Positions 1 to 64,000 of a stretch of DNA of 64,000 nt are shown one piece after another. Every line of letters begins with the position of its first letter. The stretch's first letter is position 1. The stretch comes from Pelobacter seleniigenes DSM 18267 (GTDB lineage Bacteria > Desulfobacterota > Desulfuromonadia > Desulfuromonadales > Geopsychrobacteraceae): assembly GCF_000711225.1 (NCBI RefSeq), contig NZ_JOMG01000002.1, positions 1,686,501 to 1,750,500 on the forward strand, written 5' to 3'. A model generated the notes under the pieces. The model saw only the letters and a program-made list of their open reading frames with translations. It made no database searches and was not told the origin of the DNA. A program made the translations under genes and the position numbers.

Positions 1-21
1 CTCCTGAAACGTATCGGTAGT

Positions 22-118
22 GATAAGCGGTGGCGACGAGAACCAGCGTGACCTACCGCAATTTGGTTTTGTATTTCGGGAAGCACCCCGCTATTTTTCC
101 ATCCGCTTAATTATATGG
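22..118 (-). other. degenerate attC-like site after the third cassette
   Basis: On the minus strand, just past the stop codon of the AbiJ-like gene, TAAGCGGATGG is followed about 65 bases later by CCACCGCTTA. The two arms pair except for one unpaired A, the same architecture (stem with an extrahelical base) as the two clear attC sites to the right. The outer core sequences are poor: ATATAAT stands where GCATAAC would be expected, and no clean GTTRRRY follows the second arm. It could be a decayed attC or a chance hairpin. Confidence 0.4.
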
Positions 119-1067
119 TTGCAAGGTTTTTCTCGGCTGTAGTTAAGAATACCAATGTAGATGCTGTCATATGCAGCATGTATGCAACCAAATAACCTGG
201 CACTGTTGTTGGGGTAGAACCTTGTCCATGGCCACTTAGCTTGTTTCGGCCAGTTGGAATACTGCTTTCCAACATGCTGCGTAATGAACTTAGCTGCTGC
301 TGCCAAAATGAAGGAACAAGGTCATTATCAAGACAGACTTGAATTAATGCCTTCGAAGTAGCATTGGCTTGGTATGCCCACTTGCGTTTATCGCATATGG
401 CTTTCATAGTGCTTTCAAATGCTTTCAGGCAGTCATTAAGTGCCTCTTTGTGCTTTCCATGTCTGTAATGCTCATAAGCACTCAGAAATTCTTGTTGGGC
501 ACCTTGATAGCTTTTTTCGTTCAGTAACCGCAATGCTGGTTTTACTGCTTCAGAGTGGAGTAACTCAGAATCCACTCGAACAATTTCACCTTCTATGAAC
601 TGAAAGCCTATTCCATGCTCTTTGAATCTGGCGTTTAGCTCCTCAATGGCATCGTCCACGCTTTCTGAAGCATTTCGCTTATGCAGATAGTCATATTTGC
701 GGGTGAGTCGATCAATATACCTAAAGCTTAATTCAACAATATCTAGCTGCTTTTCAACCTCGTCAACTTGCAATAGATAATTAGCAAGCTCAGTTAAATA
801 CATTCTCTTACCATATTTATCTGCTGTTGGAAGCCGAAACATTCCATACTCTCTGCAAAGAGTATCCACGATAAATTTATAAGCAGATTGGACATTGTGG
901 CCACACCCATAATTGTCGTAATAGTCTTCATTACTTCCAAGTGCATCTGACCAAATATGAACGATTTGCACCCTCAAAGCATTTGGCAGGTCATCGTAGG
1001 TGTAAACATCCGGTACGTCCCCCCTTAAGGCTTTTTGCCTTTTGGAGAATAGGTCAAAAATTGCCAT
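111..1067 (-). CDS. AbiJ-like / STM4504-CBY_0614-type protein (integron cassette 3)
   Basis: The 318-residue protein opens with a motif (LFSKRQK, then RGDVPDVYTYDDLP and LRVQIVHIW) that I recognise from the STM4504/CBY_0614 family, whose N-terminal domain resembles the abortive-infection AbiJ N-terminal domain. The middle is helical and charged. The C-terminal third (YRHGKHKEALNDCLKAFES onward) resembles the helical domain seen at the end of many Abi-type proteins. No catalytic motif is obvious. ATG at 1067 is preceded by AGGAG with five bases of spacing; an in-frame TTG at 1070 is less likely. The start sits about 27 bases inside the cassette boundary, as is usual for cassette genes. The base composition is visibly more AT-rich than the rest of the window, fitting horizontal acquisition. 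A role in phage defence is inferred from family and neighbour only. Confidence 0.7.
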   Translation of the reverse strand: MAIFDLFSKRQKALRGDVPDVYTYDDLPNALRVQIVHIWSDALGSNEDYYDNYGCGHNVQSAYKFIVDTLCREYGMFRLPTADKYGKRMYLTELANYLLQVDEVEKQLDIVELSFRYIDRLTRKYDYLHKRNASESVDDAIEELNARFKEHGIGFQFIEGEIVRVDSELLHSEAVKPALRLLNEKSYQGAQQEFLSAYEHYRHGKHKEALNDCLKAFESTMKAICDKRKWAYQANATSKALIQVCLDNDLVPSFWQQQLSSLRSMLESSIPTGRNKLSGHGQGSTPTTVPGYLVAYMLHMTASTLVFLTTAEKNLATI

Positions 1068-1088
1068 CAATGCTCCTTCCTATTGATT

Positions 1089-1193
1089 GCATAACGGATT
1101 GATTTAAGCGGCAGCGTAGAAACTTTTGCATAGCACTGGCCTTTTTCGAAACGCACCGCTGTTGAACTGTCCGCTTGAAATATGGGTTGGGCG
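1089..1193 (-). other. attC recombination site between cassettes 2 and 3
   Basis: Read on the minus strand, the site begins with core GCCCAAC (positions 1192-1186) and ends with core GTTATGC (1095-1089). The internal arms AAGCGGACAG (1176-1167) and CTGCCGCTT (1114-1106) pair with one unpaired A, the hallmark of a folded bottom-strand attC. The first core is the reverse complement of the first bases of cassette 2 (TTGGGC), which must hold for a genuine cassette because both ends come from the same circular attC. The site starts within a few bases of the TIR gene stop codon. Confidence 0.85.
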
Positions 1194-1200
1194 ACGTCCG

Positions 1201-2106
1201 TTATACGTGGGAAAAGCAATCATTTGCAAACTCGCGCAGTCGGTCTCTATTCAGTCGGCCTCGTTTCCTGATTTGTTCTTTTAGTTCTGCTTCGTGCCTG
1301 AGCGCTGATCCCATCTCGTACATTTTCGAGCCATCCCACATATTCTTTAACTCGCACTCCCAAACGTCCTCGTACGTGCCATTGATCCCGATCATCAATA
1401 CATTTCCAGGTGACACTCCCGCCTCGCTGAGACTGCGCGATAAACTTATGGCCTTCCCGTCGAATATCAGACTGTAACTAAACGACCACTTCATTCCGAG
1501 TTCTGGAACTTCTTTGTGCCAAGGAAGTTTTAGAACGTCGATGATGTGGTTGATTGTTTTATCTGCGGTTTCTGAGAGGTCCCAGTCCATCCGGAAAAAT
1601 TTGTCAAAACGGGTTGAGTGCAGATATATCGCCTCACTCAACTTGTCTCGTGCGTTTGGCCATGGGTAGAGTGGTTTGCCGCCAGCAACGATAGACGCCT
1701 CTCGGTCTTTTCCCCAAACGCCGAGCAACTCTCGGAACCCCTGGTCGTAATTGGTGCGAAAATCGGCGTACCGACGGTGCTTGAGGAGGGGCGGTATGTC
1801 ACAATCCTCAACAAGAACAGGCAAGATGAACGTGCCGCTCATCGCGACTTGCGACATGAGGGCTGCATTAAGTTCTTCAGTAACCCACCGAGAGGTCAAC
1901 GCTGCCTGCGATAGGACTATGAGGAAGTATTTGGCCTCAGCCAAGCCTGCATTGATCCCCCCTGGCACGCTGTCACCGATGCGTAGGTCAAACTTGTCAT
2001 ACCACGCAGGGATCTCTCTCGATGCCAAATCGGCTACGAGACGATCTACAAATGGCTTGTTTATGCTTGAGTGAGAGATGAATACTTTTCCAATGGGAGC
2101 CGTCAT
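1201..2106 (-). CDS. TIR-domain protein with ubiquitin-like C-terminal region (integron cassette 2)
   Basis: The protein has 301 residues. Residues 6-130 form a TIR domain: KVFISHS at the first strand, IPAWYDK in the second region, IGDS, then SRWVTEEL, where W74 and E78 fit the S-x-x-W-x-x-x-E pattern holding the glutamate needed for NAD hydrolysis in active TIR enzymes. Residues about 170-245 read like a beta-grasp (ubiquitin/YukD-like) fold: a strand, a helix (KTINHIIDVLKLP), then SYSLIFDGKAI and LSEAGVSPGNVLMI, which matches the usual 'L-x-G ... L-x-E-x-G-I-x-x-G-x-x-L' ending. A charged helical tail follows. ATG at 2106 has a good AAGGAG site and lies about 20 bases inside the cassette. 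No signal peptide or membrane segment is present. TIR proteins of this size commonly act in antiphage defence; the function here and the ubiquitin-like assignment are inference. Confidence 0.85.
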   Translation of the reverse strand: MTAPIGKVFISHSSINKPFVDRLVADLASREIPAWYDKFDLRIGDSVPGGINAGLAEAKYFLIVLSQAALTSRWVTEELNAALMSQVAMSGTFILPVLVEDCDIPPLLKHRRYADFRTNYDQGFRELLGVWGKDREASIVAGGKPLYPWPNARDKLSEAIYLHSTRFDKFFRMDWDLSETADKTINHIIDVLKLPWHKEVPELGMKWSFSYSLIFDGKAISLSRSLSEAGVSPGNVLMIGINGTYEDVWECELKNMWDGSKMYEMGSALRHEAELKEQIRKRGRLNRDRLREFANDCFSHV

Positions 2107-2121
2107 CTATTCTCCTTATCC

Positions 2122-2209
2122 GCCCAACGTTTGAACTCAGCCGACCTGTGCCGCATAGCGACGACAGGAGCGACGCGGCACTGGGTCGGCTGGAGTGATT
2201 TGTTATGGC
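2122..2209 (-). other. attC recombination site between cassettes 1 and 2
   Basis: On the minus strand the site runs from core GCCATAAC (2209-2202, overlapping the stop codon of the zinc-ribbon gene) to core GTTGGGC (2128-2122). Arms AGCCGACCCAGTGCCGC and GCGGCACAGGTCGGCT pair over about 15 bp with an extrahelical base, the classic attC hairpin. The first core is exactly complementary to the start of cassette 1 at the attI junction (GTTATGGC, minus strand, 2582-2575), which fixes cassette 1 as roughly 2128-2581. Confidence 0.9.
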
Positions 2210-2556
2210 TCAATGAACTTTGACTCAGCAAAGCCACATGCAGAGCACTTATATTCACGTTCTTTTGCACCCATATCCCCAAAGATTCCGTGCGGTTTAG
2301 TTGAAATTATTTCGAACGTGGGGTTTTTACATTTAGGGCATCTCTCACCTGTTGCGCTAGTAAGTGAGTGCATCTTCTCCTTAAGCTCTGCGTTTTCTGA
2401 CACAAGATAAGCGATCTTTAATTTTGCATCAGCTAGTTCAAGACTCAGGTCCGCAAGTAAGTTCTTGAATTCAGCGTCTTCAATATTCTTACTTATTTCC
2501 CTTAGCCTAGTGGCAAGTGAGATTGCTGTAGATACTGATGATATTAGGTCTGCCAC
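2203..2556 (-). CDS. coiled-coil and zinc-ribbon protein (integron cassette 1)
   Basis: This 117-residue hypothetical protein has an N-terminal helical part (residues 1-65, rich in Leu, Glu and Lys, probably a short coiled coil) and a C-terminal zinc ribbon. Two Cys pairs, CPKC and CSAC, are about 30 residues apart and flank a short beta region. GTG at 2556 is chosen because GGAGAGATAA lies just upstream and the codon is about 25 bases inside the cassette boundary. It has no signal peptide or membrane segment. Similar small proteins occur in phages and mobile regions, but I do not recognise a named family. As the first cassette after attI, it would be the closest to a cassette promoter. Confidence 0.6.
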   Translation of the reverse strand: MADLISSVSTAISLATRLREISKNIEDAEFKNLLADLSLELADAKLKIAYLVSENAELKEKMHSLTSATGERCPKCKNPTFEIISTKPHGIFGDMGAKEREYKCSACGFAESKFIEP

Positions 2557-2574
2557 TTATCTCTCCATTTTGTA

Positions 2575-2763
2575 GCCATAACATGTAATATACGTGATAT
2601 TAGCCGTGTTATAACACGGACGCTCAGCAGCCAAATTTTCTTTTCACTATTTATATCAGTAGGTTCTGACAATTTTCTGAAAAATCTGCTTGCGTGATAG
2701 ATGGTTTAATGTAGCATAGATCGCTGTAGAATAAATTACTCAATTGACAATGGAGGAGGGGCC
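2575..2763. other. attI region between integrase start and first cassette
   Basis: This is the non-coding stretch between the divergent integrase gene and cassette 1, the expected position of attI and of the cassette promoter. The junction core GTTATGGC (minus strand, 2582-2575) marks the insertion point of cassette 1. A perfect 16-bp palindrome, CCGTGTTATAACACGG (2604-2619), contains two overlapping inverted GTTAT half-cores and may be an integrase binding site. A strong ribosome binding site, GGAGGAGGGG, precedes the integrase ATG. I could not identify a convincing cassette promoter by eye. Confidence 0.65.
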
Positions 2764-3102
2764 ATGAGTCAACCGCGTTTACTTGATCTGGTGCGTAATG
2801 AAATTCGGTTACGGCATTATAGCATTCGCACTGAAAAATCCTATGTTGACTGGATAACCCGTTTTATCCTGTTCCATAACAAAAGGCATCCACAAGAATT
2901 AGGGGCTGATCACGTCAGCTCTTTTTTAACCTACCTGGCAACACGGCAGAATGTTGCTGCCTCAACCCAGAATCAGGCGCTTAATGCCCTGGTTTTTCTT
3001 TATAGAAATGTCTTGAAAAGCGAGTTTGATGAGCTCGACACGATGGTGCGGGCGAAGAAACCAAAGAAATTGCCGGTGGTGCTCAGCTCTCTTGACAGGT
3101 GA
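2764..3102 (+). pseudogene. intI: truncated integron integrase, N-terminal domain only
   Basis: The reading frame gives 112 residues that match the N-terminal SAM-like DNA-binding domain of integron tyrosine recombinases: LLDLVRNEIRLRHYSIRTEK, then YVDWITRFILFH, then QNQALNALVFLYRNVL and KKLPVVLS. A full integrase has about 320 residues with the catalytic R-H-R-Y tetrad downstream. Here the frame stops straight after the linker that precedes the catalytic domain, and none of the three plus-strand frames downstream resumes integrase sequence. The break coincides with the inverted repeat at 3119-3138. The gene therefore lacks all catalytic residues and cannot move cassettes, so the array is probably frozen unless another integrase acts in trans. 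Orientation, opposite to the cassettes and next to attI, is the normal integron arrangement. Confidence 0.85.
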
Positions 3103-3118
3103 TCAGCATCTCTTCGCA

Positions 3119-3138
3119 GGCTGTTTTTCAACAGCCTT
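3119..3138. repeat. inverted repeat, partial copy of a dispersed repeat
   Basis: AGGCTGTTTTTCAACAGCCT is an inverted repeat with 8-bp arms and a 4-base loop, followed by TTTTCTTCC. The same core (CAGGCTGTT and AACAGCC) recurs at 37929 and 46386. It could act as a terminator, but its recurrence suggests a repetitive element; it sits where the integrase gene is broken. Confidence 0.6.
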
Positions 3139-3438
3139 TTCTTCCTGTAAGATTGTTGGGCGCTGAAGATTTTATTCTCTTCATTTGCCAGAGAACCTGT
3201 GATGCAAGTAGATTAGTTTTCATCCGGAAACGGCCCTTTTCCGCTGTGGCGGTGTCAATCTGCGGGTTTTCTTGTGCGGCGTAAAGTGCTACGCCTCCGC
3301 GCAACCCCTTGATTTCCTTGCCACAACGAAAAATTGTTTGTTTCCAATCTGAAAACTTAGCCGTTGCCCCTCGGAGTTTCCGAATGGCAAGTAGATTAGG
3401 TAAAGAGTTGTCTGCAAAAACAAGAAAGGGAGCAGTTG
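3139..3438. other. non-coding gap after the broken integrase
   Basis: I see no supported gene here. Short frames exist, but none resembles the missing integrase catalytic domain. The last 15 bases carry the ribosome binding site AAAGGGAG of the EVE-domain gene. Confidence 0.5.
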
Positions 3439-3897
3439 ATGAACTACTGGCTGATGAAATCGGAACCGAACGCTTTTGGCATTGACGATCTGCAGAACAT
3501 GCCGGAGCAGACCGAACATTGGGACGGGGTACGCAATTACCAGGCGCGCAATATGATGCGGGATGAGATGAAGGTGGGTGATCAGGTGTTTTTTTACCAT
3601 TCCAATTGCGAGGTCCCGGGGATTGTCGGGCTGATGGAAGTGGTCAAAGAAGGGTATCCGGATTTCACCGCCTTTGACCCGAACAGCAAGTATTTTGACG
3701 AAAAGAGCGATCCGGCCAAGCCGCGCTGGTTCATGGTCGATATCAAGTATCTCCGCCATACCCGGCGGGTGATCCCCCTTGCGGAACTCAAAGAGCATGA
3801 CGCCTTGGAAAACATGGCGCTGGTGCGCAAGGGGAACCGGTTGTCGATCATGCCGGTCAGTCAACAGGAATGGGATTATATCCTGGGCCTTGAATAG
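3439..3897 (+). CDS. EVE-domain protein (thymocyte nuclear protein 1-like)
   Basis: This 152-residue protein is a single EVE domain, a PUA-related fold that binds modified bases in DNA or RNA. The family signatures are visible in order: YWLMKSEP at the start, WDGVRNYQARN with the aromatic and Arg residues that line the pocket, GDQVFFYHS, PGIVGLMEV, and W-x-x-VDIKY further on. Length matches the bacterial family. ATG at 3439 follows AAAGGGAG at a suitable distance; a TTG one codon earlier is less likely. EVE proteins often sit in defence or restriction contexts, and this one lies beside the integron, but its codon use looks like the host chromosome. The ligand cannot be told from sequence. Confidence 0.9.
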   Translation: MNYWLMKSEPNAFGIDDLQNMPEQTEHWDGVRNYQARNMMRDEMKVGDQVFFYHSNCEVPGIVGLMEVVKEGYPDFTAFDPNSKYFDEKSDPAKPRWFMVDIKYLRHTRRVIPLAELKEHDALENMALVRKGNRLSIMPVSQQEWDYILGLE

Positions 3898-3914
3898 CAA
3901 GCGGATGAATTGTT

Positions 3915-4301
3915 TTGGAAAGTAACGTTGTGGAAAGTGAACGACCTGTCGGACAGTGTCGTAGTTGTACGCTCCTGTTAATTCAGCGCTGTTATGGCCG
4001 GCACTGGTGGTTTTGCCTGGTGCGGGAACCGCTGGTCTGGGGGATGCGGATGCTGGCCTGGTGGCATAGGATCGACGCCCACCGTTATGTTGTTCCCAGT
4101 CCAACTTGTCAGGGCTGTATTCGCTTCATGAAAACCGAGCTGGATGAAAAATCACCCCTGTTTCGCGGGCTGAACAAACTGATCGGCCTGCGTTTCAAAG
4201 AATTGCGTGACTCCATGTTGACTGAAGGAGATCATCAGCAAGCCAAGCAAGAGGCTGAAGAACGGATGAACCCCGCTCATTCTGAAAGTAAAGCGGAGTG
4301 A
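3915..4301 (+). CDS. conserved hypothetical cysteine-containing protein
   Basis: I do not recognise a named family. The product of about 128 residues has paired cysteines at the N-terminus (CRSC), two aromatic clusters (RHWWF and LAWWHRIDAHRY), and a third region, PTCQGCIRFMKTELDEKS, which with the first pair could bind a metal. The C-terminal half is charged and helical. The start is uncertain: TTG at 3915 gives the longest frame, and later TTG and GTG codons are possible. It begins 17 bases after the EVE gene, suggesting co-transcription. The 3' end of the gene forms part of a hairpin with 4271-4307. Confidence 0.55.
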   Translation: MESNVVESERPVGQCRSCTLLLIQRCYGRHWWFCLVREPLVWGMRMLAWWHRIDAHRYVVPSPTCQGCIRFMKTELDEKSPLFRGLNKLIGLRFKELRDSMLTEGDHQQAKQEAEERMNPAHSESKAE

Positions 4302-4307
4302 GCGGGG
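4271..4307. terminator. hairpin between convergent genes
   Basis: CCCCGCTCA (4271-4279) and TGAGCGGGG (4299-4307) form a perfect 9-bp stem spanning the stop codon of the preceding gene, in the 26-base gap before the convergent subtilase gene. There is no T-tract on either side, so this may be a weak or factor-assisted bidirectional terminator. Confidence 0.4.
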
Positions 4308-4327
4308 CGATATGCCTTGCGCAGTGG

Positions 4328-6919
4328 TCAGGGGATTGGATAAGGCTGTACCAGAAAATCCAGACTGTTCCGGTCGCTTGAGACGCTGATGGGTGACAGT
4401 TGCTGCAAGGACGGATAGGCTCCAACGACTTCGGCCATTTCATTATAATGACCATCGTTGTCAATATCGGTTGCGGTATAGAGAATATAAGAGCCCGCTG
4501 CCACGTCTGAAAATAGATACCGCAGTTCGCCGTTGGTCAGGGTGCCACTGGTCTCATATTTAATCTCTTCTGTTTGAGGATCGAGCAGTCCGATGTGGAA
4601 ATAACCGCCGTTGACCAATGTCGTACTGAGACTCTTCTGTACGGTAACCGGGACGGCTACGGGTGAAACATCGGGTGCATCTGAACTGAAGGTCACCGTT
4701 GCCAAAGAGGTCCCTGGCGACAGGGTGCTGCGGTCCACACTGAGGGTATAGGTTCCGATGCCCGAGCTGTCGACAGCGCTGGCTGCAACGCTGAGCCAGG
4801 TGGCATCGACGGCAATGCTGACAGTGCCGCTGGAGCCGCTTCCGCTGAGATAAAGCTCTACGGTTAAAGAATCGCTGAAGGTACCGAAATTAAGTGACTC
4901 CGGATTGGTTGCCAGCGCTGTCGGTACAGTTTGATTGGTCTGAGCCCAGGCGACAGCCTTATAGGCATTGATCAGGCCGTAACCGTAATAGTCGTTACGG
5001 CTTGCAGTGTCTGCATCGGTGAGCAGCCCGCTACGCAATAGGGCATCAAAGTCACTGGCCGTCAGGTCCGGATATGCACTTTTAAGCAACGCGGCAACTC
5101 CGGCGACATGGGGGGTCGCCATGGAGGTCCCATGTTTATAGCAGTAGGTGTATTGAAGGGTTGTCCCGCTGTCATCCCCGCAGGTGCTGTAAATATCGTA
5201 GGCTTCGACATGAGCCCCGGCGCCGCCAGGAGCGGCGACATCAACTGTCGGCCCATAGTTTGAATAATAGGTCAAATCTCCGTTGTTATCGACGGCACTG
5301 ACCGCAACGACACCATCATACGCAGCGGGGTAATCGATATCTGCCAGGCCATCGTTGCCGGCTGCGGCAACGACGATAATGCCGGCCGCGTGAACCTGAT
5401 TGTACAAATCCTGTTCGGCCTGGGAGTAGGCGTCGCCGGCTGATCCTAAGCTCATGTTGATGATATCTGCCGGGCGGGCCGGGAGTAAGGTTGAATCGTT
5501 GTCCAGCCCGGCCGCATAACGGACCGCCTGGAGAATGTCATAGCTTGTCCCCACCGCCCCGAGTCCTAACGCCCGAAGCGGCATGATTTTTCCGCTCCAG
5601 GTAACACCGGCAACGCCGGTTGAATTATTGGTTGTCGCGGCAATGATGCCGGTAACATGGGTGCCATGAAAAGAGCTGCTGCCATCGTTTCTTGACTGAT
5701 CACCGGGATCGTTCGGATTATCGTCAATACCGTCGCCATCATTGGATCTGGAGCTGTCCGAGACAAAGTCATAACCGGTGATCAGGCGGCCGTTCAGATC
5801 GGGATGGTTTAACAAGACACCCGTATCGATAACGGCAACGATAACATTGTCGCTGCCAGTGGTGAGATCCCAGGCTTCAGGCAGGTTGATCAGCTGATAG
5901 TTTATAATTTGCTTGTTGTAATCGGAATCATTAGGGGTTGCCGCGGCATAGCGGTAATAATTCAGGTCGGCTGAGGCGACATCGGAACGCCGCCGCAAGG
6001 CCTTGATAATCCTGATGGTGTCCAGTTTGCTGATTTGTGTGGCCGACAGGGCCGATACGCCTGTTGTCGGCGGCGATTTGCTGATCCCCAATGTGGAGAA
6101 TGCCTGGTCCCGGGCGGCATCAGTGTTAAAGCCCATCAGCATGGCCCGGCCCGGTTTCCCGGCCAAGCTCTGCAGCCCTAATTTTTGGGCTTTTTCTGCC
6201 AGTGAGGCTGCAGTTGTGACGGCGGCTGCGGACGATGAGACGTCATCTTTTAAGCGCACGATAATATCTCTGGCGACGAAATCGTCGCTCAGATGCATTT
6301 CCTCTGCTCCCGAACTGGAGTTGTTCTTATCAATGGTCAGGGTATAGCTGGAGGCGTTCGGAATGTTGGGACCGGCGTTATAGGCCCGTACTTCGATATA
6401 GTAGGTTCCCGCTGTCTCAACCCGAAGGGTTTCCGTGGCTCCTGTTCCCATCGAAGCATCGACCTGAAGCTCACTGCTGTCAAAAAGATACAGGTCGAGG
6501 TCGGCGGCAACGGAATCCGGAAAACTCAGTACGATGGTCTGGCCGGCAGTCAGGGGGACCCGAAAGAAATCGCTGCTGTCCCCGCTCTGGTAAGACCGCC
6601 CGCTGCTACCGGAGCCAGGAAGGTTGACATAGCCGCTGACCGTTGTCGGGGAAGAGATCGTTTGAGCTTCATCGAAGCTATCATTGGACCTGAAATCCGC
6701 ATCAGGGTCATTGGTGTCGCTGTCAAACTCCATGAACAATGCTGCGCTAATAGTCCCCTGCACGGTATATGTCGCTGCTGCCGTATCCGTTGAGCTGCTG
6801 CTTTGACTGCCGCCCCCGCCGCCGCAGGAAGAAAGGCTGAGGGCTATCAGCAAGAGAATCGGATAACCGCAAAGGTGCAGGCTTAGCCGCTTGAAAGAGC
6901 GAATTCGTTGCATATTCAT
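4328..6919 (-). CDS. lipoprotein subtilisin-family (S8) serine protease
   Basis: The 863-residue protein begins with a lipoprotein signal (hydrophobic stretch, then LSSC followed by a Gly run), so it is likely anchored at the outer membrane. Residues about 80-200 form a PPC-type pre-peptidase domain (DSSDFFRVPL ... GTYYIEVRAY). After a propeptide-like region comes the S8 catalytic domain with the complete triad: Asp near 365 (VIDTGV), His near 418 (HGTHVTG) and Ser near 599 (GTSMATPHVAG). The oxyanion Asn is in AAAGNDG. The C-terminal 190 residues are beta-rich repeats resembling BACON or Ig-like modules. ATG at 6919 is my choice; a GTG one codon before and ATG at 6913 are alternatives, and the ribosome binding site is weak. 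It probably degrades extracellular protein. It stands alone in its transcription unit. Confidence 0.92.
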   Translation of the reverse strand: MNMQRIRSFKRLSLHLCGYPILLLIALSLSSCGGGGGSQSSSSTDTAAATYTVQGTISAALFMEFDSDTNDPDADFRSNDSFDEAQTISSPTTVSGYVNLPGSGSSGRSYQSGDSSDFFRVPLTAGQTIVLSFPDSVAADLDLYLFDSSELQVDASMGTGATETLRVETAGTYYIEVRAYNAGPNIPNASSYTLTIDKNNSSSGAEEMHLSDDFVARDIIVRLKDDVSSSAAAVTTAASLAEKAQKLGLQSLAGKPGRAMLMGFNTDAARDQAFSTLGISKSPPTTGVSALSATQISKLDTIRIIKALRRRSDVASADLNYYRYAAATPNDSDYNKQIINYQLINLPEAWDLTTGSDNVIVAVIDTGVLLNHPDLNGRLITGYDFVSDSSRSNDGDGIDDNPNDPGDQSRNDGSSSFHGTHVTGIIAATTNNSTGVAGVTWSGKIMPLRALGLGAVGTSYDILQAVRYAAGLDNDSTLLPARPADIINMSLGSAGDAYSQAEQDLYNQVHAAGIIVVAAAGNDGLADIDYPAAYDGVVAVSAVDNNGDLTYYSNYGPTVDVAAPGGAGAHVEAYDIYSTCGDDSGTTLQYTYCYKHGTSMATPHVAGVAALLKSAYPDLTASDFDALLRSGLLTDADTASRNDYYGYGLINAYKAVAWAQTNQTVPTALATNPESLNFGTFSDSLTVELYLSGSGSSGTVSIAVDATWLSVAASAVDSSGIGTYTLSVDRSTLSPGTSLATVTFSSDAPDVSPVAVPVTVQKSLSTTLVNGGYFHIGLLDPQTEEIKYETSGTLTNGELRYLFSDVAAGSYILYTATDIDNDGHYNEMAEVVGAYPSLQQLSPISVSSDRNSLDFLVQPYPIP

Positions 6920-7177
6920 CACTGTCCGCTTATGGCAGCTCAGTGGCAGCGATAGGCCAGACCTGTGCTGTCATTGTTCACAATTGAGGGTCGCCAAAGA
7001 AGGTGATCGTCCTGGTATGGGTATCTAGTCATGACCATCGGAGAAAAGTCAACGGATCTTTTGGGACAACGATACCCATCACATTTCCTGTTGCGATATG
7101 ATTGCAAATACGCAGCCCTCTGCGGCGAACTGTACAAAGTACTTGCTGGCCCGTTTGCCTGATCGCGTGGGGAGGAC

Positions 7178-8164
7178 TTATTGATCCGGGTACAAACCCC
7201 GCATCCGGCCATGCAACCTCGCCAGCCCCAGCAGGGTTTCCATATCGGGAGTCGTTACCCCGACTTTCTGACCGATTTCGTAAACCGCGCTGACCAGGGC
7301 GTCCAGTTCTACGGAACGGCCGGCTTCGACATCCTGCAGCATCGATGTTTTGAAGGCACCCAGTTTGCGGGTGACGGCATTGCGTTCAAGCGGGGTCTGC
7401 TCTACCGGGCAGCCAATCCGCTCGCCAATGGTCGCTGCTTCAGTCATGACCCGGTTGCAGAAATTGAGTACCAGCGGGTCATCGAGAATCCGGTCGCAGG
7501 TTGCCCCGGTGATGGCGGAAACCGGATTCATGGTCATGTTGCCCCACAGCTTGAACCAGATATCACGTTGGATGGCTGAGGAGGTTTCAATCTCGATCCC
7601 GGCCGCGCTGAGCAGATCGGCGAGCTTTTGCAGGCGGGCGCTTTTTTCGCCGTTCGGCTCACCGAGGATCAGTTTTCTGCCGAAGACATGACGGACAAAG
7701 CCGGGTTCGTTGAGGGCGAAACTGCCATGGACCACCCCGCCGATAATCGATCGGGCCGGAATCGCTTGGGCGATGGCGCCGCCTGGATCGACCGCCGCCA
7801 ACTGCAGGCCGGCATAATCGCCGCCAAAACCCTGGAAGAACCACCAGGGCACCCCGTTCATGGCTGTCAGTACCGTGGTTTCCGCTCCGATCAGGGGCGG
7901 AATGGCCCCGGCCACTGCAGGCATGGACTGAGCTTTGACGGCAACAATGATCAGATCCTGCTCGCCCAGCTCGACGGGGTTGGCCGTGGCGGTGACCGGA
8001 ACCGAGATGGTCCTGTTGTCGAGTTGCAGGCGCAGGCCTTGGGTTTGCAATGCGTCCAGCGTGGCACCACGGGCTACCGCGCTCACCTCACAGCCGTTTT
8101 GGGCCAGCAATGCGCCGATGAAGCCGCCAACGGCCCCGGCTCCGTAAATACAGATTTTTTTCAT
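7178..8164 (-). CDS. panE: 2-dehydropantoate 2-reductase
   Basis: The enzyme reduces ketopantoate to pantoate with NADPH in pantothenate synthesis. The N-terminus KICIYGAGAVGGFIGALLA is the Rossmann GxGxxG loop. The catalytic Lys region (VAVKAQ) and the C-terminal helical domain motif WFKLWGNMTMNPVSAITG are both present. At 328 residues it is slightly longer than the usual 300. The start at 8164 has an excellent AGGAGG site. Members of this family also include reductases for related 2-oxo acids, and no other pantothenate gene is nearby, so substrate specificity is not certain. The gene is a single unit, with about 435 bases to the divergent phasin gene. Confidence 0.85.
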   Translation of the reverse strand: MKKICIYGAGAVGGFIGALLAQNGCEVSAVARGATLDALQTQGLRLQLDNRTISVPVTATANPVELGEQDLIIVAVKAQSMPAVAGAIPPLIGAETTVLTAMNGVPWWFFQGFGGDYAGLQLAAVDPGGAIAQAIPARSIIGGVVHGSFALNEPGFVRHVFGRKLILGEPNGEKSARLQKLADLLSAAGIEIETSSAIQRDIWFKLWGNMTMNPVSAITGATCDRILDDPLVLNFCNRVMTEAATIGERIGCPVEQTPLERNAVTRKLGAFKTSMLQDVEAGRSVELDALVSAVYEIGQKVGVTTPDMETLLGLARLHGRMRGLYPDQ

Positions 8165-8358
8165 GGTGAAAACCTCCTGCAGGCTTGATTTTTTCGCTTC
8201 ATCCGCTCTTCATGGTTTGATTGGAACAACGAGCGGTGGAATCATACCATGCTTGCAGCAAAAGTCATTCCGCCAGGATTTATGTTTAAGTCACAGTCCT
8301 AACCATCTGGTTTTAAAGGAACCGAACAAGATTTCCGAGCGGGAAGGCGTCGCTGACT

Positions 8359-8373
8359 GTCTCAATTTGAGAC
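8359..8373. promoter_or_regulatory. palindromic operator candidate
   Basis: GTCTCAATTTGAGAC is a perfect palindrome followed after eight bases by a T-run (8382-8387). It looks like a dimeric regulator site. On the plus strand it could alternatively be a short terminator hairpin, although no plus-strand gene precedes it. Confidence 0.4.
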
Positions 8374-8429
8374 TGGCTGCTTTTTTATTCCGCACTTAGC
8401 AAATCGCTATGCCCTCGATTGTTCCCGGT

Positions 8430-8459
8430 TTGACTTTCCTTCAACTTCTGCTCTGCTAT
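8430..8459 (+). promoter_or_regulatory. candidate sigma-70 promoter for the phasin operon
   Basis: TTGACT (8430-8435) and TGCTAT (8454-8459) are separated by 18 bases and lie about 140 bases upstream of the phasin ATG. The -35 is good and the -10 moderate. Confidence 0.35.
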
Positions 8460-8599
8460 TGGCAGGATCTGAAAAATATCCTGGTATAGATCTCACCCCT
8501 CGCAGCGGACTATTTTATTTCCGGCTGAATAGCAAATTGTCAGCCCTGAGCCTCGGCTTCCCCGACTCCGGTGCTGACCTTCAGGAAGGAGAAAGCAAC

Positions 8600-8884
8600 A
8601 TGGCGACGACCGAGAACCGCTTGGAACAGCTTTTCTATGTTGCCCTTGGCAGCGCTTTAGCCGTCAAGGAGAAGATTGAAAAAAACAGCGAAGAGATGAA
8701 GGAGGCAGCAGATAAGGCGGAAGAACATGCCCGCGCCCTGTTCAATAAAATGGCCGAGCGCGGCGAACAGGAAAAGGATGTCCTGCGCGGGATGTTGAAG
8801 GATGTTCTCAAAGAAGTGGTTGCCGAGCTGAATCTGGCGACCCGGGACGATCTGGAGCAATTGCGTAAGGACCTGGGGCATTAA
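8600..8884 (+). CDS. phasin-family / PHA granule-associated protein
   Basis: This 94-residue, fully helical, highly charged protein has the heptad-like pattern and Lys/Glu richness of the phasin-like family (LEQLFYVALGSALAVKEKIE, then an amphipathic helix to RDDLEQLRKDLG). Phasins coat polyhydroxyalkanoate granules, but in many bacteria without PHA genes nearby such proteins have unknown membrane or kinase-linked roles. The start is the ATG after AGGAAGGAGAAAG. The UbiB-type kinase starts two bases after its stop, a pairing common in this group, which suggests a joint function in quinone or lipid metabolism rather than storage alone. Confidence 0.7.
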   Translation: MATTENRLEQLFYVALGSALAVKEKIEKNSEEMKEAADKAEEHARALFNKMAERGEQEKDVLRGMLKDVLKEVVAELNLATRDDLEQLRKDLGH

Positions 8885-8886
8885 AG

Positions 8887-10461
8887 GTGCTGCGGCGGTT
8901 TTTTCTCTGTCTGAAGCTGTGCAGTCCGGGGCGCTGCTATGCTGTGTTCCGTTTCCTGGTCACGGTGTTTCTGCTGTTCCGACGGCGACCCCGCTGGCTG
9001 TTGTGGCGACCGCTCTCAGCGGAACAGCTGGTTGCTGCCGTCCGGCGACTCGGCGCCAGCTTTCTGAAGCTCGCCCAGGTGCTGGCGACCCGAGCCGATT
9101 TTTTTGATCAGGAGTATATTGCGGCCTTGCGCCGACTCCACGATCAGATGCCGGCCATGCCCGACAAAGATCGGCAGCGAGTCTTTCGGCAGGCCTTCCC
9201 CGATCCGGAGGTGTTTGCCGATTTTACCGAGGAACCGCTGGCCAGTGCCTCCATCGGCCAGGTGCATAAAGCCCGTCTGAGGGATTCCGGACAGATTGTC
9301 GCGGTCAAGCTGCTGCGTGCCGATATCCAGTTTGTGGTGCGAGTCGACATTTTTCTGCTCAATCTGTTTCTGCGCCTGTTTCAACCACTGTTCAGCGATC
9401 AGACCCGGCATTCCATCGAGTCTGTCCTGAAGGCTTTTACCCGGATGATCCTGCAGGAAGTCAGTATGCATCAGGAACTGGCCAACCTGGAGCACTTCAG
9501 CCAGGTCTACGCCCATACCGCCGTCCGTTTTCCGCAACCCTGTCGGGAGCTGAGTAGTGACGCGGCGCTGGTGATGAGTTTTGAGGAGGGGGTGCGCATT
9601 GACGACCTGGAGTCGATTGCCGCGCAAGGAGTCTCATTTCCCGACCTGATGCAGACGTTGGTCCTGTTCTATACCGAACAGATGCTGGTCAAAGGGTTCT
9701 TCCATGCCGATCCGCATCCTGGTAATCTGCTGGTCAGCCCGGCCGGGGATTTGATACTCCTCGATTTTGGAATGGTCAGCCGAATTCCGCGCGGCATGCG
9801 CGAAGCCATGATCTATGCGGTCAAGGCCGCTTACGAGCGGAATTTCGATCTGCTGGTGAGCGCGACCCGGCGCATGGGTATTCTCACCGAGCAGGCTTCC
9901 CAGGGGGAATTGAGTGAGATCGCGGAAAACCTGTTTGCCATCTTTGACAGTGAACAGCTGGCCGCCCGCAGTATGCAGGAGCTGGCCTTCGGAGTCCTGC
10001 AGGTCCTTCATGACCAGCCGTTCAAATTGCCCCAGGACGTGATTTATGTCATGCGGGTCAGTTCCCTGGTCGAAGGGTTGGGGACGCAGTACAATAAAAA
10101 TTTTAACGGCATCAAGGATATCCTGCCGATTCTCAAGGAAAACCTGCCGCGGGCGCTGGGCGAAGGAGAGCACCTCTGGGACCATCTTCGTCATGAGGCG
10201 GTCCAGTTACCCTTCACCCTGCTGAAAACCCGGCGTGTGATCGAACTTGCCGAACAGGGGGAGTTGACCGTGCGCATGGCCGCGGCCGACCGGGATTTTC
10301 TGCTCAGCCGCCTGCAGGGGTATTTCCGGCTGCTGGTCTGGCTGATCTTTTGGCTAGCCACGGCTTTTTACCTGCTGCAGCTGAAAACCGCCTGGTCAGG
10401 CTGGCTTTCGGGCGGCTGCCTGGGGCTTGCCGCATTGTTATTGCTCAGGAAAGGAAAGTAG
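8887..10461 (+). CDS. ABC1/UbiB-family atypical kinase
   Basis: This 524-residue protein belongs to the AarF/UbiB/COQ8 family of atypical kinase-ATPases that support ubiquinone synthesis or lipid handling at the membrane. Diagnostic motifs are in order: LGASFLKLAQVLATR (the KxGQ-type helix, here KLAQ), PLASASIGQVHKARL (Ala-rich loop replacing the glycine-rich loop), AVKLLR (nucleotide-binding Lys), GFFHADPHPGNLLV (catalytic HxDxHPGN) and LLDFGMVS (metal-binding DFG). Two hydrophobic segments at residues about 475-518 anchor the C-terminus. The start is GTG at 8887, immediately after the phasin stop codon. It is not necessarily ubiB itself, since bacteria often have several paralogues. Confidence 0.9.
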   Translation: MLRRFFLCLKLCSPGRCYAVFRFLVTVFLLFRRRPRWLLWRPLSAEQLVAAVRRLGASFLKLAQVLATRADFFDQEYIAALRRLHDQMPAMPDKDRQRVFRQAFPDPEVFADFTEEPLASASIGQVHKARLRDSGQIVAVKLLRADIQFVVRVDIFLLNLFLRLFQPLFSDQTRHSIESVLKAFTRMILQEVSMHQELANLEHFSQVYAHTAVRFPQPCRELSSDAALVMSFEEGVRIDDLESIAAQGVSFPDLMQTLVLFYTEQMLVKGFFHADPHPGNLLVSPAGDLILLDFGMVSRIPRGMREAMIYAVKAAYERNFDLLVSATRRMGILTEQASQGELSEIAENLFAIFDSEQLAARSMQELAFGVLQVLHDQPFKLPQDVIYVMRVSSLVEGLGTQYNKNFNGIKDILPILKENLPRALGEGEHLWDHLRHEAVQLPFTLLKTRRVIELAEQGELTVRMAAADRDFLLSRLQGYFRLLVWLIFWLATAFYLLQLKTAWSGWLSGGCLGLAALLLLRKGK

Positions 10462-10462
10462 T

Positions 10463-10711
10463 TTGGATTATCTGGCAGCGCGTGAAGCTGAAATTGTTGG
10501 TAACATAAGGGATTATTTCAGGGAACGGATTCTCAACAACCCGCAAGCCGTTCTCGCCCAGGTGGATGGTGAACTGGCCGCCCTGTATGTCAATTACGGG
10601 AACGACTGGACCGGGCGCGGGGTGGTTGCGGACGCGGTACAGGAAGCTACCATCGCGGCCCTGGAAGGAGTGCGTGCCGAGTGCCTGCAGCTGCTCGAAG
10701 AGAACGCCTGA
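10463..10711 (+). CDS. small hypothetical protein downstream of the UbiB-type kinase
   Basis: I do not recognise this 82-residue soluble, helical protein (LAAREAEIVGNIRDYFRERI ... ALYVNYGNDWTGRGVVADAV). TTG at 10463 is proposed because AGGAAAGGAAAG sits directly before it and it starts right after the kinase stop; a longer frame from 10427 would overlap the kinase gene. Tight spacing implies the third position in the phasin-kinase operon. It converges with the SRPBCC gene across 13 bases. Confidence 0.5.
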   Translation: MDYLAAREAEIVGNIRDYFRERILNNPQAVLAQVDGELAALYVNYGNDWTGRGVVADAVQEATIAALEGVRAECLQLLEENA

Positions 10712-10724
10712 CTCATGATTTCTT

Positions 10725-11177
10725 TCAGCCGAACAGCTCGAGTAAGCGCTGGCTGCGGTAAGTGAAGATATCGGCCAGCATTTTTTTGACCGCAAGCTGA
10801 TGGAGCAAACGCCCCAGCGGACCGCCAGGGAGAGCATAGCTCACCTGGTCGAACATCCGGCAGCTGGTTGCACTGCTGGCGCTGATCTGGTGCATGTGGT
10901 ACCAGAATTTATAGGGGCCAAGGCGTTGCTCATCGACAAAAGAGAGCCCGGCGCGGATGTGTTTGATTTCCGTCAGCCAGCGCTGTTTGCCGAACCGTGG
11001 AATGGTGATCTCATAGAGAATCAGCAGTCCGTCAAACATCTCCTGGGGCGGGTCGGAAAGAATCCGGAAATTCAGATAGGGTGGCGTCAACCGATTGAGG
11101 TTGCGGGGAGTAGCAATAAAATTCCACAGTTCAGCGCTGTTGACTCGCAGGCCGATCTCCCGATTCAAACAATACAT
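10725..11177 (-). CDS. SRPBCC / START-like ligand-binding protein
   Basis: The 150-residue protein has the SRPBCC (Bet v1-like) layout: a first strand with REIGLRVNSAELWNFIATPRN, where the W-x-F-I-x-x-P-x-N pattern marks the first helices, followed by LTPPYLNFRIL, several strands and a long C-terminal helix with YRSQRLLELF. It is similar to the 'cell division inhibitor / YndB-related' SRPBCC proteins that have ...LTPP... near residue 35. ATG at 11177 follows GAAAGGATAACC. The ligand is unknown. It is a single-gene unit, divergent from thiM. Confidence 0.75.
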   Translation of the reverse strand: MYCLNREIGLRVNSAELWNFIATPRNLNRLTPPYLNFRILSDPPQEMFDGLLILYEITIPRFGKQRWLTEIKHIRAGLSFVDEQRLGPYKFWYHMHQISASSATSCRMFDQVSYALPGGPLGRLLHQLAVKKMLADIFTYRSQRLLELFG

Positions 11178-11366
11178 GGTTATCCTTTCGTCGCCGACCT
11201 TGATGATCTCTTTGTCGTAACAGTAAAGCAAATCAGCCTTTGGTTGCTGATCGGTAAAAATTTTCCCCGGAGGGCTCCAGCGGCGTTAAAATGTCCTCTG
11301 CTGTAGCAGACCAATAGCCTGGAAAACATCGACCGGGTTCATCCCGGATAAAAAGAATGGAGCCAT

Positions 11367-12173
11367 ATGATGGAGAAGCAAGCTGTTTGGGACGATTTAC
11401 AGGCGGTGCGCAAGCAAGCGCCCCTGGTTCACAATATTACCAATTTTGTGGTGATGAATAATACTGCCAATGCCTTATTGGCGGTGGGAGCCTCTCCGGT
11501 CATGGCCCATGCCGTTGAAGAGGTTGCAGAGATGGCGGCCCTGGCCTCGGCCTTGGTCATCAATATCGGCACCCTCAGTCGCGACTGGGTCACGGCGATG
11601 GGGCTGGCCATGTCCGCTGCCCGGGAGAAAGGGATCCCGGTTATCTTCGATCCAGTCGGTGCAGGGGCGACCGCGTATCGCACCCGTACCTGCCATGAGC
11701 TGTTGGTAGAATACGGCGCCGCGGTTATCCGTGGCAACGCTTCGGAGATTATGGCTCTGGCTGGCAGCACCGTGCAAACCAAAGGGGTGGACAGCTCGGC
11801 CGCGGCAACCGATGCGGAAGCCGCCGCTGCACTGCTGGCGGAAAAATACGCCTGTACCGTGGTGGTCAGCGGTGCTGTTGATCTGATCACTGCGGGCAAA
11901 GTGAGAGATTACGTGCCCAATGGCCATCCGCTGATGCCCAAGGTCACCGGCCTTGGTTGCACCGCGACCGCTTTGGTCGGTGCTTTTTGTGCGGTGAATC
12001 CTGATCCACCGGCGGCGGCAGCTCATGCCATGACGGTGATGGGGATCGCCGGCGAAATCGCGGCGGAAGCCGCCGGCGGGCCAGGGTCTTTCCAGGTCAA
12101 TTTTATTGACGCTCTGTATCGCTTGAATGACGAACAGCTTGCCATTCACTGGCGCACGGGGGTGAACAGCTGA
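11367..12173 (+). CDS. thiM: hydroxyethylthiazole kinase
   Basis: ThiM phosphorylates 4-methyl-5-(2-hydroxyethyl)thiazole in thiamine salvage. The 268 residues match family length. Motifs visible are PLVHNITNFVVMNNTANALLA with the substrate loop ASPVMAHA near residue 45, VIFDPVGAGAT, VIRGNASEI, and VTGLGCTATALVGAF holding the catalytic Cys. ATG at 11367 follows GGAG at four bases; a second ATG follows directly. thiE starts on the last base of its stop codon, so the two are translationally coupled. I searched the leader for a thiamine pyrophosphate riboswitch and did not find one. Confidence 0.95.
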   Translation: MMEKQAVWDDLQAVRKQAPLVHNITNFVVMNNTANALLAVGASPVMAHAVEEVAEMAALASALVINIGTLSRDWVTAMGLAMSAAREKGIPVIFDPVGAGATAYRTRTCHELLVEYGAAVIRGNASEIMALAGSTVQTKGVDSSAAATDAEAAAALLAEKYACTVVVSGAVDLITAGKVRDYVPNGHPLMPKVTGLGCTATALVGAFCAVNPDPPAAAAHAMTVMGIAGEIAAEAAGGPGSFQVNFIDALYRLNDEQLAIHWRTGVNS

Positions 12174-12799
12174 TGAGCCAGGGGGCACCTGAACTGCATC
12201 TGGTCACCGATCGTCCGCTGGCATTGGGGCGCGACATTCTCGATATCGTCGGCGCAGCAGTTAGCGGCGGGGTTGATCTGGTGCAATTGCGGGAAAAAGA
12301 TTGTTCAACCCGGGAGTTTCTAGAACTCGGGCGGGCTATGGTGAAATTGCTTCAACCGAACGGCGTGCCGCTGTTGATCAACGATCGGGTCGATATTGCC
12401 CTGGCCATCGGGGCCAGCGGTGTGCATATCGGGCAGAGCGATATGCCTTACGCCGATGCACGACGCTTGCTCGGGCCAACGGCCATTATCGGCCTGTCCG
12501 TCGAATCGACCGCGCAGGCCCTGGCCGCCGAAGCCCTCGATGTCGATTACCTGGGGCTCAGCCCAGTCTTTGTCACGCCGACCAAACGTGAGCTGCAGAA
12601 CCAGCTTGGCCTGGATGGGGTCAGTGCCATCCGGCGGATATCCCGCCATCGTTTGATCGCCATCGGCGGGATCAAGCAGAGCAATGTCCGGCGCGTCCGT
12701 GCCGCCGGTGCCGATGGGGTGGCCGTGGTCTCGGCGATCTGTTCGGCCGCTGATCCGGCTGCGGCCAGCCACGAATTGGCCACCCAGCTGCAATTGTAA
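12173..12799 (+). CDS. thiE: thiamine-phosphate synthase
   Basis: ThiE joins the thiazole phosphate and the pyrimidine pyrophosphate to make thiamine phosphate. The 208-residue TIM barrel shows the usual sites: VQLREKD, LLINDRVDIALAIGASGVHI, GQSDMP, the phosphate-binding YLGLSPVFVTPTK, and the C-terminal IAIGGI and GVAVVSAI. The start ATG overlaps the thiM stop codon by one base. With thiM it forms a salvage pair; no de novo thiazole or pyrimidine genes are present. Confidence 0.95.
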   Translation: MSQGAPELHLVTDRPLALGRDILDIVGAAVSGGVDLVQLREKDCSTREFLELGRAMVKLLQPNGVPLLINDRVDIALAIGASGVHIGQSDMPYADARRLLGPTAIIGLSVESTAQALAAEALDVDYLGLSPVFVTPTKRELQNQLGLDGVSAIRRISRHRLIAIGGIKQSNVRRVRAAGADGVAVVSAICSAADPAAASHELATQLQL

Positions 12800-13206
12800 A
12801 AGATCCGGCCCGCCGTTTTTTCATTGTTTTCACCTAACCCTCGGCCCTCGTGTCCCGTACGGTTAGTGCTCTATCCTAATTCTGATCCTTTTTACCGCCG
12901 TCTGCAGTCTGCCTTCTCGGCTTAGACCAAGCCAGACTTGCGATGACACGCCTTGACAGCAAATAACTTACCGGACGGGACACTCGCGCCCATCCAGCTG
13001 GCAACTACAGGTTTTTTTTCGAGCCTTTTCAAGGTCCTGGCCGAGGCTTGTTGGCGAGTAGTAACCTATTGAAAATACAGGATCAGAACCCGACATCCGG
13101 AGGAATATAGGGCGATGTCGAATGAAACGTCCGTTTGAAATTGCTAGAGTTGAGACAACAGAGGCAAACCGCTGAAATTAACTCACCCAGCAAGAGGAGG
13201 ATACAG
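12800..13206. other. intergenic region between thiE and the His-rich protein gene
   Basis: No open frame with a plausible start is seen. A poly-T run (13013-13020) follows the weakly structured CAGCTGGCAACTACAGG, and the stretch 13130-13206 probably holds the promoter and leader of the next gene (AGAGGAGGA at its end). I found no recognised riboswitch. Confidence 0.45.
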
Positions 13207-13524
13207 ATGAAACGGACATTGATCATGATCGGTATGGTTTTGGTATTGGCACTGGCAACTCCGCTGTTGGCATCGGCACATGAGCAGGGCCATCGCAACG
13301 GGCCGGGACACCAGCAAAGCTGGCAGGACCACACTTATCGTAATGGGCATCGTGACCAGCGGGACTGGTACCGGGGACATAATCCGCAGCGCCATCACGG
13401 ATACGGGAAATTACACAGAGTCAAGCGTCAGATTGTCAGGCAGCATCACTATGATCGCCATTACGTCCGCCCGGCAACTGTGCTGATCGGGGTTCCTTCC
13501 GTGGTTGTTCGCTTTAACTGGTGA
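13207..13524 (+). CDS. small secreted histidine-rich protein
   Basis: The 105-residue product has a clean signal peptide (KRTLIMIGMVLVLALATPLLASAH, cleaved near ASA). The mature part of about 80 residues contains twelve histidines plus many Arg, Tyr and Trp, with patterns such as HRNGPGH, RDWYRGH and RQHHYDRHYVR. It ends in a hydrophobic strand, VLIGVPSVVVRFNW. I do not recognise the family. The composition suggests periplasmic metal binding or buffering, which is inference. The ATG follows AGAGGAGGATACAG. A strong terminator lies 50 bases after its stop, so it is a monocistronic unit. Confidence 0.7.
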   Translation: MKRTLIMIGMVLVLALATPLLASAHEQGHRNGPGHQQSWQDHTYRNGHRDQRDWYRGHNPQRHHGYGKLHRVKRQIVRQHHYDRHYVRPATVLIGVPSVVVRFNW

Positions 13525-13572
13525 CGGTTCGCTTGGCTAAGAATCGCCTCAGATAATGATTAAGAGGGTGGA

Positions 13573-13614
13573 AGAGGGGTTGTCGATTGATTGGCAACCC
13601 CTCTAAATTTTTTT
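13573..13614 (+). terminator. rho-independent terminator
   Basis: AGAGGGGTTG (13573-13582) pairs perfectly with CAACCCCTCT (13595-13604), followed by AAATTTTTTT. It ends the transcript of the His-rich protein gene. Confidence 0.9.
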
Positions 13615-13667
13615 GGAAGTAAGATTCTTGGATTGAAATACAAACAGTTGTCCTTTAGAAAGGAGAT

Positions 13668-14408
13668 ATGTCTCAGCTTCGGGTCATTCTCTTACTGCTA
13701 TCCTTTCTGTTCGTTTTCGCTGCCAGCGCTGGCGCGGAGACCATGACCATTTCCTATTTTGAACGTCCTCCTTATTATTACACAGCCAAGAACGGCCAGC
13801 CTGAAGGATTTTTGTTGAACAAAGTCGTGGAAATCATGGAGCAGACGGGGATCGAGGCCCGTTTTTTGAGCCTGACTCCTAATCAGATTTTGTATGTGGT
13901 CCGTCATGCGGTGAGCCCGCATTGTTCCATTGGGTGGTTTAAAAATTCACAACGAGAAGAATTTGCCAAATTTTCCAGACCGATCTATCAGGATAAACCG
14001 GTTTTGTTACTGATCAGGAAATCCGGCCAGGACCGGATCGGTAAGGAGCATACCCTGGCCGCGATTTTTGCAAACCACAGGCTTATTTTCGCAAGAAATA
14101 TTCACTATTCTTACGGGGAGTATATCGATGGTCTGCTGCGCGAAAAAGAGCCGGAATCTTATCTTACCGTGAAGGGGCAAGCAAACCTTATCCAGGTGAT
14201 CGCTGCCGATGACAGAAAATACATCCTGGTGTCGCCAGAAGAAGCGACGAGCCTGATCAAGAGAGCTGGCTATCAACAAGAGGATTTTGCCTTGGTCCCT
14301 CTTGCAGATATCCCGGTGGGGAATAACCGTTATCTGATGTGCAGTCAGAGCGTCAGTGATGAACTGCTGGAACGGATTGATCAGGCCATTGAGAGATCCC
14401 GTCAATGA
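13668..14408 (+). CDS. periplasmic amino-acid-type solute-binding protein
   Basis: The 246-residue protein has a signal peptide (LRVILLLLSFLFVFAASAGA) and a single bacterial extracellular solute-binding domain of family 3 type: MTISYFERPPYYY, GQPEGFLLNKVVEIMEQTG, then SIGWFKNSQREEFAKFSRPI, the usual signature where the first lobe ends. No ABC permease or ATPase genes are nearby, so it may be an orphan binding protein or a sensor component. The ribosome site AAAGGAG is only two bases from ATG at 13668. It is flanked on both sides by terminators. Confidence 0.8.
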   Translation: MSQLRVILLLLSFLFVFAASAGAETMTISYFERPPYYYTAKNGQPEGFLLNKVVEIMEQTGIEARFLSLTPNQILYVVRHAVSPHCSIGWFKNSQREEFAKFSRPIYQDKPVLLLIRKSGQDRIGKEHTLAAIFANHRLIFARNIHYSYGEYIDGLLREKEPESYLTVKGQANLIQVIAADDRKYILVSPEEATSLIKRAGYQQEDFALVPLADIPVGNNRYLMCSQSVSDELLERIDQAIERSRQ

Positions 14409-14416
14409 CATCCCCC

Positions 14417-14456
14417 AAAAAAAAGGAGGCACTCTAAGTTGCCTCCCTTTTTTGAT
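14417..14456. terminator. bidirectional rho-independent terminator
   Basis: GGAGGCA (14425-14431) pairs with TGCCTCC (14440-14446), with eight A's to the left and a T-run to the right. It therefore serves both the solute-binding gene (plus strand) and the rnf operon (minus strand). Confidence 0.9.
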
Positions 14457-14478
14457 ATGTTAATTTGATCTTTGCGAC

Positions 14479-15066
14479 TTATTTAGCTTCCAGCTTATTC
14501 ATTCCCGCCAGCAACAGACCCAGGGTGATAAAAGCGCCCGGCGGCAGAATCATCAACAGCATCGGTTGGTAACCGCCCCCGAACACCGTGAAGCCGAGGA
14601 TGGCTCCGGAACCGAACAGCTCCCGGACAGAGCCGAGGATAAAGAGGCCGAGGGTAAAGCCGAGCCCCATTCCCAGACCGTCAAAAATAGACCGGCCAAC
14701 CGGGTTTTTGGAGGCAAAGGCTTCGGCCCGGCCGAGGATCAAGCAGTTGACGACAATCAGGGGGATAAAGATACCAAGGGCCTGGTAGAGATCATAGACC
14801 CAGGCTTCCATGGACAGCTGAACCACGGTCACAAAAGATGCAATCAGGATAATGAAAGCCGGAATCCGCACTTTCGAGGGGATCAGTTTGCGCAACGAAG
14901 CGACCGCAACGTTGGAGCAGACCAGGACAAAGGTGGTTGCCAGGCCCATCCCCAGGGCGTTTTCCGCGCTGGTCGTGACAGCGAGAGTCGGACACATCCC
15001 CAGCAGCAGCTTAAAGACGGCGTTTTCTTTCCAGATCCCTGTGGTGAAGTCTTTCATCAGGCTCAT
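14479..15066 (-). CDS. rnfE: Rnf complex subunit E (membrane)
   Basis: RnfE is one of two paralogous six-helix membrane subunits of the Rnf ferredoxin:NAD oxidoreductase, which couples electron flow to Na+ or H+ pumping. The 195-residue protein contains the family signatures LLGMCPTLAVTTSAENALGM near residue 25, NCLILGRAEAFASKNP with the Cys region near the membrane midpoint, and GLGFTLGLFILGSVRE. The initiator ATG overlaps the rnfG stop by four bases. It is the last gene of rnfABCDGE. Confidence 0.95.
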   Translation of the reverse strand: MSLMKDFTTGIWKENAVFKLLLGMCPTLAVTTSAENALGMGLATTFVLVCSNVAVASLRKLIPSKVRIPAFIILIASFVTVVQLSMEAWVYDLYQALGIFIPLIVVNCLILGRAEAFASKNPVGRSIFDGLGMGLGFTLGLFILGSVRELFGSGAILGFTVFGGGYQPMLLMILPPGAFITLGLLLAGMNKLEAK

Positions 15067-15665
15067 TGGGAGACTCCCTGTGCGACGATTTCCTGCTTAT
15101 GCTGGTGATAAAATTCGAGTCCTTCTTTGACTGCTTTGACGATCGCCCGTGGCGAGATGGTTGCGCCGGTGATCTGATCAAAGTCTCCGCCATCCTTCTT
15201 CACGCGCCAGTCGGCATTGGTCAGACTTTTGTTTTTAAAATGGTCCTTGAAGGCAGGTTCGGTAATCCGGGCCCCGAGGCCCGGAGTTTCGGCATGGGCC
15301 AGAATCTCAATGGCATTGAGGGATTCGTCCGGTTTGACCCCGACCATGACTTCGATGTTACCGCTGTAGCCATCCGGAGCAATCACTTTGAAGGCGGTTC
15401 CGACCAGGTTGCCGGCTTCGCGGGCCCGGTAAAAGATCACATTGATCGGATTACCTTTTTTATCGACCCCGTTTTTCAGGGTGACGGTATCGGTATCGGG
15501 GCTGTTGTCAAATTCAGGGAGCACGGCACTCAATGCTTTGAGCATCTGAATCCGCCGTTGTTCTTTGATCGGTTCCCGGGTGACCCCTTCCACCAACGAC
15601 AGAATAAGCCCTGAGCAGGCGGCAATCAGGGTCAGGGCGATGAGCAGGCGGCTGATTTCTTTCAT
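15063..15665 (-). CDS. rnfG: Rnf complex subunit G (covalent FMN)
   Basis: RnfG is a periplasm-facing flavoprotein anchored by one N-terminal helix (LLIALTLIAACSGLILSLV). The FMN-binding domain has ...GVKPDESLNAIEILAHAETPGLGARI and the covalent attachment motif TGATIS, in which the Thr carries FMN via ApbE. Length is 200 residues with ATG at 15665 after GGAGGAG. The gene overlaps rnfE by four bases. The frame extends upstream without a plausible start. Confidence 0.93.
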   Translation of the reverse strand: MKEISRLLIALTLIAACSGLILSLVEGVTREPIKEQRRIQMLKALSAVLPEFDNSPDTDTVTLKNGVDKKGNPINVIFYRAREAGNLVGTAFKVIAPDGYSGNIEVMVGVKPDESLNAIEILAHAETPGLGARITEPAFKDHFKNKSLTNADWRVKKDGGDFDQITGATISPRAIVKAVKEGLEFYHQHKQEIVAQGVSQ

Positions 15666-15681
15666 GATAATTCTCCTCCGC

Positions 15682-16671
15682 CTAGGCTTTCGCTGCGACC
15701 TGCCCGTAGATCTTCGGGCGGGTATAGCGGTCAATGAGTGGGGTTGCGGCGTTCATCAGCAGGATGGCGAAGGAGACCCCCTCAGGATAACCGCCGAACA
15801 GACGGATGAGGACGGTGAGCAGGCCGCAACCGAAGCCGAAGATCAGCATTCCGCGTTGGGTGACCGGCGAGGTGACCATGTCCGTGGCCATGAAAAAGGC
15901 CCCGAGAATCAGGCCGCCGGTGACCAGGTGGAACAGCGGATTCGGGTATTTGCTCGGATCGACCAGCCAGAAGATGCCACTGAGGACGATAACCGTGCCC
16001 AGGAAACTGACCGGGGTATGCCAGCTGATGACTTTTTTGAAGATCAGGAACAGCCCGCCAAGGAGCAGGGCCAGGGCCGAGACTTCGCCAAGGCAGCCCC
16101 CCATGTTGCCGAGGAAGTAATGGCCGAAACCGCTGGTGGCGAGGTCGGGCAGGTGACCGGTCAGCATGACCGCGGTCTTCATTTCTCCCAAGGGGGTGGC
16201 CGTGGTGACGGCATCAATGCCTGAGCCGATCGGTGCCGGAGCGGTCCAGGTGGTCATCTGCACCGGGAACGAGATCAACAGCACGACCCGGGCGACCAAC
16301 GCCGGATTAAACGGGTTGTAGCCGAGGCCGCCATAGATCTGCTTGCCGATGAGAATAGCGATAGCCGAACCGAGCAGGGCCATCCACCAGGGACTCGATG
16401 GGGGCAGGTTGAGGGCCAGCAGAATGCCGGTTAGCGCTGCGGAACCGTCGGCGATGCTGAGCGGCTGCTTCATGAACTTGCAACCGAGCGCTTCGAAAGC
16501 GACACAGCCGAGGGTACAGATCAGCAGCACGCTCAGCGCCGGCAGACCAAAAAAATAGATCGACACAGCGGTTGCCGGCAGCAGTGCGTAAATCACCAGA
16601 CGCATGATCTTGTCTGACGTCTGCGGACTGTGAATGTGCGGTGAAGATGAGAGATAGAGCTGATTTTCCAC
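15682..16671 (-). CDS. rnfD: Rnf complex subunit D (covalent FMN, membrane)
   Basis: RnfD is a ten-helix integral subunit that carries a second covalent FMN. The 329 residues include LSSSPHIHSPQTSDKIM at the N-terminus, which is typical of the family, GSAIAILIGKQIYGGLGYNPFNPALVARV, and the attachment region AVTTATPLGE. I start it at GTG 16671, one base after the rnfC stop codon, because this gives the family-typical N-terminus; longer frames overlap rnfC. The C-terminus has GYPEGVSFAILLMNAATPLID, also diagnostic. Confidence 0.93.
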   Translation of the reverse strand: MENQLYLSSSPHIHSPQTSDKIMRLVIYALLPATAVSIYFFGLPALSVLLICTLGCVAFEALGCKFMKQPLSIADGSAALTGILLALNLPPSSPWWMALLGSAIAILIGKQIYGGLGYNPFNPALVARVVLLISFPVQMTTWTAPAPIGSGIDAVTTATPLGEMKTAVMLTGHLPDLATSGFGHYFLGNMGGCLGEVSALALLLGGLFLIFKKVISWHTPVSFLGTVIVLSGIFWLVDPSKYPNPLFHLVTGGLILGAFFMATDMVTSPVTQRGMLIFGFGCGLLTVLIRLFGGYPEGVSFAILLMNAATPLIDRYTRPKIYGQVAAKA

Positions 16672-16672
16672 G

Positions 16673-17989
16673 TCAGGATTTCCTTCTCTTGGCCATGATG
16701 CCACCCTTGATGTGGCGAATCGACTGGACCAGCGGTAATGATGCCGGACAGATGTACGTACAGCAGCCGCATTCAATGCAGTCCAGAGCGTTATAGTTTT
16801 CAGCCTCGTCGACCAGCTCGAGGCGGGCATAGGTTGCGATGGTGGTGGGCTGCAGGTGGATCGGGCACACCGTGATGCAGCGTCCGCAACGCAGACAGGG
16901 ACCGGCCGGCTTGGTGGAGATCTGCTCCTTGCCGAAAATCAGCAGCCCGGAGGTTCCCCTGATCGCCGGAGCCTCAAGGGACAACTGGGTCTGCCCCATC
17001 ATCGGTCCACCCATGATGATTTTACCGGGTTCACCGTTCAGTCCGCCGCAATACTCGACCAGATGGGAGAGCGGGGTACCGATGGCGATCTTGAGGTTTT
17101 TCGGTTCTTTGATCCCCGGTCCGGTGACGGTAGCGATGCGCTCCACCAAGGGATGACCGAGCCGGATAGCGTCGCTGATGGCTGCGGCGGTGCCGACATT
17201 CTGGACCACCACGCCACAATCCATGGGCAAACCGCCGGAGGGAACCTGGCGGCCGGTAATGGCATCGATCAGCTGCTTCTCAGCCCCCTGGGGATACTTA
17301 ACCTCAAGGGCCTGCACCGCAATGCCGTGAGGGGCGCAATCCTGGGTTAGCTTGGCGATGGCATCGGGCTTATTGGCCTCGATCCCGATCACTGCCTTGC
17401 TGATACCGAGGATTTTAAGAAGAATTTTAACCCCGTCGATGATCCGCTCGCTCTCTTCGAGCATGAGCCGGTGATCGGCGGTCAGGAATGGTTCGCACTC
17501 AACCCCGTTGAGGATTAGTGTGTCAATAGGCTTGTCCGCCGGCGGCGACAGTTTGACGTGGGTCGGAAAGGTCGCCCCGCCCAAACCGACAATGCCGGCG
17601 GCGCAGAGCATTTTCTTGAGGCTGTCCGCGTCAAGCTGGTCGGGATCGCTTCCGCTTAGGGATTCGTCCCATTCATCTTTGCCATCGGCTTTGATGACCA
17701 CGGCGGGAAGCAGCCGTCCGCTCGGGTGCAGGCGCGGCTCAACAGCAATGACTTCGCCGGAGGTGGAGGCATGCACGGGGACCGATACGAAGCCCTTCGG
17801 ATTGGCGATGACCGTACCCTTTTTGACCTGATCACCAACAGCCACACAGATTTCGGCGGGAGCACCGATATGCTGAGCCGCGGGAATAATCAGCTCTTCG
17901 GGCAGAGGACAGTTTTCGATCGCTTTATGGGCTGAATATTGTTTACTGTCCGGCGGATGGAGCCCGCCGGCAAACGTTCTGAGTTCCAT
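16673..17989 (-). CDS. rnfC: Rnf complex subunit C (NADH/flavin/Fe-S)
   Basis: RnfC is the cytoplasmic subunit that exchanges electrons with NAD. The protein has 438 residues. The N-terminus FAGGLHPPDSKQYSA matches RnfC. The flavin/NAD-binding region GLGGATFPTHVKL is near residue 135, and VECEPFLTADHRLMLEE follows. Two 4Fe-4S sites lie near the end: CLRCGRCITVCPIHLQP and CIECGCCTYICPASLP. It lacks the long Ala-rich C-terminal tail of E. coli RsxC, as is usual outside Enterobacteria. Spacing to rnfB is 17 bases. Confidence 0.95.
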   Translation of the reverse strand: MELRTFAGGLHPPDSKQYSAHKAIENCPLPEELIIPAAQHIGAPAEICVAVGDQVKKGTVIANPKGFVSVPVHASTSGEVIAVEPRLHPSGRLLPAVVIKADGKDEWDESLSGSDPDQLDADSLKKMLCAAGIVGLGGATFPTHVKLSPPADKPIDTLILNGVECEPFLTADHRLMLEESERIIDGVKILLKILGISKAVIGIEANKPDAIAKLTQDCAPHGIAVQALEVKYPQGAEKQLIDAITGRQVPSGGLPMDCGVVVQNVGTAAAISDAIRLGHPLVERIATVTGPGIKEPKNLKIAIGTPLSHLVEYCGGLNGEPGKIIMGGPMMGQTQLSLEAPAIRGTSGLLIFGKEQISTKPAGPCLRCGRCITVCPIHLQPTTIATYARLELVDEAENYNALDCIECGCCTYICPASLPLVQSIRHIKGGIMAKRRKS

Positions 17990-18006
17990 AGCTGTTTTAA
18001 TCCTTT

Positions 18007-18855
18007 TTATGCTGCCGTTTCCTGTTCTGCCGGGGGATTGGGGGCTTTGAAGGTGCTGCCTTCAGGGTAGCCGGTACTGAAGTCACGGATACATTTGGTC
18101 GGACACTTCTCGACCGCAGCCTCGGCACCTTCATCATGCTCGTAATCGACGGCGGCCAGGAAGTTGTCAATGCTATAGGCATCCGGGACGGTTTTTTTGC
18201 AGATGCTGCAGCCGATACAGCCGACCTGGCAGTATTTGCGAATAGCCGCGCCCTTGTCATGGCTGTTGCACAAAACATGGGTCGTCGAGGTTTTCGGGGT
18301 CATCGAAATAACGCCGCGCGGACAGGTCGCGACACACTTTTCGCAACCGGTACACTTGTCGCGATTGATCACGGCGAGCCCTTCGGCGGTCATTTCGATC
18401 GCATCAAAAGGGCAGGCTCTGGCGCAACTGCCGAGACCGAGGCAGCCGGAGGGGCAGGTTTTCGGTCCATCGGCCAGCTTTTGCGCGGCATTGCAGTCTT
18501 CCATGCCCAGATATTTATATTTGCTGGTAGCTTTGGAGTTGTCGCCCTGGCATTTGACCACCGCGACCTGGGGCGTGGTGGCGATCGCTTCAATACCGAG
18601 AATCTCGGCAATGGCCGAAACCGTGCCGGCGCCCCCCGGGGTGCAGAGGTTGGGGGCCAAGCGTCCTTCGGCCACCCCTTTGGCATAGCCGGAGCAGCCT
18701 GGTTCACCGCAGGCGCCGCAGTTGGCGCCAGGCAGAGAATCCAGAATGGCCGCTTCGCGCGGGTCAACTTCAACAGCGAACTTTTTGGATGCCAGGCCGA
18801 GGGTTGCCGAGGCAACCAGGCCGATTCCACCTAAACATAATATTGCTGTGAGCAT
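18007..18855 (-). CDS. rnfB: Rnf complex subunit B (multi-Fe-S ferredoxin)
   Basis: RnfB receives electrons from ferredoxin. Its 282 residues show an N-terminal membrane helix, then the four-Cys motif ANCGACGEPGCSGYAKG, a Cys-rich region with CPSGCLGLGSCARACPF, then CTGCEKCVATCPRG and a further CQVGCIGCSICKKTVP cluster. This multi-cluster form is typical of anaerobes and longer than E. coli RsxB (192 residues). It is followed by rnfC and preceded by rnfA with a gap of 78 bases. Confidence 0.95.
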   Translation of the reverse strand: MLTAILCLGGIGLVASATLGLASKKFAVEVDPREAAILDSLPGANCGACGEPGCSGYAKGVAEGRLAPNLCTPGGAGTVSAIAEILGIEAIATTPQVAVVKCQGDNSKATSKYKYLGMEDCNAAQKLADGPKTCPSGCLGLGSCARACPFDAIEMTAEGLAVINRDKCTGCEKCVATCPRGVISMTPKTSTTHVLCNSHDKGAAIRKYCQVGCIGCSICKKTVPDAYSIDNFLAAVDYEHDEGAEAAVEKCPTKCIRDFSTGYPEGSTFKAPNPPAEQETAA

Positions 18856-18933
18856 GAAATCCTCTCAAACAGACATCAACCCGTTGCGAAGTTGTTAGCG
18901 CAAGGGCTGAACGGAGATTAACCGATTGCTGAA

Positions 18934-19521
18934 TCACCCCTTGACGAGGCCGGCGAAACCCATAAACGCCAGGGACAGCAGCCCCGCAGTGACCAGAGCG
19001 ATGGCGGTACCGCGGAAGCTCTTGGGAACCGGACACAGGTCAATCCGTTCACGCAGCCCGGCGAACAAGACCATGGCCAGGGTGAAACCGACTCCGGCTC
19101 CGATTGCAAAGACCAGTGATTCGATGAAATTGTAAGATTTTTGAATATTTAGTACGGCAACCCCGAGAACAGCACAGTTGGTGGTAATCAGGGGCAGGAA
19201 AATGCCGAGGGATTGGTAGAGGACCGGGCTGGTTTTCTGAATCACCATTTCCACCAGCTGGACCAGTGAGGCGATGACCAGAATGAAAGCGATGGTCTGC
19301 AGGTACTCAATGCCGAACGGGATCAGGATAAAGTATTGAATAAGCCAGGTTACGACAGAGGCCACCGTCATGACAAAGATAACGGCCATGCCCATGCCGA
19401 TAGCTGTTTCGACTTTTTTCGAAACGCCCAGAAACGGGCAGATTCCCAGGAAGCGCGCCAGAACGAAGTTGTTGACAAAAACGGCGCTAATCAGAATGAG
19501 TAGCAAAGAAACCATGTTCAA
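18934..19521 (-). CDS. rnfA: Rnf complex subunit A (membrane)
   Basis: RnfA pairs with RnfE as an antiparallel six-helix subunit. The 195 residues include [27 protein letters not shown], with the conserved Cys of the membrane Fe-S site, [32 protein letters not shown] with the second conserved Cys, and [14 protein letters not shown] at the C-terminal side. It is the first gene of the operon; a GGAG site precedes ATG at 19521, and a promoter candidate lies 40-70 bases further upstream. Confidence 0.95.
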
Positions 19522-20204
19522 AATGCTCCAGTCGATTAGATATAAAATGGTAAGACCAGGAATTTTTAACGGAGGGCCATTTTTTTGTCAAACTATTTTC
19601 TCTTTGAAGAGCTTTGAAATCACGTTATAAAGCTGTTTCCAGACGGCTGCTGTCCTATCCATTGCGATTTGCCCGGGGAGCTCTCTGCACGCATCTGATC
19701 GGGCTGGTTTTGCCTTGATGAGGTCTGTTTAAGGACTTGTAATTACAGAGAAAGGTGAATGGATTTTCGGCTACGCACGGGGCTACGGAGAAAATGTTGG
19801 CCGAGAGGGTAGAATCCCGTATCTCCGGCCGGTTTTATTCCCAAATATGGGTATAGAATATTAATTTATTTTCTGCTCGGATAAACACCGCAGCCTGCTC
19901 GAAATAGCCGGGGCGGTTCTGCCGATCAGGATAACCCATTGGATTTGTGAGAAAAGAAAATCCTTTCCTGATCTTGTCGCTGGGGGATTGGCGGCGCCGG
20001 CGAGGACTTGGATGAGGTTCTGAAATCTGTTATCGTGCCCACGTCCGGTGAAAAGAGATCGTCCTGTTTGTACAAAATCAATCTGCAGGAATCATTTGCT
20101 CGCCCGGCCTTGGACTGAGCTGACAGTTCTCCAATCGGTGGCGGATCCTTTTTGCCAGCCAACGTGGCCTGTAATGTCCAGATGCAGATTCTTCGGGAAA
20201 AACT
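19522..20204. other. divergent intergenic region between rnfA and the LysE gene
   Basis: No supported gene. The left end contains the probable rnf promoter. A palindrome, CCCAAATATGGG (19840-19851), lies in the AT-rich centre and may be a regulator site. Frames at 19926-20302 on both strands lack binding sites and family resemblance. Confidence 0.45.
19563..19591 (-). promoter_or_regulatory. candidate sigma-70 promoter for rnfABCDGE
   Basis: On the minus strand TTGACA (19591-19586) is followed after 16-17 bases by TTAAAA/TAAAAA (about 19569-19563), roughly 45 bases before the rnfA ATG. The -35 is perfect and the -10 weak. Confidence 0.4.
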
Positions 20205-20822
20205 ATGCATTATCTCTTGATCGGTGCAGTACTCGGCCTGACCGCCGGGTTCTCTCCCGGGCCACTCCAGGCGCTGGTGATCGCGGAAACCTTGCAGCAT
20301 AATATGCGGGCCGGGCTGAAGGTGGCCCTCTCCCCGCTATTGACCGATGTGCCGATCGTCATTGCTGCGCTGCTGCTCATCCGAGGTATCAGCGATTCCG
20401 ATCTGCTGCTCGGGTTGATTGCCCTGGGCGGCGGTGGTTTTCTGCTGTTACTCGGCGGGCAGAATCTGCTCCTTGTCAAGCTGCCGCAGCAATCGGTCGC
20501 AGGAGTTCCCAAGTCGCTGCTGAAGGGGGTGCTGACCAATTTCCTGAGCCCGCATCCCTATCTGTTCTGGATCGGGGTCGGCGTCCCGACCATGACAGCG
20601 GCCCTGGCGGAAAGCCGGCTTGCCGGGGTTCTGTTCATCGTCGGTTTCTACGGCTGTCTGATCGGCGCCAAAATGTTTCTGGTGCTGCTGACCGGACAGA
20701 GTAAGGCTTTTATCTCGGGAACTTTTTATCTTTTGCTGCTGCGAATTCTCGGCCTGTTGATCCTGGGGCTGGCCGCGGGCCTGTTTTTTGAAGCCTTTAA
20801 ATTATTGGGACTAACCAGCTGA
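20205..20822 (+). CDS. LysE/RhtB-family exporter
   Basis: The 205-residue protein has about six hydrophobic segments and the LysE signature at the N-terminus: GLTAGFSPGPLQALVIAETL, with the G-x-x-x-GxSPGP loop, and ALSPLLTDVPIVIAALLLI. A mid-protein segment, GVLTNFLSPHPYLFWIGVG, matches the conserved N-x-x-NP/SPHP region. It exports amino acids or related small molecules; the substrate cannot be assigned. ATG at 20205 has only a weak GGGAAAA site. The thioesterase gene begins 31 bases after its stop and may be co-transcribed. Confidence 0.85.
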   Translation: MHYLLIGAVLGLTAGFSPGPLQALVIAETLQHNMRAGLKVALSPLLTDVPIVIAALLLIRGISDSDLLLGLIALGGGGFLLLLGGQNLLLVKLPQQSVAGVPKSLLKGVLTNFLSPHPYLFWIGVGVPTMTAALAESRLAGVLFIVGFYGCLIGAKMFLVLLTGQSKAFISGTFYLLLLRILGLLILGLAAGLFFEAFKLLGLTS

Positions 20823-20853
20823 TTAGCAACTAACCATCTTTAAGGGGGAAACA

Positions 20854-21357
20854 ATGACCCATACCATCGTCAGAGGTCAGCATATATCAAGATATTGCCT
20901 GGTTTGCGGGATCGAAAATCGCTTCGGACTCAAAACACAGTTTTTCGAAACCACCGAAAATGAGGTGATCGCTGTCTTTTCCCCGCGGGAGGAACATCAA
21001 AGTTATCCCGGTATCGCCCATGGCGGAGTCTCTGCCGCCCTGCTCGATGAAGTCATTGGTCGGGCGATTATGGTGCATCATGACCAGGATACCTTCGGGG
21101 TTACTGTCGATCTGCAGGTCAAATACCGCAAACCGGTCCCCCTTGGGGTCGAACTGAAAGCGGTGGCGCGGATTACCGAGGATCACGGGCGCATGTTTTC
21201 CGGAACCGGTGAACTCTATCTGCCGGACGGGCAGGTAGCGGTCAGTGCGACGGGAAAGTATCTGCGCCGCAACCTGAAACAGATCACCGACAGTGATTTC
21301 TATGCCAATGAATGGTTTGCGCCCGTCGGGGAGCTGCCGGAGACCATCCAAATCTGA
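20854..21357 (+). CDS. PaaI-type hotdog thioesterase
   Basis: This 167-residue protein is a single hotdog domain with an N-terminal Cys motif (CLVCGIENRFGLK). HQSYPGIAHGGVSAALLDEVIGRAI is the long catalytic helix region with the HGG and the Asp/Glu (LLDE) seen in the PaaI/YiiD subfamily, and VTVDLQVKYRKPVPLG is the following strand pair. It probably hydrolyses an acyl-CoA, but the substrate is unknown. ATG follows AAGGGGGAAACA. It converges with the NAGGN locus. Confidence 0.88.
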   Translation: MTHTIVRGQHISRYCLVCGIENRFGLKTQFFETTENEVIAVFSPREEHQSYPGIAHGGVSAALLDEVIGRAIMVHHDQDTFGVTVDLQVKYRKPVPLGVELKAVARITEDHGRMFSGTGELYLPDGQVAVSATGKYLRRNLKQITDSDFYANEWFAPVGELPETIQI

Positions 21358-21388
21358 TGCGGTTTTGCACTGCAGCGGAAACTTGTGA

Positions 21389-22549
21389 TCAGGACTCTGA
21401 CGGACTGTCGCTGCCGCTCTTATGTTCCATGAAATGATCGACCTGTTGACTGAAATCGCTGAACTGGGAAAGATCGGCCTGGTCTTTCATGAAGGTCGGC
21501 GCGGTCTGCAGGTAAAGGGCGGTCAGCTCGGCAATGGAGCGCAACGCGTTAAGATGGGTGCGTTCATAACCATGGGACGCGTCGAGACCGAAGCAGATCA
21601 GCGCGGTGCGGGTATCGTTGCCGGCCTCCACGGCCGAAGCGCTGTCGCAGCGATAATGCCTGAAGACATCGCGCTGATGTTGAATTTCAAAGGTTTGACA
21701 GAGATCGATCAGTTTCCGGGTCAGATGGAAGTCGAAAGGGCCGCTGGAATCCATCATCGCCACGGTGACTCCTGATTCGCGGGAATTCTGGCCGGGAGCC
21801 ACTGTGCCGTTATCTATGGTGACCAGTTCGCTGGCGCCGCGGTGCAGGATGGAGGATGCGCCGGAACCGGTTTCTTCGGAGATGGTAAAGAGCAAATGGG
21901 TGTTCACCGGCAATTGCATACCGGTTTCGCGGATCGCCTTGGCGGCGGTGAGCAAGGCAGCCACGCCGGCCTTGTTATCGAGGTGTCGCGAAACGACGAA
22001 TCCGTTGTCGAGAAATTCCGGCTGCGGGTCGACGGCGACATAATCCCCGACATTGATCCCCAGGCGGGCCAGATCCCGCTCGGTATGAAGGATCTCATCC
22101 ACCCGTAGTTCCACCTGCTGCCAGTTGACCGGCTGTTCATCGACCTCTTCGTTAAACGTATGGCCTGAAGCTTTCAGGGGCAGAATGGTGCCCCGGTAAC
22201 GGTGATGGTCAGTATACAGAGTGACCCGCGCGCCTTCGGCAAAGCGGCTGGACCAGTGGCCAATGGGCATTAATTCCAGTCGCCCGTTTGGTTTGAGCTG
22301 TTTGACCATGGCCCCGATGGTGTCCAGGTGGACAACCATCGCCCGGTCCGGATGATGCAGATGGCCGGGCAGGTGGGCGCGGATAGCACCGCGTCTGGTG
22401 AGTTCGAAAGGGATATCGAGTTTTTCCAGTTCGTGACCGGTAACTTGGACTATTTCGTCGGTAAAGCCGGTCGGACTGGGAATCGCCAGCATTTTTCCAA
22501 GGACTGCGGAAAGGTAGTCAAGATCTATTTTCAAGCGTTGCATGGCCAT
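21389..22549 (-). CDS. M42-family peptidase of the NAGGN osmoprotectant locus
   Basis: The 386-residue protein is an M42/M18-type co-catalytic metallopeptidase: VVHLDTIGAMV (first metal His and Asp), HLDNKAGVAALLTA (bridging Asp), FTISEETGSGASSIL (catalytic and ligand Glu), then TVAMMDSSGP and a final conserved His (DASHGYERTH). Immediately upstream are the two NAGGN synthesis genes, and this third gene is a regular member of such loci; by family knowledge it is thought to break down or recycle the dipeptide osmolyte. ATG at 22549 follows AAAGGAG. A hairpin separates it from ngg. Confidence 0.88.
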   Translation of the reverse strand: MAMQRLKIDLDYLSAVLGKMLAIPSPTGFTDEIVQVTGHELEKLDIPFELTRRGAIRAHLPGHLHHPDRAMVVHLDTIGAMVKQLKPNGRLELMPIGHWSSRFAEGARVTLYTDHHRYRGTILPLKASGHTFNEEVDEQPVNWQQVELRVDEILHTERDLARLGINVGDYVAVDPQPEFLDNGFVVSRHLDNKAGVAALLTAAKAIRETGMQLPVNTHLLFTISEETGSGASSILHRGASELVTIDNGTVAPGQNSRESGVTVAMMDSSGPFDFHLTRKLIDLCQTFEIQHQRDVFRHYRCDSASAVEAGNDTRTALICFGLDASHGYERTHLNALRSIAELTALYLQTAPTFMKDQADLSQFSDFSQQVDHFMEHKSGSDSPSES

Positions 22550-22645
22550 GAAACTCCTTTGTGTTTTGCAGGTTGCCTCAAAAGGTCCTTTTTCAGACCG
22601 GTATCCCATCTTCCCCTCTGACCTTGCATATCTAGCCGTGGCAGG

Positions 22646-22677
22646 CCTGACAGGCGGTTTGGTAAAACCCTGTCAGG
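22646..22677. terminator. hairpin at the end of ngg
   Basis: CCTGACAGG (22646-22654) and CCTGTCAGG (22669-22677) form a perfect 9-bp stem overlapping the ngg stop codon. No T-run follows on the minus strand, so it may reduce read-through or protect the transcript rather than terminate fully before the peptidase gene. Confidence 0.45.
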
Positions 22678-24430
22678 GATCTCCACTGCCCGGCCTAATA
22701 CTGGTCTGAGGAAAAAGCAGATCGACAAACCGTTCGGCGGTTGGTTGCGGTTCGTGATTCGCCAGGCCGGGCCGTTCATTGGCTTCGATGATGACATATT
22801 CAGGCCCGCTCACGTCGGGAACAATAAAGTCGAGGCCGACGACCGGGATCTGCAGGGCGGCTGCCGCTGTTTCCGCGGCTGTTTTCAACTTCGGATGAAG
22901 TTCCGCAGTGACGTCATGAATGGTCCCACCGGTGTGCAGATTGGCCGCGCCGCGGACTTTCAGTCGGATTTCCGCCGGCAGGATATCGTCGAGCCCGAAA
23001 CCGGCATCGGCCAGGCAGCGTTCGGTTTCCTCGTCCAAGGGGATGCTGCTTTCCCCCTGGGTGGCGGCTTTGCGCCGCCGGCTTTGTTTTTCGATCAGGG
23101 TGCGGATGCTGTGCTGGCCGGTTCCGATCACGAACGGCGGCCTTCTGACCGCAGCTGCCACCACCTGCCCGTCGATGACGATCACCCGCAGGTCTTCACC
23201 CTGATGAAATTCTTCCAGCAGAACTTTATCGCACAGCTCCCGGTCTGCCGCCACCGCGGTTTCGACCGCTGCTGGGCTGTCCAGGTTGACGAATACCCCT
23301 TTGCCCTGTTCACCACGCGCCGGTTTGACCACCAGGCGGGAACATTGGTTGAGAAAAGTGGCGTTTGCGGCCGGGCTGTCGGCGGTCTGCTGACGGGGCG
23401 TTGCAAGTCCTGCATTTCGCAGTAGTCGGGTGGTGACCTGCTTGTCGTCGCAGCGACTCATGGCCACTGCTGAGGTCAGGTCGCTCAAGGATTCCCGGCA
23501 GTGAATGATCCGGCCGCCGTGGGAGAGGGTGAAAAAACCGTTTTCGGCATCCTCAACCGTGGCGATGATGCCGCGCCGGCGAGCTTCATTGATAATGATA
23601 CGGGCATAAGGATTGACCCGGGCGGCCGGGTCCGGACCGGTAAAGAGCGGTTCATTGATCTCGTTCTTGCGCTTCAGGCAGAAGGTGGGAATTCTCTGGA
23701 AGCCCATTTTTTTGTACAGGGCGACCGCTTGTTCGTTTTCATTGAGGACCGATAAGTCCATGAAATTACGGCCCCTGGCCTGGAAATGGCCGGCCAGATA
23801 GTCCGTCAGCGCCAGGCCGACGCCAGGGTGAGGACACTGCGGGGCTACGGCCAAGCACCAGAGGCTGGACCCGTTTTCCGGATCGCTGAAGGCGTTGCTG
23901 TGGTCGATTCCGGTGGCAGTACCGATAATCTCACCGCTTTTGTTATCTTCTGCAACCAGATAGCTGAGGATACGGCTGCTGCGGTGTTTCCAGACGAATT
24001 GGTCCGGCACCGGGACCATCTGCCGGGAGGCGTAAATCTGGTTGATGGCCGCGGCATCTTCTTGGGTCCGCAGCCGCCGCACGCTGAAGCCTTTATGCTG
24101 CTTCTGCGCTGGTCGGTAATAACTCAGCCACAGGCGATAGGTATCTGACGGATCAAGGAACAGCTCCTGTGGGGCCAGGGCCAGAATCACATGCGGATTA
24201 TGCACATAGAGGGCGATATCCCGGCGGCCGGACCGCTCCCGGCGTAAGGTCTCGGCCAGGGGCTCGGGAGTTTTAAAGGTATGGGCGAAAATCAATCGCC
24301 CCCAGCCACAGTCGATTTCCGCGTTGACCGGTAGTTTGTCCTGTTCGGTGGCATTCGGTTCGCCCCAGTTCCCCGCAGTCGGTGACTTCATGCGTTGCAG
24401 GCGATGGTTCTTCTGATGCTTGTCAGTCAT
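22673..24430 (-). CDS. ngg: N-acetylglutaminylglutamine synthetase (GNAT plus ATP-grasp)
   Basis: The 585-residue bifunctional enzyme makes N-acetylglutaminylglutamine, precursor of the osmolyte NAGGN. The N-terminal half has a GNAT acetyltransferase fold (VAPQCPHPGVGLALTDYL as acetyl-CoA loop, then NENEQAVALYKKMGF). The C-terminal half is an ATP-grasp ligase: VVKPARGEQGKGVFVNL, VLLEEFHQGEDLRVIVIDG, PVVGLDFIV and the metal-binding VIIEANERPG. ATG at 24430 follows GAGGAG and lies 15 bases after the asnO stop; earlier in-frame codons overlap asnO. Gene order asnO-ngg-peptidase is the usual NAGGN arrangement and indicates salt adaptation. Confidence 0.93.
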   Translation of the reverse strand: MTDKHQKNHRLQRMKSPTAGNWGEPNATEQDKLPVNAEIDCGWGRLIFAHTFKTPEPLAETLRRERSGRRDIALYVHNPHVILALAPQELFLDPSDTYRLWLSYYRPAQKQHKGFSVRRLRTQEDAAAINQIYASRQMVPVPDQFVWKHRSSRILSYLVAEDNKSGEIIGTATGIDHSNAFSDPENGSSLWCLAVAPQCPHPGVGLALTDYLAGHFQARGRNFMDLSVLNENEQAVALYKKMGFQRIPTFCLKRKNEINEPLFTGPDPAARVNPYARIIINEARRRGIIATVEDAENGFFTLSHGGRIIHCRESLSDLTSAVAMSRCDDKQVTTRLLRNAGLATPRQQTADSPAANATFLNQCSRLVVKPARGEQGKGVFVNLDSPAAVETAVAADRELCDKVLLEEFHQGEDLRVIVIDGQVVAAAVRRPPFVIGTGQHSIRTLIEKQSRRRKAATQGESSIPLDEETERCLADAGFGLDDILPAEIRLKVRGAANLHTGGTIHDVTAELHPKLKTAAETAAAALQIPVVGLDFIVPDVSGPEYVIIEANERPGLANHEPQPTAERFVDLLFPQTSIRPGSGDP

Positions 24431-24445
24431 GGGCGGACTCCTCAC

Positions 24446-26218
24446 TCAGATATTGTGCGTCTGTAACCAGTATTCCAGCAAGGCCAGCTGCCACAGTTTG
24501 GAACCGCGCAGTGGAGTGATATGGGCTTCCGGGTCTGCGAACAGCTTTTCCAGATAGGCCGGCTGGAACAGTCCCCGCTGGCGGGCTGCCGGCTGGTTCA
24601 GGATATCGCGAACCCGCTCCAGATAGGCGCCGCGCAGGTATTTGAGAGCCGGCACCGGGAAATAGCCTTTGGGACGGTCGATGACCGCAGCCGGGATGAC
24701 CTTGCGGGCCGCTTCCTTGAGGACATATTTCCCGCCCCCGCCGGTTTTGAAACGACCGGGGATGCGCGCCGCCAGTTCCACCAGTTCGTGATCGAGAAAC
24801 GGAACCCGGGCCTCCAGGCTCCAGGCCATGGTCATGTTGTCAACCCGCTTGACCGGATCATCGACCAGCATCACCGTGGTGTCGAGGCGCAGGGCCTGAT
24901 CGATGGGATCGCTTGCCCCGGCCCGGGCAAAGTGGTTGGCAACAAAGGCCGAACTGACATCCGGGCCGTGCAGCCGGGGGTGGATGGTCTCCAGTACCTC
25001 GGCGTGGTCGCGGTCGAAGAACGCCCGACGATATTCGCCGAGAGAATCTTCGGTCTCCATCAGCGGCGGATACCAGTGGTAGCCGGCAAAGACCTCGTCC
25101 GCGCCCTGGCCGCTCTGGACCACCTTGACGTCTTTGGCAACCTCTTGCGAGAGTAGAAAAAAACCCACCGCATCATGGCTGACCATCGGTTCGTTCATGG
25201 CTTTGACCGCGTTGTCGAGGGCCGGCAGCAGGCGTTCGCTGTCGACGAAGATCTGATGATGATCGGTGCCGTACTCGGCGGCGACGATATCGGAATATTT
25301 GAACTCGTCCCCTTCTTCGGCACCGACCTTTTCAAAGCCGACCGAATAGGTTTTCAAATTCTGTTGGCCGGCTTCTGCAAGCAACCCGACAATCAGGCTT
25401 GAATCAAGGCCACCAGAAAGCAGTGCGCCGACCGGGACATCGGCGACCAGGCGGCGTTGCACGGCCAGGCGCAGCTGGTCAAGGACCCGTTCCTGCCACT
25501 CTTCGAAGGAGCGCTGCTCGTCTTCAGCGGTTCTTTCAAAACGGGGTTGCCAGTAGCATTCCTGACGGGTGGTACCGTCCGGCTCAATTTCAAGAATCGT
25601 GGCCGGTGGCAGTTTGTCGACCCCCTTGAGGATCGTGTGCCCGGGCGGAACCACCGAGTGAAAGCTGAGATAATGGTGCAGGGCGGCCGGGTTGATGTCG
25701 GTATCGATATCGCCGGCTTTGAGCAGCGCGGGCAGGCTGGAAGAGAAGCGCAGCCCGTTGGCCCGGCGCGCCAGGTAAAGGGGTTTGATACCGAGGCGGT
25801 CGCGAGCCAGGACCAGCTTGCCGCTGTCCCGTTCCCAGATGGCAAAGGCGAACATCCCGTTGAACCGCTCGACGCAGCGTGGTCCCCAGGCATGATAGGC
25901 TTTGAGAATAACCTCGGTGTCGCCGGTGGAGAAAAAGCGGTACCCTTGCTGCTGCAGGATCTGCCGTAATTCGGGGTAATTGTAGATCGCGCCGTTGTAG
26001 ACAATGGTCAGGCCGAGTTCGGCATCGACCATGGGTTGCTGGGCTTTGGCAGAGAGATCGATGATTTTCAGTCGGCGATGCCCGAAGCCGACCCGGTCCT
26101 GCATGGAGTAGCCGCTCGCATCGGGTCCACGCGCCACCATCTCCCCTGCCATGGCGGCCAGAGCCATGGGGTCGACGCTGCTGTTGTCGTAGCGGATTTC
26201 ACCACAGATTCCACACAT
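24446..26218 (-). CDS. asnO: N-acetylglutaminylglutamine amidotransferase (asparagine synthetase-like)
   Basis: This 590-residue class II amidotransferase is related to asparagine synthetase B and amidates the dipeptide to NAGGN. Cys2 of MCGICGEI is the glutaminase nucleophile; the Ntn domain shows GHRRLKIIDLS, YNGAIYNY and GDTEVILKAY. The synthetase half has the PP-loop VGALLSGGLDSSLIV near residue 260, VVQSGQGADEVFAGYHWYP, and VDNMTMAWSLEARVPFLD. ATG at 26218 is fixed by the N-terminal Cys rule and AGGAAAGG upstream. Position in the ngg locus, rather than sequence alone, distinguishes it from asnB. Confidence 0.93.
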   Translation of the reverse strand: MCGICGEIRYDNSSVDPMALAAMAGEMVARGPDASGYSMQDRVGFGHRRLKIIDLSAKAQQPMVDAELGLTIVYNGAIYNYPELRQILQQQGYRFFSTGDTEVILKAYHAWGPRCVERFNGMFAFAIWERDSGKLVLARDRLGIKPLYLARRANGLRFSSSLPALLKAGDIDTDINPAALHHYLSFHSVVPPGHTILKGVDKLPPATILEIEPDGTTRQECYWQPRFERTAEDEQRSFEEWQERVLDQLRLAVQRRLVADVPVGALLSGGLDSSLIVGLLAEAGQQNLKTYSVGFEKVGAEEGDEFKYSDIVAAEYGTDHHQIFVDSERLLPALDNAVKAMNEPMVSHDAVGFFLLSQEVAKDVKVVQSGQGADEVFAGYHWYPPLMETEDSLGEYRRAFFDRDHAEVLETIHPRLHGPDVSSAFVANHFARAGASDPIDQALRLDTTVMLVDDPVKRVDNMTMAWSLEARVPFLDHELVELAARIPGRFKTGGGGKYVLKEAARKVIPAAVIDRPKGYFPVPALKYLRGAYLERVRDILNQPAARQRGLFQPAYLEKLFADPEAHITPLRGSKLWQLALLEYWLQTHNI

Positions 26219-26766
26219 ATGAATTTGCCTTTCCTGATTCTGATAAGCAGAAAGGACTGCCAGGATCGTCTTTCTGCGCGGTAACTTTGACTCCTTTGCC
26301 GCAAAGTTTCCCAAACCGGGGAGACTGTTATCCAAACATTCCCGGACTACGGCAGGGGCAGAAAAAACTCACCATATCTTCAGAGGGGCAACAACAACGG
26401 AGAAAAGACCTGCCCGTTTTCAAGGCAGCTTCACTGCAGGGACCGTAGCGGGGGAATTGTTTGTGAACAGACGGAACAACCCGCGACCGGCTCCTGGCGG
26501 TAATCCCAATCAGCCGGCGTTATTCCGATAGATTTGTCAATACCGCTGTCGGGCCGATTTTTTAAGCAACGGCAGCAGGTGCGGGTCAGGTCGACACACC
26601 CTGGCTGGGTGGCGCCTGGCAAGAGAGTAAAACGGTAACAAGAGGACAAGGGCTTGTCAATGGTGCGCCCACTTAACTTAAAGACGCTTTGAATTATAAC
26701 ACTTTTCAGAATTGTTCGTTCCCCAGCCGGAAACAGGCATGCTTTTGCCAAGCCGAGCCTTGTGGG
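26219..26766. other. intergenic region between asnO and the sensor kinase gene
   Basis: I see no supported gene. A minus-strand frame of about 100 residues (26431-26751) is Cys- and Pro-rich, lacks a ribosome site and resembles nothing known. The right half next to asnO should hold its promoter, which for a NAGGN locus would be salt-responsive, but no clear -35/-10 pair is visible. Confidence 0.4.
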
Positions 26767-28923
26767 TCACCCTGATTTCAGCACCTTCTGAATGGTGGCC
26801 TGCAGCGTGGCAATCTGGAAAGGTTTTTGTAAAAAGGCGGCCAGGCCTTTGCCGATGAATTTTTGCGAGATTTCCTGTTCGTTATAGCCACTGCTCATAA
26901 TGACCTTGACGGCGGGGTTGCTGCGGCGCATCTCGCGGAATGCTTCGCCGCCGTCCATATGCGGCATGGTCAAATCCATCAGTACAAAGAGGATCTCATC
27001 CTGGAGCTGTTCGTAGATACTGACCGCTTCCCGGCCATTCTCCGCGGTGATGACCTCCAGGCCGAACAGCTCCAGCATGCTCTTGCCCAGGCTGCGCATG
27101 GTTTCTTCGTCATCCACCAGCAGTACTTTTCCATTTAAGGTCAGCTGGTCGCCCAGGTCCAGCTCACTGACGCTCAGGCTGAGTTTTTCCGAAGCCGGGA
27201 ACAGCACCTTGATAGTGGTCCCCTGGCCCGGTTCGCTGTAGATTTTAATTGCTCCCCGATGGCCGCGGACGATACCGATCACCGAAGACATGCCGAGGCC
27301 GCGGCCGGTAAATTTGGTGGTAAAGAAGGGATCGAAGATCCGCGAAATGGTTTCCTTGCTCATGCCGCAGCCGGTATCGGCGACTTCGATGTAAACGTAA
27401 TATCCCTCAGTCAGGTTTTCGTCGAGCCAGGTTTCACTCAGATAATTCCGGTCGCATTCCATATAACCGGTGGATATGGCAATGATTCCGCTCCTGTCTC
27501 CGATGGCGTCGGAAGCGTTGATGACCAGATTCATGATGATCTGCTGAATCTGGGTCGGATCGGCTTCGATGGTGGGGAGATTATTGTTCAGTTCATAGCG
27601 CAGCACGGCTTTTTTGGAAATGGAAACCGAGAGCATATACTCCATTTCCCGGATCAGATGCCCCAGGTCCAGCGGTTCCGCCAGAAATTTTCCCTTACCC
27701 GAGTAGGCGAGCATCTGGTTGGCAAGGTCGGCAGCTTTGCGCGCGGCCTGTTTGATCTGTACCAGATGTTCAAACGCCGGCGATTCATGGGTCAGTTTCA
27801 TCTGCGCCAGATCGCCATGGCCGAGAATGACCATCAGAATGTTGTTGAAATCATGGGCGATTCCGCCGGCCAGAACGCCAAGGCTTTCGAGTTTCTGTGC
27901 ATGCAGCATCTGTTGTTCAAGCTGCACCTGGCGTTCCTGCATTCTTTTGCGTTCGGTAATGTCCCGCACTGTGGACAGAATGTAGTCCCTGCTGTTCCAG
28001 GGGATGACCGCGGAATGGACTTCGGCGGGGAAGATCTCCCCCGATTTCTTGACGTGCCGGGTTTCGACAAAGATTCGGCCAACCTTGCGCAGTTCTTCCT
28101 TGCGCCCTTCCGCCAGATGGCGTTTGAGGTCCTCTTCGCAGACAATATCCGAAAGTCTCATCTCCAGCATCTGCTCGTAATCGTAACCGTACAGCTCGGT
28201 GGCCCGATGATTGACCTCGCTGAATGTGGCGAACCCTTCATCTTCAAATTGATGGAGGATGATGGCGTCACTCTGATGATTCATCAGAGAGCGGTATTTT
28301 TCTTCACTTTCGGTCAGGGCCGCTTCCGCTTTCTGGCGGGCAGCCACCTCTTTTTTCAGCTCGGTGACCGATTCGGTCAGCTCTTGCGAGTGTCTGGCCA
28401 ATTCAAGGGCGAGCCTGTTTTTGCGAATCAGCAGTTGGGTCAGAAAAACCAGCAACAGGCAGAACAGGGCCGCGCTGCTACCGAAAAGATATTCCAGGTT
28501 CCGGGTATGGTTGCGGACCCGACCCAGGTCAACAACGATAACCAATTTGGCTGCACCGTCATAAGAGTATGGAATTGTTCTGGTAAAGCGCTTTTGGAAG
28601 GGAGATGGCTCTTTGGAACGGTAGTCGCCCAGCAGGAAGCCGTTGGCCATGGTCAGGCTGATTGAGCTGACATAGTCGGACTGCTGACGACCCCATGATT
28701 GCACCAGTGCCGCAGCAGAAGAGTAGTTCTTTTCCTGAAGTTTTTCCTGGATCAGATCCTGTAAAAAAGAAATATAGGTTTCCGTCTTGGTTGAAACGTC
28801 TTTGATTTGTGCGTTATGAACCAAAGAAATACTGTACCAGATGATAATAATCTGCAGCAGGCAGATCAGACCGCAGATAGACCAGTAACGGATGGCTAGA
28901 TTTTTTTGTCCAGACTCATTCAT
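26767..28923 (-). CDS. membrane-bound hybrid sensor histidine kinase
   Basis: The 718-residue protein has a transmembrane helix at 13-35, an external segment of about 110 residues, a second helix at 147-167, a short coiled coil, a PAS domain (about 205-325), a HisKA helix with phosphoacceptor His357 (GGIAHDFNNILM), a HATPase_c domain (NLVINASDAIG, ADTGCGMSKE, GRGLGMSSVIGIVRGH) and a C-terminal receiver domain (VLLVDDEETM, phosphorylatable Asp in FVLMDLTMPHMDGG). Its start codon lies within the last codons of the solute-binding gene (8-base overlap), so the two are co-translated and probably form one sensing unit. No separate output regulator is adjacent. Confidence 0.9.
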   Translation of the reverse strand: MNESGQKNLAIRYWSICGLICLLQIIIIWYSISLVHNAQIKDVSTKTETYISFLQDLIQEKLQEKNYSSAAALVQSWGRQQSDYVSSISLTMANGFLLGDYRSKEPSPFQKRFTRTIPYSYDGAAKLVIVVDLGRVRNHTRNLEYLFGSSAALFCLLLVFLTQLLIRKNRLALELARHSQELTESVTELKKEVAARQKAEAALTESEEKYRSLMNHQSDAIILHQFEDEGFATFSEVNHRATELYGYDYEQMLEMRLSDIVCEEDLKRHLAEGRKEELRKVGRIFVETRHVKKSGEIFPAEVHSAVIPWNSRDYILSTVRDITERKRMQERQVQLEQQMLHAQKLESLGVLAGGIAHDFNNILMVILGHGDLAQMKLTHESPAFEHLVQIKQAARKAADLANQMLAYSGKGKFLAEPLDLGHLIREMEYMLSVSISKKAVLRYELNNNLPTIEADPTQIQQIIMNLVINASDAIGDRSGIIAISTGYMECDRNYLSETWLDENLTEGYYVYIEVADTGCGMSKETISRIFDPFFTTKFTGRGLGMSSVIGIVRGHRGAIKIYSEPGQGTTIKVLFPASEKLSLSVSELDLGDQLTLNGKVLLVDDEETMRSLGKSMLELFGLEVITAENGREAVSIYEQLQDEILFVLMDLTMPHMDGGEAFREMRRSNPAVKVIMSSGYNEQEISQKFIGKGLAAFLQKPFQIATLQATIQKVLKSG

Positions 28924-29794
28924 CAAGGAGGCCTTTTTCGGCAAGGTTGTGGAGAACTTGGCGCAGAGGATTGTAAGCAGAGTCCTTAATCGGCACAAAC
29001 GCCGAGATGGTCGGTGTGATGGCCTGCATGATGACCGTTCCTTCCGGCAGGGATCGCAGGTCGAAGAAGGCACGTCGTAATGCACCCAGTTCGGCTCTGG
29101 ACAGCCCGTTGCGGGCGACAAACAGATGCTCGGCCGATGCCGGTGAGCGGGCCAGTTCTTTCAGCCCGTGCTGTTTGTAGTTGTTGAAAACGGTTTCTTT
29201 CACAGCGCCAGCAATAAAATCCCCGCTGAGAACGCCGAGGACGACATTCTCATGGGTGTTTAAAAATTGGTAGCGGTGTTGGGTCAGCAGCGTCGGGTTG
29301 TGTTGACTTAAAACAAACGCCGGCAACAGATAGCCCATCGTGGAATGGCGATTAACAAAAGCGAAAGGTTGGCCTTCAAGAGCGGTCAGGGACGCAATGC
29401 CACTATTGATCCGGGTAAAAATAACGCTGTTGGAAATAGGACTTCCATTAGTTTCCTGGCCGGCAATCAGCGGCTTGGGGCCGTATCTATCAACCATTTC
29501 GATATAGCCGAGGGGGCCGAGATAGGCGATATCAACCAGATCCCGGCCAACGGATTCGACATGTTCCCGGTAGCTGCTGCCAATGCGCAACTCGACAGGG
29601 TGGTCAAGGCGAAGACTTAAATATTCAACCAGGGGTGAAAACTGTCGCTGGAGGATTCTAGCGGATTGAAATGGGTGGATTCCAAGGGTCAGAGGACCTT
29701 TTCCCGCCGCCGCAGTGGTATGCAGAACAAGAAAAAGGGTAAAGAGGGCCCCGAAAAGTTTTTTCCCCGCGGTTGAAAGATTGAAACCTTCCAT
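28916..29794 (-). CDS. PhnD-like periplasmic binding protein paired with a sensor kinase
   Basis: The 292-residue protein has a signal peptide (LFGALFTLFLVLHTTAAAG) and one phosphate/phosphonate-type binding domain: LTLGIHPFQSARILQRQFSP, YLSLRLDHPVELRIG, DIAYLGPLGYIEM, FVNRHSTMGYLLPAF and DFIAGAVKETVFN. No transporter genes are nearby, and it overlaps the hybrid kinase gene, which supports a role as ligand-binding partner of the kinase rather than transport. The ligand is unknown; the fold also binds other oxyanions. ATG at 29794 follows AGAGGGG closely; another ATG lies eight codons upstream. Confidence 0.82.
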   Translation of the reverse strand: MEGFNLSTAGKKLFGALFTLFLVLHTTAAAGKGPLTLGIHPFQSARILQRQFSPLVEYLSLRLDHPVELRIGSSYREHVESVGRDLVDIAYLGPLGYIEMVDRYGPKPLIAGQETNGSPISNSVIFTRINSGIASLTALEGQPFAFVNRHSTMGYLLPAFVLSQHNPTLLTQHRYQFLNTHENVVLGVLSGDFIAGAVKETVFNNYKQHGLKELARSPASAEHLFVARNGLSRAELGALRRAFFDLRSLPEGTVIMQAITPTISAFVPIKDSAYNPLRQVLHNLAEKGLLDE

Positions 29795-29959
29795 GACCCC
29801 TCTCAGCTTGAAATACATAAATGGTAGCGAAAGCAAGGTACACTGAATTAACCGAGAGTTCAAGCCGCAGTTGTCCTGAAGGTTGCAACAACATTCTGTC
29901 TTTTGGGCGGATTTGTTGTCCACGGTGCCGGGGGAATGGCGCCGTGGACAAAGGATTGA

Positions 29960-32900
29960 TTATAAATCGAGTCGCCAGATATTGTATTGGCCACCGCCCC
30001 GGGTCGAGGTGAAGAACAGGCTATTGCCGTCAGCGGCCCAGGCCGGTTCGAAGTCAAACCCTGTGCGGGTGAGCTGCCGGCTGCTAGCCGTGGCGAGGTC
30101 GTAGAGCCAGAGCCCGGCTCGGCCATCCTGGTTGAACGACCAGAACAGAGCCCGGTCGCCAGTTGGAGAGAACCGGATACCACGGTCGCCAAGAGTGGCC
30201 GATTTGGAAATCAGCCGCGGGTTTGCGGCGGTTGCCGTTCCGTCCTCCAAACGCAGGTCCGCGATCACCGCCAGATAGCTGATTCGTTCCTTGCCGCTGG
30301 TGTCGCTGAGCGCTTCTGCGGTCAAGGCGATCAAGCCATTATCACTGTTCATATCGCTGAGCTGGACCGAATGGGGACCGTCCCAGGCATAGCTATGGGG
30401 GGCGTTATAGCCGTTTTCAAAGGTCATGAAGCGTTCGACAGTGAGACCATAGTCCCCGCTTGGCGCGACTTTGTAAGCCATCACCCCGTCAGCATTGAAC
30501 CAGGGGCTGGTCTCCATGTCCTCGGCGCTGGTCAGCCGGTAGCTGGCGCTGCCGTCTACAGCGATGAGCCAGATGTCCCAATTGCCAGCGCTCTGTTTGG
30601 CATAAGCGATATGGCTGCCATCGGGGGTAAAGACCGGTCGCTCGATGGCGCCGCTGCTGCTGTCCAGGGTGGTGAGGTGGCCGGTGAGGTCGGTCATTTG
30701 CAGTTTATGCGTCGTGGTTGCCGGGTCATATTCCCAGAAGGCAATCTGCTGACCGTCAGGGCTGAATTGTTGCCAACCCTGGATTCCCGTTGTCGGGGCC
30801 AGACGGCGCTGGTTGGAGCCGTCTGTTGCCATCAGCCAGAGCTGGTCGTTGCCGCTGCGGGTACTGATCCAGGAAAGGAGGTGGCCGTCCGGGCTGGCCA
30901 CCGGCATATTGTCTATGGCGTTGTCCGAGGTCAACTGGGTGAGAGGATAGATCTCATTGCCGGAACTGTCCGGAAGGACCACCGCAGGATCGGTAGCCGG
31001 ATGCCCCGTGGGCATGGGTGCCGGTAGCCGGTGGCAGCGGTAACAGGACGGGTTGTCGCCATTGGGAATCAGTTGCCGGGTCGGCAAGGTCAGGCGTTCA
31101 GGAAAACTGAAGCCGAAATCGACCCCGGCCAGGCTGTAGGTGGCCGGGTGGATCAGTCCGTTTGCGTCGATCTGATACCGGGTCGAGTCCGGCGTTGAAC
31201 CGTGCCCGCCGGTCAGGGTCTCCATGGTTGGGCTGCCGGCAACAATAGCATCGGCATAGCTGAGGGTCCGGACCGGGCCGAGCGCGGTGTGGAACGCCCC
31301 CTTGTTGGTGGCAGCTGTGATACCGGTCGCTTGGTCTTCGCGGAGCGTTTTGTGGACATTGGCCGGCGCGGTGACCGTGGCGTCGCGGCCGTAAATATAG
31401 CTTTGTTCGGCGACAATGGACTTGTAGGCCTTGGCCATGGTCAGGGCACGTTCCCGGGACGGATAGAGCAATAGCGAAACGTCGTCATGCAGCTTTTGCA
31501 GTTGGTCGCTGTCAATACTGCCGGCCGGGAAGAACTTGGTAATGACCTCTGTGTTGTTACGGAACTCGTCGCCGGCCTGGTTGTAACGCAGGTAGAAACT
31601 GTACTCAAACTGAACGCCGGCATTATTGATGGCAAGCAGCGGTTCCTTTGTGCCCTGACGGTTGAGCTGGCTCCAATGGTACCAGCCCTGACGTTCCGTG
31701 CGATCAGCCGTCAGTTTGCGCGGAAAGGAGAAGATTCCGTCCACCGTGGCACCGATGCCGCTGTGGCAACCGATGCAGAAAGCGGTCTCTTCATAAGTCT
31801 GCGGCCTGAGTTCGCCGTTTGCATCTTCGATGAAGCCCTGATAGAGCCAGCCCTGATCATTGTTTATGCCCTGTTCGACGTTACCGATCAGCTGTCGGGT
31901 CCGATCGGGAAAGTCGTGGTTCTCTTTGGCTTCTTCCAATGCTGCCTGGAGCAGCTCCGAGTAGGTCTGCCAGGTTCGCTTTATGGCATAGCGTAATTCT
32001 TTGATCCGTGGCGCCAGTTTGACGGCGCCGGTTTCATCGTCGATATCCACATAACGAACGGTATGGAGGAACTGGGTGCCTTCCGGAAACAGGCCGGCGG
32101 CCAGGTGAAGCGTGCCGTTCTCCCGTTCGCTTTCCGCCCTGCCCACATAATTCATCTCCCGCCCTTCGGTCGGCGACCAGGCGAAGGTGACCTGGAGGGC
32201 GGTTCCCAAACTGCCGTCGCGGTCCAGGTCGATGCCGTAATCTGCTTCGTTGATCGGACTGGCCAGAAGGACATCGCGGCGAGTGACCAGGGCTTCGACA
32301 ATCGCCAGATTGATTTTGTAGATGGTCAGATCGAAGTCGCCGTCCGCATTTTGCTGGAAACTGTCGCCAAGCCGGATCAGCACATCATTGACCGAACCGT
32401 TGGTCGGCCAGAAGGTGCTCGGGAACGATGCGTAGGCAAACGCCCGCCAGCCGGTATAGGCGCTGCCATTCTGATCAAACCCCTGTTCGTCGAAGTTGAA
32501 GCGGCAATCCGGGATGTAACCGTCCCACTGGCCGTCCTCGTCAAAGTCCCAATCCGGAGCCAGATTGTTAAGTTTTTCAGCAAGGAGGATCTGCCCCTGG
32601 TCATCCTGGTAGTTATCGGTGCGGATGTAGTTGAGAATCTCCGCGTCGGAGATAGCCGCGACCGCTGCACTGCGGTCGATAAACAGGTTGCTCCAGGGAT
32701 TCTCCAGCAATGCTGCCGGGAAGCTGTACTCCAACTGAAGATCCTGATCATTCACGTAGTTGGGTGGGATGGATGCCGTATGGCAACTGTAACAAGGATT
32801 GTAGGTCGGCCCCCCCTCCTCAGGTTGAGTGACGGTGAAGCACTGGGCCGGGATATAAGCGGCCGGATTGACCAGCTCCTTGCTGCGCAGGTCGGTGGTG

Positions 32901-33013
32901 CTGTAGCTGTTGTCAGGGGTGTCAGCCGGGTCCGGTCCGGAATCGGAACTGCCGGAACCGCCACAGGCCGCCAGGAACAATAGGATGATAGTGCAGAAGG
33001 CGAATCTGCTCAT
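29960..33013 (-). CDS. tri-haem beta-propeller lipoprotein (HzsA-like, PD40 repeats)
   Basis: The 1017-residue lipoprotein (LAACGGSG lipobox) contains three CxxCH haem-c motifs: CYSCH near residue 65, CIGCH near 405 and CYRCH near 655. The C-terminal third carries WD40-like PD40 repeats (FSPDGQQIAFWEYD, FTPDGSHIAYAKQ, FSPTGDRALFWS, WAADGNSLFFTSTRGG), indicating a beta-propeller. This combination resembles the hydrazine-synthase alpha-related (HzsA-like) proteins found in many non-anammox bacteria, where function is unknown. ATG at 33013 follows GGAAGGAGG. It lies downstream of the PhoX-like gene behind a terminator-like hairpin. A role in surface electron transfer is inference. Confidence 0.8.
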   Translation of the reverse strand: MSRFAFCTIILLFLAACGGSGSSDSGPDPADTPDNSYSTTDLRSKELVNPAAYIPAQCFTVTQPEEGGPTYNPCYSCHTASIPPNYVNDQDLQLEYSFPAALLENPWSNLFIDRSAAVAAISDAEILNYIRTDNYQDDQGQILLAEKLNNLAPDWDFDEDGQWDGYIPDCRFNFDEQGFDQNGSAYTGWRAFAYASFPSTFWPTNGSVNDVLIRLGDSFQQNADGDFDLTIYKINLAIVEALVTRRDVLLASPINEADYGIDLDRDGSLGTALQVTFAWSPTEGREMNYVGRAESERENGTLHLAAGLFPEGTQFLHTVRYVDIDDETGAVKLAPRIKELRYAIKRTWQTYSELLQAALEEAKENHDFPDRTRQLIGNVEQGINNDQGWLYQGFIEDANGELRPQTYEETAFCIGCHSGIGATVDGIFSFPRKLTADRTERQGWYHWSQLNRQGTKEPLLAINNAGVQFEYSFYLRYNQAGDEFRNNTEVITKFFPAGSIDSDQLQKLHDDVSLLLYPSRERALTMAKAYKSIVAEQSYIYGRDATVTAPANVHKTLREDQATGITAATNKGAFHTALGPVRTLSYADAIVAGSPTMETLTGGHGSTPDSTRYQIDANGLIHPATYSLAGVDFGFSFPERLTLPTRQLIPNGDNPSCYRCHRLPAPMPTGHPATDPAVVLPDSSGNEIYPLTQLTSDNAIDNMPVASPDGHLLSWISTRSGNDQLWLMATDGSNQRRLAPTTGIQGWQQFSPDGQQIAFWEYDPATTTHKLQMTDLTGHLTTLDSSSGAIERPVFTPDGSHIAYAKQSAGNWDIWLIAVDGSASYRLTSAEDMETSPWFNADGVMAYKVAPSGDYGLTVERFMTFENGYNAPHSYAWDGPHSVQLSDMNSDNGLIALTAEALSDTSGKERISYLAVIADLRLEDGTATAANPRLISKSATLGDRGIRFSPTGDRALFWSFNQDGRAGLWLYDLATASSRQLTRTGFDFEPAWAADGNSLFFTSTRGGGQYNIWRLDL

Positions 33014-33030
33014 GGTCAAACCTCCTTCCC

Positions 33031-33066
33031 AAAACGGGAAAAGGGGGGAGCGCAACAGCTCCCCCC
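33031..33066 (-). terminator. hairpin terminator or attenuator after the PhoX-like gene
   Basis: GGGGGGAGC (33043-33051) and GCTCCCCCC (33058-33066) form a perfect 9-bp stem with a 6-base loop. On the minus strand it is followed by TTTTCCCGTTTT. It lies between the PhoX-like and cytochrome genes, so read-through could set their ratio. Confidence 0.65.
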
Positions 33067-33102
33067 GATTGATGAAACGGAATGCAGAATCACGGGCTCA
33101 GA

Positions 33103-36100
33103 TCAGTCCGCACTATCCATGGCAGGGAACGGACCGACAAAGCCGGTGTAGGCTGCAGCATCCGCCGAATCTTCCAGCTGGTCCTGATCGGACTCGCCAT
33201 AGGGATGCTGAACCACGCTCATCAGGTATGCGTTACCGCCGATGTTCGGATAGAAATAGGGGGAGGTGGTTTCCGAACCGTAGGGGGTGGTCTGGATTCG
33301 GGTCAGCTCCTCCGTGTCGAGATGATAGGCCCAGATGACATCGTTCTGATGGCCGCTACCGGTATCTTCGCCGATAATCAGAGTGTGGTAGCCGGGGATG
33401 AAGGTGAGGTTGTCCGGGTTGGCAATACCATTGATATCACAGGTGTTGCCGGCATAGACGCTGGCCGGGTCGTAGCTGACCGGGGTGCCGTTGACCAGGC
33501 CGACCATGGTCATGGCGACATAGTTGCTGCCGATGCTGCTATCGGTGCCGACCGCCAGTTGATAGACGGTTCCGCAGGCATTTTTGGGCAGGCGGACCTG
33601 GTTCGGTCCGCCGTTATCGTTGCTGGAGCCGTCTTCCATGCCTTTGGCCACTTCACTCATGGCCACGTACAGGGTCATGCCGTCAGGGTCGAAGGTGATC
33701 CCCTCTTCTTTGCGCAACTCGGTAGTTGCCCCCAACATGGCGGCATAGCGGCGGGATTCCAGGCGCGAAGCCAGGGTCTCCATGCCGGTTTTGACAGCCA
33801 GACATTCATGCCCCCAGCTGGTGTTGATGGAGGTGTAGCCGCTGGCACAGCTTCCGTTCGTGGCCGGTTCGACCGCGTCGAAAATATCGCTGAAGCTGGT
33901 TCCTGCGTTGATGGCGGTGTTGAGTTCCGCGAAAGTCGCATGGCCGAGGTCGATCCAGTTGATATCGAAAGCGCCACCGTCTGCGGCGTCGGTTTGATTC
34001 AACTGCGCGGCGTAGAGGGTCCCGTTACTCAGATCGCCGGCGGTGTCGGCGACAAACATGAAGAAGCCGACATTGGTGCCGTCGTCGGAAATGTAGACGG
34101 TCTTTTCATCCGGCATGACATAGGATAATTCGACCGCCATCCGCCCCATGGCATAGTGTTTAGCGATGGTATAGCTGCCGTCGGCGGCCACGCTGACTTC
34201 AGTGGGGAAACCGTATTTGTAAGGATTGAGAACCGCTTTGAGGTCAGTCGCCGTGGTTGCCGCGGCATCCGGATCGACATCGAAATATTTGGCCATCTGA
34301 TCGAAACTGCCGTTGTCTTTGATCTCCTGGATGCTGGTGGCGTTTTCAAACGACCGCGCATCCGGTTCATACTCTTCCGAACCGAGGTGTGAGTTCCACG
34401 GCGTGACGCTGCCGGCGCAGGGAACCCAGAGGCCGCCCCAGGCGGAAAAGTCGATGTTTTGAGTGCTGAGCGGGGTCAGGCTGCCATCGGTACCCTGTTC
34501 CAGCCGGGTCAGGTACATGGCGCCGGGGCGACTTTCGAAATGAGAGACGCTGTAAAGGCTGCTGCCCAGATCCAGCAGCGAGGCAAAGTCATTGGAGTTG
34601 GAGACGGTCTGGGAGTTGTCGGCAGCGGTCAGCGGGGTACCGTGCTGATCGAGCAATAGCCCGAAAGTGGCGCTGCCGAGACTGTCGCCGCTACGCAGGA
34701 TGGTGTTGAAGCCGATGGCATGGCCGGTTCCGTTGACCGAAGCGGAAGGGGTGCCCCAGATTTTGCGTTTTTCACTGTCAAGGGTCGGTGCCGGGACGTC
34801 AAGGAAGTTGAGGCTGGTCATGCCCTGCCGGCCGCGGGTGTTGTCGACCAGGTTCGGTCCTTCAGCACCGAGGGCCGGGAAAGGGCCGATATAACCGACA
34901 TAAGCGGCGGCATCAGCCGGGTCAGTCAGCTTGTCCTGATCCGATTCCCCGTAAGGGTGCTGGATAACGCTTATCAGGTAACCGTGGCCGTTCAGGCTCG
35001 GATAAATGTAGGGGGAGGTGGTTTCCGAACCGTAAGGGGTGGTCTGGATTCGGGTCAATTGGTCTTTGGACAGATCATAGGCCCAGATGGCATCGTTTTG
35101 ATGGCCGCTGCCGGTGTCCTCGCCAATGATCAGGGTATCTTTCCCGGGGATGAAGGTAATGTTGTCAGGGTTTGCGATCCCGTTGACATTGCAGGTGTTG
35201 CCGGCATAATCGCTGCCATCGGGGTAGGTGGTTGGAATGCCACTGATCAAGCCGGCCATGTCCTTGGCCACATAATCACTGCCGATCAGCGGATCGGTAC
35301 CAACCGCCAATTGATAGACGGTCCCGCAGGCATTCTTGGCCAGGCGGACCTGGTTGGGGCCGCCGTTATCGTTGCTGGAACCGTCTTCCATCCCTTTGGC
35401 CACTTCACTCATGGCGACAAACAGGGTCATACCGTCGGGGTCGAAGGAGATCCCTTCTTCTTTGCGCAGTTCCGTGGTTGCGCCGAGCATGGCCGCATAG
35501 CGGCGGGACTCCAGGCGTGAGGCGACGGTCTCCATGCCGGTTTTAACGGCCAGGCATTCATGCCCCCAGGTGGTGTTAATGGAGGTGTAGCCGCTGGCAC
35601 AGGTCCCGTCAGTGGTCGGCTCGACACTGTCGAAGATGTCGCTGAATACGACATGGTTGTCGATGGCGGTTTTGATCTGCGCAAAGGTGGCGTGACCAAG
35701 GTCGATCCAGCTAAGATTAAAAGAACCTCCGTCGGTAGCCGCCAACTGTTCAAGTTGGGCAGCGTACAGGGTTCCGGCGCTCAGGTCTCCGGCGCTGTCG
35801 GCGATGAACATGAACAGTCCGACATTGGTGCCGTCATCCGAAATATAAACAGTTTTCCGATCGGGCATGACATAGGGCAGTTCGACGGCCATCCGCCCCA
35901 TGGCATAATGCTTGAGGACGCTGTAGCTGCCGTTTTCCTGTACGATGACTTCCGTCGGGTAGCCGTAGGCATAGGGATTGACCACCTCTTTGATGTCGGC
36001 AACCGTGGTCGTCGGCGCATAAAAGGGGACAGCAAAATAATTGGACATGCTGCCGAAATAGGAACCGATGTCGTCCTTGCTGGTGGCGGCCTCATAGGCA

Positions 36101-36681
36101 CGGGCATCGGGTTCGTATTCTTCAGAACCGAGGTGGGTATTCCAGGGAGTGACGCTGCCGGCGCAGGGTGTCCACAGCCCGCCCCATTGGGAAAAGTCGA
36201 TGCTGCGAGTGCTGACCGCGGTCAGGGTGCCGTCGCTGGCCTGGTTCAGTTCAGTCAGGTACATGCCGCCCGGCTGACTTTCAAAATGGGTCACGCTGTA
36301 GAGTTTGTCGCCGAGGTGGAGCAAGGAGGTGAAATCGGCGGAATTCGAGATGAACTCGGAGTTGTCCTCCTGAATGACTGGCGCCCCCTGATAGTCGCGA
36401 ATCAGACCGAAGGTTTCGGTGCCGATAACCTGGCCGCTTCTAAGCAGGGTGTTGTAACCGATGGCATAGCTGGTCCCATCAATTTTGACCGAGTCCGTGG
36501 CCAGTACGGATCGTTTCTGGGTATCGCTGAGGGGGACTGAAATTTGGGAAAAGGCCATGTCCGCAGGGGGTTCTTGGCTGTTGTTGTCGTTATCGCTGCA
36601 GCCGCTCAGTAGCAGTGCCGCCAGCAATGGGGCCAGGAAAAACGACATTCTGATACGTCTGTGCAACCTTTGTGTCTCCAT
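33103..36681 (-). CDS. tandem-duplicated PhoX-like (DUF839) lipoprotein
   Basis: The 1192-residue lipoprotein (lipobox LLSGC) consists of two homologous halves, about residues 40-610 and 630-1190. Each contains, in the same order, FNT/YNTLLRSG, LTELN/LTRLEQ, GGLWxPCAGSVTPWN, LGSEEYEPDAR, AVELxYVMPDxKTVYISDDG, EGIxFDPDGMTL, NDNGGPNQVRL, GIANPDNxTFIPG and IGEDTGSGHQND. These features match the PhoX/DUF839 family of Ca/Fe-dependent alkaline phosphatases, including the Glu-rich metal-binding propeller loops (EEYEPDAR, GEDTGSGHQND). Matching stretches are also nearly identical at DNA level about 1.75 kb apart, so the duplication is recent or is kept similar by gene conversion. ATG at 36681 follows AAGGAG. 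Activity on phosphomonoesters is likely but unproven. Confidence 0.88.
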   Translation of the reverse strand: METQRLHRRIRMSFFLAPLLAALLLSGCSDNDNNSQEPPADMAFSQISVPLSDTQKRSVLATDSVKIDGTSYAIGYNTLLRSGQVIGTETFGLIRDYQGAPVIQEDNSEFISNSADFTSLLHLGDKLYSVTHFESQPGGMYLTELNQASDGTLTAVSTRSIDFSQWGGLWTPCAGSVTPWNTHLGSEEYEPDARAYEAATSKDDIGSYFGSMSNYFAVPFYAPTTTVADIKEVVNPYAYGYPTEVIVQENGSYSVLKHYAMGRMAVELPYVMPDRKTVYISDDGTNVGLFMFIADSAGDLSAGTLYAAQLEQLAATDGGSFNLSWIDLGHATFAQIKTAIDNHVVFSDIFDSVEPTTDGTCASGYTSINTTWGHECLAVKTGMETVASRLESRRYAAMLGATTELRKEEGISFDPDGMTLFVAMSEVAKGMEDGSSNDNGGPNQVRLAKNACGTVYQLAVGTDPLIGSDYVAKDMAGLISGIPTTYPDGSDYAGNTCNVNGIANPDNITFIPGKDTLIIGEDTGSGHQNDAIWAYDLSKDQLTRIQTTPYGSETTSPYIYPSLNGHGYLISVIQHPYGESDQDKLTDPADAAAYVGYIGPFPALGAEGPNLVDNTRGRQGMTSLNFLDVPAPTLDSEKRKIWGTPSASVNGTGHAIGFNTILRSGDSLGSATFGLLLDQHGTPLTAADNSQTVSNSNDFASLLDLGSSLYSVSHFESRPGAMYLTRLEQGTDGSLTPLSTQNIDFSAWGGLWVPCAGSVTPWNSHLGSEEYEPDARSFENATSIQEIKDNGSFDQMAKYFDVDPDAAATTATDLKAVLNPYKYGFPTEVSVAADGSYTIAKHYAMGRMAVELSYVMPDEKTVYISDDGTNVGFFMFVADTAGDLSNGTLYAAQLNQTDAADGGAFDINWIDLGHATFAELNTAINAGTSFSDIFDAVEPATNGSCASGYTSINTSWGHECLAVKTGMETLASRLESRRYAAMLGATTELRKEEGITFDPDGMTLYVAMSEVAKGMEDGSSNDNGGPNQVRLPKNACGTVYQLAVGTDSSIGSNYVAMTMVGLVNGTPVSYDPASVYAGNTCDINGIANPDNLTFIPGYHTLIIGEDTGSGHQNDVIWAYHLDTEELTRIQTTPYGSETTSPYFYPNIGGNAYLMSVVQHPYGESDQDQLEDSADAAAYTGFVGPFPAMDSAD

Positions 36682-37083
36682 CTGCATCTCCTTCAGTTTG
36701 AATTTGAATGATCGAATTTTAGTAACAGCTTGCTGTTCGTTCTGGTTGTCCGGGACTGATGAAGTATAAAAATCGTTGTGCGACAGCTACTTTCGACTAT
36801 TCTGGTTAGACAGATGTTGTCCGGCGGTTAGGTCATCATTAATGTAGGGAAATAAAAAATACTTTTCCGGTTGTTCTTCGGTTGTTTGTGATTTGGTGCC
36901 AAAAATTATCCTAAGTTGCCGGATTGTTTCGACGGGCGTCGGTCCAAGGAGGGCCGGAAAGGCTGTCCGTACGGGGCGGATTGTTAGCTGGTGGTTAGCG
37001 GAATGGCTGGGTGAAAGTTGCTGTTAGACAGGTTTAACCTCTTGAATGTTAGGAAAATTAGCTTTTGTGACGGGACAACCACG
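36682..37083. other. divergent intergenic region upstream of the PhoX-like gene
   Basis: No gene is supported. On the minus strand CTGTCGCACAACGATTTT precedes a -10-like TATACT (36768-36763). CTGTC elements occur here twice but not at the 11-base spacing of a classic Pho box, so phosphate control is not shown by the sequence. Confidence 0.35.
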
Positions 37084-37482
37084 ATGAATCTTTTTGTCTA
37101 TGGCACCCTCCTGGATGAAGACATCATGCAACTGGTCGCTGGTACGGTACCGCCGTCCATTGCGGTGCGGCTCCACGGTTATCGGCGCAGGAAAATTTGC
37201 GGACAGGTTTATCCGGGTATTGTCATCAGGGCCGGGGAGACAGTTGCAGGGCGATTGTATCTCAATGTTTCAGCGGAGTTGCTGGCGCGACTTGACCGGT
37301 TTGAAGGTGGCGAATATGAACGGACCACTGTCTTGGTGGAAAGTACCAGTGGCGAGCAGTTGCTGGCGGAGACTTATGTTCTGGCGCCGGGCGGGCAAAG
37401 CGCGCTCAGTAACGAGTCCTGGTCATTGGCGGAGTTTCTTGGTCGTGGGAAGCAACTGCTGCTGCAAGAATTGAAAAAATGA
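37084..37482 (+). CDS. gamma-glutamylcyclotransferase-like (AIG2) protein
   Basis: The 132-residue protein matches the AIG2/GGCT fold: LFVYGTLLDEDIM at the N-terminus, with the YGTL substrate loop, RLHGYRRRKICGQVYPGIVI, then the catalytic Glu in DRFEGGEYERTTV and AETYVL. Family members cleave gamma-glutamyl amines or peptides to 5-oxoproline; the precise substrate is not predictable. ATG at 37084 fixes the family-typical start although the ribosome site is weak. A GC-rich hairpin follows its stop codon. Confidence 0.88.
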   Translation: MNLFVYGTLLDEDIMQLVAGTVPPSIAVRLHGYRRRKICGQVYPGIVIRAGETVAGRLYLNVSAELLARLDRFEGGEYERTTVLVESTSGEQLLAETYVLAPGGQSALSNESWSLAEFLGRGKQLLLQELKK

Positions 37483-38059
37483 TGCCAATCGGCCGATTCT
37501 GGGGAATAAAGTTGGGCAAGGGGGACTGCCTATCCCCCCTGCCCGTGCCAAAACAACCTTTTGGGAGGATTTCTTGGCAGTTAAAAGCATAGGGAAGTTC
37601 CTTGTTTATTGCAAGAATGGAACGTTCTTTTTCATATCGGGGGCAGTCTGCGGCGGTCTTGTCTTGGCTGTTCCGACCCGCTCACCAAGGCTGTTCTGAA
37701 AAACTGCACATCTTCTGAATCCTTCCTGCAATTTCAGATGAATAAAAATCCTCTATTTTAAAAACTACGCTTTGTGAGTGTTAAATCTCATCCGGAATTG
37801 TTGCAAATCTAACGAAACAATAATCTTTTTCCTGCATTTATCACCGTGGTTCAGACATTTTCCTGCCGATGCAGTGTGGTGCTTGGGGGTGGGATTCATG
37901 CGAACTGCAGACGACAAGCTGAATCTGTTTTCAGGCTGTTGGAAACAGCCAGTGATGGACTTTTCTAACAATCTGTTACTTCAGCGGACAGTCTGCCTCA
38001 TTCATGTCATCCGGCGGTCAGGTGATTGTCCGATGACTTTTCTTTCCAGGAAAAGGGGT
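37483..38059. other. intergenic region before the duplicated alkaline phosphatase
   Basis: A hairpin GGGCAAGGGGG / CCCCCCTGCCC (37514-37544) lies just after the cyclotransferase gene and may end its transcript, though it lacks a T-run. A dispersed repeat copy lies at 37929-37982. The phosphatase frame stays open through part of this region, but no start upstream of 38060 combines a ribosome site with a signal peptide. Confidence 0.45.
37929..37982. repeat. dispersed repeat copy (MITE-like, short)
   Basis: CAGGCTGTTGGAAACAGCC is followed after a few bases by GTGATGGACTTTTCTAACA and ends ATCTGTTA. Both parts correspond to the two ends of the longer repeat at 46382-46470 (CAGGCTGTTGAATAACAGCC ... 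GGACTTTTTCAACAACCTG). The interior is shorter here. It has no coding capacity. Confidence 0.55.
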
Positions 38060-40924
38060 ATGATTGTGCAACGACGATTACGATTGTGGGTCAAGTGTCC
38101 TCCATGGACCAAGGAGTTAATCAGCCTGTTTGCCTTGCTGATGTTGTTGGCGGGGTGTGGATCGGATGGTGATGACGGGCGCGACGGGGCCGCTGGCGCG
38201 AATGGTTATGCGGCACCTAAAAACGTCATCCTGTTCATCGGTGATGGGATGCAAAAAGAGCACGAACTGGCTGCCAGCCGCTACTTTTATGGCAACGAGA
38301 GCGGTCTGGTCTGGCAGGATCAGAGCGAGTTTCCTTATCAGAATTATGTCACGACCTGGGATGTAACCACCTATAACAATTATGCCGGAGAGGCTTCCGC
38401 CGCCAGTTACGATCCGGAAAATATTACGGCCAAGTACGGTTATGATCTGCTCAAAGCGGGTTTGTCCACAGCCGCCAAGGATGAATATTTTCTCGCCGGT
38501 GCGGCAACCGATTCAGCGTCTGCGGGAACGGCTATGGCGACCGGTGTGAAAACCGACGCTGGGAATATTGCCTGGACGACCGGAGACCCGGTTGGAGGGG
38601 AGCTAACCACAATCGGTGAATACTATCGCACCCGGGGGGGAAGCTATGGTGTTGTATCGACGGTGGAATTCTCGCATGCCACGCCCGCTTCCTTTGCCTC
38701 CCATAATGTCAATCGCAACAATTACCAGCAGATCGCGCATGAGATCGTGGCGGAAACCCGGCCGGATGTGGTGATCGGTGCCGGACATCCTGATTTCGTC
38801 GGTTCCGATCACTATGTCGCGCAGGCCGACTATACCGCGATCAAGGCCGACGCGGAGTATGTCTTTGTCGAAAAGACCACGTCTGTCGATGGCGGCGACG
38901 CGCTCCTGGCTGCAGCGGATAGCGCCGTGGCCCAAGGCAAGAAGCTGTTTGGCCTGTTCGGGTCCACCCAGATAGCAACACCGTTGGTCACCGATACTCC
39001 TGCAGCGCCGACCTTCAGTAATGCCGATGAGACTGACCCGCTGCTGGCGGAATCGACCGAGGCTGCCATTAAGGTTCTCAGTCAGAATGGCAACAGTTTC
39101 TTCCTGATGGTTGAGCAGGGGGATATCGACTGGAGCAACCATGCCAATAATTTCAGCGGGATGGTCGGCGGGGTCATCGACCTGGACCGCGCCGTAGCCA
39201 AAGCCGCGGCGATGGTCGACAACGGTGACAATGGCCTGTCCTGGGACAATACCCTGGTGATGGTGACGTCCGACCACGGCAACAGTTACCTGCGTTTCAA
39301 CACCGCTCTGGCCCTTGGCGCAGGAGATCTGCCCAGTCAGGACGGTTCCAGCTACCCGGATGGTGAAGTGTTCTACGGCACCGGCGGCCATACCAATGAA
39401 CTGGTCTCCCTCTATGCCAAGGGCGCCGGGGTTGATTACCTGAAAGGTCGCCAGGGAGTTCTTAACCGCGGCACCGAGCTGTTGGACAATACCGATGTTT
39501 ACCGGGCGGCAAAAAATGCTGCCGACCAGGGTTACAATGTGATTCTGTTTATTGGTGACGGCATGCAGAAAGCCCACGAAATTGCCGGTTCCCGCTATAT
39601 GTACGGGACCGATGCCGGGCTGTCCTTCCACAATTTCGATTTCACCGGCTATGTCACCACCTGGGATGTGGATACCTACAACAGCTATGCTGCAGCTCGT
39701 CATGAACTGGGTTACGCCGCTGCGACGCTGATTGACCAGCTCGACTGCCGAGCCGGTTATGATCCAGCGGTCGCCGGGGGGCTGCCGTATCCGCTGATTG
39801 ATTCGTATCTGCTGGCTCATGCGACCGATTCCGCTTCCGCCGGGACGGCGATGTCGACCGGGATCAAGACCGATGATGGTAATATTTCCTGGGCTTCGGG
39901 AGACGCAGCGGACGGTATGTTGCAGAATGTCATCGACAAAGTCTGGGGACAGCGCGCCGGAGCAACCGGAGTTGTGTCCACGGTGGAATTTTCCCACGCC
40001 ACCCCGGCAACCTTTTCGTCTCATAACATCAACCGTAACAACTATGGCGAGATCTCGGAAGATGTGATCTTCAACGTGCGCCCTGATGTGGTGATCGGCG
40101 CCGGCCACCCGGCTTACAACGGCACTGCGGCCGAACCCGATTATCGCTATATCACCAAAGCGGCCTATCAGGCGATAGCCGCGGATAACGAGTATGTTTT
40201 TGTGGAAAAAAACCCGGGTGGCAACGGTGGAACAAATCTCCTCGCGGCGGCTGATCAGGCTGCTGCCGCAGGAAAAAAACTGTTTGGATTGTTCGGTGCC
40301 GCTCAAATCGCCACCCCGTTGGTGACCGATACCCCAGGTAGCCCGTCATTCAGCAAGGCGGACAGCGAAGATCCTTGTTTGGCCGAATCCACGACCGCGG
40401 CGCTGAAGGTTCTCAGCCAGGATCCGGCCGGTTTCTTCCTGATGGTTGAGCAGGGGGATATCGATTGGAGCAACCATGCCAATAACTTCAGCGGGATGAT
40501 TGGCGGGGTGGAAGACCTGGAGCAGGCGGTCAAAACCGCCATCGATTACGTCGAGCAACCGGGTGATCAGATTGACTGGTCAAATACTCTGCTGATTGTG
40601 ACGTCCGACCATGGCAACAGCTTCATGCGGGTTAATCGTGCCCTCAAACCAGGCCTGGGTGATCTGCCGACCCAGCAGGAGGCTCCAACGGAATGCAGTG
40701 ATGCCTATTGCGGTTCATACATTTATCCCGACGGGGATGTTTTTTACGCAACCGGCGGGCATACCAACGAACTGGTTTCGCTGTACGCCAAAGGCTATGC
40801 CGCCGCGGACCTGTTTGAAAAGTATCAAGGCCGCATGTATCCCGATGTGGAAACCCGGGTCATCGACAACACGGATATTTTCAAAGTGATGGCTGAATTT
40901 TTCGGGATCACTCTGGATCAGTAA
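38060..40924 (+). CDS. tandem-duplicated PhoA-type alkaline phosphatase lipoprotein
   Basis: The 954-residue lipoprotein (MLLAGC, then a short collagen-like DGDDGRDGAAGANG linker) contains two complete alkaline phosphatase domains, residues about 54-480 and 491-950. Both keep the metal and nucleophile motifs: NVILFIGDGMQ, ATDSASAGTAM (nucleophile Ser), STVEFSHATPA, FFLMVEQGDIDWSNHANN, VTSDHGNS and TGGHTNELVSLYAKG. Both copies therefore look catalytically competent. DNA of the two halves is very similar in blocks about 1.33 kb apart. ATG at 38060 is chosen for its AGGAAAAGGGG site and because it yields a standard lipoprotein signal; TTG/ATG codons further upstream would lengthen the leader. 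Its neighbour across 1.4 kb is the duplicated PhoX-like protein. Confidence 0.9.
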   Translation: MIVQRRLRLWVKCPPWTKELISLFALLMLLAGCGSDGDDGRDGAAGANGYAAPKNVILFIGDGMQKEHELAASRYFYGNESGLVWQDQSEFPYQNYVTTWDVTTYNNYAGEASAASYDPENITAKYGYDLLKAGLSTAAKDEYFLAGAATDSASAGTAMATGVKTDAGNIAWTTGDPVGGELTTIGEYYRTRGGSYGVVSTVEFSHATPASFASHNVNRNNYQQIAHEIVAETRPDVVIGAGHPDFVGSDHYVAQADYTAIKADAEYVFVEKTTSVDGGDALLAAADSAVAQGKKLFGLFGSTQIATPLVTDTPAAPTFSNADETDPLLAESTEAAIKVLSQNGNSFFLMVEQGDIDWSNHANNFSGMVGGVIDLDRAVAKAAAMVDNGDNGLSWDNTLVMVTSDHGNSYLRFNTALALGAGDLPSQDGSSYPDGEVFYGTGGHTNELVSLYAKGAGVDYLKGRQGVLNRGTELLDNTDVYRAAKNAADQGYNVILFIGDGMQKAHEIAGSRYMYGTDAGLSFHNFDFTGYVTTWDVDTYNSYAAARHELGYAAATLIDQLDCRAGYDPAVAGGLPYPLIDSYLLAHATDSASAGTAMSTGIKTDDGNISWASGDAADGMLQNVIDKVWGQRAGATGVVSTVEFSHATPATFSSHNINRNNYGEISEDVIFNVRPDVVIGAGHPAYNGTAAEPDYRYITKAAYQAIAADNEYVFVEKNPGGNGGTNLLAAADQAAAAGKKLFGLFGAAQIATPLVTDTPGSPSFSKADSEDPCLAESTTAALKVLSQDPAGFFLMVEQGDIDWSNHANNFSGMIGGVEDLEQAVKTAIDYVEQPGDQIDWSNTLLIVTSDHGNSFMRVNRALKPGLGDLPTQQEAPTECSDAYCGSYIYPDGDVFYATGGHTNELVSLYAKGYAAADLFEKYQGRMYPDVETRVIDNTDIFKVMAEFFGITLDQ

Positions 40925-40983
40925 CAGACCATCCCGCTCTGTCCGAAAAAGGGGTGGAGCGGGTTTCTCAGAGTTTTTACAAA

Positions 40984-41016
40984 AAAACCGGTCCGTTGTA
41001 TTGGACCGGTTTTTTT
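40984..41016. terminator. bidirectional rho-independent terminator
   Basis: ACCGGTCC (40987-40994) pairs with GGACCGGT (41003-41010), with an A-run on the left and a T-run on the right. It serves the phosphatase gene and the convergent YciI-like gene. Confidence 0.9.
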
Positions 41017-41130
41017 GGGGGGGTGCTGAGCTGACCAGCGCAAACGCTGGCCATGGAAACGGCCCGCTCAGGCGGTGGGCAGGTGATGAAACCTGACTTT
41101 CCTTGCGCAGGAGCAGCGCCGTTTTTCAGA

Positions 41131-41406
41131 TCAAGGCAGAACTTTGTTCCAGCGGTCGATGGAAACCTGCTGAAAAAGTCCGGCTTTGGCATAGGGATCG
41201 CCGGCGGCGAAGGCTTCAGCGGCGCTGCGGTCGGCAACATCGAGAATGATCACCGAACCGCACATGTTGTCCTGGTCGTCGAGAACCGGACCGGCGGCAT
41301 GGAGCTGAGCGGTGAAGCTTTTCAGATATTCGATATGGGCCGGACGGTTATCCTGCCGGACCTGCAGGGAATCGGCTTTATCGACACAGCGGATGACGTA
41401 TAACAT
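41131..41406 (-). CDS. YciI-like protein
   Basis: This 91-residue protein is a single YciI domain (dimeric alpha-beta barrel): LYVIRCVDKADSLQVRQDNRPAHIEYL, where the Arg and His match the conserved R-x-x-H pair, GSVIILDVADRSAAEAFAAGDPYAKAGLFQ, and a terminal strand with RWNKVL. Family members are small enzymes or ligand-binding proteins without a general function. ATG at 41406 has GAGGAG about ten bases upstream. It lies downstream of the radical SAM gene on the same strand, 172 bases away. Confidence 0.88.
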   Translation of the reverse strand: MLYVIRCVDKADSLQVRQDNRPAHIEYLKSFTAQLHAAGPVLDDQDNMCGSVIILDVADRSAAEAFAAGDPYAKAGLFQQVSIDRWNKVLP

Positions 41407-41578
41407 GGGCTTCGAACTCCTCTTTTGAATGAGCGGTTAATGCAGCAAGTCTTTTGGGCGTTATGCCACAGATTTATGGTTCGTCGCAAGTTTTCCTCCA
41501 CCTCACAAAATCAATGCCTTAGCAAGGCGGCATTGCTTTTGCTCGCCCATTCCTGAACTCGGCAGGCTGTTCATCCTG

Positions 41579-42994
41579 TTAGAAATAATCCTGCAGGCCT
41601 TGTTCCGGCTCCTCATAGGGGGCGATTTCCGGGAAAAACTGGCGCAAGCCGACCATTTTTTCATCGCCCGGGCGGTTGAGCAGGGCTAGAAAGGCATCGA
41701 CCCGGGCACCCTCCAGAGTGAAGGTCTGCGTTTTGACCCGTTCTGCGAATATCTTGGCCGAGCTCGGCAGACGGACCTCGCGAAAGGGATTGCGGTAGGA
41801 AAGGGCTTCGTGAACCGGGGTGGCCGCATAGCTGACTCGCAAAGAGAGGGCAGCGGCCGCGAGCAGCGGTGCCAGCTCGGCAGCAAACGCCAGGCTTTGG
41901 TGGGCTGTTGCCAAGGTCCAGCTGGCAGCGTCCACGTCCGATTCCCGCAGCTTGGCGGCGACCTGGGTCAGGTTCTTCTCCTCGCCGCTCAGTTCAAGGC
42001 TGCGGAGAAAACCCGCCGCCGTTGCTGTTTCCCAGCGTTGTTTGAACAGCTCAGTTCCGCGGCCGCGGGCCGCAGCCTGCTGATAACGGTTTTTATAAGC
42101 AAAAGAGCAGTAATTGACCCCGACCGGCAGTTGTTGTTCAAGGCTGTAGGCGACTAATTCCAGGGCGGTCAGCTCTGATTCGAGAACCGTGATCTTGGGG
42201 CCGTGAAGATAGGTGTAGGGGCGTTTGGCGAGGCGCTGATAATTATAATTGGTCAGCCGTAACTGATGAAGATTGAAATGTTTGATGCCGCATTCCGCCA
42301 TCTCGCAGAGGCGTTGTTTGAGCCTCTCGAGCTGTTCCGGGACGGCCGGAATCTCCACCGTCACCGTCGGAATGATTTTGACGGCCAGGGCCGCTTTATC
42401 CAGAGCATAGTCAAGGGCCCCGATGTCGAAACGAATTTCATCCAGCCCGGCATCGCGCAAGCGCAGCAGGATATTTTCATCCACCAAGCTGCCGTTGGTA
42501 TAAAGCCAACTGTGCAGCTCACAGCCGAAGCGTCTTTTGGCCGCAGTCAGAAAGGCCAGGGAACGGCCCGGGGTGAGCAGCGGCTCACCGCCGGAAAGGC
42601 TCATGCCGCGAAAGCTGAATTGCTGCAGGTAGGCGACATAATCCGCCGGGGAGCGGAAGGTAATATTGTTGGTGGTTGGCAAGCCGATGGCATCCTGGCT
42701 GGTCGGGCAGTAAAAGCAGCTGCGGTTGCAGCGGCCATTGATGAACAGACACGACCAGGCCCCCTCGGTGCAGATCCGACACCCGGGCGAGAGCTGCCCG
42801 GAGAAGGGTTTGGTGCCGCCGCAGACCGCCTCGCCTCGACTGTTGATCAGGGCTAACAGTTGCTCGCGCCGCTCCGTTGCCGCAGAGGCAACGGCCGGGG
42901 CCGGAAAGGCCAGTTGAGAATAAATCGCGCTGAAGTCCCGGCGGTTTTGTTCGATGATGAGCTGGCGCGGGGAGCGTTCCGGGGTGATGGTCAT
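41579..42994 (-). CDS. radical SAM protein of unassigned function
   Basis: The 471-residue protein binds a 4Fe-4S cluster and S-adenosylmethionine through CNRSCFYC near residue 88. The SAM 'GGE' motif follows in GMSLSGGEPLLTPG. A preceding Cys group, CGGT ... GCRICTEGAWSCLF (residues 58-83), could bind a second metal site. The barrel continues with YTNGSLVDENILLRLRDAGLDEIRFDI and HFNLHQLRLTNYN. The C-terminal 200 residues are helical with no recognised auxiliary cluster motif. I cannot assign a substrate. ATG at 42994 follows GGAGGTCAT. It is the first gene of a possible two-gene unit with the YciI-like protein. Confidence 0.8.
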   Translation of the reverse strand: MTITPERSPRQLIIEQNRRDFSAIYSQLAFPAPAVASAATERREQLLALINSRGEAVCGGTKPFSGQLSPGCRICTEGAWSCLFINGRCNRSCFYCPTSQDAIGLPTTNNITFRSPADYVAYLQQFSFRGMSLSGGEPLLTPGRSLAFLTAAKRRFGCELHSWLYTNGSLVDENILLRLRDAGLDEIRFDIGALDYALDKAALAVKIIPTVTVEIPAVPEQLERLKQRLCEMAECGIKHFNLHQLRLTNYNYQRLAKRPYTYLHGPKITVLESELTALELVAYSLEQQLPVGVNYCSFAYKNRYQQAAARGRGTELFKQRWETATAAGFLRSLELSGEEKNLTQVAAKLRESDVDAASWTLATAHQSLAFAAELAPLLAAAALSLRVSYAATPVHEALSYRNPFREVRLPSSAKIFAERVKTQTFTLEGARVDAFLALLNRPGDEKMVGLRQFFPEIAPYEEPEQGLQDYF

Positions 42995-43196
42995 ATGACC
43001 TCCACAAAGAAATGTTTTGGGGCTGAGCAGCGCCGTCAGCAGGACGCTGCCAGGCGCATTTCAGGTTGCGCTTATCTACCTGAATCGGTGGCGCAAAAGC
43101 AATCAAAAAAAGACCGCATTGCAGGGGAATAGGTGTTTTTTTCGGTGGTGGCCCGGACCCGTGGAAAGTCGGGTGCAAGGGAGTGGAAAAATCCCC

Positions 43197-43225
43197 TTGA
43201 CTTCAATATTATTTATCTATATAAC
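43197..43225 (+). promoter_or_regulatory. strong sigma-70 promoter without an adjacent gene
   Basis: TTGACT (43197-43202) and TATAAC (43220-43225) are separated by exactly 17 bases in a very AT-rich stretch. It points away from the radical SAM gene; the next thing downstream is a structured non-coding segment ending in a terminator. Confidence 0.65.
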
Positions 43226-43231
43226 GATAAG

Positions 43232-43388
43232 AATATCGACATATTTTTCCTCCCTTCTTCCGCAGGATGGTTCAATCGGCGAGCCCTCCTGCGGAAGGAT
43301 TTCTGCCAGACGTTGCTCCGTCCATCAGATTCTGTTCAGGATACCCATCCTCTTGCCGAACGTCAGGGTTGACGTTCGGCCTCTTTTT
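43232..43388 (+). ncRNA. candidate small RNA or leader RNA
   Basis: Between the promoter at 43197-43225 and the terminator at 43355-43390 lies about 155 bases with no good open frame. Its 5' part folds into a perfect 11-bp hairpin: CTTCCGCAGGA (43257-43267) pairs with TCCTGCGGAAG (43287-43297), enclosing a 19-base loop. The middle is largely unstructured by eye and C/T-rich, as in many base-pairing RNAs. It may be an independent small RNA or an attenuating leader of the marR gene 185 bases further on. It fits no riboswitch class I know. Confidence 0.5.
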
Positions 43389-43390
43389 TC
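43355..43390 (+). terminator. rho-independent terminator
   Basis: GCCGAACGTCA (43355-43365) and TGACGTTCGGC (43370-43380) form a perfect 11-bp stem with a 4-base loop, followed by CTCTTTTTTCTC. No protein gene on this strand ends here. Confidence 0.92.
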
Positions 43391-43551
43391 TCACTCTGCA
43401 CTGCAGACCCGGCATTGCCTTGGCCATCCAGCGCCATGTCGAGCCATGGCCGGACTCATTTTCCCAGTCTGCAAATAGCGGGCTTTTCCAGGCGAAATCT
43501 CCTGCTCGGGGAGGGGCAACCGCGCAAGGAAATAATCATTGCGCCGAGATA

Positions 43552-43565
43552 GATAGGGTGCTATC
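43552..43565. promoter_or_regulatory. palindromic operator candidate before marR
   Basis: GATAG (43552-43556) and CTATC (43561-43565) form an inverted repeat around GGTG, eight bases before the marR start codon. MarR proteins commonly repress their own genes from such sites. Confidence 0.4.
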
Positions 43566-43573
43566 AATTTAGA

Positions 43574-44032
43574 ATGAGTTCATCTTTAAGCAAAATTGTT
43601 GATGGCGGGCCGCTGTTTCGTTTTGCTCTGCTGACTCGGCGCTGGCGGCAAATAGTGGATCAGGAACTGCGCACCTCGGGCCTGACCGATGCGACCTGGC
43701 GGCCGCTGTTTTATCTCAATATCCTCGGCGACGGGACCCGGCAGAAGGACCTGGCTGAAGCTCTCGGGGTCAAAGGGCCGTCGCTGGTCCGGCTGTTGGA
43801 AACCCTGCAGGACAAAGGACTGATCGAAAGCAGTGCCGACGCCCTGGATCGGCGGGCTAAGCGGCTTTCTTTGAGCAGCGCCGGGAAAATTTGCGCCCGA
43901 CGGGTTCAGCAGCGGGTACAGGCTCTTGAGGAACAGTTGCTGGCTGTGCTGAATGAGGAACAGATGACGCAGCTCCCGGCCATGATCCAGGCTTTAGAAA
44001 GTGGTTTGGAGAACTGGACCGAGCAAGCTTAA
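43574..44032 (+). CDS. MarR-family transcriptional regulator
   Basis: The 152-residue protein has the MarR winged-helix layout: an N-terminal dimerisation helix (PLFRFALLTRRWRQIVDQEL), LTDATWRPLFYLNIL, the recognition region KDLAEALGVKGPSLVRLLETLQDKGLIE, and the wing ESSADALDRRAKRLSLSSAG with the conserved D-x-R. It resembles SlyA/EmrR-type members that respond to small aromatic ligands. ATG at 43574 lacks a strong ribosome site. Targets could be itself and the downstream genes; the palindrome at 43552 is a candidate operator. Confidence 0.9.
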   Translation: MSSSLSKIVDGGPLFRFALLTRRWRQIVDQELRTSGLTDATWRPLFYLNILGDGTRQKDLAEALGVKGPSLVRLLETLQDKGLIESSADALDRRAKRLSLSSAGKICARRVQQRVQALEEQLLAVLNEEQMTQLPAMIQALESGLENWTEQA

Positions 44033-44110
44033 AACAACAATAAGCCACTTTGGCGCAAGGTTTGTCCAGGTTGGCACCCGTTGTAAATTACCAAAATACC
44101 AGGGGAGATT

Positions 44111-44443
44111 ATGCCGTTTTTAAGATTCAAAGGGTTCGAGGAGAACTGCCTGCGCCGGTTACTGCCGGCATTGGTGGAAAAGTTTTCCTGGGCGGCGGCC
44201 GTTCCTCGGGAGATTGTCAAAATTGAACTTCTGAAAATAATCCAGCTGTCTGAAACGCCGCAATCATTGGAAATTTATATGTTTCCCCGCGAGCAGAAAA
44301 AGCATGATTTGATTGCCGCGACCATGAACGAGTTGCTCAGTGCAGAGGGGTTCGGTGGAGTTCATATCTTTTTCGTATTACTGAATCCGGCTCTTTATTA
44401 TAAAGAAGGAAGACCGGTGCAGGATCTGTTCTGGCTGTCCTGA
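44111..44443 (+). CDS. DUF1904-like small protein
   Basis: This 110-residue protein starts MPFLRFKGF and runs through LVEKFSWAAAVPREIVKIEL to IFFVLLNPALYYKEGRPV. That layout resembles DUF1904, a tautomerase-like fold of unknown function in which Pro2 is conserved. Pro2 is present here. ATG follows AGGGGAGATT. It is 78 bases after marR and may be in the same transcript. Assignment is from memory of the family pattern only. Confidence 0.6.
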   Translation: MPFLRFKGFEENCLRRLLPALVEKFSWAAAVPREIVKIELLKIIQLSETPQSLEIYMFPREQKKHDLIAATMNELLSAEGFGGVHIFFVLLNPALYYKEGRPVQDLFWLS

Positions 44444-44543
44444 ATCTGTCGTTCCGCCCTGCTTGTTCATTACGCGGGGCAGCGCTGCAGGCCGGCCGAA
44501 CCCGCAGGGAATTTTTGCTTAGCAATCGGTTCGAGGCTTTCTT

Positions 44544-45557
44544 ATGGTTGTCTACATTATCCTTATCCTGATTCTTTTCGGCGGCCTGATCGCCGGTTAT
44601 GTGCATTTCTTCGGACCGCGCAAGGCCAATAACCAGGCGGGCCAGGGGGACGGCGACGCTCCTCAAAAGGATCCTGTCCAGGCGGAATTGGCGGAAGAGC
44701 GGATCCGCTTCCGGCTTGATGTCGCTTACGCCTCTTCGGATAATTCACGGCAGCGGCTCGATATTTTCCGCCCCATTAAACCGCATGCCGACAAGTTGCC
44801 GGTGGTGGTCTTCTTTCATGGCGGGGGCTGGACCGAGGGGGATAAAAAGGACGGTCTGCCCCATCTGCTGCCGTTGGTTCGCAGTGGCCGCTATATCGGG
44901 GTTTCGGTTGAATATCGGACCGTCAAGGAAGCGGTCTGGCCGGCACAGCTCTATGACTGTAAAGCTGCTATCCGCTGGATTCGCGAGCATGCCGAGGACC
45001 TCGGCATGGACCCGCAGCGGATCGCGGTCTGGGGGCAGGAAACCGGCGCTTACCTGGCGTTGATGCTCGGGCTGACCGGAGATCGGCACGGGCTGGAAGG
45101 GGGCCTTGGTGCTCACCGCCACGTCAGCAGCAAAGTTGCCGCCGTGGTCAACTATGCCGGAGTCACTGATCTGGCCGCGCTCCTCGGGCAGTCCGGAGCG
45201 GATGAGCGGATCAGCTTGGAAGCCAAAATGCTCGGCAGAGAGTTGACTGAGAATGAAACCCAGCTCAGCATCGCTTCGCCGGTGACCCATGTCTCTGCGC
45301 AGTCACCGCCGGTGCTGACAGTACATGGCACCGAAGACCCGGTGGTGCCATACGCCCAGGCGGTTTGCCTGGATAAGGCACTGATCGAAGCCGGCCGACC
45401 CAGCTATCTGATTCCGGTCAAAGGGGCCGGGCACGGCGAATTTCCCGCTCAGGTGGATAGCCGGACCAGGAATTTTCTGGATCGTTTCCTGCTTGACCTG
45501 GAACAGGAGATCGAGACTGACGAATTGTATGTCGACGCATTCAACCGGATGGCCTGA
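44544..45557 (+). CDS. membrane-anchored alpha/beta hydrolase-like protein lacking the nucleophile Ser
   Basis: The 337-residue protein has an N-terminal membrane anchor (VVYIILILILFGGLIAGYVHF), a charged linker, then an HSL/BD-FAE-type alpha/beta hydrolase domain. The oxyanion motif VVFFHGGGW is intact, as are the acid (VHGTEDPVVPY) and the His (GAGHGEFP). The nucleophile elbow, normally G-x-S-x-G, reads WGQETGAYL, with Glu in place of Ser (codon GAA near 45048). It therefore may be a binding pseudoenzyme or use unusual chemistry. The start is ATG at 44544 with a weak ribosome site. It lies 46 bases before the EFR1 gene. Confidence 0.8.
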   Translation: MVVYIILILILFGGLIAGYVHFFGPRKANNQAGQGDGDAPQKDPVQAELAEERIRFRLDVAYASSDNSRQRLDIFRPIKPHADKLPVVVFFHGGGWTEGDKKDGLPHLLPLVRSGRYIGVSVEYRTVKEAVWPAQLYDCKAAIRWIREHAEDLGMDPQRIAVWGQETGAYLALMLGLTGDRHGLEGGLGAHRHVSSKVAAVVNYAGVTDLAALLGQSGADERISLEAKMLGRELTENETQLSIASPVTHVSAQSPPVLTVHGTEDPVVPYAQAVCLDKALIEAGRPSYLIPVKGAGHGEFPAQVDSRTRNFLDRFLLDLEQEIETDELYVDAFNRMA

Positions 45558-45603
45558 GGAACCTTAGGGCTGCAGCGCCGTCGATGACGGCAAGGAGGTC
45601 GCT

Positions 45604-46383
45604 ATGCTACCAATTGCTCACTTGGTGTATTTTTCGCCGACCGGGTCCACCCATAAGATTGTAACCGCAATTGCCCGTGGTCTGGGTGCGGAACAGACCG
45701 TCCATTATGATGTCACCCTCCCGCAGGCCAGCTGTGCGGCGGTGCTTGGCGGCGGGGTGGCGGTGTTCGGTATTCCGGTCTATGCCGGCAGGGTGCCGGA
45801 GCTTTGCCTGCAGCGCTTGCAGGATTTCCGCAGTGCAGGGGTTCCGGCGGTCCTGGTCGCGCTCTACGGCAACCGAGCTTTCGAGGATACTTTGGTCGAA
45901 TTGCGTGATCTGGTGACCCGGCAGGGGTTTAAAGTGGTGGCTGCGGCCGCTTTCATCGGCGAACATTCTTACGCGACCAAGGACCAGCCGGTAGCGCTGG
46001 GGCGGCCGGACAGTGGGGATTTGGAAAAAGCGGTGACCTTTGGGCGGCAGGTTGCCGGCAAGCTGGAACAGGGAAAAATCATTCCCCCCGTGATTCCCGG
46101 CAATACCCCCTACCGGGACCGGGTGCGCTTTGGCGGGATCGCGCCGGAGACCCTGGTGGAAAAATGCACCCTCTGCGGGCAGTGCGCGGCAAGTTGTCCG
46201 CCCGGGGTGATCACTCTGACCGATCGGGTGATCACCGACGCTGATAATTGCATCATGTGCTGTGCCTGCATCAAAAACTGTCAACCAAAGGCACGCATCT
46301 TCAATCACGATTTTATCCGCGAAAAACGCCAGCAGCTGGTGGAACATTGCAGCCGGCCAAAGCTTCCACAGACCTTTCTCTAA
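45604..46383 (+). CDS. EFR1-family flavodoxin/ferredoxin fusion
   Basis: The 259-residue protein joins a flavodoxin-like domain (residues 1-165; FMN phosphate loop YFSPTGSTHKI, then GIPVYAGRVPE and VLVALYGNRAFEDTL) to a two-cluster 4Fe-4S ferredoxin domain (CTLCGQCAASCPPG and CIMCCACIKNCQPKA). This is the EFR1 layout, thought to act as a soluble electron carrier in anaerobes; partners are unknown. ATG at 45604 follows AAGGAGG. No obvious enzyme partner sits beside it apart from the hydrolase-like gene. Confidence 0.88.
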   Translation: MLPIAHLVYFSPTGSTHKIVTAIARGLGAEQTVHYDVTLPQASCAAVLGGGVAVFGIPVYAGRVPELCLQRLQDFRSAGVPAVLVALYGNRAFEDTLVELRDLVTRQGFKVVAAAAFIGEHSYATKDQPVALGRPDSGDLEKAVTFGRQVAGKLEQGKIIPPVIPGNTPYRDRVRFGGIAPETLVEKCTLCGQCAASCPPGVITLTDRVITDADNCIMCCACIKNCQPKARIFNHDFIREKRQQLVEHCSRPKLPQTFL

Positions 46384-46470
46384 CAGGCTGTTGAATAACA
46401 GCCTGGTGAGCCCATGGACGGACGGGCTTGAAAAAGGCCAAGGATGGACTTTTTCAACAACCTGCTAAGC
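46382..46470. repeat. MITE-like repeat with imperfect terminal inverted repeats
   Basis: The element of about 89 bp starts TAACAGGCTGTTGAATAA and ends TTTTTCAACAACCTGCTAA; these ends are inverted copies of each other with three differences. An inner hairpin GGCTGTTGAATAACAGCC lies at the left end. It is non-coding and fills the gap between the EFR1 gene and the convergent moeA. Related partial copies lie at 3119 and 37929. Confidence 0.65.
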
Positions 46471-46519
46471 TTATCCCCAGCAGCCCCGGGTCGGAATTCT
46501 GTCTGCCCGGGTGTTGAAT

Positions 46520-47746
46520 TTAACAGGGTGCCGATTGCAGCAATGGGCCGGGTGGCAGGCGCAGCAGGATAACTTCGGCGTGGCTGCCCGCGGCCAGGTC
46601 CGGACTGCCGATAGCGACCGGAAGCAGAGCCTGGGCTCCATGCAGGCTGCGGTTCTGTCCCGAAGAGCGGATCTGCGACGGCAGCAGGCACAGCTCGCCG
46701 TTATCGATGACCAGTTGGCCCCAGATGAATTGCTGGCGCTGGCCGCCCCCCTTGACCGCTTCCAGCAGGCGGACTCGGAGCCGCGGTGCCAATGGATCCT
46801 GATAGCCCGCCAGGATGCGCAACGCCGGCCGGACCAGAAGTTCGTAAGTGGCCGCCGACGCTGCCGGATTGCCGGGCAGGCCGAACACCGGAAGCGTGCC
46901 GATGCGACCGAACAGAATCGGTTTGCCGGGTTTGATGGCAACCTTCCAGAAGATTTTTTCAAAGCCGAGTTGGGTGAGGATCTCCTGGACGTAATCGTGA
47001 TCGCCCACGGAAATTCCGCCACTGGTGATCAGCAGGTCACAGGCCAGCCCCCTGCGCAGGCGCGACTCCAGATCCTGCCGGTTGTCGCGGGCGATCCCGA
47101 GCAGTTCCGGCAGGAACCCTTCTTCGCGCAGCCGCGCCGCCAACATGTGGGCGTTGGAGTTGACGATTTTTCCGGAATCGGGTTTTTCGCCGAGTTCAAC
47201 CAGTTCATCTCCGGTGGACAAAATGGCCACCCGCGGGGCCGGGTAGACGCTGACATGATCCCGGCCGGCAGCGGCCAGCAGGCCGATGGAGCCCGAATAC
47301 AGCTGACTGCCCGCGGCCAGCACCGTGGCTCCGGTTTTGATCTCTTCCCCCCGGTAGCGGACGTTGCTGCCGCGTGGTGGCGGGGTCGGAACCTGAATCA
47401 GCCCGTCTTTGACCACCACCTCTTCCATGGGCACGACCGTATCGCAGCCGGGCGGTAGCGGCGCGCCGGTCATGATCCGGACCGCCTCTCCCGTCGCCAC
47501 GGGTCCTGAAAAACAGCTTCCGGCCGGGACAAAGCCGACTTCGCGCAGGTCTTGGCTGCTTTCCAGTCCGCTTCTGGCAAAGGCATAGCCATCCATGGCG
47601 GAACAGTCGGCCGGCGGCAGATCGAATTCGGCCGGGATATTCTCGGCGAGGATTTTCCCCCCGGCTTCCGCCAACGGAACATTGACCGGCGGCAGACTGG
47701 TTAAATGGCTGGTGACCAAATCGACAGCTTCATCATAACTGATCAA
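46520..47746 (-). CDS. moeA: molybdopterin molybdenumtransferase
   Basis: MoeA inserts molybdenum into adenylylated molybdopterin. The 408-residue protein shows PLAEAGGKILAENIPAEFDLPPADCSAMDGYAF near residue 40, GEAVRIMTGAPLPPGCDTVVPMEE, STGDELVELGE, SGGISVGDHDYV, KPGKPILFGR and VFGLPGNPAAS, all diagnostic. The start is TTG at 47746 after GGAG. It is the last gene of the nap cluster, 65 bases after mobA, so cofactor synthesis is probably co-expressed with nitrate reductase. Confidence 0.95.
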   Translation of the reverse strand: MISYDEAVDLVTSHLTSLPPVNVPLAEAGGKILAENIPAEFDLPPADCSAMDGYAFARSGLESSQDLREVGFVPAGSCFSGPVATGEAVRIMTGAPLPPGCDTVVPMEEVVVKDGLIQVPTPPPRGSNVRYRGEEIKTGATVLAAGSQLYSGSIGLLAAAGRDHVSVYPAPRVAILSTGDELVELGEKPDSGKIVNSNAHMLAARLREEGFLPELLGIARDNRQDLESRLRRGLACDLLITSGGISVGDHDYVQEILTQLGFEKIFWKVAIKPGKPILFGRIGTLPVFGLPGNPAASAATYELLVRPALRILAGYQDPLAPRLRVRLLEAVKGGGQRQQFIWGQLVIDNGELCLLPSQIRSSGQNRSLHGAQALLPVAIGSPDLAAGSHAEVILLRLPPGPLLQSAPC

Positions 47747-47811
47747 AATTCTGCTCCATCATCAAATTCATTAACCGTCGCAGCTTAATTACGGCGATTC
47801 CTTTTGGTTAA

Positions 47812-48417
47812 TTAAAAATCCGCGTTCCGGGTGATGCGCTCCAGGTCCGCCTGGGTATTGATATTGCTCAAAGAGCGCTGCCAGTCGTCGATGTATTGAG
47901 CGGGATCCAGGTAGTGAACGGGAATGCGCTGGTAAAAGTCGTAAATGCGGAAGTTGCCCTGCTGCAGCATGGCTTCCAGGTGCACCAGGCAGTCTTTGTG
48001 ATAAAGGGCGAACAGCGGCTCGAACCCGGCGGCGCTGCGTGGTACAACCGCAGCGACAGCGGCGCGGTGAGCGAGCAGAACGGTTGCCAGGGTCGGGTTG
48101 GGAAAGGGCATGTCGCAGGGCAGGGCGAAAATCCACTCGCTGTCCGCGTTGCTGAGACCGTTATACAGACCGCCGAGGGAACTGCCCGGGTAGCGGTCGG
48201 GGAAACACTCGATCCCGGGGCGAATCAGGTCGGGACGGTCGCCGGCGATCAAGGTGCGTGGGAACAGGCTTTGTAAAAATGCCAGGACCCGGTCGGCCAT
48301 GGTCTGCCCGGCAACGTTGAGCGCCGCCTTGTCACGCCCCATGCGCCGGCTTTGGCCGCCGGCCAGCATGACGCCGGTGACATCCGGGAAGTTGCTGGGT
48401 GAGGGTTCTTTGTCCAT
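47812..48417 (-). CDS. mobA: molybdenum cofactor guanylyltransferase
   Basis: MobA attaches GMP to molybdenum cofactor to make the bis-MGD form used by NapA and TtrA-type enzymes. The 201-residue product has the nucleotidyltransferase loop GVMLAGGQSRRMGRDKA, the GSSLGGLYNGL region and LPCDMPFPNP with the metal-binding Asp. I place the start at ATG 48417; a TTG at 48456 just after napH is possible because the ribosome site of either is weak. Position between napH and moeA supports co-expression. Confidence 0.92.
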   Translation of the reverse strand: MDKEPSPSNFPDVTGVMLAGGQSRRMGRDKAALNVAGQTMADRVLAFLQSLFPRTLIAGDRPDLIRPGIECFPDRYPGSSLGGLYNGLSNADSEWIFALPCDMPFPNPTLATVLLAHRAAVAAVVPRSAAGFEPLFALYHKDCLVHLEAMLQQGNFRIYDFYQRIPVHYLDPAQYIDDWQRSLSNINTQADLERITRNADF

Positions 48418-48471
48418 GGCGAGGTATGATAACGGAATTGAGACTTTTTGCAGCAAAAAATTGCGTTTCTT

Positions 48472-49269
48472 TCAAGGGGAGCGGACAAACTTGAACGCCA
48501 GCTCCTGGTTCCGGCACTGATCGATGCAGGCACCGCAGTTCCAGCAGTAAACCGTGCGGCTCTCCCCCTGACTCGGTCGCAGCCCCAGCGGACAGCTGCG
48601 ATCGCAGCGGCCACAACTGCTGCAGGCGGTGTTTTGCAGGCTGACCCTGAGCCGTCGCCGGGTTCCGCACAGGGCCAGAAGGCCGCCCAGGGGGCAGAGG
48701 TAACGGCAGAAAAAGCGGCGGCTGAGCAGGTGCAGCAGCAGGACCACGACAATGATGATCCCTTCCAGCTGCAGGCTGTGAAAAAAGATCAAGGTCATCA
48801 GTTCGCGGCCGACCAGTCCAGGCGGGGAGAGAAACACGAACAGCGGCGCGCCCAGGACCAGGCTCAACAGCAGCTCCAGCCCCAGGCTTAGCCAGAGTAG
48901 TTGGCGGAACAACCGCCAGCGATCCCGGCTGGGTTGCAGGCCGAGCAGTTGCCGGAGCCGGTCGAGGCTTTCGGACAGAAAGCTGAGCGGGCAGATCCAA
49001 CTGCAGAAGACCCGCCCCAGCAGCACGGCCACCAGCAACGGCAGCAGCATGCCGACCAGCAGCGGCCCGTAGGCGCGCCGGCTGATGAGCAGACTTTCCA
49101 GTCCTTCCAGGGGGGAGACGATCCAGAGATCGCCGATGCCGATGGACTGGTACCAGCCCTGCAGAAAATTCCAGTTCAGGGAGGCGTTGAGCAGGGGAAT
49201 GACCAGCAGCAGGCTGCAGGAGGCGGTCAGGCTGGCATAGCGCAGGCGGTTCCAGGACGGCCGGGTCAC
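48472..49269 (-). CDS. napH: NapH-like membrane quinol dehydrogenase with 4Fe-4S clusters
   Basis: The 265-residue protein has four membrane helices and two 4Fe-4S motifs near the C-terminus (CSSCGRCDRSCPLG and CWNCGACIDQCRNQ), plus the membrane Cys motifs CSWICPLSFL and CRYLCPLGGL typical of the NapH/NosR type. With NapG it oxidises membrane quinol and passes electrons to the periplasmic NapM/NapA. Its start overlaps the napG stop by four bases, indicating coupling. Confidence 0.88.
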   Translation of the reverse strand: MTRPSWNRLRYASLTASCSLLLVIPLLNASLNWNFLQGWYQSIGIGDLWIVSPLEGLESLLISRRAYGPLLVGMLLPLLVAVLLGRVFCSWICPLSFLSESLDRLRQLLGLQPSRDRWRLFRQLLWLSLGLELLLSLVLGAPLFVFLSPPGLVGRELMTLIFFHSLQLEGIIIVVVLLLHLLSRRFFCRYLCPLGGLLALCGTRRRLRVSLQNTACSSCGRCDRSCPLGLRPSQGESRTVYCWNCGACIDQCRNQELAFKFVRSP

Positions 49270-49874
49270 GGGCTGACCTCCGGTAACCTAATGGCTGAAT
49301 AGATCGGTTTGATGTTGATGGCTTTACCCCCCTGCTCCCGCTGGACCAGGCAGGCGTGGGTGCAGATGCCGCAGCCGGTACAGAACCGTTCATCCACGAC
49401 CGGCCGGAATTCCTCCAGGCGGATGGCCTGGTCCCGGAACGGGCAGACATTGTAACAGGTTTTGCACATGAGCAGACTGTCCTGCTGCCAGGAAACGCAG
49501 CTATGGTGGTCGATGACCGCCAGCCCCATGCGGGTTTCGGCCTGGCTGATGCGGTTTAAGGCCCCGGTTGGACAGACCTGAACACACTTCATGCACAGAT
49601 AGCAGGGACTCTTTTCCACCGCGATGACCGGAGTGCCGGCATGGAGGCCGGCGCGGATATCGAGTTGGCTGATGCAGTGATAGGGGCAGACCTCGGCGCA
49701 GCGACCACAGCGGATACAGGTGCCCGGATAGCGTTCTTCCAGGACCGCTCCGGGTGGCCGCAGCAGGTTGTCGCGCAACGGCGATCCGGCCAGGGTCCGG
49801 GCCGCGGCCGGGGCCGGCAGGTGGAGCAGGCCAACCCCGGCCAGCAGTTTAAGAAAATGTCGCCGGTTTTTCAC
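49266..49874 (-). CDS. napG: NapG-like periplasmic ferredoxin
   Basis: The 202-residue protein begins KNRRHFLKLLAGVGLLHLP, a twin-arginine export signal, followed by four 4Fe-4S motifs: CIRCGRCAEVCPYHC, CYLCMKCVQVCPTG, CKTCYNVCPF and CTGCGICTHAC. NapG links NapH to the reductase. The start is GTG at 49874, chosen to give the Tat signal; it overlaps the end of napD by 26 bases. Earlier in-frame codons would be inside napD and lack the signal at the N-terminus. Confidence 0.88.
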   Translation of the reverse strand: MKNRRHFLKLLAGVGLLHLPAPAAARTLAGSPLRDNLLRPPGAVLEERYPGTCIRCGRCAEVCPYHCISQLDIRAGLHAGTPVIAVEKSPCYLCMKCVQVCPTGALNRISQAETRMGLAVIDHHSCVSWQQDSLLMCKTCYNVCPFRDQAIRLEEFRPVVDERFCTGCGICTHACLVQREQGGKAINIKPIYSAIRLPEVSP

Positions 49875-50160
49875 TTTTGCGACCGAAGGAGAACTCGGGG
49901 CGAAACTCGCCGCTTTCGATGCGGGCGATTTCATCTTCAGCATTGAGATAGACCGGGGCCAGGGACAGAACGCCGTCGAGCTGTTGCAAGCGGGCAGCCA
50001 GCTCCTCCATGCGTCTGCTGCTGGCTGCGTCAATGACCACAACCGCCAGGCCGGCATCATTCAGGCCGTGGACCTCCACTTCGGGGTCGCGCTGGCAGTT
50101 GCGGATCAGCTGTTCGGGGTCGCGTCGGTCCAGGGTCATGATAAAGCTGGCGATGGGCAT
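49849..50160 (-). CDS. napD: NapD-like chaperone for NapA
   Basis: NapD binds the Tat signal of NapA during maturation. The 103-residue protein starts MPIASFIMTLDRRDPEQLI, has a ferredoxin-like beta-alpha-beta pattern (VEVHGLNDAGLAVVVIDAAS, then RLQQLDGVLSLAPVYL with the typical GV-x-x-x-x-VYL ending), and a charged tail longer than usual. ATG at 50160 follows AAAGGAG. It lies 76 bases after napA, with a hairpin in between. Confidence 0.85.
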   Translation of the reverse strand: MPIASFIMTLDRRDPEQLIRNCQRDPEVEVHGLNDAGLAVVVIDAASSRRMEELAARLQQLDGVLSLAPVYLNAEDEIARIESGEFRPEFSFGRKSEKPATFS

Positions 50161-50183
50161 GGCAGCTCCTTTTCTGGGGATAC

Positions 50184-50210
50184 TCCGGAGACCGGTCAGC
50201 GGTCTCCGGA
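50184..50210. terminator. hairpin between napA and napD
   Basis: TCCGGAGACC (50184-50193) and GGTCTCCGGA (50201-50210) form a perfect 10-bp stem with a 7-base loop. Neither strand has a T-run. It may stabilise the napMA part of the transcript or lower downstream expression. Confidence 0.5.
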
Positions 50211-50236
50211 AGGGTTGACTGAGAATGTGTCCGCAA

Positions 50237-52624
50237 TCAGCTGACCACGAAGGGTTTGAGGGCCTGCGGACTGGAGACCCGCCTGATCCGGCAGGCGCAG
50301 ATCTTGAATTCCGGTTCCTTGGAACCGGGATCAAAGCTGTCCTTGACCACCTTGTTGATCATCCGGTCCTCGTGCATATCGTGCCAGTAGGCGAAGACCG
50401 TGCCGACAATGGGCCCTTCGACCACCTTGGCCGGCATGGTCACCTTGCCGCGCCGGGTCTCGATTTCAACCATGTCGTTGGGGCTGATGCCGTACTGGCG
50501 GGCATCGCGGGGGTTGATCTCGACAAAGGAATAGGGGTTGGCGCGCATCAGCTCGGGAATACGGCCGGTCATGCTGGTGGTGTGCCAGTGATCGATGACC
50601 CGCCCGGTGGAGAGGAACAGCGGCCAGCTGCTGTCCGGTTCCTCGTCGGCCCCGGCCTGAGGGCGGAGCCAGACCCAGAGTTTGCGGTCCGGGTGGGCCG
50701 GGCCGTAGAACTGAAACGGCTTGTCATCCTTGGATTCACTGCTGGCCAGGGGGTCGATCCCCTTGACGAACTTGATACCGGTGCCGCCGGTCAGGGCGTA
50801 GTCCTCGGTGGGGGCTGGCCACTGCACGCCGTCGGCCATCTGCCCAAGGACCTGGTAACTGGCGCCGCGCAGGTCGTTGTCGCGGTGCTTGGTCAACTGC
50901 TGGGTGTATTCGTCCCAGATCGCCTGCGGCTGGGCCACGGCCATCTCCTTGCCGAGGAACGGTTTGACCGCCTGTAGCGCGACCGGGTCTTGCAGTTGAT
51001 CGGCCATGCGGGCACACCATTCGGTGGCGATCCAGGTTTCCGGGCGCGCATCTCCGGGCGGCTCGACCGCTTTCAGGGTCAGCTGGCTGCGGCGCTCCGA
51101 ACAGCCGTAGACGCCGCTCTTTTCGAAATGGAAGGCGGTCGGCAGAACCAGGTTAGAGAGTTCCGTGGTGCGGGTCGGAAAGATATCACTGGTGACGATG
51201 AAGACATCCTCGCGCGCCATCCCCTGCCGATAGAGGTCGACATTGGGAAGGGACTGGGCCGGACTGGTGCAGTTGATCCAGAGCGCCTTGATCGCGCCGG
51301 CGTTGACCTGCTGGAACATTTTCATGGTATGAGCGCCGGGTTTAGGGGCGATGCGCCCGCGCGGAATCCCCCAGGCGTCCTCCACCTGGTTGCGCAGCTT
51401 TTCGTTGTCCACCGGCCGGTGGCCGGGCAGGATGTGGCAGAGCCCGCCCCCTTCGCGGACGCCGCCACAGGCGTTGGGCTGGCCGGTCAGGGAAAAACTG
51501 TCGGCGCCTTCGCGGCAGAGCTGGCCGGTCAGGATGTGCAGGTTGTGGATCAGGTTGTTGGCCCAAACCCCGCGCTTGCGCTGGTTGATCCCCATGCACC
51601 AGAAACTGACCGAACCCTTGCTGGTGGCGAACAGGCGGGCCGCAGCGCGGATCTTTTCCGCGTCGATGTTGCCGCCGCAGATGGCCGCGGTTTTTTCCGG
51701 GCTGTAATCCTGCAGGGACTGCCAGTAGGCGGTCATGTCGACCTCTTCAGCTTTGCCCTGGCGGAAGGTGGCGTAGTCGGCCAGGAACTGCTGGTCAAAA
51801 AGCTTTTCATCGATAATGGTGTAGGCCATGGCATTGAGCAGGGCCAGGTCGGTGCCGGGTTTGAACTGCAGGTGCAGGTCCGCGATCCGGCTGGTCGCCG
51901 AAAAGCGCGGATCTGCATTGATGATCTTGACCTGGTCCCGGTTGTCGAGCTTGTGGCGCATGACCCGGCGGAACAACACCGGGTGGGCTTCCGCCATGTT
52001 CGAGCCGATCAGGAAGATACAGGAGGATTTTTCGATATTGGCATAGCTGCCGATGGGTTCGTCAGCGCCGAAGGAGCTCAGGTAGCCGCCGACCGCGCTG
52101 GCCATGCACAGGCGCGGGTTCCCCTCGACATTGTTGGTTTGCAGGGCGGTGCGCATGATTTTCTGAAACAGGTAGGTTTCCTCGGTCAGGCATTGGCCGG
52201 AGCCGTAATAGGCGGTGCTGTCGGGGCCGTGCTCGCGTTTGGCCGCAGCGAACTTGTGGGCCGCGATATCGAGGGCTTCGTCCCAGCTGATCTCGCGGAA
52301 CGGCTGCTGTTTGCTCTCCCGATAGAGGGGCTTGGTGAGGCGGTCGGGGTGGGACATGATCCGGTAGAACATCATCCCCTTCATACAGAGGTAACCGAAG
52401 TTGGTGCGCGACTTGGGTTCACCGCGCAGCGCGACGGCCACGCCCTTGGCGTTCACCCCGAGCTGGACGCGGCAGCCGACGCCACACAGCCGGCAGGAAC
52501 CGCGGTGCCAGGTCAGTTCCTCGGCAGCCCGGGCGGTGGCGGCGCCGGGCAGGGTCATGCCGATATAGGATGCCGCGGTCAAAGCGGCGGATCTTTTGAT
52601 AAAATCACGACGGGACAGGCTCAT
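50237..52624 (-). CDS. napA: periplasmic nitrate reductase catalytic subunit
   Basis: NapA reduces nitrate to nitrite at a bis-MGD molybdenum centre. The 795-residue protein has a Tat signal (SRRDFIKRSAALTAASYIG), an N-terminal 4Fe-4S motif CRLCGVGCRVQLGV, CMKGMMFY, the molybdenum Cys region NPRLCMASAVGGYLSSFG, and late motifs STGRVIDHWHTTSMTGRIPEL and VFAYWHD. The size is close to the Desulfovibrio enzyme. Neighbours napM, napD, napG and napH support periplasmic Nap over assimilatory Nas; napB and napC are absent in the window. Confidence 0.9.
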   Translation of the reverse strand: MSLSRRDFIKRSAALTAASYIGMTLPGAATARAAEELTWHRGSCRLCGVGCRVQLGVNAKGVAVALRGEPKSRTNFGYLCMKGMMFYRIMSHPDRLTKPLYRESKQQPFREISWDEALDIAAHKFAAAKREHGPDSTAYYGSGQCLTEETYLFQKIMRTALQTNNVEGNPRLCMASAVGGYLSSFGADEPIGSYANIEKSSCIFLIGSNMAEAHPVLFRRVMRHKLDNRDQVKIINADPRFSATSRIADLHLQFKPGTDLALLNAMAYTIIDEKLFDQQFLADYATFRQGKAEEVDMTAYWQSLQDYSPEKTAAICGGNIDAEKIRAAARLFATSKGSVSFWCMGINQRKRGVWANNLIHNLHILTGQLCREGADSFSLTGQPNACGGVREGGGLCHILPGHRPVDNEKLRNQVEDAWGIPRGRIAPKPGAHTMKMFQQVNAGAIKALWINCTSPAQSLPNVDLYRQGMAREDVFIVTSDIFPTRTTELSNLVLPTAFHFEKSGVYGCSERRSQLTLKAVEPPGDARPETWIATEWCARMADQLQDPVALQAVKPFLGKEMAVAQPQAIWDEYTQQLTKHRDNDLRGASYQVLGQMADGVQWPAPTEDYALTGGTGIKFVKGIDPLASSESKDDKPFQFYGPAHPDRKLWVWLRPQAGADEEPDSSWPLFLSTGRVIDHWHTTSMTGRIPELMRANPYSFVEINPRDARQYGISPNDMVEIETRRGKVTMPAKVVEGPIVGTVFAYWHDMHEDRMINKVVKDSFDPGSKEPEFKICACRIRRVSSPQALKPFVVS

Positions 52625-52639
52625 CTTCTCCTCCTTGCG

Positions 52640-53008
52640 CTATTCGGCATATGTGAAGCTGTGCGGGGTATGACAGTCCCAGCACAGGCGGTTGCCGGTG
52701 TGATCACCCAGCTTGTTGGCGTGGCAGGCACCGCAGGAACGGGCCATATCCGGAGTGACACTGAGGTTTTCGTAGGTGCCATGGCACTGATAGCACTTGA
52801 CGTTGTCAAGGCCGTGGGTGCTGGCGTACCACTCGGAATAGACCCCGGGGGTGACCTCCTGATGACAGCTAGAGCAGGGGATCAACATGTCCTGTGCGCT
52901 GAGGGCGGGATGTCCGGTTGCGGCGGGCGGTTCCACCGGTGGCCGGCTGCAGGCGGCAAAAGCCACCAGCAGGGCGAGGAGTAAGAGTGTCAAAAGCTGT
53001 TGTTTCAC
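52640..53008 (-). CDS. napM: NapM-like tetrahaem cytochrome lipoprotein
   Basis: The 122-residue protein has a lipoprotein signal (LLVAFAACS) and four CxxCH motifs: CSSCH, CYQCH, CGACH and CWDCH at about residues 44, 71, 91 and 108. In Desulfovibrio the order napC-napM-napA-napD-napG-napH includes a tetrahaem NapM directly before napA; here only napM precedes napA. It probably delivers electrons from NapGH to NapA. The start is GTG at 53008 after AGGAGG. It heads the operon, 16 bases before napA. Confidence 0.8.
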   Translation of the reverse strand: MKQQLLTLLLLALLVAFAACSRPPVEPPAATGHPALSAQDMLIPCSSCHQEVTPGVYSEWYASTHGLDNVKCYQCHGTYENLSVTPDMARSCGACHANKLGDHTGNRLCWDCHTPHSFTYAE

Positions 53009-53173
53009 TGCAGACCTCCTGTGTCAAAGTAGAAATGGGCATGGGAACGGCGGCACTTCCTGGCCGGCGGTGCAATTGCCGCGCGCAAGGTGGCTCCGGG
53101 ACAGGTGGCAGCTCTGCCCTGGTGGACCGGGAATATCTGTTCCCGGTTGCAACCGGTGTGCCACTGAAGAAGA

Positions 53174-53260
53174 CTGTAATTACAGGGAGTTGGCAGTTGG
53201 TTAAGGAAGAGGTTGTTACCGATCGGTAACCGGGTTGGCTGAAACTGTTACCGATCGGTA
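53174..53260. promoter_or_regulatory. palindromic operator cluster upstream of nap
   Basis: Three palindromes lie in the 277-base region before napM: CTGTAATTACAG (53174-53185), GTTACCGATCGGTAAC (53215-53230) and GTTACCGATCGGTA (53247-53260). The last two share a 12-base palindromic core and have centres exactly 32 bases apart, three helical turns, suggesting two cooperatively bound dimers. The core TACCGATCGGTA resembles TetR-type operators. No TetR gene is in the window. Confidence 0.6.
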
Positions 53261-53285
53261 GTGACAAGGAGGCGGGAGTTTTTTA

Positions 53286-54635
53286 TCACAGGTCGTCCAG
53301 ACCGTATTTTTTCATTTTGCGCCAGAGGGTGGTTTTGTTGATACCGAGCATTTCAGCGGCCTGAACCCGTTTGCCGGCACATTTTTCCAGCACGTTGAGA
53401 ATATGCTGTTTTTCCGCCTCGCGAATCGGCAGGTCGGTGGCCATGGGCTGGGGTTGGCGTTGCAGGGCAGGGCGGCAGTCGATAAACAGGCTGGCGGCGG
53501 AGAGCAGGGTGCCGCGTTCCAGGATCATGGCGCGTTCAATGATGTTTTCCAGTTCGCGGACATTGCCGGGGAACGGGTAGCTTTCGAGGGCGGCGAGGCC
53601 TTCGGCGCTGATGCCGCTGACCGGCGGGTTGATATGGCGGTACTTGGCAATGAAATAATCGACCAGCTGCGGAATATCGTCCCGGCGTTCGCGCAGCGGC
53701 GGTATCTGCAGGGTCATGACGCTGAGCCGGTAGTAGAGGTCGCTGCGGAACAGGCCTTGTTCGGCGTCCCGTTTGAGGTCCTGGTTGGTCGAGGCGATCA
53801 CCCGCACATCGATATCGATGGCCGCGGCGCTGCCAACCCGGTAGAGCTTGCGATCCTGCAGCACGCGCAGCAGCTTGACCTGGAAGTTGCCGTCGGTGGT
53901 GCCGATTTCATCCAGCAGGATGGTGCCCTGGTCGGCCATCTCGAAAAAGCCGAGGCGTTTGTTGGCGGCGCCGGTGAAGGCCCCCTTTTCATGACCGAAC
54001 AGTTCGCTCTCCATGACCCCCTCGGCCAGGGCGCTGCAGTTGATGGGAATAAAGGCGTGCTCGCTGCGCGGACTCCATTGATGGATCAGTCGCGCCACCA
54101 GTTCCTTGCCGACCCCTGTTTCCCCCTGAATCAGCACCGTGCTGTCGGTGCGGGCGACCCGTTTGGCCAGCTCCAGCACCTCCAGCATGCGGCTGTTGCC
54201 GGTCACAAAATTCTGCTTTGCTGTTTCCAGCTCTCGTTCCCGGCTGAGGACCTCGACGCGCTGCTGCAGCTGGTTTTCCCGCAGCGCCCGTTCCAGGCGC
54301 AGGCCGACATCGGCCGGATCAAAGGGTTTGGAGATATAGTCGTAGGCGCCCTGCTTGATGGCGGACACCGCCGAATCAATGCTGGAAAACCCGGTGATCA
54401 CAAAGACGATGGTCTCCGGGCGCGCCTGTTTGATCCGGGCCAGCAGCTCCATGCCGTCCATTTGCGGCATTTTCAGGTCAGTGAGGACGACTGCGGCGCT
54501 GTTGGCCAGAAATTCCCGGAGAGCCTCTTCGCCGTTGGCGAAATCCCGCACGTCATAATCTTCTGTCAGCATCCGCACCAGGATCCGGCGGGTCATGGGG
54601 TCGTCGTCGACAACAATGATTCTGGGCTTGCTCAT
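53286..54635 (-). CDS. NtrC-family sigma-54-dependent response regulator
   Basis: The 449-residue protein has a receiver domain (DDDPMTRR, phospho-acceptor Asp53 in VLTDLKMPQMDG, Lys in YISKPFDPAD), an AAA+ domain with Walker A GETGVGKE, the sigma-54 contact loop ESELFGHEKGAFTGA, Walker B GTILLDEIG and RLSVMTLQIPPLRER, and a Fis-type helix-turn-helix (RVQAAEMLGINKTTLWRKMKKYG). The gene follows the sensor kinase with a 4-base overlap. The likely target is the adjacent ttr-like operon, which has a -24/-12 promoter with upstream repeats. Confidence 0.95.
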   Translation of the reverse strand: MSKPRIIVVDDDPMTRRILVRMLTEDYDVRDFANGEEALREFLANSAAVVLTDLKMPQMDGMELLARIKQARPETIVFVITGFSSIDSAVSAIKQGAYDYISKPFDPADVGLRLERALRENQLQQRVEVLSRERELETAKQNFVTGNSRMLEVLELAKRVARTDSTVLIQGETGVGKELVARLIHQWSPRSEHAFIPINCSALAEGVMESELFGHEKGAFTGAANKRLGFFEMADQGTILLDEIGTTDGNFQVKLLRVLQDRKLYRVGSAAAIDIDVRVIASTNQDLKRDAEQGLFRSDLYYRLSVMTLQIPPLRERRDDIPQLVDYFIAKYRHINPPVSGISAEGLAALESYPFPGNVRELENIIERAMILERGTLLSAASLFIDCRPALQRQPQPMATDLPIREAEKQHILNVLEKCAGKRVQAAEMLGINKTTLWRKMKKYGLDDL

Positions 54636-56560
54636 GAGGGTTCTCCCGTTGCCAGGCTGATGGTAAAGGTGGTGCCGTGCCCTTCCGTGGAGTCCACAAC
54701 AATGGTCCCGCCGTGGTTCTTGACAATGCCGTAGCTGACCGAAAGGCCGAGCCCGGTCCCCTTGCCAACCTCCTTGGTGGTGAAGAAGGGGTCGAAAATC
54801 CGTTTCTGGTGTTCTGCGGAGATGCCGTGGCCGTTATCGGAGAAGCTGATCTGAATCCGCCCCTGGTGAAATTCAGACGCCACCTCGATTTGTCCGGCGG
54901 GGCCGACGGCATCGAGGGCATTGAGCAGGATGTTGATGAACACCTGCTGCAGCTGATTGGGATCGACCTTGATCAGGGGGAGCTGCGGGTGTGGGTTGAA
55001 ACGGACTGCGGTGCCCTGGTTTTCACTTTTGATCCGGGTCAGCTCAAGGGAATGTTCGAGCAACTGGTTGATGTTGCAGAGGCTCATTTCACTGGCCTGG
55101 CGGCGGGCGAAGCTGAGCAGGCCGGAGATGATCCGACTGGATTTATCGATCTGGTCGATGATGTCGCTCAGGTCGCTGCTTAACGCTTCCGGGTCGGCGC
55201 TGCCCCGGGCCAGGTCCTGGCGGGCCAGGGAGGAGAGGGCCTTGATGTTGCCGAGGGGGGTGTTGAGCTCATGGGCCAGCCCCGAGGCCATCTCGCCGAT
55301 GGAGGCGAGTTTCTCCGAATGGTGAATCTGCTCTTCGATGCGTTTCTTCTCCTCCAGATTCTCCTGCAGGTTGGCGGCCATCAGGTTGATCTCTCCGGCC
55401 AGCACGCCGATTTCATCGTGGGCGGCCAAGGGAATCCGGCTGTCCAGGTCATGGGAAATGGCATGGGTGCCGTCAATCACGGTCTGGATCGGGCGGGTAA
55501 TGGAACGGGAAAAGAAGCCGGCGACCAGCACGGCAAAGACCAGCACCAGCAGGGTCGAAAAAAGAATCCGCTTCTTGATCGCACTGAGGGGGGTCATGAA
55601 GTAATCCTTGTGGGCCTCGACCACGACCACCCAGCCGCGGTCGTTGTCCTGATAAGGGGTGTAGAAGGCGTGGGCGAGCAGATCCCGCGAATCAGGGGTC
55701 TCGGTCACCCCTTCGTCACTGCTCATCCAGCGTTGGGTGACTGCCGGCGGGTAGCGCTGGAAGACATTGATGTTGGTGCCGGTCTGGTTGCCGAATTCGC
55801 AGGTCGGGTCCTGGGAAAAGAGGAAAATGCCGTTGCGGGCTGGGTCCCTGCGGTTGCGTTCGATGAGAAAAGCCTGCCCCTGGTCCGGGGTGATCAGGCT
55901 GTTGATCTTGGTGCCGACGGCGGCGCCCCAGACATTGATGATCAGCGCGCCGGCCCGCCGGCCGTCCGGGTAAAACAGCGGGGTTGAAAAGCGCACCATA
56001 GCCGGGCACCAGTACTCCTCGCCTTCGATCCAGCCGCGTTCCAGATTGGAAATCCAGGTCTGCCCCCGGCTCAGTTCCATGGTGTGTTGAAAAAAGGAAC
56101 GGTCTTCAATGGAGCCGACGGCATTGAAGTCAAACCCGGCCAGGGGAGCACCTTTGTGGGGCATGACTTTGCCTTCGCGGACCTTGGTGATCTCCTGCCC
56201 GGTGGTGTTGACCAGGCGAATCGCCTGGAGGGTCGGATCGAGCCGCTGAAAATCGAGGAAGGTGGTTTCCAGACGCTGCAGCGCAGCTTTAGTAGCAGCG
56301 GGGTTACCGGCCGCGGCCGTACTCAGGAAGCTGTTGAGATCATTGGTTGCGGCAATGCTGTGCAGACTGGCTTCCGACTTCTCCACCAGTTCGACCAGGT
56401 TCTGTACCGAAACCTCTGCCAGCCCCTGAATACGCCGGGTGATGTTCTGCTGAAGAATCTGTCCGCTTGAGGTGATCATGAGAAAGGAGAAGATTCCCAG
56501 CGAAACGATGGTCACCCCGAGCATGGCCAGGAGGACTTTCTGGCTGATCCGTAAGCGCAT
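54632..56560 (-). CDS. membrane sensor histidine kinase with external Cache-type domain
   Basis: The 642-residue kinase has an N-terminal membrane helix (VLLAMLGVTIVSLGIFSFLM), a periplasmic domain of about 280 residues with Cache-like features (IRLVNTTGQEITKVREG, FISNLERG-type strand, HAFYTPYQDNDRGWVVVVEAHKDYF), a second helix (ILFSTLLVLVFAVLVAGFF), a HAMP linker, a coiled coil, HisKA with His in GLAHELNTPLGN, and HATPase_c (NILLNALDAVG, DNGHGIS, GTGLGLSVSYGI). ATG at 56560 follows AGGAG. It is transcribed divergently from the ttr-like operon. The ligand may be the terminal acceptor of that operon, which is inference. Confidence 0.9.
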   Translation of the reverse strand: MRLRISQKVLLAMLGVTIVSLGIFSFLMITSSGQILQQNITRRIQGLAEVSVQNLVELVEKSEASLHSIAATNDLNSFLSTAAAGNPAATKAALQRLETTFLDFQRLDPTLQAIRLVNTTGQEITKVREGKVMPHKGAPLAGFDFNAVGSIEDRSFFQHTMELSRGQTWISNLERGWIEGEEYWCPAMVRFSTPLFYPDGRRAGALIINVWGAAVGTKINSLITPDQGQAFLIERNRRDPARNGIFLFSQDPTCEFGNQTGTNINVFQRYPPAVTQRWMSSDEGVTETPDSRDLLAHAFYTPYQDNDRGWVVVVEAHKDYFMTPLSAIKKRILFSTLLVLVFAVLVAGFFSRSITRPIQTVIDGTHAISHDLDSRIPLAAHDEIGVLAGEINLMAANLQENLEEKKRIEEQIHHSEKLASIGEMASGLAHELNTPLGNIKALSSLARQDLARGSADPEALSSDLSDIIDQIDKSSRIISGLLSFARRQASEMSLCNINQLLEHSLELTRIKSENQGTAVRFNPHPQLPLIKVDPNQLQQVFINILLNALDAVGPAGQIEVASEFHQGRIQISFSDNGHGISAEHQKRIFDPFFTTKEVGKGTGLGLSVSYGIVKNHGGTIVVDSTEGHGTTFTISLATGEPS

Positions 56561-56597
56561 AATCCGGTCTCCTGTGTTCTTTTCAATTATCCTTTAC

Positions 56598-56657
56598 GGT
56601 GCAAATTGCACCGAAGGTGCAGAATTGCAATGCTGTAAAAAGGTTGCAACTTGCACC
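56598..56657. promoter_or_regulatory. upstream activating sequences of the ttr-like operon
   Basis: Three related imperfect palindromes, GGTGCAAATTGCACC (56598-56612, perfect), GGTGCAGAATTGCAA (56616-56630) and GGTTGCAACTTGCACC (56642-56657), share TGCA-N3-TTGCA. They lie 100-170 bases upstream of the -24/-12 element, the normal position for an NtrC-type activator, and may also serve the divergent kinase gene. Confidence 0.7.
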
Positions 56658-56755
56658 ACTGTTGACAGTATCCGCGCCGTCCTCTCCTGTCAAGAAATAA
56701 TAAAAAGGTCAATATTCTAATAATTTAGGGTTTGTTTGTCGACCTTCAGGACAAC

Positions 56756-56771
56756 TGGCACGGCTCTTGAT
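56756..56771 (+). promoter_or_regulatory. sigma-54 promoter of the ttr-like operon
   Basis: TGGCACGGCTCTTGAT matches the -24/-12 consensus TGGCACG-N4-TTGC(A/T) except for A in place of C at -12. Correct spacing, position about 110 bases before ttrB, and the neighbouring sigma-54 activator gene support it. Confidence 0.7.
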
Positions 56772-56878
56772 ATGCTCATGACTATAAGATCGTTCGGACC
56801 GACCGGGCTCCCGCTGTTCTGCCACCGGGTAAGGGAGCGGCCGGGAATTGCTGATGCACAGACAAGGAAGGGTGATTT

Positions 56879-57577
56879 ATGAAGCAGACACGAAGAGGAT
56901 TTCTCGAACTGTTCGTTCCGGGAAAGGCCTGGGCCGGAGCAGAGCGGACTGATCCCGGGCCGGTTCACTATGCCATGGTCATCGACCTGCGCCGCTGCGT
57001 TGGCTGTCAGGCCTGCACCATGGCCTGCAGTATGGAAAATCGCCTCCCTGCCAGTCAGTGGCGGACCATTGTCTCCGACTATGAACTGACCGTGGCTAAC
57101 CGCCCGCGTCGCTCCCCCCTGCCGCGCCTCTGCAACCATTGCGAACAGCCGGCCTGCGTCAGTGCCTGTCCGACCGGCGCCACCTTCAAACGGCGCGATG
57201 GCCTGGTGGTGGTCGACAGTCAGGTCTGTGTCGGCTGTGGTTACTGTGTGCAGAACTGTCCCTACGACGGGCGTTTCATGAATGAGCAGACCCGCACCGC
57301 GGACAAGTGTACCTTCTGCATCCAGCGCTTGCAGAGTGGCTTGTTGCCCGCCTGTGTCGAATCCTGTGTCGGTAAGGCGCGGGTTTTCGGCAACCTGAAC
57401 GATCCGCACAGCGCGGTGGCCAGGCTGGTCCGTGAGAACCCGGTCCAGGTCCTGAAGTCGACCATGGGCACCGGGCCACAGGTGTTTTACCTGGCCCTCA
57501 ACAGTCAATTACAGAACCGGGTCAAGGGCACGGCCGCGCCATTCAGCTCTGACCACAGCAGCGCCAAGGAGGGTTGA
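56879..57577 (+). CDS. ttrB: TtrB-like four-cluster ferredoxin subunit
   Basis: The 232-residue protein carries four 4Fe-4S clusters in the DmsB/PsrB pattern: RCVGCQACTMACSMEN, LCNHCEQPACVSACPTGA, VCVGCGYCVQNCPYDGR and KCTFC ... PACVESCVG. The N-terminus QTRRGFLELF is a twin-arginine export signal, placing it in the periplasm with the catalytic subunit. The gene is first in the operon and overlaps none, but ttrC follows by two bases. The tetrathionate assignment depends on the 1021-residue catalytic subunit. Confidence 0.82.
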   Translation: MKQTRRGFLELFVPGKAWAGAERTDPGPVHYAMVIDLRRCVGCQACTMACSMENRLPASQWRTIVSDYELTVANRPRRSPLPRLCNHCEQPACVSACPTGATFKRRDGLVVVDSQVCVGCGYCVQNCPYDGRFMNEQTRTADKCTFCIQRLQSGLLPACVESCVGKARVFGNLNDPHSAVARLVRENPVQVLKSTMGTGPQVFYLALNSQLQNRVKGTAAPFSSDHSSAKEG

Positions 57578-57579
57578 TC

Positions 57580-58644
57580 ATGACGGCTATCGAACTGATG
57601 GGAACGTCCCAACAGGTGGTCTGGGGGATGACCAGTATCCAGTTTTTTTTCATGGTCCAGGTTGCTGCGGCCTGTATCGGCCTGGCCGCGGCGCAGCGGC
57701 TGGTTGCCCGCCAGGCCCTGGAACCCTATGCCGGGGTCGGCCTGTTTCTCGGTCTGGGGCTGGCCGTGACCGCGCCCCTCAACCTGATTCTCGAACTTCA
57801 CCAGCCCCTGCGCTTTCTGTCCATGCTTTATCGGACTCACCTGACTTCGCCCCTCTCCTGGGGGGTGTTTATCCTGCTTGGCTTTATGCTGGTGAGCGCC
57901 TGCTTTGCGCTGGTTGTGCTGCGGGAAAAACTGACCACGGCCTGCTCGGACAACCTGGATCGTCGCGCGTCCGGGGGCAGGGTCAAGGTGCTGGCGCTGC
58001 TCACCCTGCTGGCCGCAACGCTGATTTTTCTTTACAGCAGCATGGACCTGGCTGCGGTCAAAGGCCGCGGGCTCTGGCATTCCTCCATTGTCCCGGTGGT
58101 GTTCATCTGCTCTGCGCTGGCAGCGGCAACCGGGCTGAGCGGTCTGTTCGCCATGCTGGTCAAGCGTTTGAACCAGGAACGGTTGACCCTGCTGCGCGGC
58201 TGGCTGGGCTTTTTCCTGACCTTGCAGCTGTTTGCGCAGGTGCTCTGGTTCCTGATCGCCTTTGTCTTCGGCGACAGTTTCGGCCGCTTTGCCTTTGACT
58301 ATATTCTGGCCGCCGGGTTCGGAAATTTCATTGTCCTCGGCCTGGGCGGCACAATTCTGCTGCCACTGGTGCTGCTCTACTGGGCCCGCTCTTCGCGCCT
58401 GCTGTTTGCCCTGGCCGCGCTGCTGAGTCTGGCCGGAGCCTACCTGGTGCGCTGGAATGTCATTATTACCGGCCAGCAGCTGCCGCGCACCGGCACCGCG
58501 CTGCTCCCCTTTGCGCCGGAGTGGTGGGGGCAGGGGGGACTGTTGCAGGCCCTGGCACCGTTGGCTCTGTGGATATTGCTGATGATTCTTGCAACCTGGA
58601 CCGGTCCTTGGAAACGTCTGGTCGGGCAACAACAGGAAGGGTAG
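57580..58644 (+). CDS. ttrC: TtrC/NrfD-type membrane quinol-oxidising subunit
   Basis: The 354-residue protein has eight to nine membrane helices and the NrfD/PsrC fold: VVWGMTSIQFFFMVQVAAACIGL at the start, ILELHQPLRFLSMLYRTHLTSPLSWGVFILLGF, the usual His/Arg/Pro loop, and a late VRWNVIITGQQLPRTG. It takes electrons from menaquinol and passes them to TtrB. ATG at 57580 follows AAGGAGG; a TTG two codons earlier overlaps the ttrB stop. Located between ttrB and ttrA as in Salmonella ttrBCA. Confidence 0.82.
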   Translation: MTAIELMGTSQQVVWGMTSIQFFFMVQVAAACIGLAAAQRLVARQALEPYAGVGLFLGLGLAVTAPLNLILELHQPLRFLSMLYRTHLTSPLSWGVFILLGFMLVSACFALVVLREKLTTACSDNLDRRASGGRVKVLALLTLLAATLIFLYSSMDLAAVKGRGLWHSSIVPVVFICSALAAATGLSGLFAMLVKRLNQERLTLLRGWLGFFLTLQLFAQVLWFLIAFVFGDSFGRFAFDYILAAGFGNFIVLGLGGTILLPLVLLYWARSSRLLFALAALLSLAGAYLVRWNVIITGQQLPRTGTALLPFAPEWWGQGGLLQALAPLALWILLMILATWTGPWKRLVGQQQEG

Positions 58645-58650
58645 GAGACC

Positions 58651-61600
58651 ATGCAGATCAAACGTCGTGATTTTGTCAAAGGCCTGGGTGCCGCTGGCGC
58701 CCTGAGTGTTTTTGCTGCCGGTAGCGCACCGACCCTTAAGGCGGTTGCCAACGGCTGGTGGGCCGGGGAAAAACCCCTCGACCGGATTGCCGGAAATGCC
58801 TTGCCCCCCGAATATTCCGTTGATCCGGCCACCGGCAAGGTGGTCGCCAATCCTGATCAGTTTATCGCCAATGCGCTCTGTAACGGCTGTACCAGTCTGT
58901 GCGGGATTCGCGCCAGGGTTGATCGCACCAGTAACCGGGTGCTGCGGGTCAGCGGCAACCCCTATCATCCCCTCTCCGCGTCTCCGGTGCTGCCCTTTCA
59001 GGCTAGTATCAGTGACAGCTTTCGCGCCCTCAGTCGCTTTGAGGAGAGCGGCCTGGCCCAGCGCTCCGTTGCCTGCAGCCGAGGCAACGCCGCTCTCGAT
59101 ATGCTTGCCGACCCCAAACGGGTGCTGACGCCCCTCAAGCGGGTCGGTCCGCGCGGCAGCGGCAAGTGGCAACCGCTCAGTTATCAGCAGCTCATCGAAG
59201 AGGTGGTCGAAGGGGGCAACCTGTTCGGCGAGGGGCAGGTCGATGGCTTGCGCGCCATCCGCGATACCAAAACCCCCATCGATCCCGCTGCGCCGGAACT
59301 GGGGCCGCGTTCCAACCAGCTGGCCATGGTCAACGGTTACAAAAACGGGCGGCTGAGTTTTGCCAAGCGCTTCGGGGTGCTGAGTTTCGGGTCGAAGAAT
59401 TTCACCGGCCATCGTGGCAACTGCGGCTTGTCGATGCGCGGCGGTTACGCGGCCCTGCTCGGCGACTGGAAGAACTATCCCCACCTTAAGCCCGACTATG
59501 CCAACTGTGAGTACTATCTGTCCATCGGCACGGCACCGGGGAACGCCGGGAATCCGTTTAAACGTCAGGCGATGCTGCTGGCCGATGCCCGCACCAGCGG
59601 GCGGATGAAATATGTGGTGGTCGATCCGGTGCTGACTAACGCGGACAGCCTGGCTGCCGGCGAGCGCTCCGAGTGGTTACCCATCACCCCGGGGACCGAC
59701 GGGGCCCTGGTCATGGGGATGATCCGTTGGATTCTCGAAACCCAGCGCTACAATGCCGACTTCCTGGCCCAGCCCAATGAAAAAGCCGCAACCGCCGCCG
59801 GAGAACCGAGCTGGTCCAATGCCACCCACCTGGTGGTTACCGATCCGGACTCTCCCCTGGACGGCACCTTTCTGCGCGCTGCGGCCCTCGGGCTGGGCAG
59901 TGCGGAGAGCATGGTGGTCATCGATGCCCGCAGCGGACAGCCGCTGGCCCAGGAGCAGGCCAGCGGTCCGGCGCAGCTGCTGTTCAGCGGGACGGTCAAT
60001 GTCGATGGGCAGGACCTGCGGGTCAAAACGTCCCTGCAGGTGCTGTTCGACGAAGCCTGCAAGTTGACCTTGGACGAGTACAGCGCCGCCTGCGGCGTGC
60101 CGGAACAGACCATCATCCGCTTGGCCGGTGAATTTACCTCCCACGGGCGCCGGGCCGTGGCCGATACCCATGGCGGGACCATGCACAGCAACGGGTTCTA
60201 CACCGCCTATGCTATCGTCATGCTCAATGCCCTGGTCGGCAATCTCAATTGGAAAGGGGGAATGAGTGCTGGCGGCGGTCGCTTTGCCGATGTCAAACCG
60301 GGTCCGCGCTACAACATGGTCAAGTTTCCGGGCAAGGTCAAACCGCAAGGGGTGACCCTCTCCCGGCACGATTTTCCCTACGAGAAAACCAGCGAGTTCA
60401 AGCGCAAGCAGGCCGCCGGCAAGCCCTACCCGGCGGATGGCCCCTGGTTCCCGCTCTCCGCCGGGCTGCAGCCGGAATTCCTCCTCGGCGGTCTCAACGG
60501 CTATCCCTATCCCCTCAAGGCGCTGATCTTCTGGAACACCAACCCGGTCTACGGTCAGTCCGGGCTGGCCGGTCAGCTCGATAAACTGCGTGATCCCAAG
60601 CGGATTCCCCTGTTGATCTGTATCGATTCCTTCCTGTCGGAGACCGCGGCGGAGTGCGATTATATTGTTCCTGATACCTCCCTCTACGAAAATTTCGCTT
60701 CGACGACGCCCTGGAGCGGAACCCTGACCAAGGTCAGCACCATCAGCTGGCCGGCGGTGGCGGCGCCGCAACAGACCACTCCGGCCGGGGACCCCATCTG
60801 CATGGAGAGTTTTCTGATCGATGTGGCCAAGCGGATGAAACTGCCCGGTTTCGGGGGACAGGCGATTCCCGATGCCGACGGCAAACTGTGGCCGCTCCAC
60901 CGCCCCCAGGACTGGTATCTGCGGCTGTTTGCCAATATTGCCTTTGACGGTCAGCCGGTTCCGGATGCCAGCGATGAGGATCTGCAGCTGACCGGGCTGG
61001 ACCGCTTTGCACCGCAGCTGAAGGCGGTCCTCAAGCCGGAAGAACAGCGTAAGGTCGGCTATGTCATGAGTCACGGCGGGCGTTTTGAAGATGAGGGGAA
61101 CAGTTACCAGGGTGAGTGGCTGAAACGTCGCTACCAGGCGCCGCTCCAGCTCTACAACGAACCCCTGGCACGGCAGCGTAACAGTATGACCGGGCAGCGC
61201 CTGTTCGGCTCCGCGACCTGGTTGCCCCCGCTGTTCCTGGATGGCAGCAAGCTTAGCGACAGCTACCCGGTGGGGCAGTGGCCGTTCCAGTTGATTTCCA
61301 CCAAGAGTCAGTACATGAACTCCGGGACCATCACCGCCCGCAAATTGCGCAAACTGCGCCCGGTCAACGAGGTCGCCATGCAGGCTGATGACGCCCGCCG
61401 CCTGGGCCTGCGCAACGGCGACCGGATCCGCCTGACCACCCCCGGCGGGCAGGCCGAGGGGCGGGTGGCGGTTCGCCACGGGGTCATGCCCGGGGTGATT
61501 GCCATCGAGCATGGCTTCGGCCACTGGCGCTACGGCAGCACGGCCATGCAGATCGGTGGGAAAACCATCGCCGCAGATCCGGACCTGGCCGCCGGGCTGG

Positions 61601-61716
61601 CCATCAACCCCCTCGGCCTGAGCGATCCTTCCCGGCCCGGCATCTCGACCCTGGCGGATTTCGTGCTGGGCGGCAATGCCCGCAACGGTCTGCCCGTGCG
61701 GGTGGAGAAAGTCTGA
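58651..61716 (+). CDS. ttrA: TtrA-like molybdopterin oxidoreductase
   Basis: The 1021-residue protein, almost the length of Salmonella TtrA, has a Tat signal (IKRRDFVKGLGAAGALSVFA), the N-terminal 4Fe-4S motif CNGCTSLCGIRARV, FRALSRFEESGLAQRS, the molybdenum Cys region GHRGNCGLSMRGGYAALLGDW, VVDPVLTNADSLA, ETAAECDYIVPDTSLYE and a C-terminal MGD-binding domain (STKSQYMNSGTITARKLR, GVMPGVIAIEHGFGHW). These fit tetrathionate reductase; related arsenate (Arr) and selenate (Srr) reductases are shorter or have different neighbours. The substrate could still be another sulfur, selenium or arsenic oxyanion. ATG follows GGTAGGAGACC. Confidence 0.78.
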   Translation: MQIKRRDFVKGLGAAGALSVFAAGSAPTLKAVANGWWAGEKPLDRIAGNALPPEYSVDPATGKVVANPDQFIANALCNGCTSLCGIRARVDRTSNRVLRVSGNPYHPLSASPVLPFQASISDSFRALSRFEESGLAQRSVACSRGNAALDMLADPKRVLTPLKRVGPRGSGKWQPLSYQQLIEEVVEGGNLFGEGQVDGLRAIRDTKTPIDPAAPELGPRSNQLAMVNGYKNGRLSFAKRFGVLSFGSKNFTGHRGNCGLSMRGGYAALLGDWKNYPHLKPDYANCEYYLSIGTAPGNAGNPFKRQAMLLADARTSGRMKYVVVDPVLTNADSLAAGERSEWLPITPGTDGALVMGMIRWILETQRYNADFLAQPNEKAATAAGEPSWSNATHLVVTDPDSPLDGTFLRAAALGLGSAESMVVIDARSGQPLAQEQASGPAQLLFSGTVNVDGQDLRVKTSLQVLFDEACKLTLDEYSAACGVPEQTIIRLAGEFTSHGRRAVADTHGGTMHSNGFYTAYAIVMLNALVGNLNWKGGMSAGGGRFADVKPGPRYNMVKFPGKVKPQGVTLSRHDFPYEKTSEFKRKQAAGKPYPADGPWFPLSAGLQPEFLLGGLNGYPYPLKALIFWNTNPVYGQSGLAGQLDKLRDPKRIPLLICIDSFLSETAAECDYIVPDTSLYENFASTTPWSGTLTKVSTISWPAVAAPQQTTPAGDPICMESFLIDVAKRMKLPGFGGQAIPDADGKLWPLHRPQDWYLRLFANIAFDGQPVPDASDEDLQLTGLDRFAPQLKAVLKPEEQRKVGYVMSHGGRFEDEGNSYQGEWLKRRYQAPLQLYNEPLARQRNSMTGQRLFGSATWLPPLFLDGSKLSDSYPVGQWPFQLISTKSQYMNSGTITARKLRKLRPVNEVAMQADDARRLGLRNGDRIRLTTPGGQAEGRVAVRHGVMPGVIAIEHGFGHWRYGSTAMQIGGKTIAADPDLAAGLAINPLGLSDPSRPGISTLADFVLGGNARNGLPVRVEKV

Positions 61717-62312
61717 TGGCCGGCCTGAACATCCCGAACGCGGCCGCCCTTTGCGAGCTGGCGGCCGCGCTCTACCTCAAGCCCCCCTCAGCCGAGTTGG
61801 TCAGTGACCTCAACGAGCTGTTTGCGGGCACGGAGAACCTCGGGGGCGACCCTTTACCGGTGCTGGTGGATGAGTATCATGAGTTGTTTTTCAATCCGGC
61901 GGCGGAGCGCTTTCATGCCCCCTTCGAATCGTTCCAGCGTGGCGGTCGTTATTGGGGTGAGCAAGCCGTTGCCGTCGGCAAGCTGTATCGGCAGAGCGGT
62001 TTCGACCCGGCTCTGTTGCAGAGCGAGAGCTATTGGCAGAGTCAGCGGATGCCGGATCAGATCGGTTTTGAGCTGGCGTTTTTCGCGGCCCTGCTGCGCA
62101 ACGCCGAAGGCCAGGTCGAGGCCCGGGATGACTTGTTGGCAACGGCCTGGGGTTTTCATCAGGCTCACATGGCGTCCTGGTTCAACGCTTACGGCGGCGG
62201 GCTGATCGCCAAAGCGCGAACCGCTCTGTACCGGTTGCTCGGCAGGTTGACCATTGAAGTGAGTGAGCTGCAGTTCGGGCTGGCGGTTGAAAGATCCTTT
62301 GCCGAACTATGA
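61716..62312 (+). CDS. TorD/DmsD-family maturation chaperone
   Basis: The 198-residue helical protein matches the TorD-like family: LAAALYLKPPSAELVSDL at the N-terminus, VDEYHELFFNPAAERFHAPFESFQ with the conserved E-Y-x-x-L-F, and GFELAFFAALLRNAEG near the C-terminus. It probably binds the Tat signal of the TtrA-like enzyme until molybdenum cofactor is loaded. Its ATG overlaps the ttrA stop by one base. It ends tail to tail with the membrane-protein gene, overlapping by six bases. Confidence 0.88.
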   Translation: MAGLNIPNAAALCELAAALYLKPPSAELVSDLNELFAGTENLGGDPLPVLVDEYHELFFNPAAERFHAPFESFQRGGRYWGEQAVAVGKLYRQSGFDPALLQSESYWQSQRMPDQIGFELAFFAALLRNAEGQVEARDDLLATAWGFHQAHMASWFNAYGGGLIAKARTALYRLLGRLTIEVSELQFGLAVERSFAEL

Positions 62313-63150
62313 CTCCGGCTGCTGAGTGCCGGCCGCCCCTGCTGCGCTGTTCGTCCTGGCGGCGAGCAATTGCCCCGGGTCGGTCGGGGCTGCGCTGCTC
62401 AGCCCGGAGCAGGGCTGGCCGAATTCCTGCTGAATCAATTGATAGGGACTGTAAATAAAGAGGAAAAATTTGAAAGATGCCATTTTCAGATAGGCATAGG
62501 TCGGCGTGATGGAGACGCAGCTCAGCAGAATCCGTAACGCCGCCTGGTCCAGATACAGCAAGGCCCCCAGCGGAATAACGGCAACAAAGAGCGTTTCCAG
62601 GATAATCCTGGCGAGAAAAAACAGCCAGGAGCCGAGCAGGACGCGCGGGGAGCGGAGCAGTTCCAGGAAAAGGCCAAATTTTTGCCGGAAGGAACCGTTG
62701 CCAAGGACCGCCAGTTTGGAAGAATAAGACAACCCCGCCATGATCAAGGGCCAGGCTGCGGCCAGCGCCAGGAGCCAGGCCCAACCCGCCAGGGCCGTTC
62801 CGCTCTGTTGCCACCAGAACCGGCAGATCCCGAACCAGAACCCCGCCCAGCCCAGGCTGAGCAGAATAATCAGTCCCAGGGCGCAGCAATCCCAGCAGAA
62901 TTGACGTAGCTTCAGGCCGGTCAGGGATTGGAGCAGGCCGGCATTGGTTTGGTCATTATGCCAGCGGCGCAGACTGCAGGCTCGCTTTCAGCCGCTCCGG
63001 ATTGACCACGCTATGCAGGATTTTGTCGAGCAGCAGGATGATGAAAATCAGCAGCACAAAGGAGCGATGCCTGACCAGCGCCCTGAGGGAATCAACGGTC
63101 AGCACGGCGAGCAGCATTTTTTTATTGGAGGGCAGCGCTGGATTCGGCAT
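62307..63150 (-). pseudogene. multi-helix membrane protein gene interrupted by a frameshift
   Basis: Starting at ATG 63150, 28 bases inside the PAP2 gene, one frame encodes a soluble start then the helix SFVLLIFIILLLDKILHSVV and runs to a stop at 62956. The adjacent frame has no stop from 62990 down to 62307 and continues seamlessly with HNDQTNAGLLQSL, then helices LGLIILLSLGWAGFWFGI, WAWLLALAAAWPLIMAGL and FFLARIILETLFVAVIPLGALL. No start codon with a binding site opens the second frame near the join. The simplest reading is one gene of about 280 residues with a one-base change near 62955-62965. I do not recognise the family. A sequencing error is equally possible. Confidence 0.55.
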
Positions 63151-64000
63151 GAGCACTCCTGGTGCTGACGATGCGACCGTTGACAAGAATCCTGGTGAAA
63201 TTTTTCCGGGCGCTCGGCAGGGTCAGAATCAGGTCATGGTCGAGTTCGGCAAAATAGCCTTTTTCGGCCAGCTGCAGCTCGAGTTGCAGGCTGTGACCGC
63301 TTCGGGACTGTTGCAGGATATGCCGGTATTTCGCCTTGATCCAGCCGAAACCGTGGGCATCGATCCGCAATAGCCCTTCAGGCGCATCGCTGTACTGAAC
63401 TTTCACCTGCTCCGGTCGCTCTTTCATCCTGATGGCAATGGTTTCAACAGTAGCCAGCTGCAGGGGATATTGACGGCTCTTGAAAAACGGTCTGCGGGTC
63501 AAAAAACCGGCACTCATCAGCACAATGGCGAGCAGAACCAGGGCGGTGATCAGGTGGCGCCGATTCCGGTTGGCTGCGGTTGCGACCCCGGCGGGAGCCG
63601 GTTCCGGAAGGTAATAGATCAGGGCCATAACCATAATGCCGATCAGGCCGAAGGACCAGAGCGCGTCACTAAGGAAATGAGCCCCCTGGACAATCCGTCC
63701 GGCCGACAACAGGACGCCGGCGGCAATTCCGCAGATGACGCCGGCGCCGGCCAGGCGTCGACTGTGCCGGTAACAACCGGCGGCGGCAAGAAAAACAAAA
63801 CCCATGGTCGCGTGTCCGCAGGGAAATGATGCCCCCTGGCCGGGCGGACCCGGATGGAAAATCGGCCGATATTCCCATTGCCCCCCGTATTCAATGGTCT
63901 GACTGGGGCGCGGTCGCCCCCAATATTGTTTCAGCACCGCATTGACCAGCAACCCGGCGCCGAGCACCGCGGTCAGGACGATCACCATACAGGGTTTGCG
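63122..64000 (-). CDS. PAP2-family phosphatase with C-terminal extension (5' end outside window)
   Basis: The frame stays open to the window edge, so the N-terminal membrane helices are missing. The visible part has the three PAP2 phosphatase motifs: KQYWGRPRP, SFPCGHATMGF (PCGH where PSGH is usual) and GRIVQGAHFLSD. Two to three helices follow, then a C-terminal region of about 130 residues after another membrane helix (LITALVLLAIVLMSAGFL), rich in strands, which ordinary PAP2 enzymes lack. It may dephosphorylate lipid A, undecaprenyl pyrophosphate or phosphatidic acid. The next gene overlaps its end by 28 bases, so the two are coupled. Confidence 0.85.
   Translation of the reverse strand, partial: RKPCMVIVLTAVLGAGLLVNAVLKQYWGRPRPSQTIEYGGQWEYRPIFHPGPPGQGASFPCGHATMGFVFLAAAGCYRHSRRLAGAGVICGIAAGVLLSAGRIVQGAHFLSDALWSFGLIGIMVMALIYYLPEPAPAGVATAANRNRRHLITALVLLAIVLMSAGFLTRRPFFKSRQYPLQLATVETIAIRMKERPEQVKVQYSDAPEGLLRIDAHGFGWIKAKYRHILQQSRSGHSLQLELQLAEKGYFAELDHDLILTLPSARKNFTRILVNGRIVSTRSAHAESSAALQ

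Follow-up and report, generated by a model that had tools for sequence, protein, structure and literature searches.

How do two neighbouring genes come to encode phosphatases in which the whole enzyme is present twice, and do all four of the resulting domains look functional? The genes in question lie in a 64,000-nt stretch of the genome of Pelobacter seleniigenes DSM 18267 (GCF_000711225.1, NZ_JOMG01000002.1, positions 1,686,501-1,750,500), which we refer to as the window and to which the coordinates below apply. A PhoX-like gene on the minus strand and a PhoA-like gene on the plus strand, both for lipid-anchored proteins, each consist of two full-length enzyme copies. The initial annotation had described them as two different folds, each doubled internally, and the profile searches agreed, as the Pfam PhoX family was found in each half of the first protein and Alk_phosphatase in two stretches of the second. 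It had also called the arrangement unusual. We examined this with 212 open reading frames of at least 200 residues, which are mechanical calls unchecked as genes, taken from 320 kb of this genome sampled in 16 stretches, each frame being split into parts before comparison by BLAST. None of the 212 contained an internal repeat covering at least 0.7 of the protein, the largest value being 0.53. The corresponding coverage was 0.93 for the PhoX frame and 0.78 for the PhoA frame, the latter calculated on a frame of 1048 residues. As both genes are doubled and no control frame has a near-full-length repeat, the observation is real and rare. Elsewhere in this genome, a lipoprotein-like frame (L098, 11631-12974, minus strand) has an internal repeat of 135 columns at 50% identity.

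The PhoX tandem gene (33103..36687, minus strand; annotated initially as 33103-36681, which was right to within a start codon) encodes 1194 residues with a lipobox Cys at position 30. Its N half (34804..36543) and C half (33106..34803), with an inter-half linker at 34804..34869, are 71% identical over 560 columns, and each passes the 24-bit cut-off of PF05787 (76.7 and 68.9 bits). Similarity to solved structures was remote; the C half matched the PhoX of P. fluorescens with 26 bits. A Foldseek search with a predicted model of the tandem, of modest confidence, gave 3zwu (E 4.9e-11) and 4a9v (E 1.5e-10) as best hits. That model was made from a 15-row alignment and had a mean pLDDT of 62 and a pTM of 0.47, so that the halves cannot be placed relative to each other. 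With a pTM of 0.43 for the downstream partner protein discussed below, both models were unusable for this purpose and a domain arrangement from structure prediction was rejected.

As in the PhoX family (PF05787; P. fluorescens PhoX, 3zwu/4a9v/4alf), the Cys, Glu, Asp and Arg positions align in the tandem. Cys129, Glu143/144, Glu225, Asp240/241, Arg364 and Glu366/367 (numbering of the C half), among which are the residues that we take to be the Fe and Ca ligands, are identical in all eight halves of the four double PhoX proteins that we found; the position of Glu366 is Met in two of eight single enzymes aligned. We then counted departures from the 160 residues that are invariant in single PhoX enzymes (fragment L036 was excluded; L018, L020, L021 and L034 were absent from the alignment). 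Each half departs at 5-9 of them, and 13 single enzymes, left out in turn, at 0-15. This similar conservation of both halves speaks against the loss of one half. The dN/dS between the halves is about 0.2.

Inspected by eye, the N-terminus of the tandem has a lipobox-like ...LSGC and no canonical twin-Arg motif, so that the feature for Tat export is lacking; the internal junction has no lipobox, and the second half has no signal peptide of its own. The tandem differs from PhoX of the P. fluorescens type in having two domains per chain, a lipobox and a downstream CxxCH partner. Characterised PhoX enzymes are known to use Tat export, a trait that PF05787 does not require, and the PhoX of C. jejuni, from which the tandem differs in its lipobox and missing twin-Arg motif, depends on TatA1 (PMC4148689). 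A pattern scan of 18 single PhoX relatives found a lipobox-like string in 4 and a Tat-like string in 1. As just 4 of the 18 have the former, lipid anchoring is not general in this clade.

The PhoA tandem gene (38060..40924, plus strand, lipobox ...LLAGC) was assigned the ATG at 38060; another in-frame ATG lies at 38033, the first possible start in the frame list is a GTG at 37778, and the stop is at 40924. Its N half (38213..39526) and C half (39527..40921) are 57% identical over 456 columns by BLAST and 59% by MAFFT. PF00245 matches in two stretches with 288 bits against a cut-off of 24.4, and the N half matched 55 distinct alkaline phosphatase sequences of solved structure. By eye, the N-terminus carries a lipobox-like ...LAGC, the internal junction carries none, and the second half has no signal peptide; the initial annotation had called both proteins lipoproteins. 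In what we take to be the numbering of the E. coli enzyme, both halves have equivalents of Asp51, Asp101, Ser102, His153, Thr155, Arg166, Glu322, Asp327, Trp328, His331, Asp369, His370 and His412, that is, 13 of 13 checked positions. In this they resemble the PhoA family (PF00245; 3wbh, 1alk), and they are of the His153/Trp328 type, as are 17 of 19 relatives; the presence of two complete domains in one lipoprotein sets the tandem apart from the family. Departures from family-invariant residues number 20 and 19 of 130 in the two halves and 0-23 in single enzymes (6 of the 19 relatives, distant or partial, were excluded). The values are near the top of the range for single enzymes, and some relaxation is possible. 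The retention of active-site motifs in every half, claimed at the outset, was thus borne out for both proteins; with the catalytic positions kept and the departures inside the control range, both halves of PhoX and of PhoA look active as far as sequence can indicate.

High DNA similarity within each pair had also been claimed, together with recent events or gene conversion as its cause. The similarity was not high. The PhoX halves share 73.1% of bases (57% at third positions; NG86 dS 1.04) and the PhoA halves 61.7% (41%; dS 1.86). These dS values make both pairs old, and recent duplication was rejected; gene conversion found support in PhoX, as described below. The divergence also bears on the possibility of an assembly artefact, in which repeats were collapsed or made chimeric, or separate genes were wrongly fused. 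The double PhoA was found in one genome only, which would fit an artefact. On the other hand, the halves differ at 27% (PhoX) and 38% (PhoA) of bases, so that reads can separate them and a misassembled identical repeat is excluded; neither second half has, by eye, a signal peptide of its own; and the PhoX tandem recurs in three other genomes. We rejected the artefact on the divergence of the halves and on this recurrence, and regard it as hardly credible.

Concerning the distribution of PhoX, the genome counts given here, as those for PhoA, include P. seleniigenes itself. PhoX was matched at E 0.001 in 1 of 60 close relatives. A phylum sample gave matches in 9 of 395 genomes, among which only P. 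seleniigenes had a double protein as judged by open-frame length. At E 1e-20, 4 of 136 genomes of the order had PhoX, all with two matches in one frame. The three others (G474, G477 and G478) belong to one genus of another family of the same order, and two of them are one-contig assemblies. The class added four genomes with one match each to these four doubles (8 of 277). In a collection of named genomes, 13 of 15 PhoX loci were single-domain frames with full or nearly full matches, and two (L036 and L041) were cut by the contig end. Carriers of single-domain PhoX include Desulfobulbaceae, Rhodovulum, Magnetospira, Thioploca, Myxococcales, Sulfurospirillum and others. Carriage by viruses was rejected, as no relative was confirmed in viral contigs. 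Single-copy relatives with no doubled form, the contrary outcome named in the initial annotation, are not what we found: single enzymes exist for both families, and PhoX is doubled elsewhere too.

Identity between the N half of P. seleniigenes and those of the three relatives (N') is 78-79%, the dS between P. seleniigenes and a relative being 1.34 for this half. The linker is homologous in all of them, and the junction is alike in the four doubles (...GRQGM....FLDVP.PT.DSEKR..WGTPS). A homologous junction means that the PhoX fusion was one event, and an old one. The C half of P. seleniigenes has a more complex history. In a tree of full-length halves it grouped with the N halves (100/100) and left the relatives' C halves (XC') outside, although one clade of all C halves was not rejected (AU p 0.21). 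We therefore examined segments, which were picked after the identity profile had been inspected. In residues 1-80 plus 441-562, the C half grouped with the relatives' C halves (100/98), and AU tests spoke against its pairing with the N half of P. seleniigenes (p 3.9e-5) and with all N halves (p 0.043). In residues 81-440 it grouped with the N halves (100/100), with p 0.01 against a clade with XC' and p 0.01 against the pair of the two P. seleniigenes halves. A two-breakpoint scan of 61 informative sites placed the N-type tract at residues of about 57-418 (33550..34635, minus strand), and 5 of 5000 site shuffles reached the observed value; this outcome could owe something to a higher rate of change in the middle of XC'. 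The discordant trees and the scan point to gene conversion, in which N-type sequence has overwritten the C half in its middle. As the middle rejects the pair of the two P. seleniigenes halves, the tract as a whole predates the split of the two lineages.

A later round of homogenisation may be visible at residues 338-419 of the C half (33547..33792, minus strand). In a contrast tried second, which makes no use of XC' and compares sites where the N half equals its own C half with sites where it equals N', 10 of 11 sites in this stretch were of the former kind, a value reached by 2 of 5000 shuffles. Of the 10 sites, 5 were derived in P. seleniigenes and 5 in N'; with this even polarity we call the later tract probable only. 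A scan contrasting C half equal to N half with C half equal to N' along the PhoX halves was not significant (2512 of 5000 shuffles).

The same trees raise the question of whether the PhoX tandem came from duplication of one enzyme or from fusion of two different PhoX paralogues. Outside the converted middle, no clade unites the N and C halves without single enzymes, and XC' stands apart from the N halves; a fusion of paralogues would account for both. However, trees with such a clade were not rejected, whether it held all eight halves (AU p 0.28) or the N halves with XC' (p 0.22). We consider a fusion of paralogues a serious possibility, towards which we do not quite incline. The relatives' C halves (L064 in G477, L066 in G478 and L068 in G474) bear on a further reading, namely that the halves of each tandem differ in substrate, metal or pH conditions and are kept together by the fusion. 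In their middle, these C halves have an RGGWVHC core at the conserved Cys, like the single enzyme L017 and unlike their own N halves, where the other type has GGLWxPC, and their stem branch is longer than that of the N halves. Together with the divergence of the PhoA halves to 57-59% identity, this would fit specialised halves, but the N-type middle of the P. seleniigenes C half removes any such contrast from the core of the domain, and none of the checked catalytic positions differs between halves. A specialisation of the halves seems rather unlikely to us.

PhoA was matched at E 1e-60 in 12 of 395 genomes of the phylum sample, 7 of 136 of the order and 17 of 277 of the class, and twice in one frame only in P. 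seleniigenes; a very divergent second half could escape this threshold, although the length of most single frames leaves no room for one. Six members of the class have frames of 899-1065 residues with one PhoA match each. Four of these six were examined (L076-L079, from another family of the class; three are cut by the locus end), and they combine one PhoA domain with a C-terminal part of about 450 residues or more that has no BLAST similarity to PhoA. The single relatives used in the tree have frames of 380-722 residues. In that tree the two halves of the tandem paired with support of 89/83, which is under the star threshold of the tree tool, and a long-branch warning was given. As far as searched, the PhoA tandem arose separately and occurs only in this lineage.

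A conserved pair of phoX and phoA was considered and rejected, as the PhoA matches of the three double-PhoX relatives are distant, single and located elsewhere. The two tandems have separate histories, and the initial proposal of independent duplications was correct in this respect. P. seleniigenes itself has a distant single PhoA at another position (C2:266744-267487). Between the two genes of the window, a 23-nt element occurs upstream of phoX (36814..36836, plus strand) and upstream of phoA (38004..38026, plus strand), the copies being identical at 19 of 23 positions. When the single bases of one region were shuffled, 2 of 300 shuffles reached a similarity of this degree, and the pattern, with up to 3 mismatches, has 6 sites in the whole genome including both source copies, against 1 for the reversed control. 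Its orientation differs between the two genes, which makes it a weak lead. Pho box patterns were not in excess, with 43 matches against 35.6 expected, and 14 of 100 shuffles reached 43.

About 50 nt downstream of phoX lies a gene on the same strand (29960..33055, ATG probably at 33013). It encodes a lipoprotein in which three CxxCH motifs are present and the C-terminal part is a PD40/TolB-like propeller, matched by PD40 and TolB both by profile and by fold. The protein resembles TolB/PD40 beta-propeller proteins in this C-terminal part, and differs from them in the N-terminal 570 residues, which carry two conserved CxxCH motifs. In this region no Pfam or NCBIfam cut-off was reached, Cytochrome_P460 scoring below its own. 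Across 11 partner rows the second motif was present in 11 and the first in 10, the remaining row (L033) beginning inside the motif. Judging from these motifs, the partner is probably a c-type heme protein.

At E 1e-30, the partner was found in 4 of 136 genomes of the order, exactly those with a double PhoX. Downstream DNA of 1.3 kb or more is available at 24 phoX loci, and at 18 of these the partner lies directly downstream on the same strand, with gaps of -104 to 99 nt under first-start calling. It is absent from L032, L034 and L037, with about 10 kb downstream, and from L018, L020 and L083, where less than 1.4 kb is available and a more distant copy would be missed. Loci outside the 24 are L015 and L016 (the same as L029 and L028 by identical match values), L019, L031, L036 and L041 (too little downstream DNA) and L022-L026 (G147, match split and out of order; second pieces of L020, L021). 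Named carriers of the pair belong to Pseudomonadota and Thermodesulfobacteriota. In Rhodovulum, Actibacterium, Thioploca, Rhabdochromatium and one further gammaproteobacterial locus, the partner has kept its first domain and has no propeller. Rhabdochromatium marinum has two partner copies in a row downstream of phoX (L035, 11817-13478 and 13491-15170). In the 20-40 kb around phoX of the three double-PhoX relatives, only phoX and the partner gene are shared with the window. A cassette without other common neighbours and with a patchy distribution suggests spread by horizontal transfer.

Taking these results together, we think it probable that the locus specifies two lipid-anchored phosphatases, in each of which a single chain carries a pair of catalytic domains from one family, with selection maintaining both as functional enzymes. 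The PhoX tandem would have arisen once, long ago, when two mature-domain copies were joined without a second signal peptide, and would today be held by two families of the order; the overwriting of the C-half middle, seen in the sequence, would keep its halves alike in P. seleniigenes. The PhoA tandem would have a separate origin. Bacterial PhoA enzymes are normally dimers, and within the PhoA tandem the two halves may pair with each other in the manner of such a dimer. Both proteins would presumably serve to free phosphate from organic phosphate at the cell envelope, each lipid anchor holding two active sites. As the gene order suggests, phoX is most likely co-transcribed with the downstream gene, and on the best reading PhoX and this partner, probably a c-type heme protein, would act together as a unit of the envelope.

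The gene pair admits other readings of PhoX. In two named phyla its gene is tightly linked to one for a probable c-type heme protein, PhoX and partner have an identical distribution within the order, and the tandem is remote from characterised PhoX; these observations would agree with a redox-linked enzyme of another kind, working with the partner, rather than a nutritional phosphatase. Membership in PF05787, the aligned active-site residues and PhoX as the best structural match speak against this, as do the 6 of 24 loci that are missing the partner, and we consider it improbable. The known form of PhoX holds ferric iron as cofactor. A somewhat less improbable, still speculative proposal keeps PhoX as the hydrolase in a phosphatase-cytochrome pair of an undescribed kind, in which the CxxCH lipoprotein would supply or keep ferric iron at low oxygen, or would couple hydrolysis to redox, and a two-domain PhoX would raise the number of active sites per partner. 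Many carriers (Desulfobulbaceae, Rhodovulum, Rhabdochromatium), though not Actibacterium, presumably live with little oxygen.

Both tandems are variants of known enzyme families, in which the doubling itself is unusual; the pair of phoX and the CxxCH gene is the newer of the leads found here. Among the entries listed by literature term searches, none dealt, by title or start of abstract, with an operon of PhoX and a cytochrome or with a tandem form of PhoX or PhoA. Where both sites of a tandem phosphatase are intact, nature offers a test of whether doubled active sites per anchor pay, and the PhoX tandem provides a case, common to two families, in which gene conversion between halves is visible. 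The linked CxxCH gene also makes it possible to test whether some bacteria provide PhoX with a redox partner. Finally, at 26767-29923 (minus strand) the window contains a PhnD-like periplasmic binding protein (PF12974) adjoining a frame read by eye as a sensor histidine kinase with a receiver domain. No match to this region was found beside phoX in the three double-PhoX relatives, and the two proteins are a possible sensor of phosphorus or of an oxyanion.
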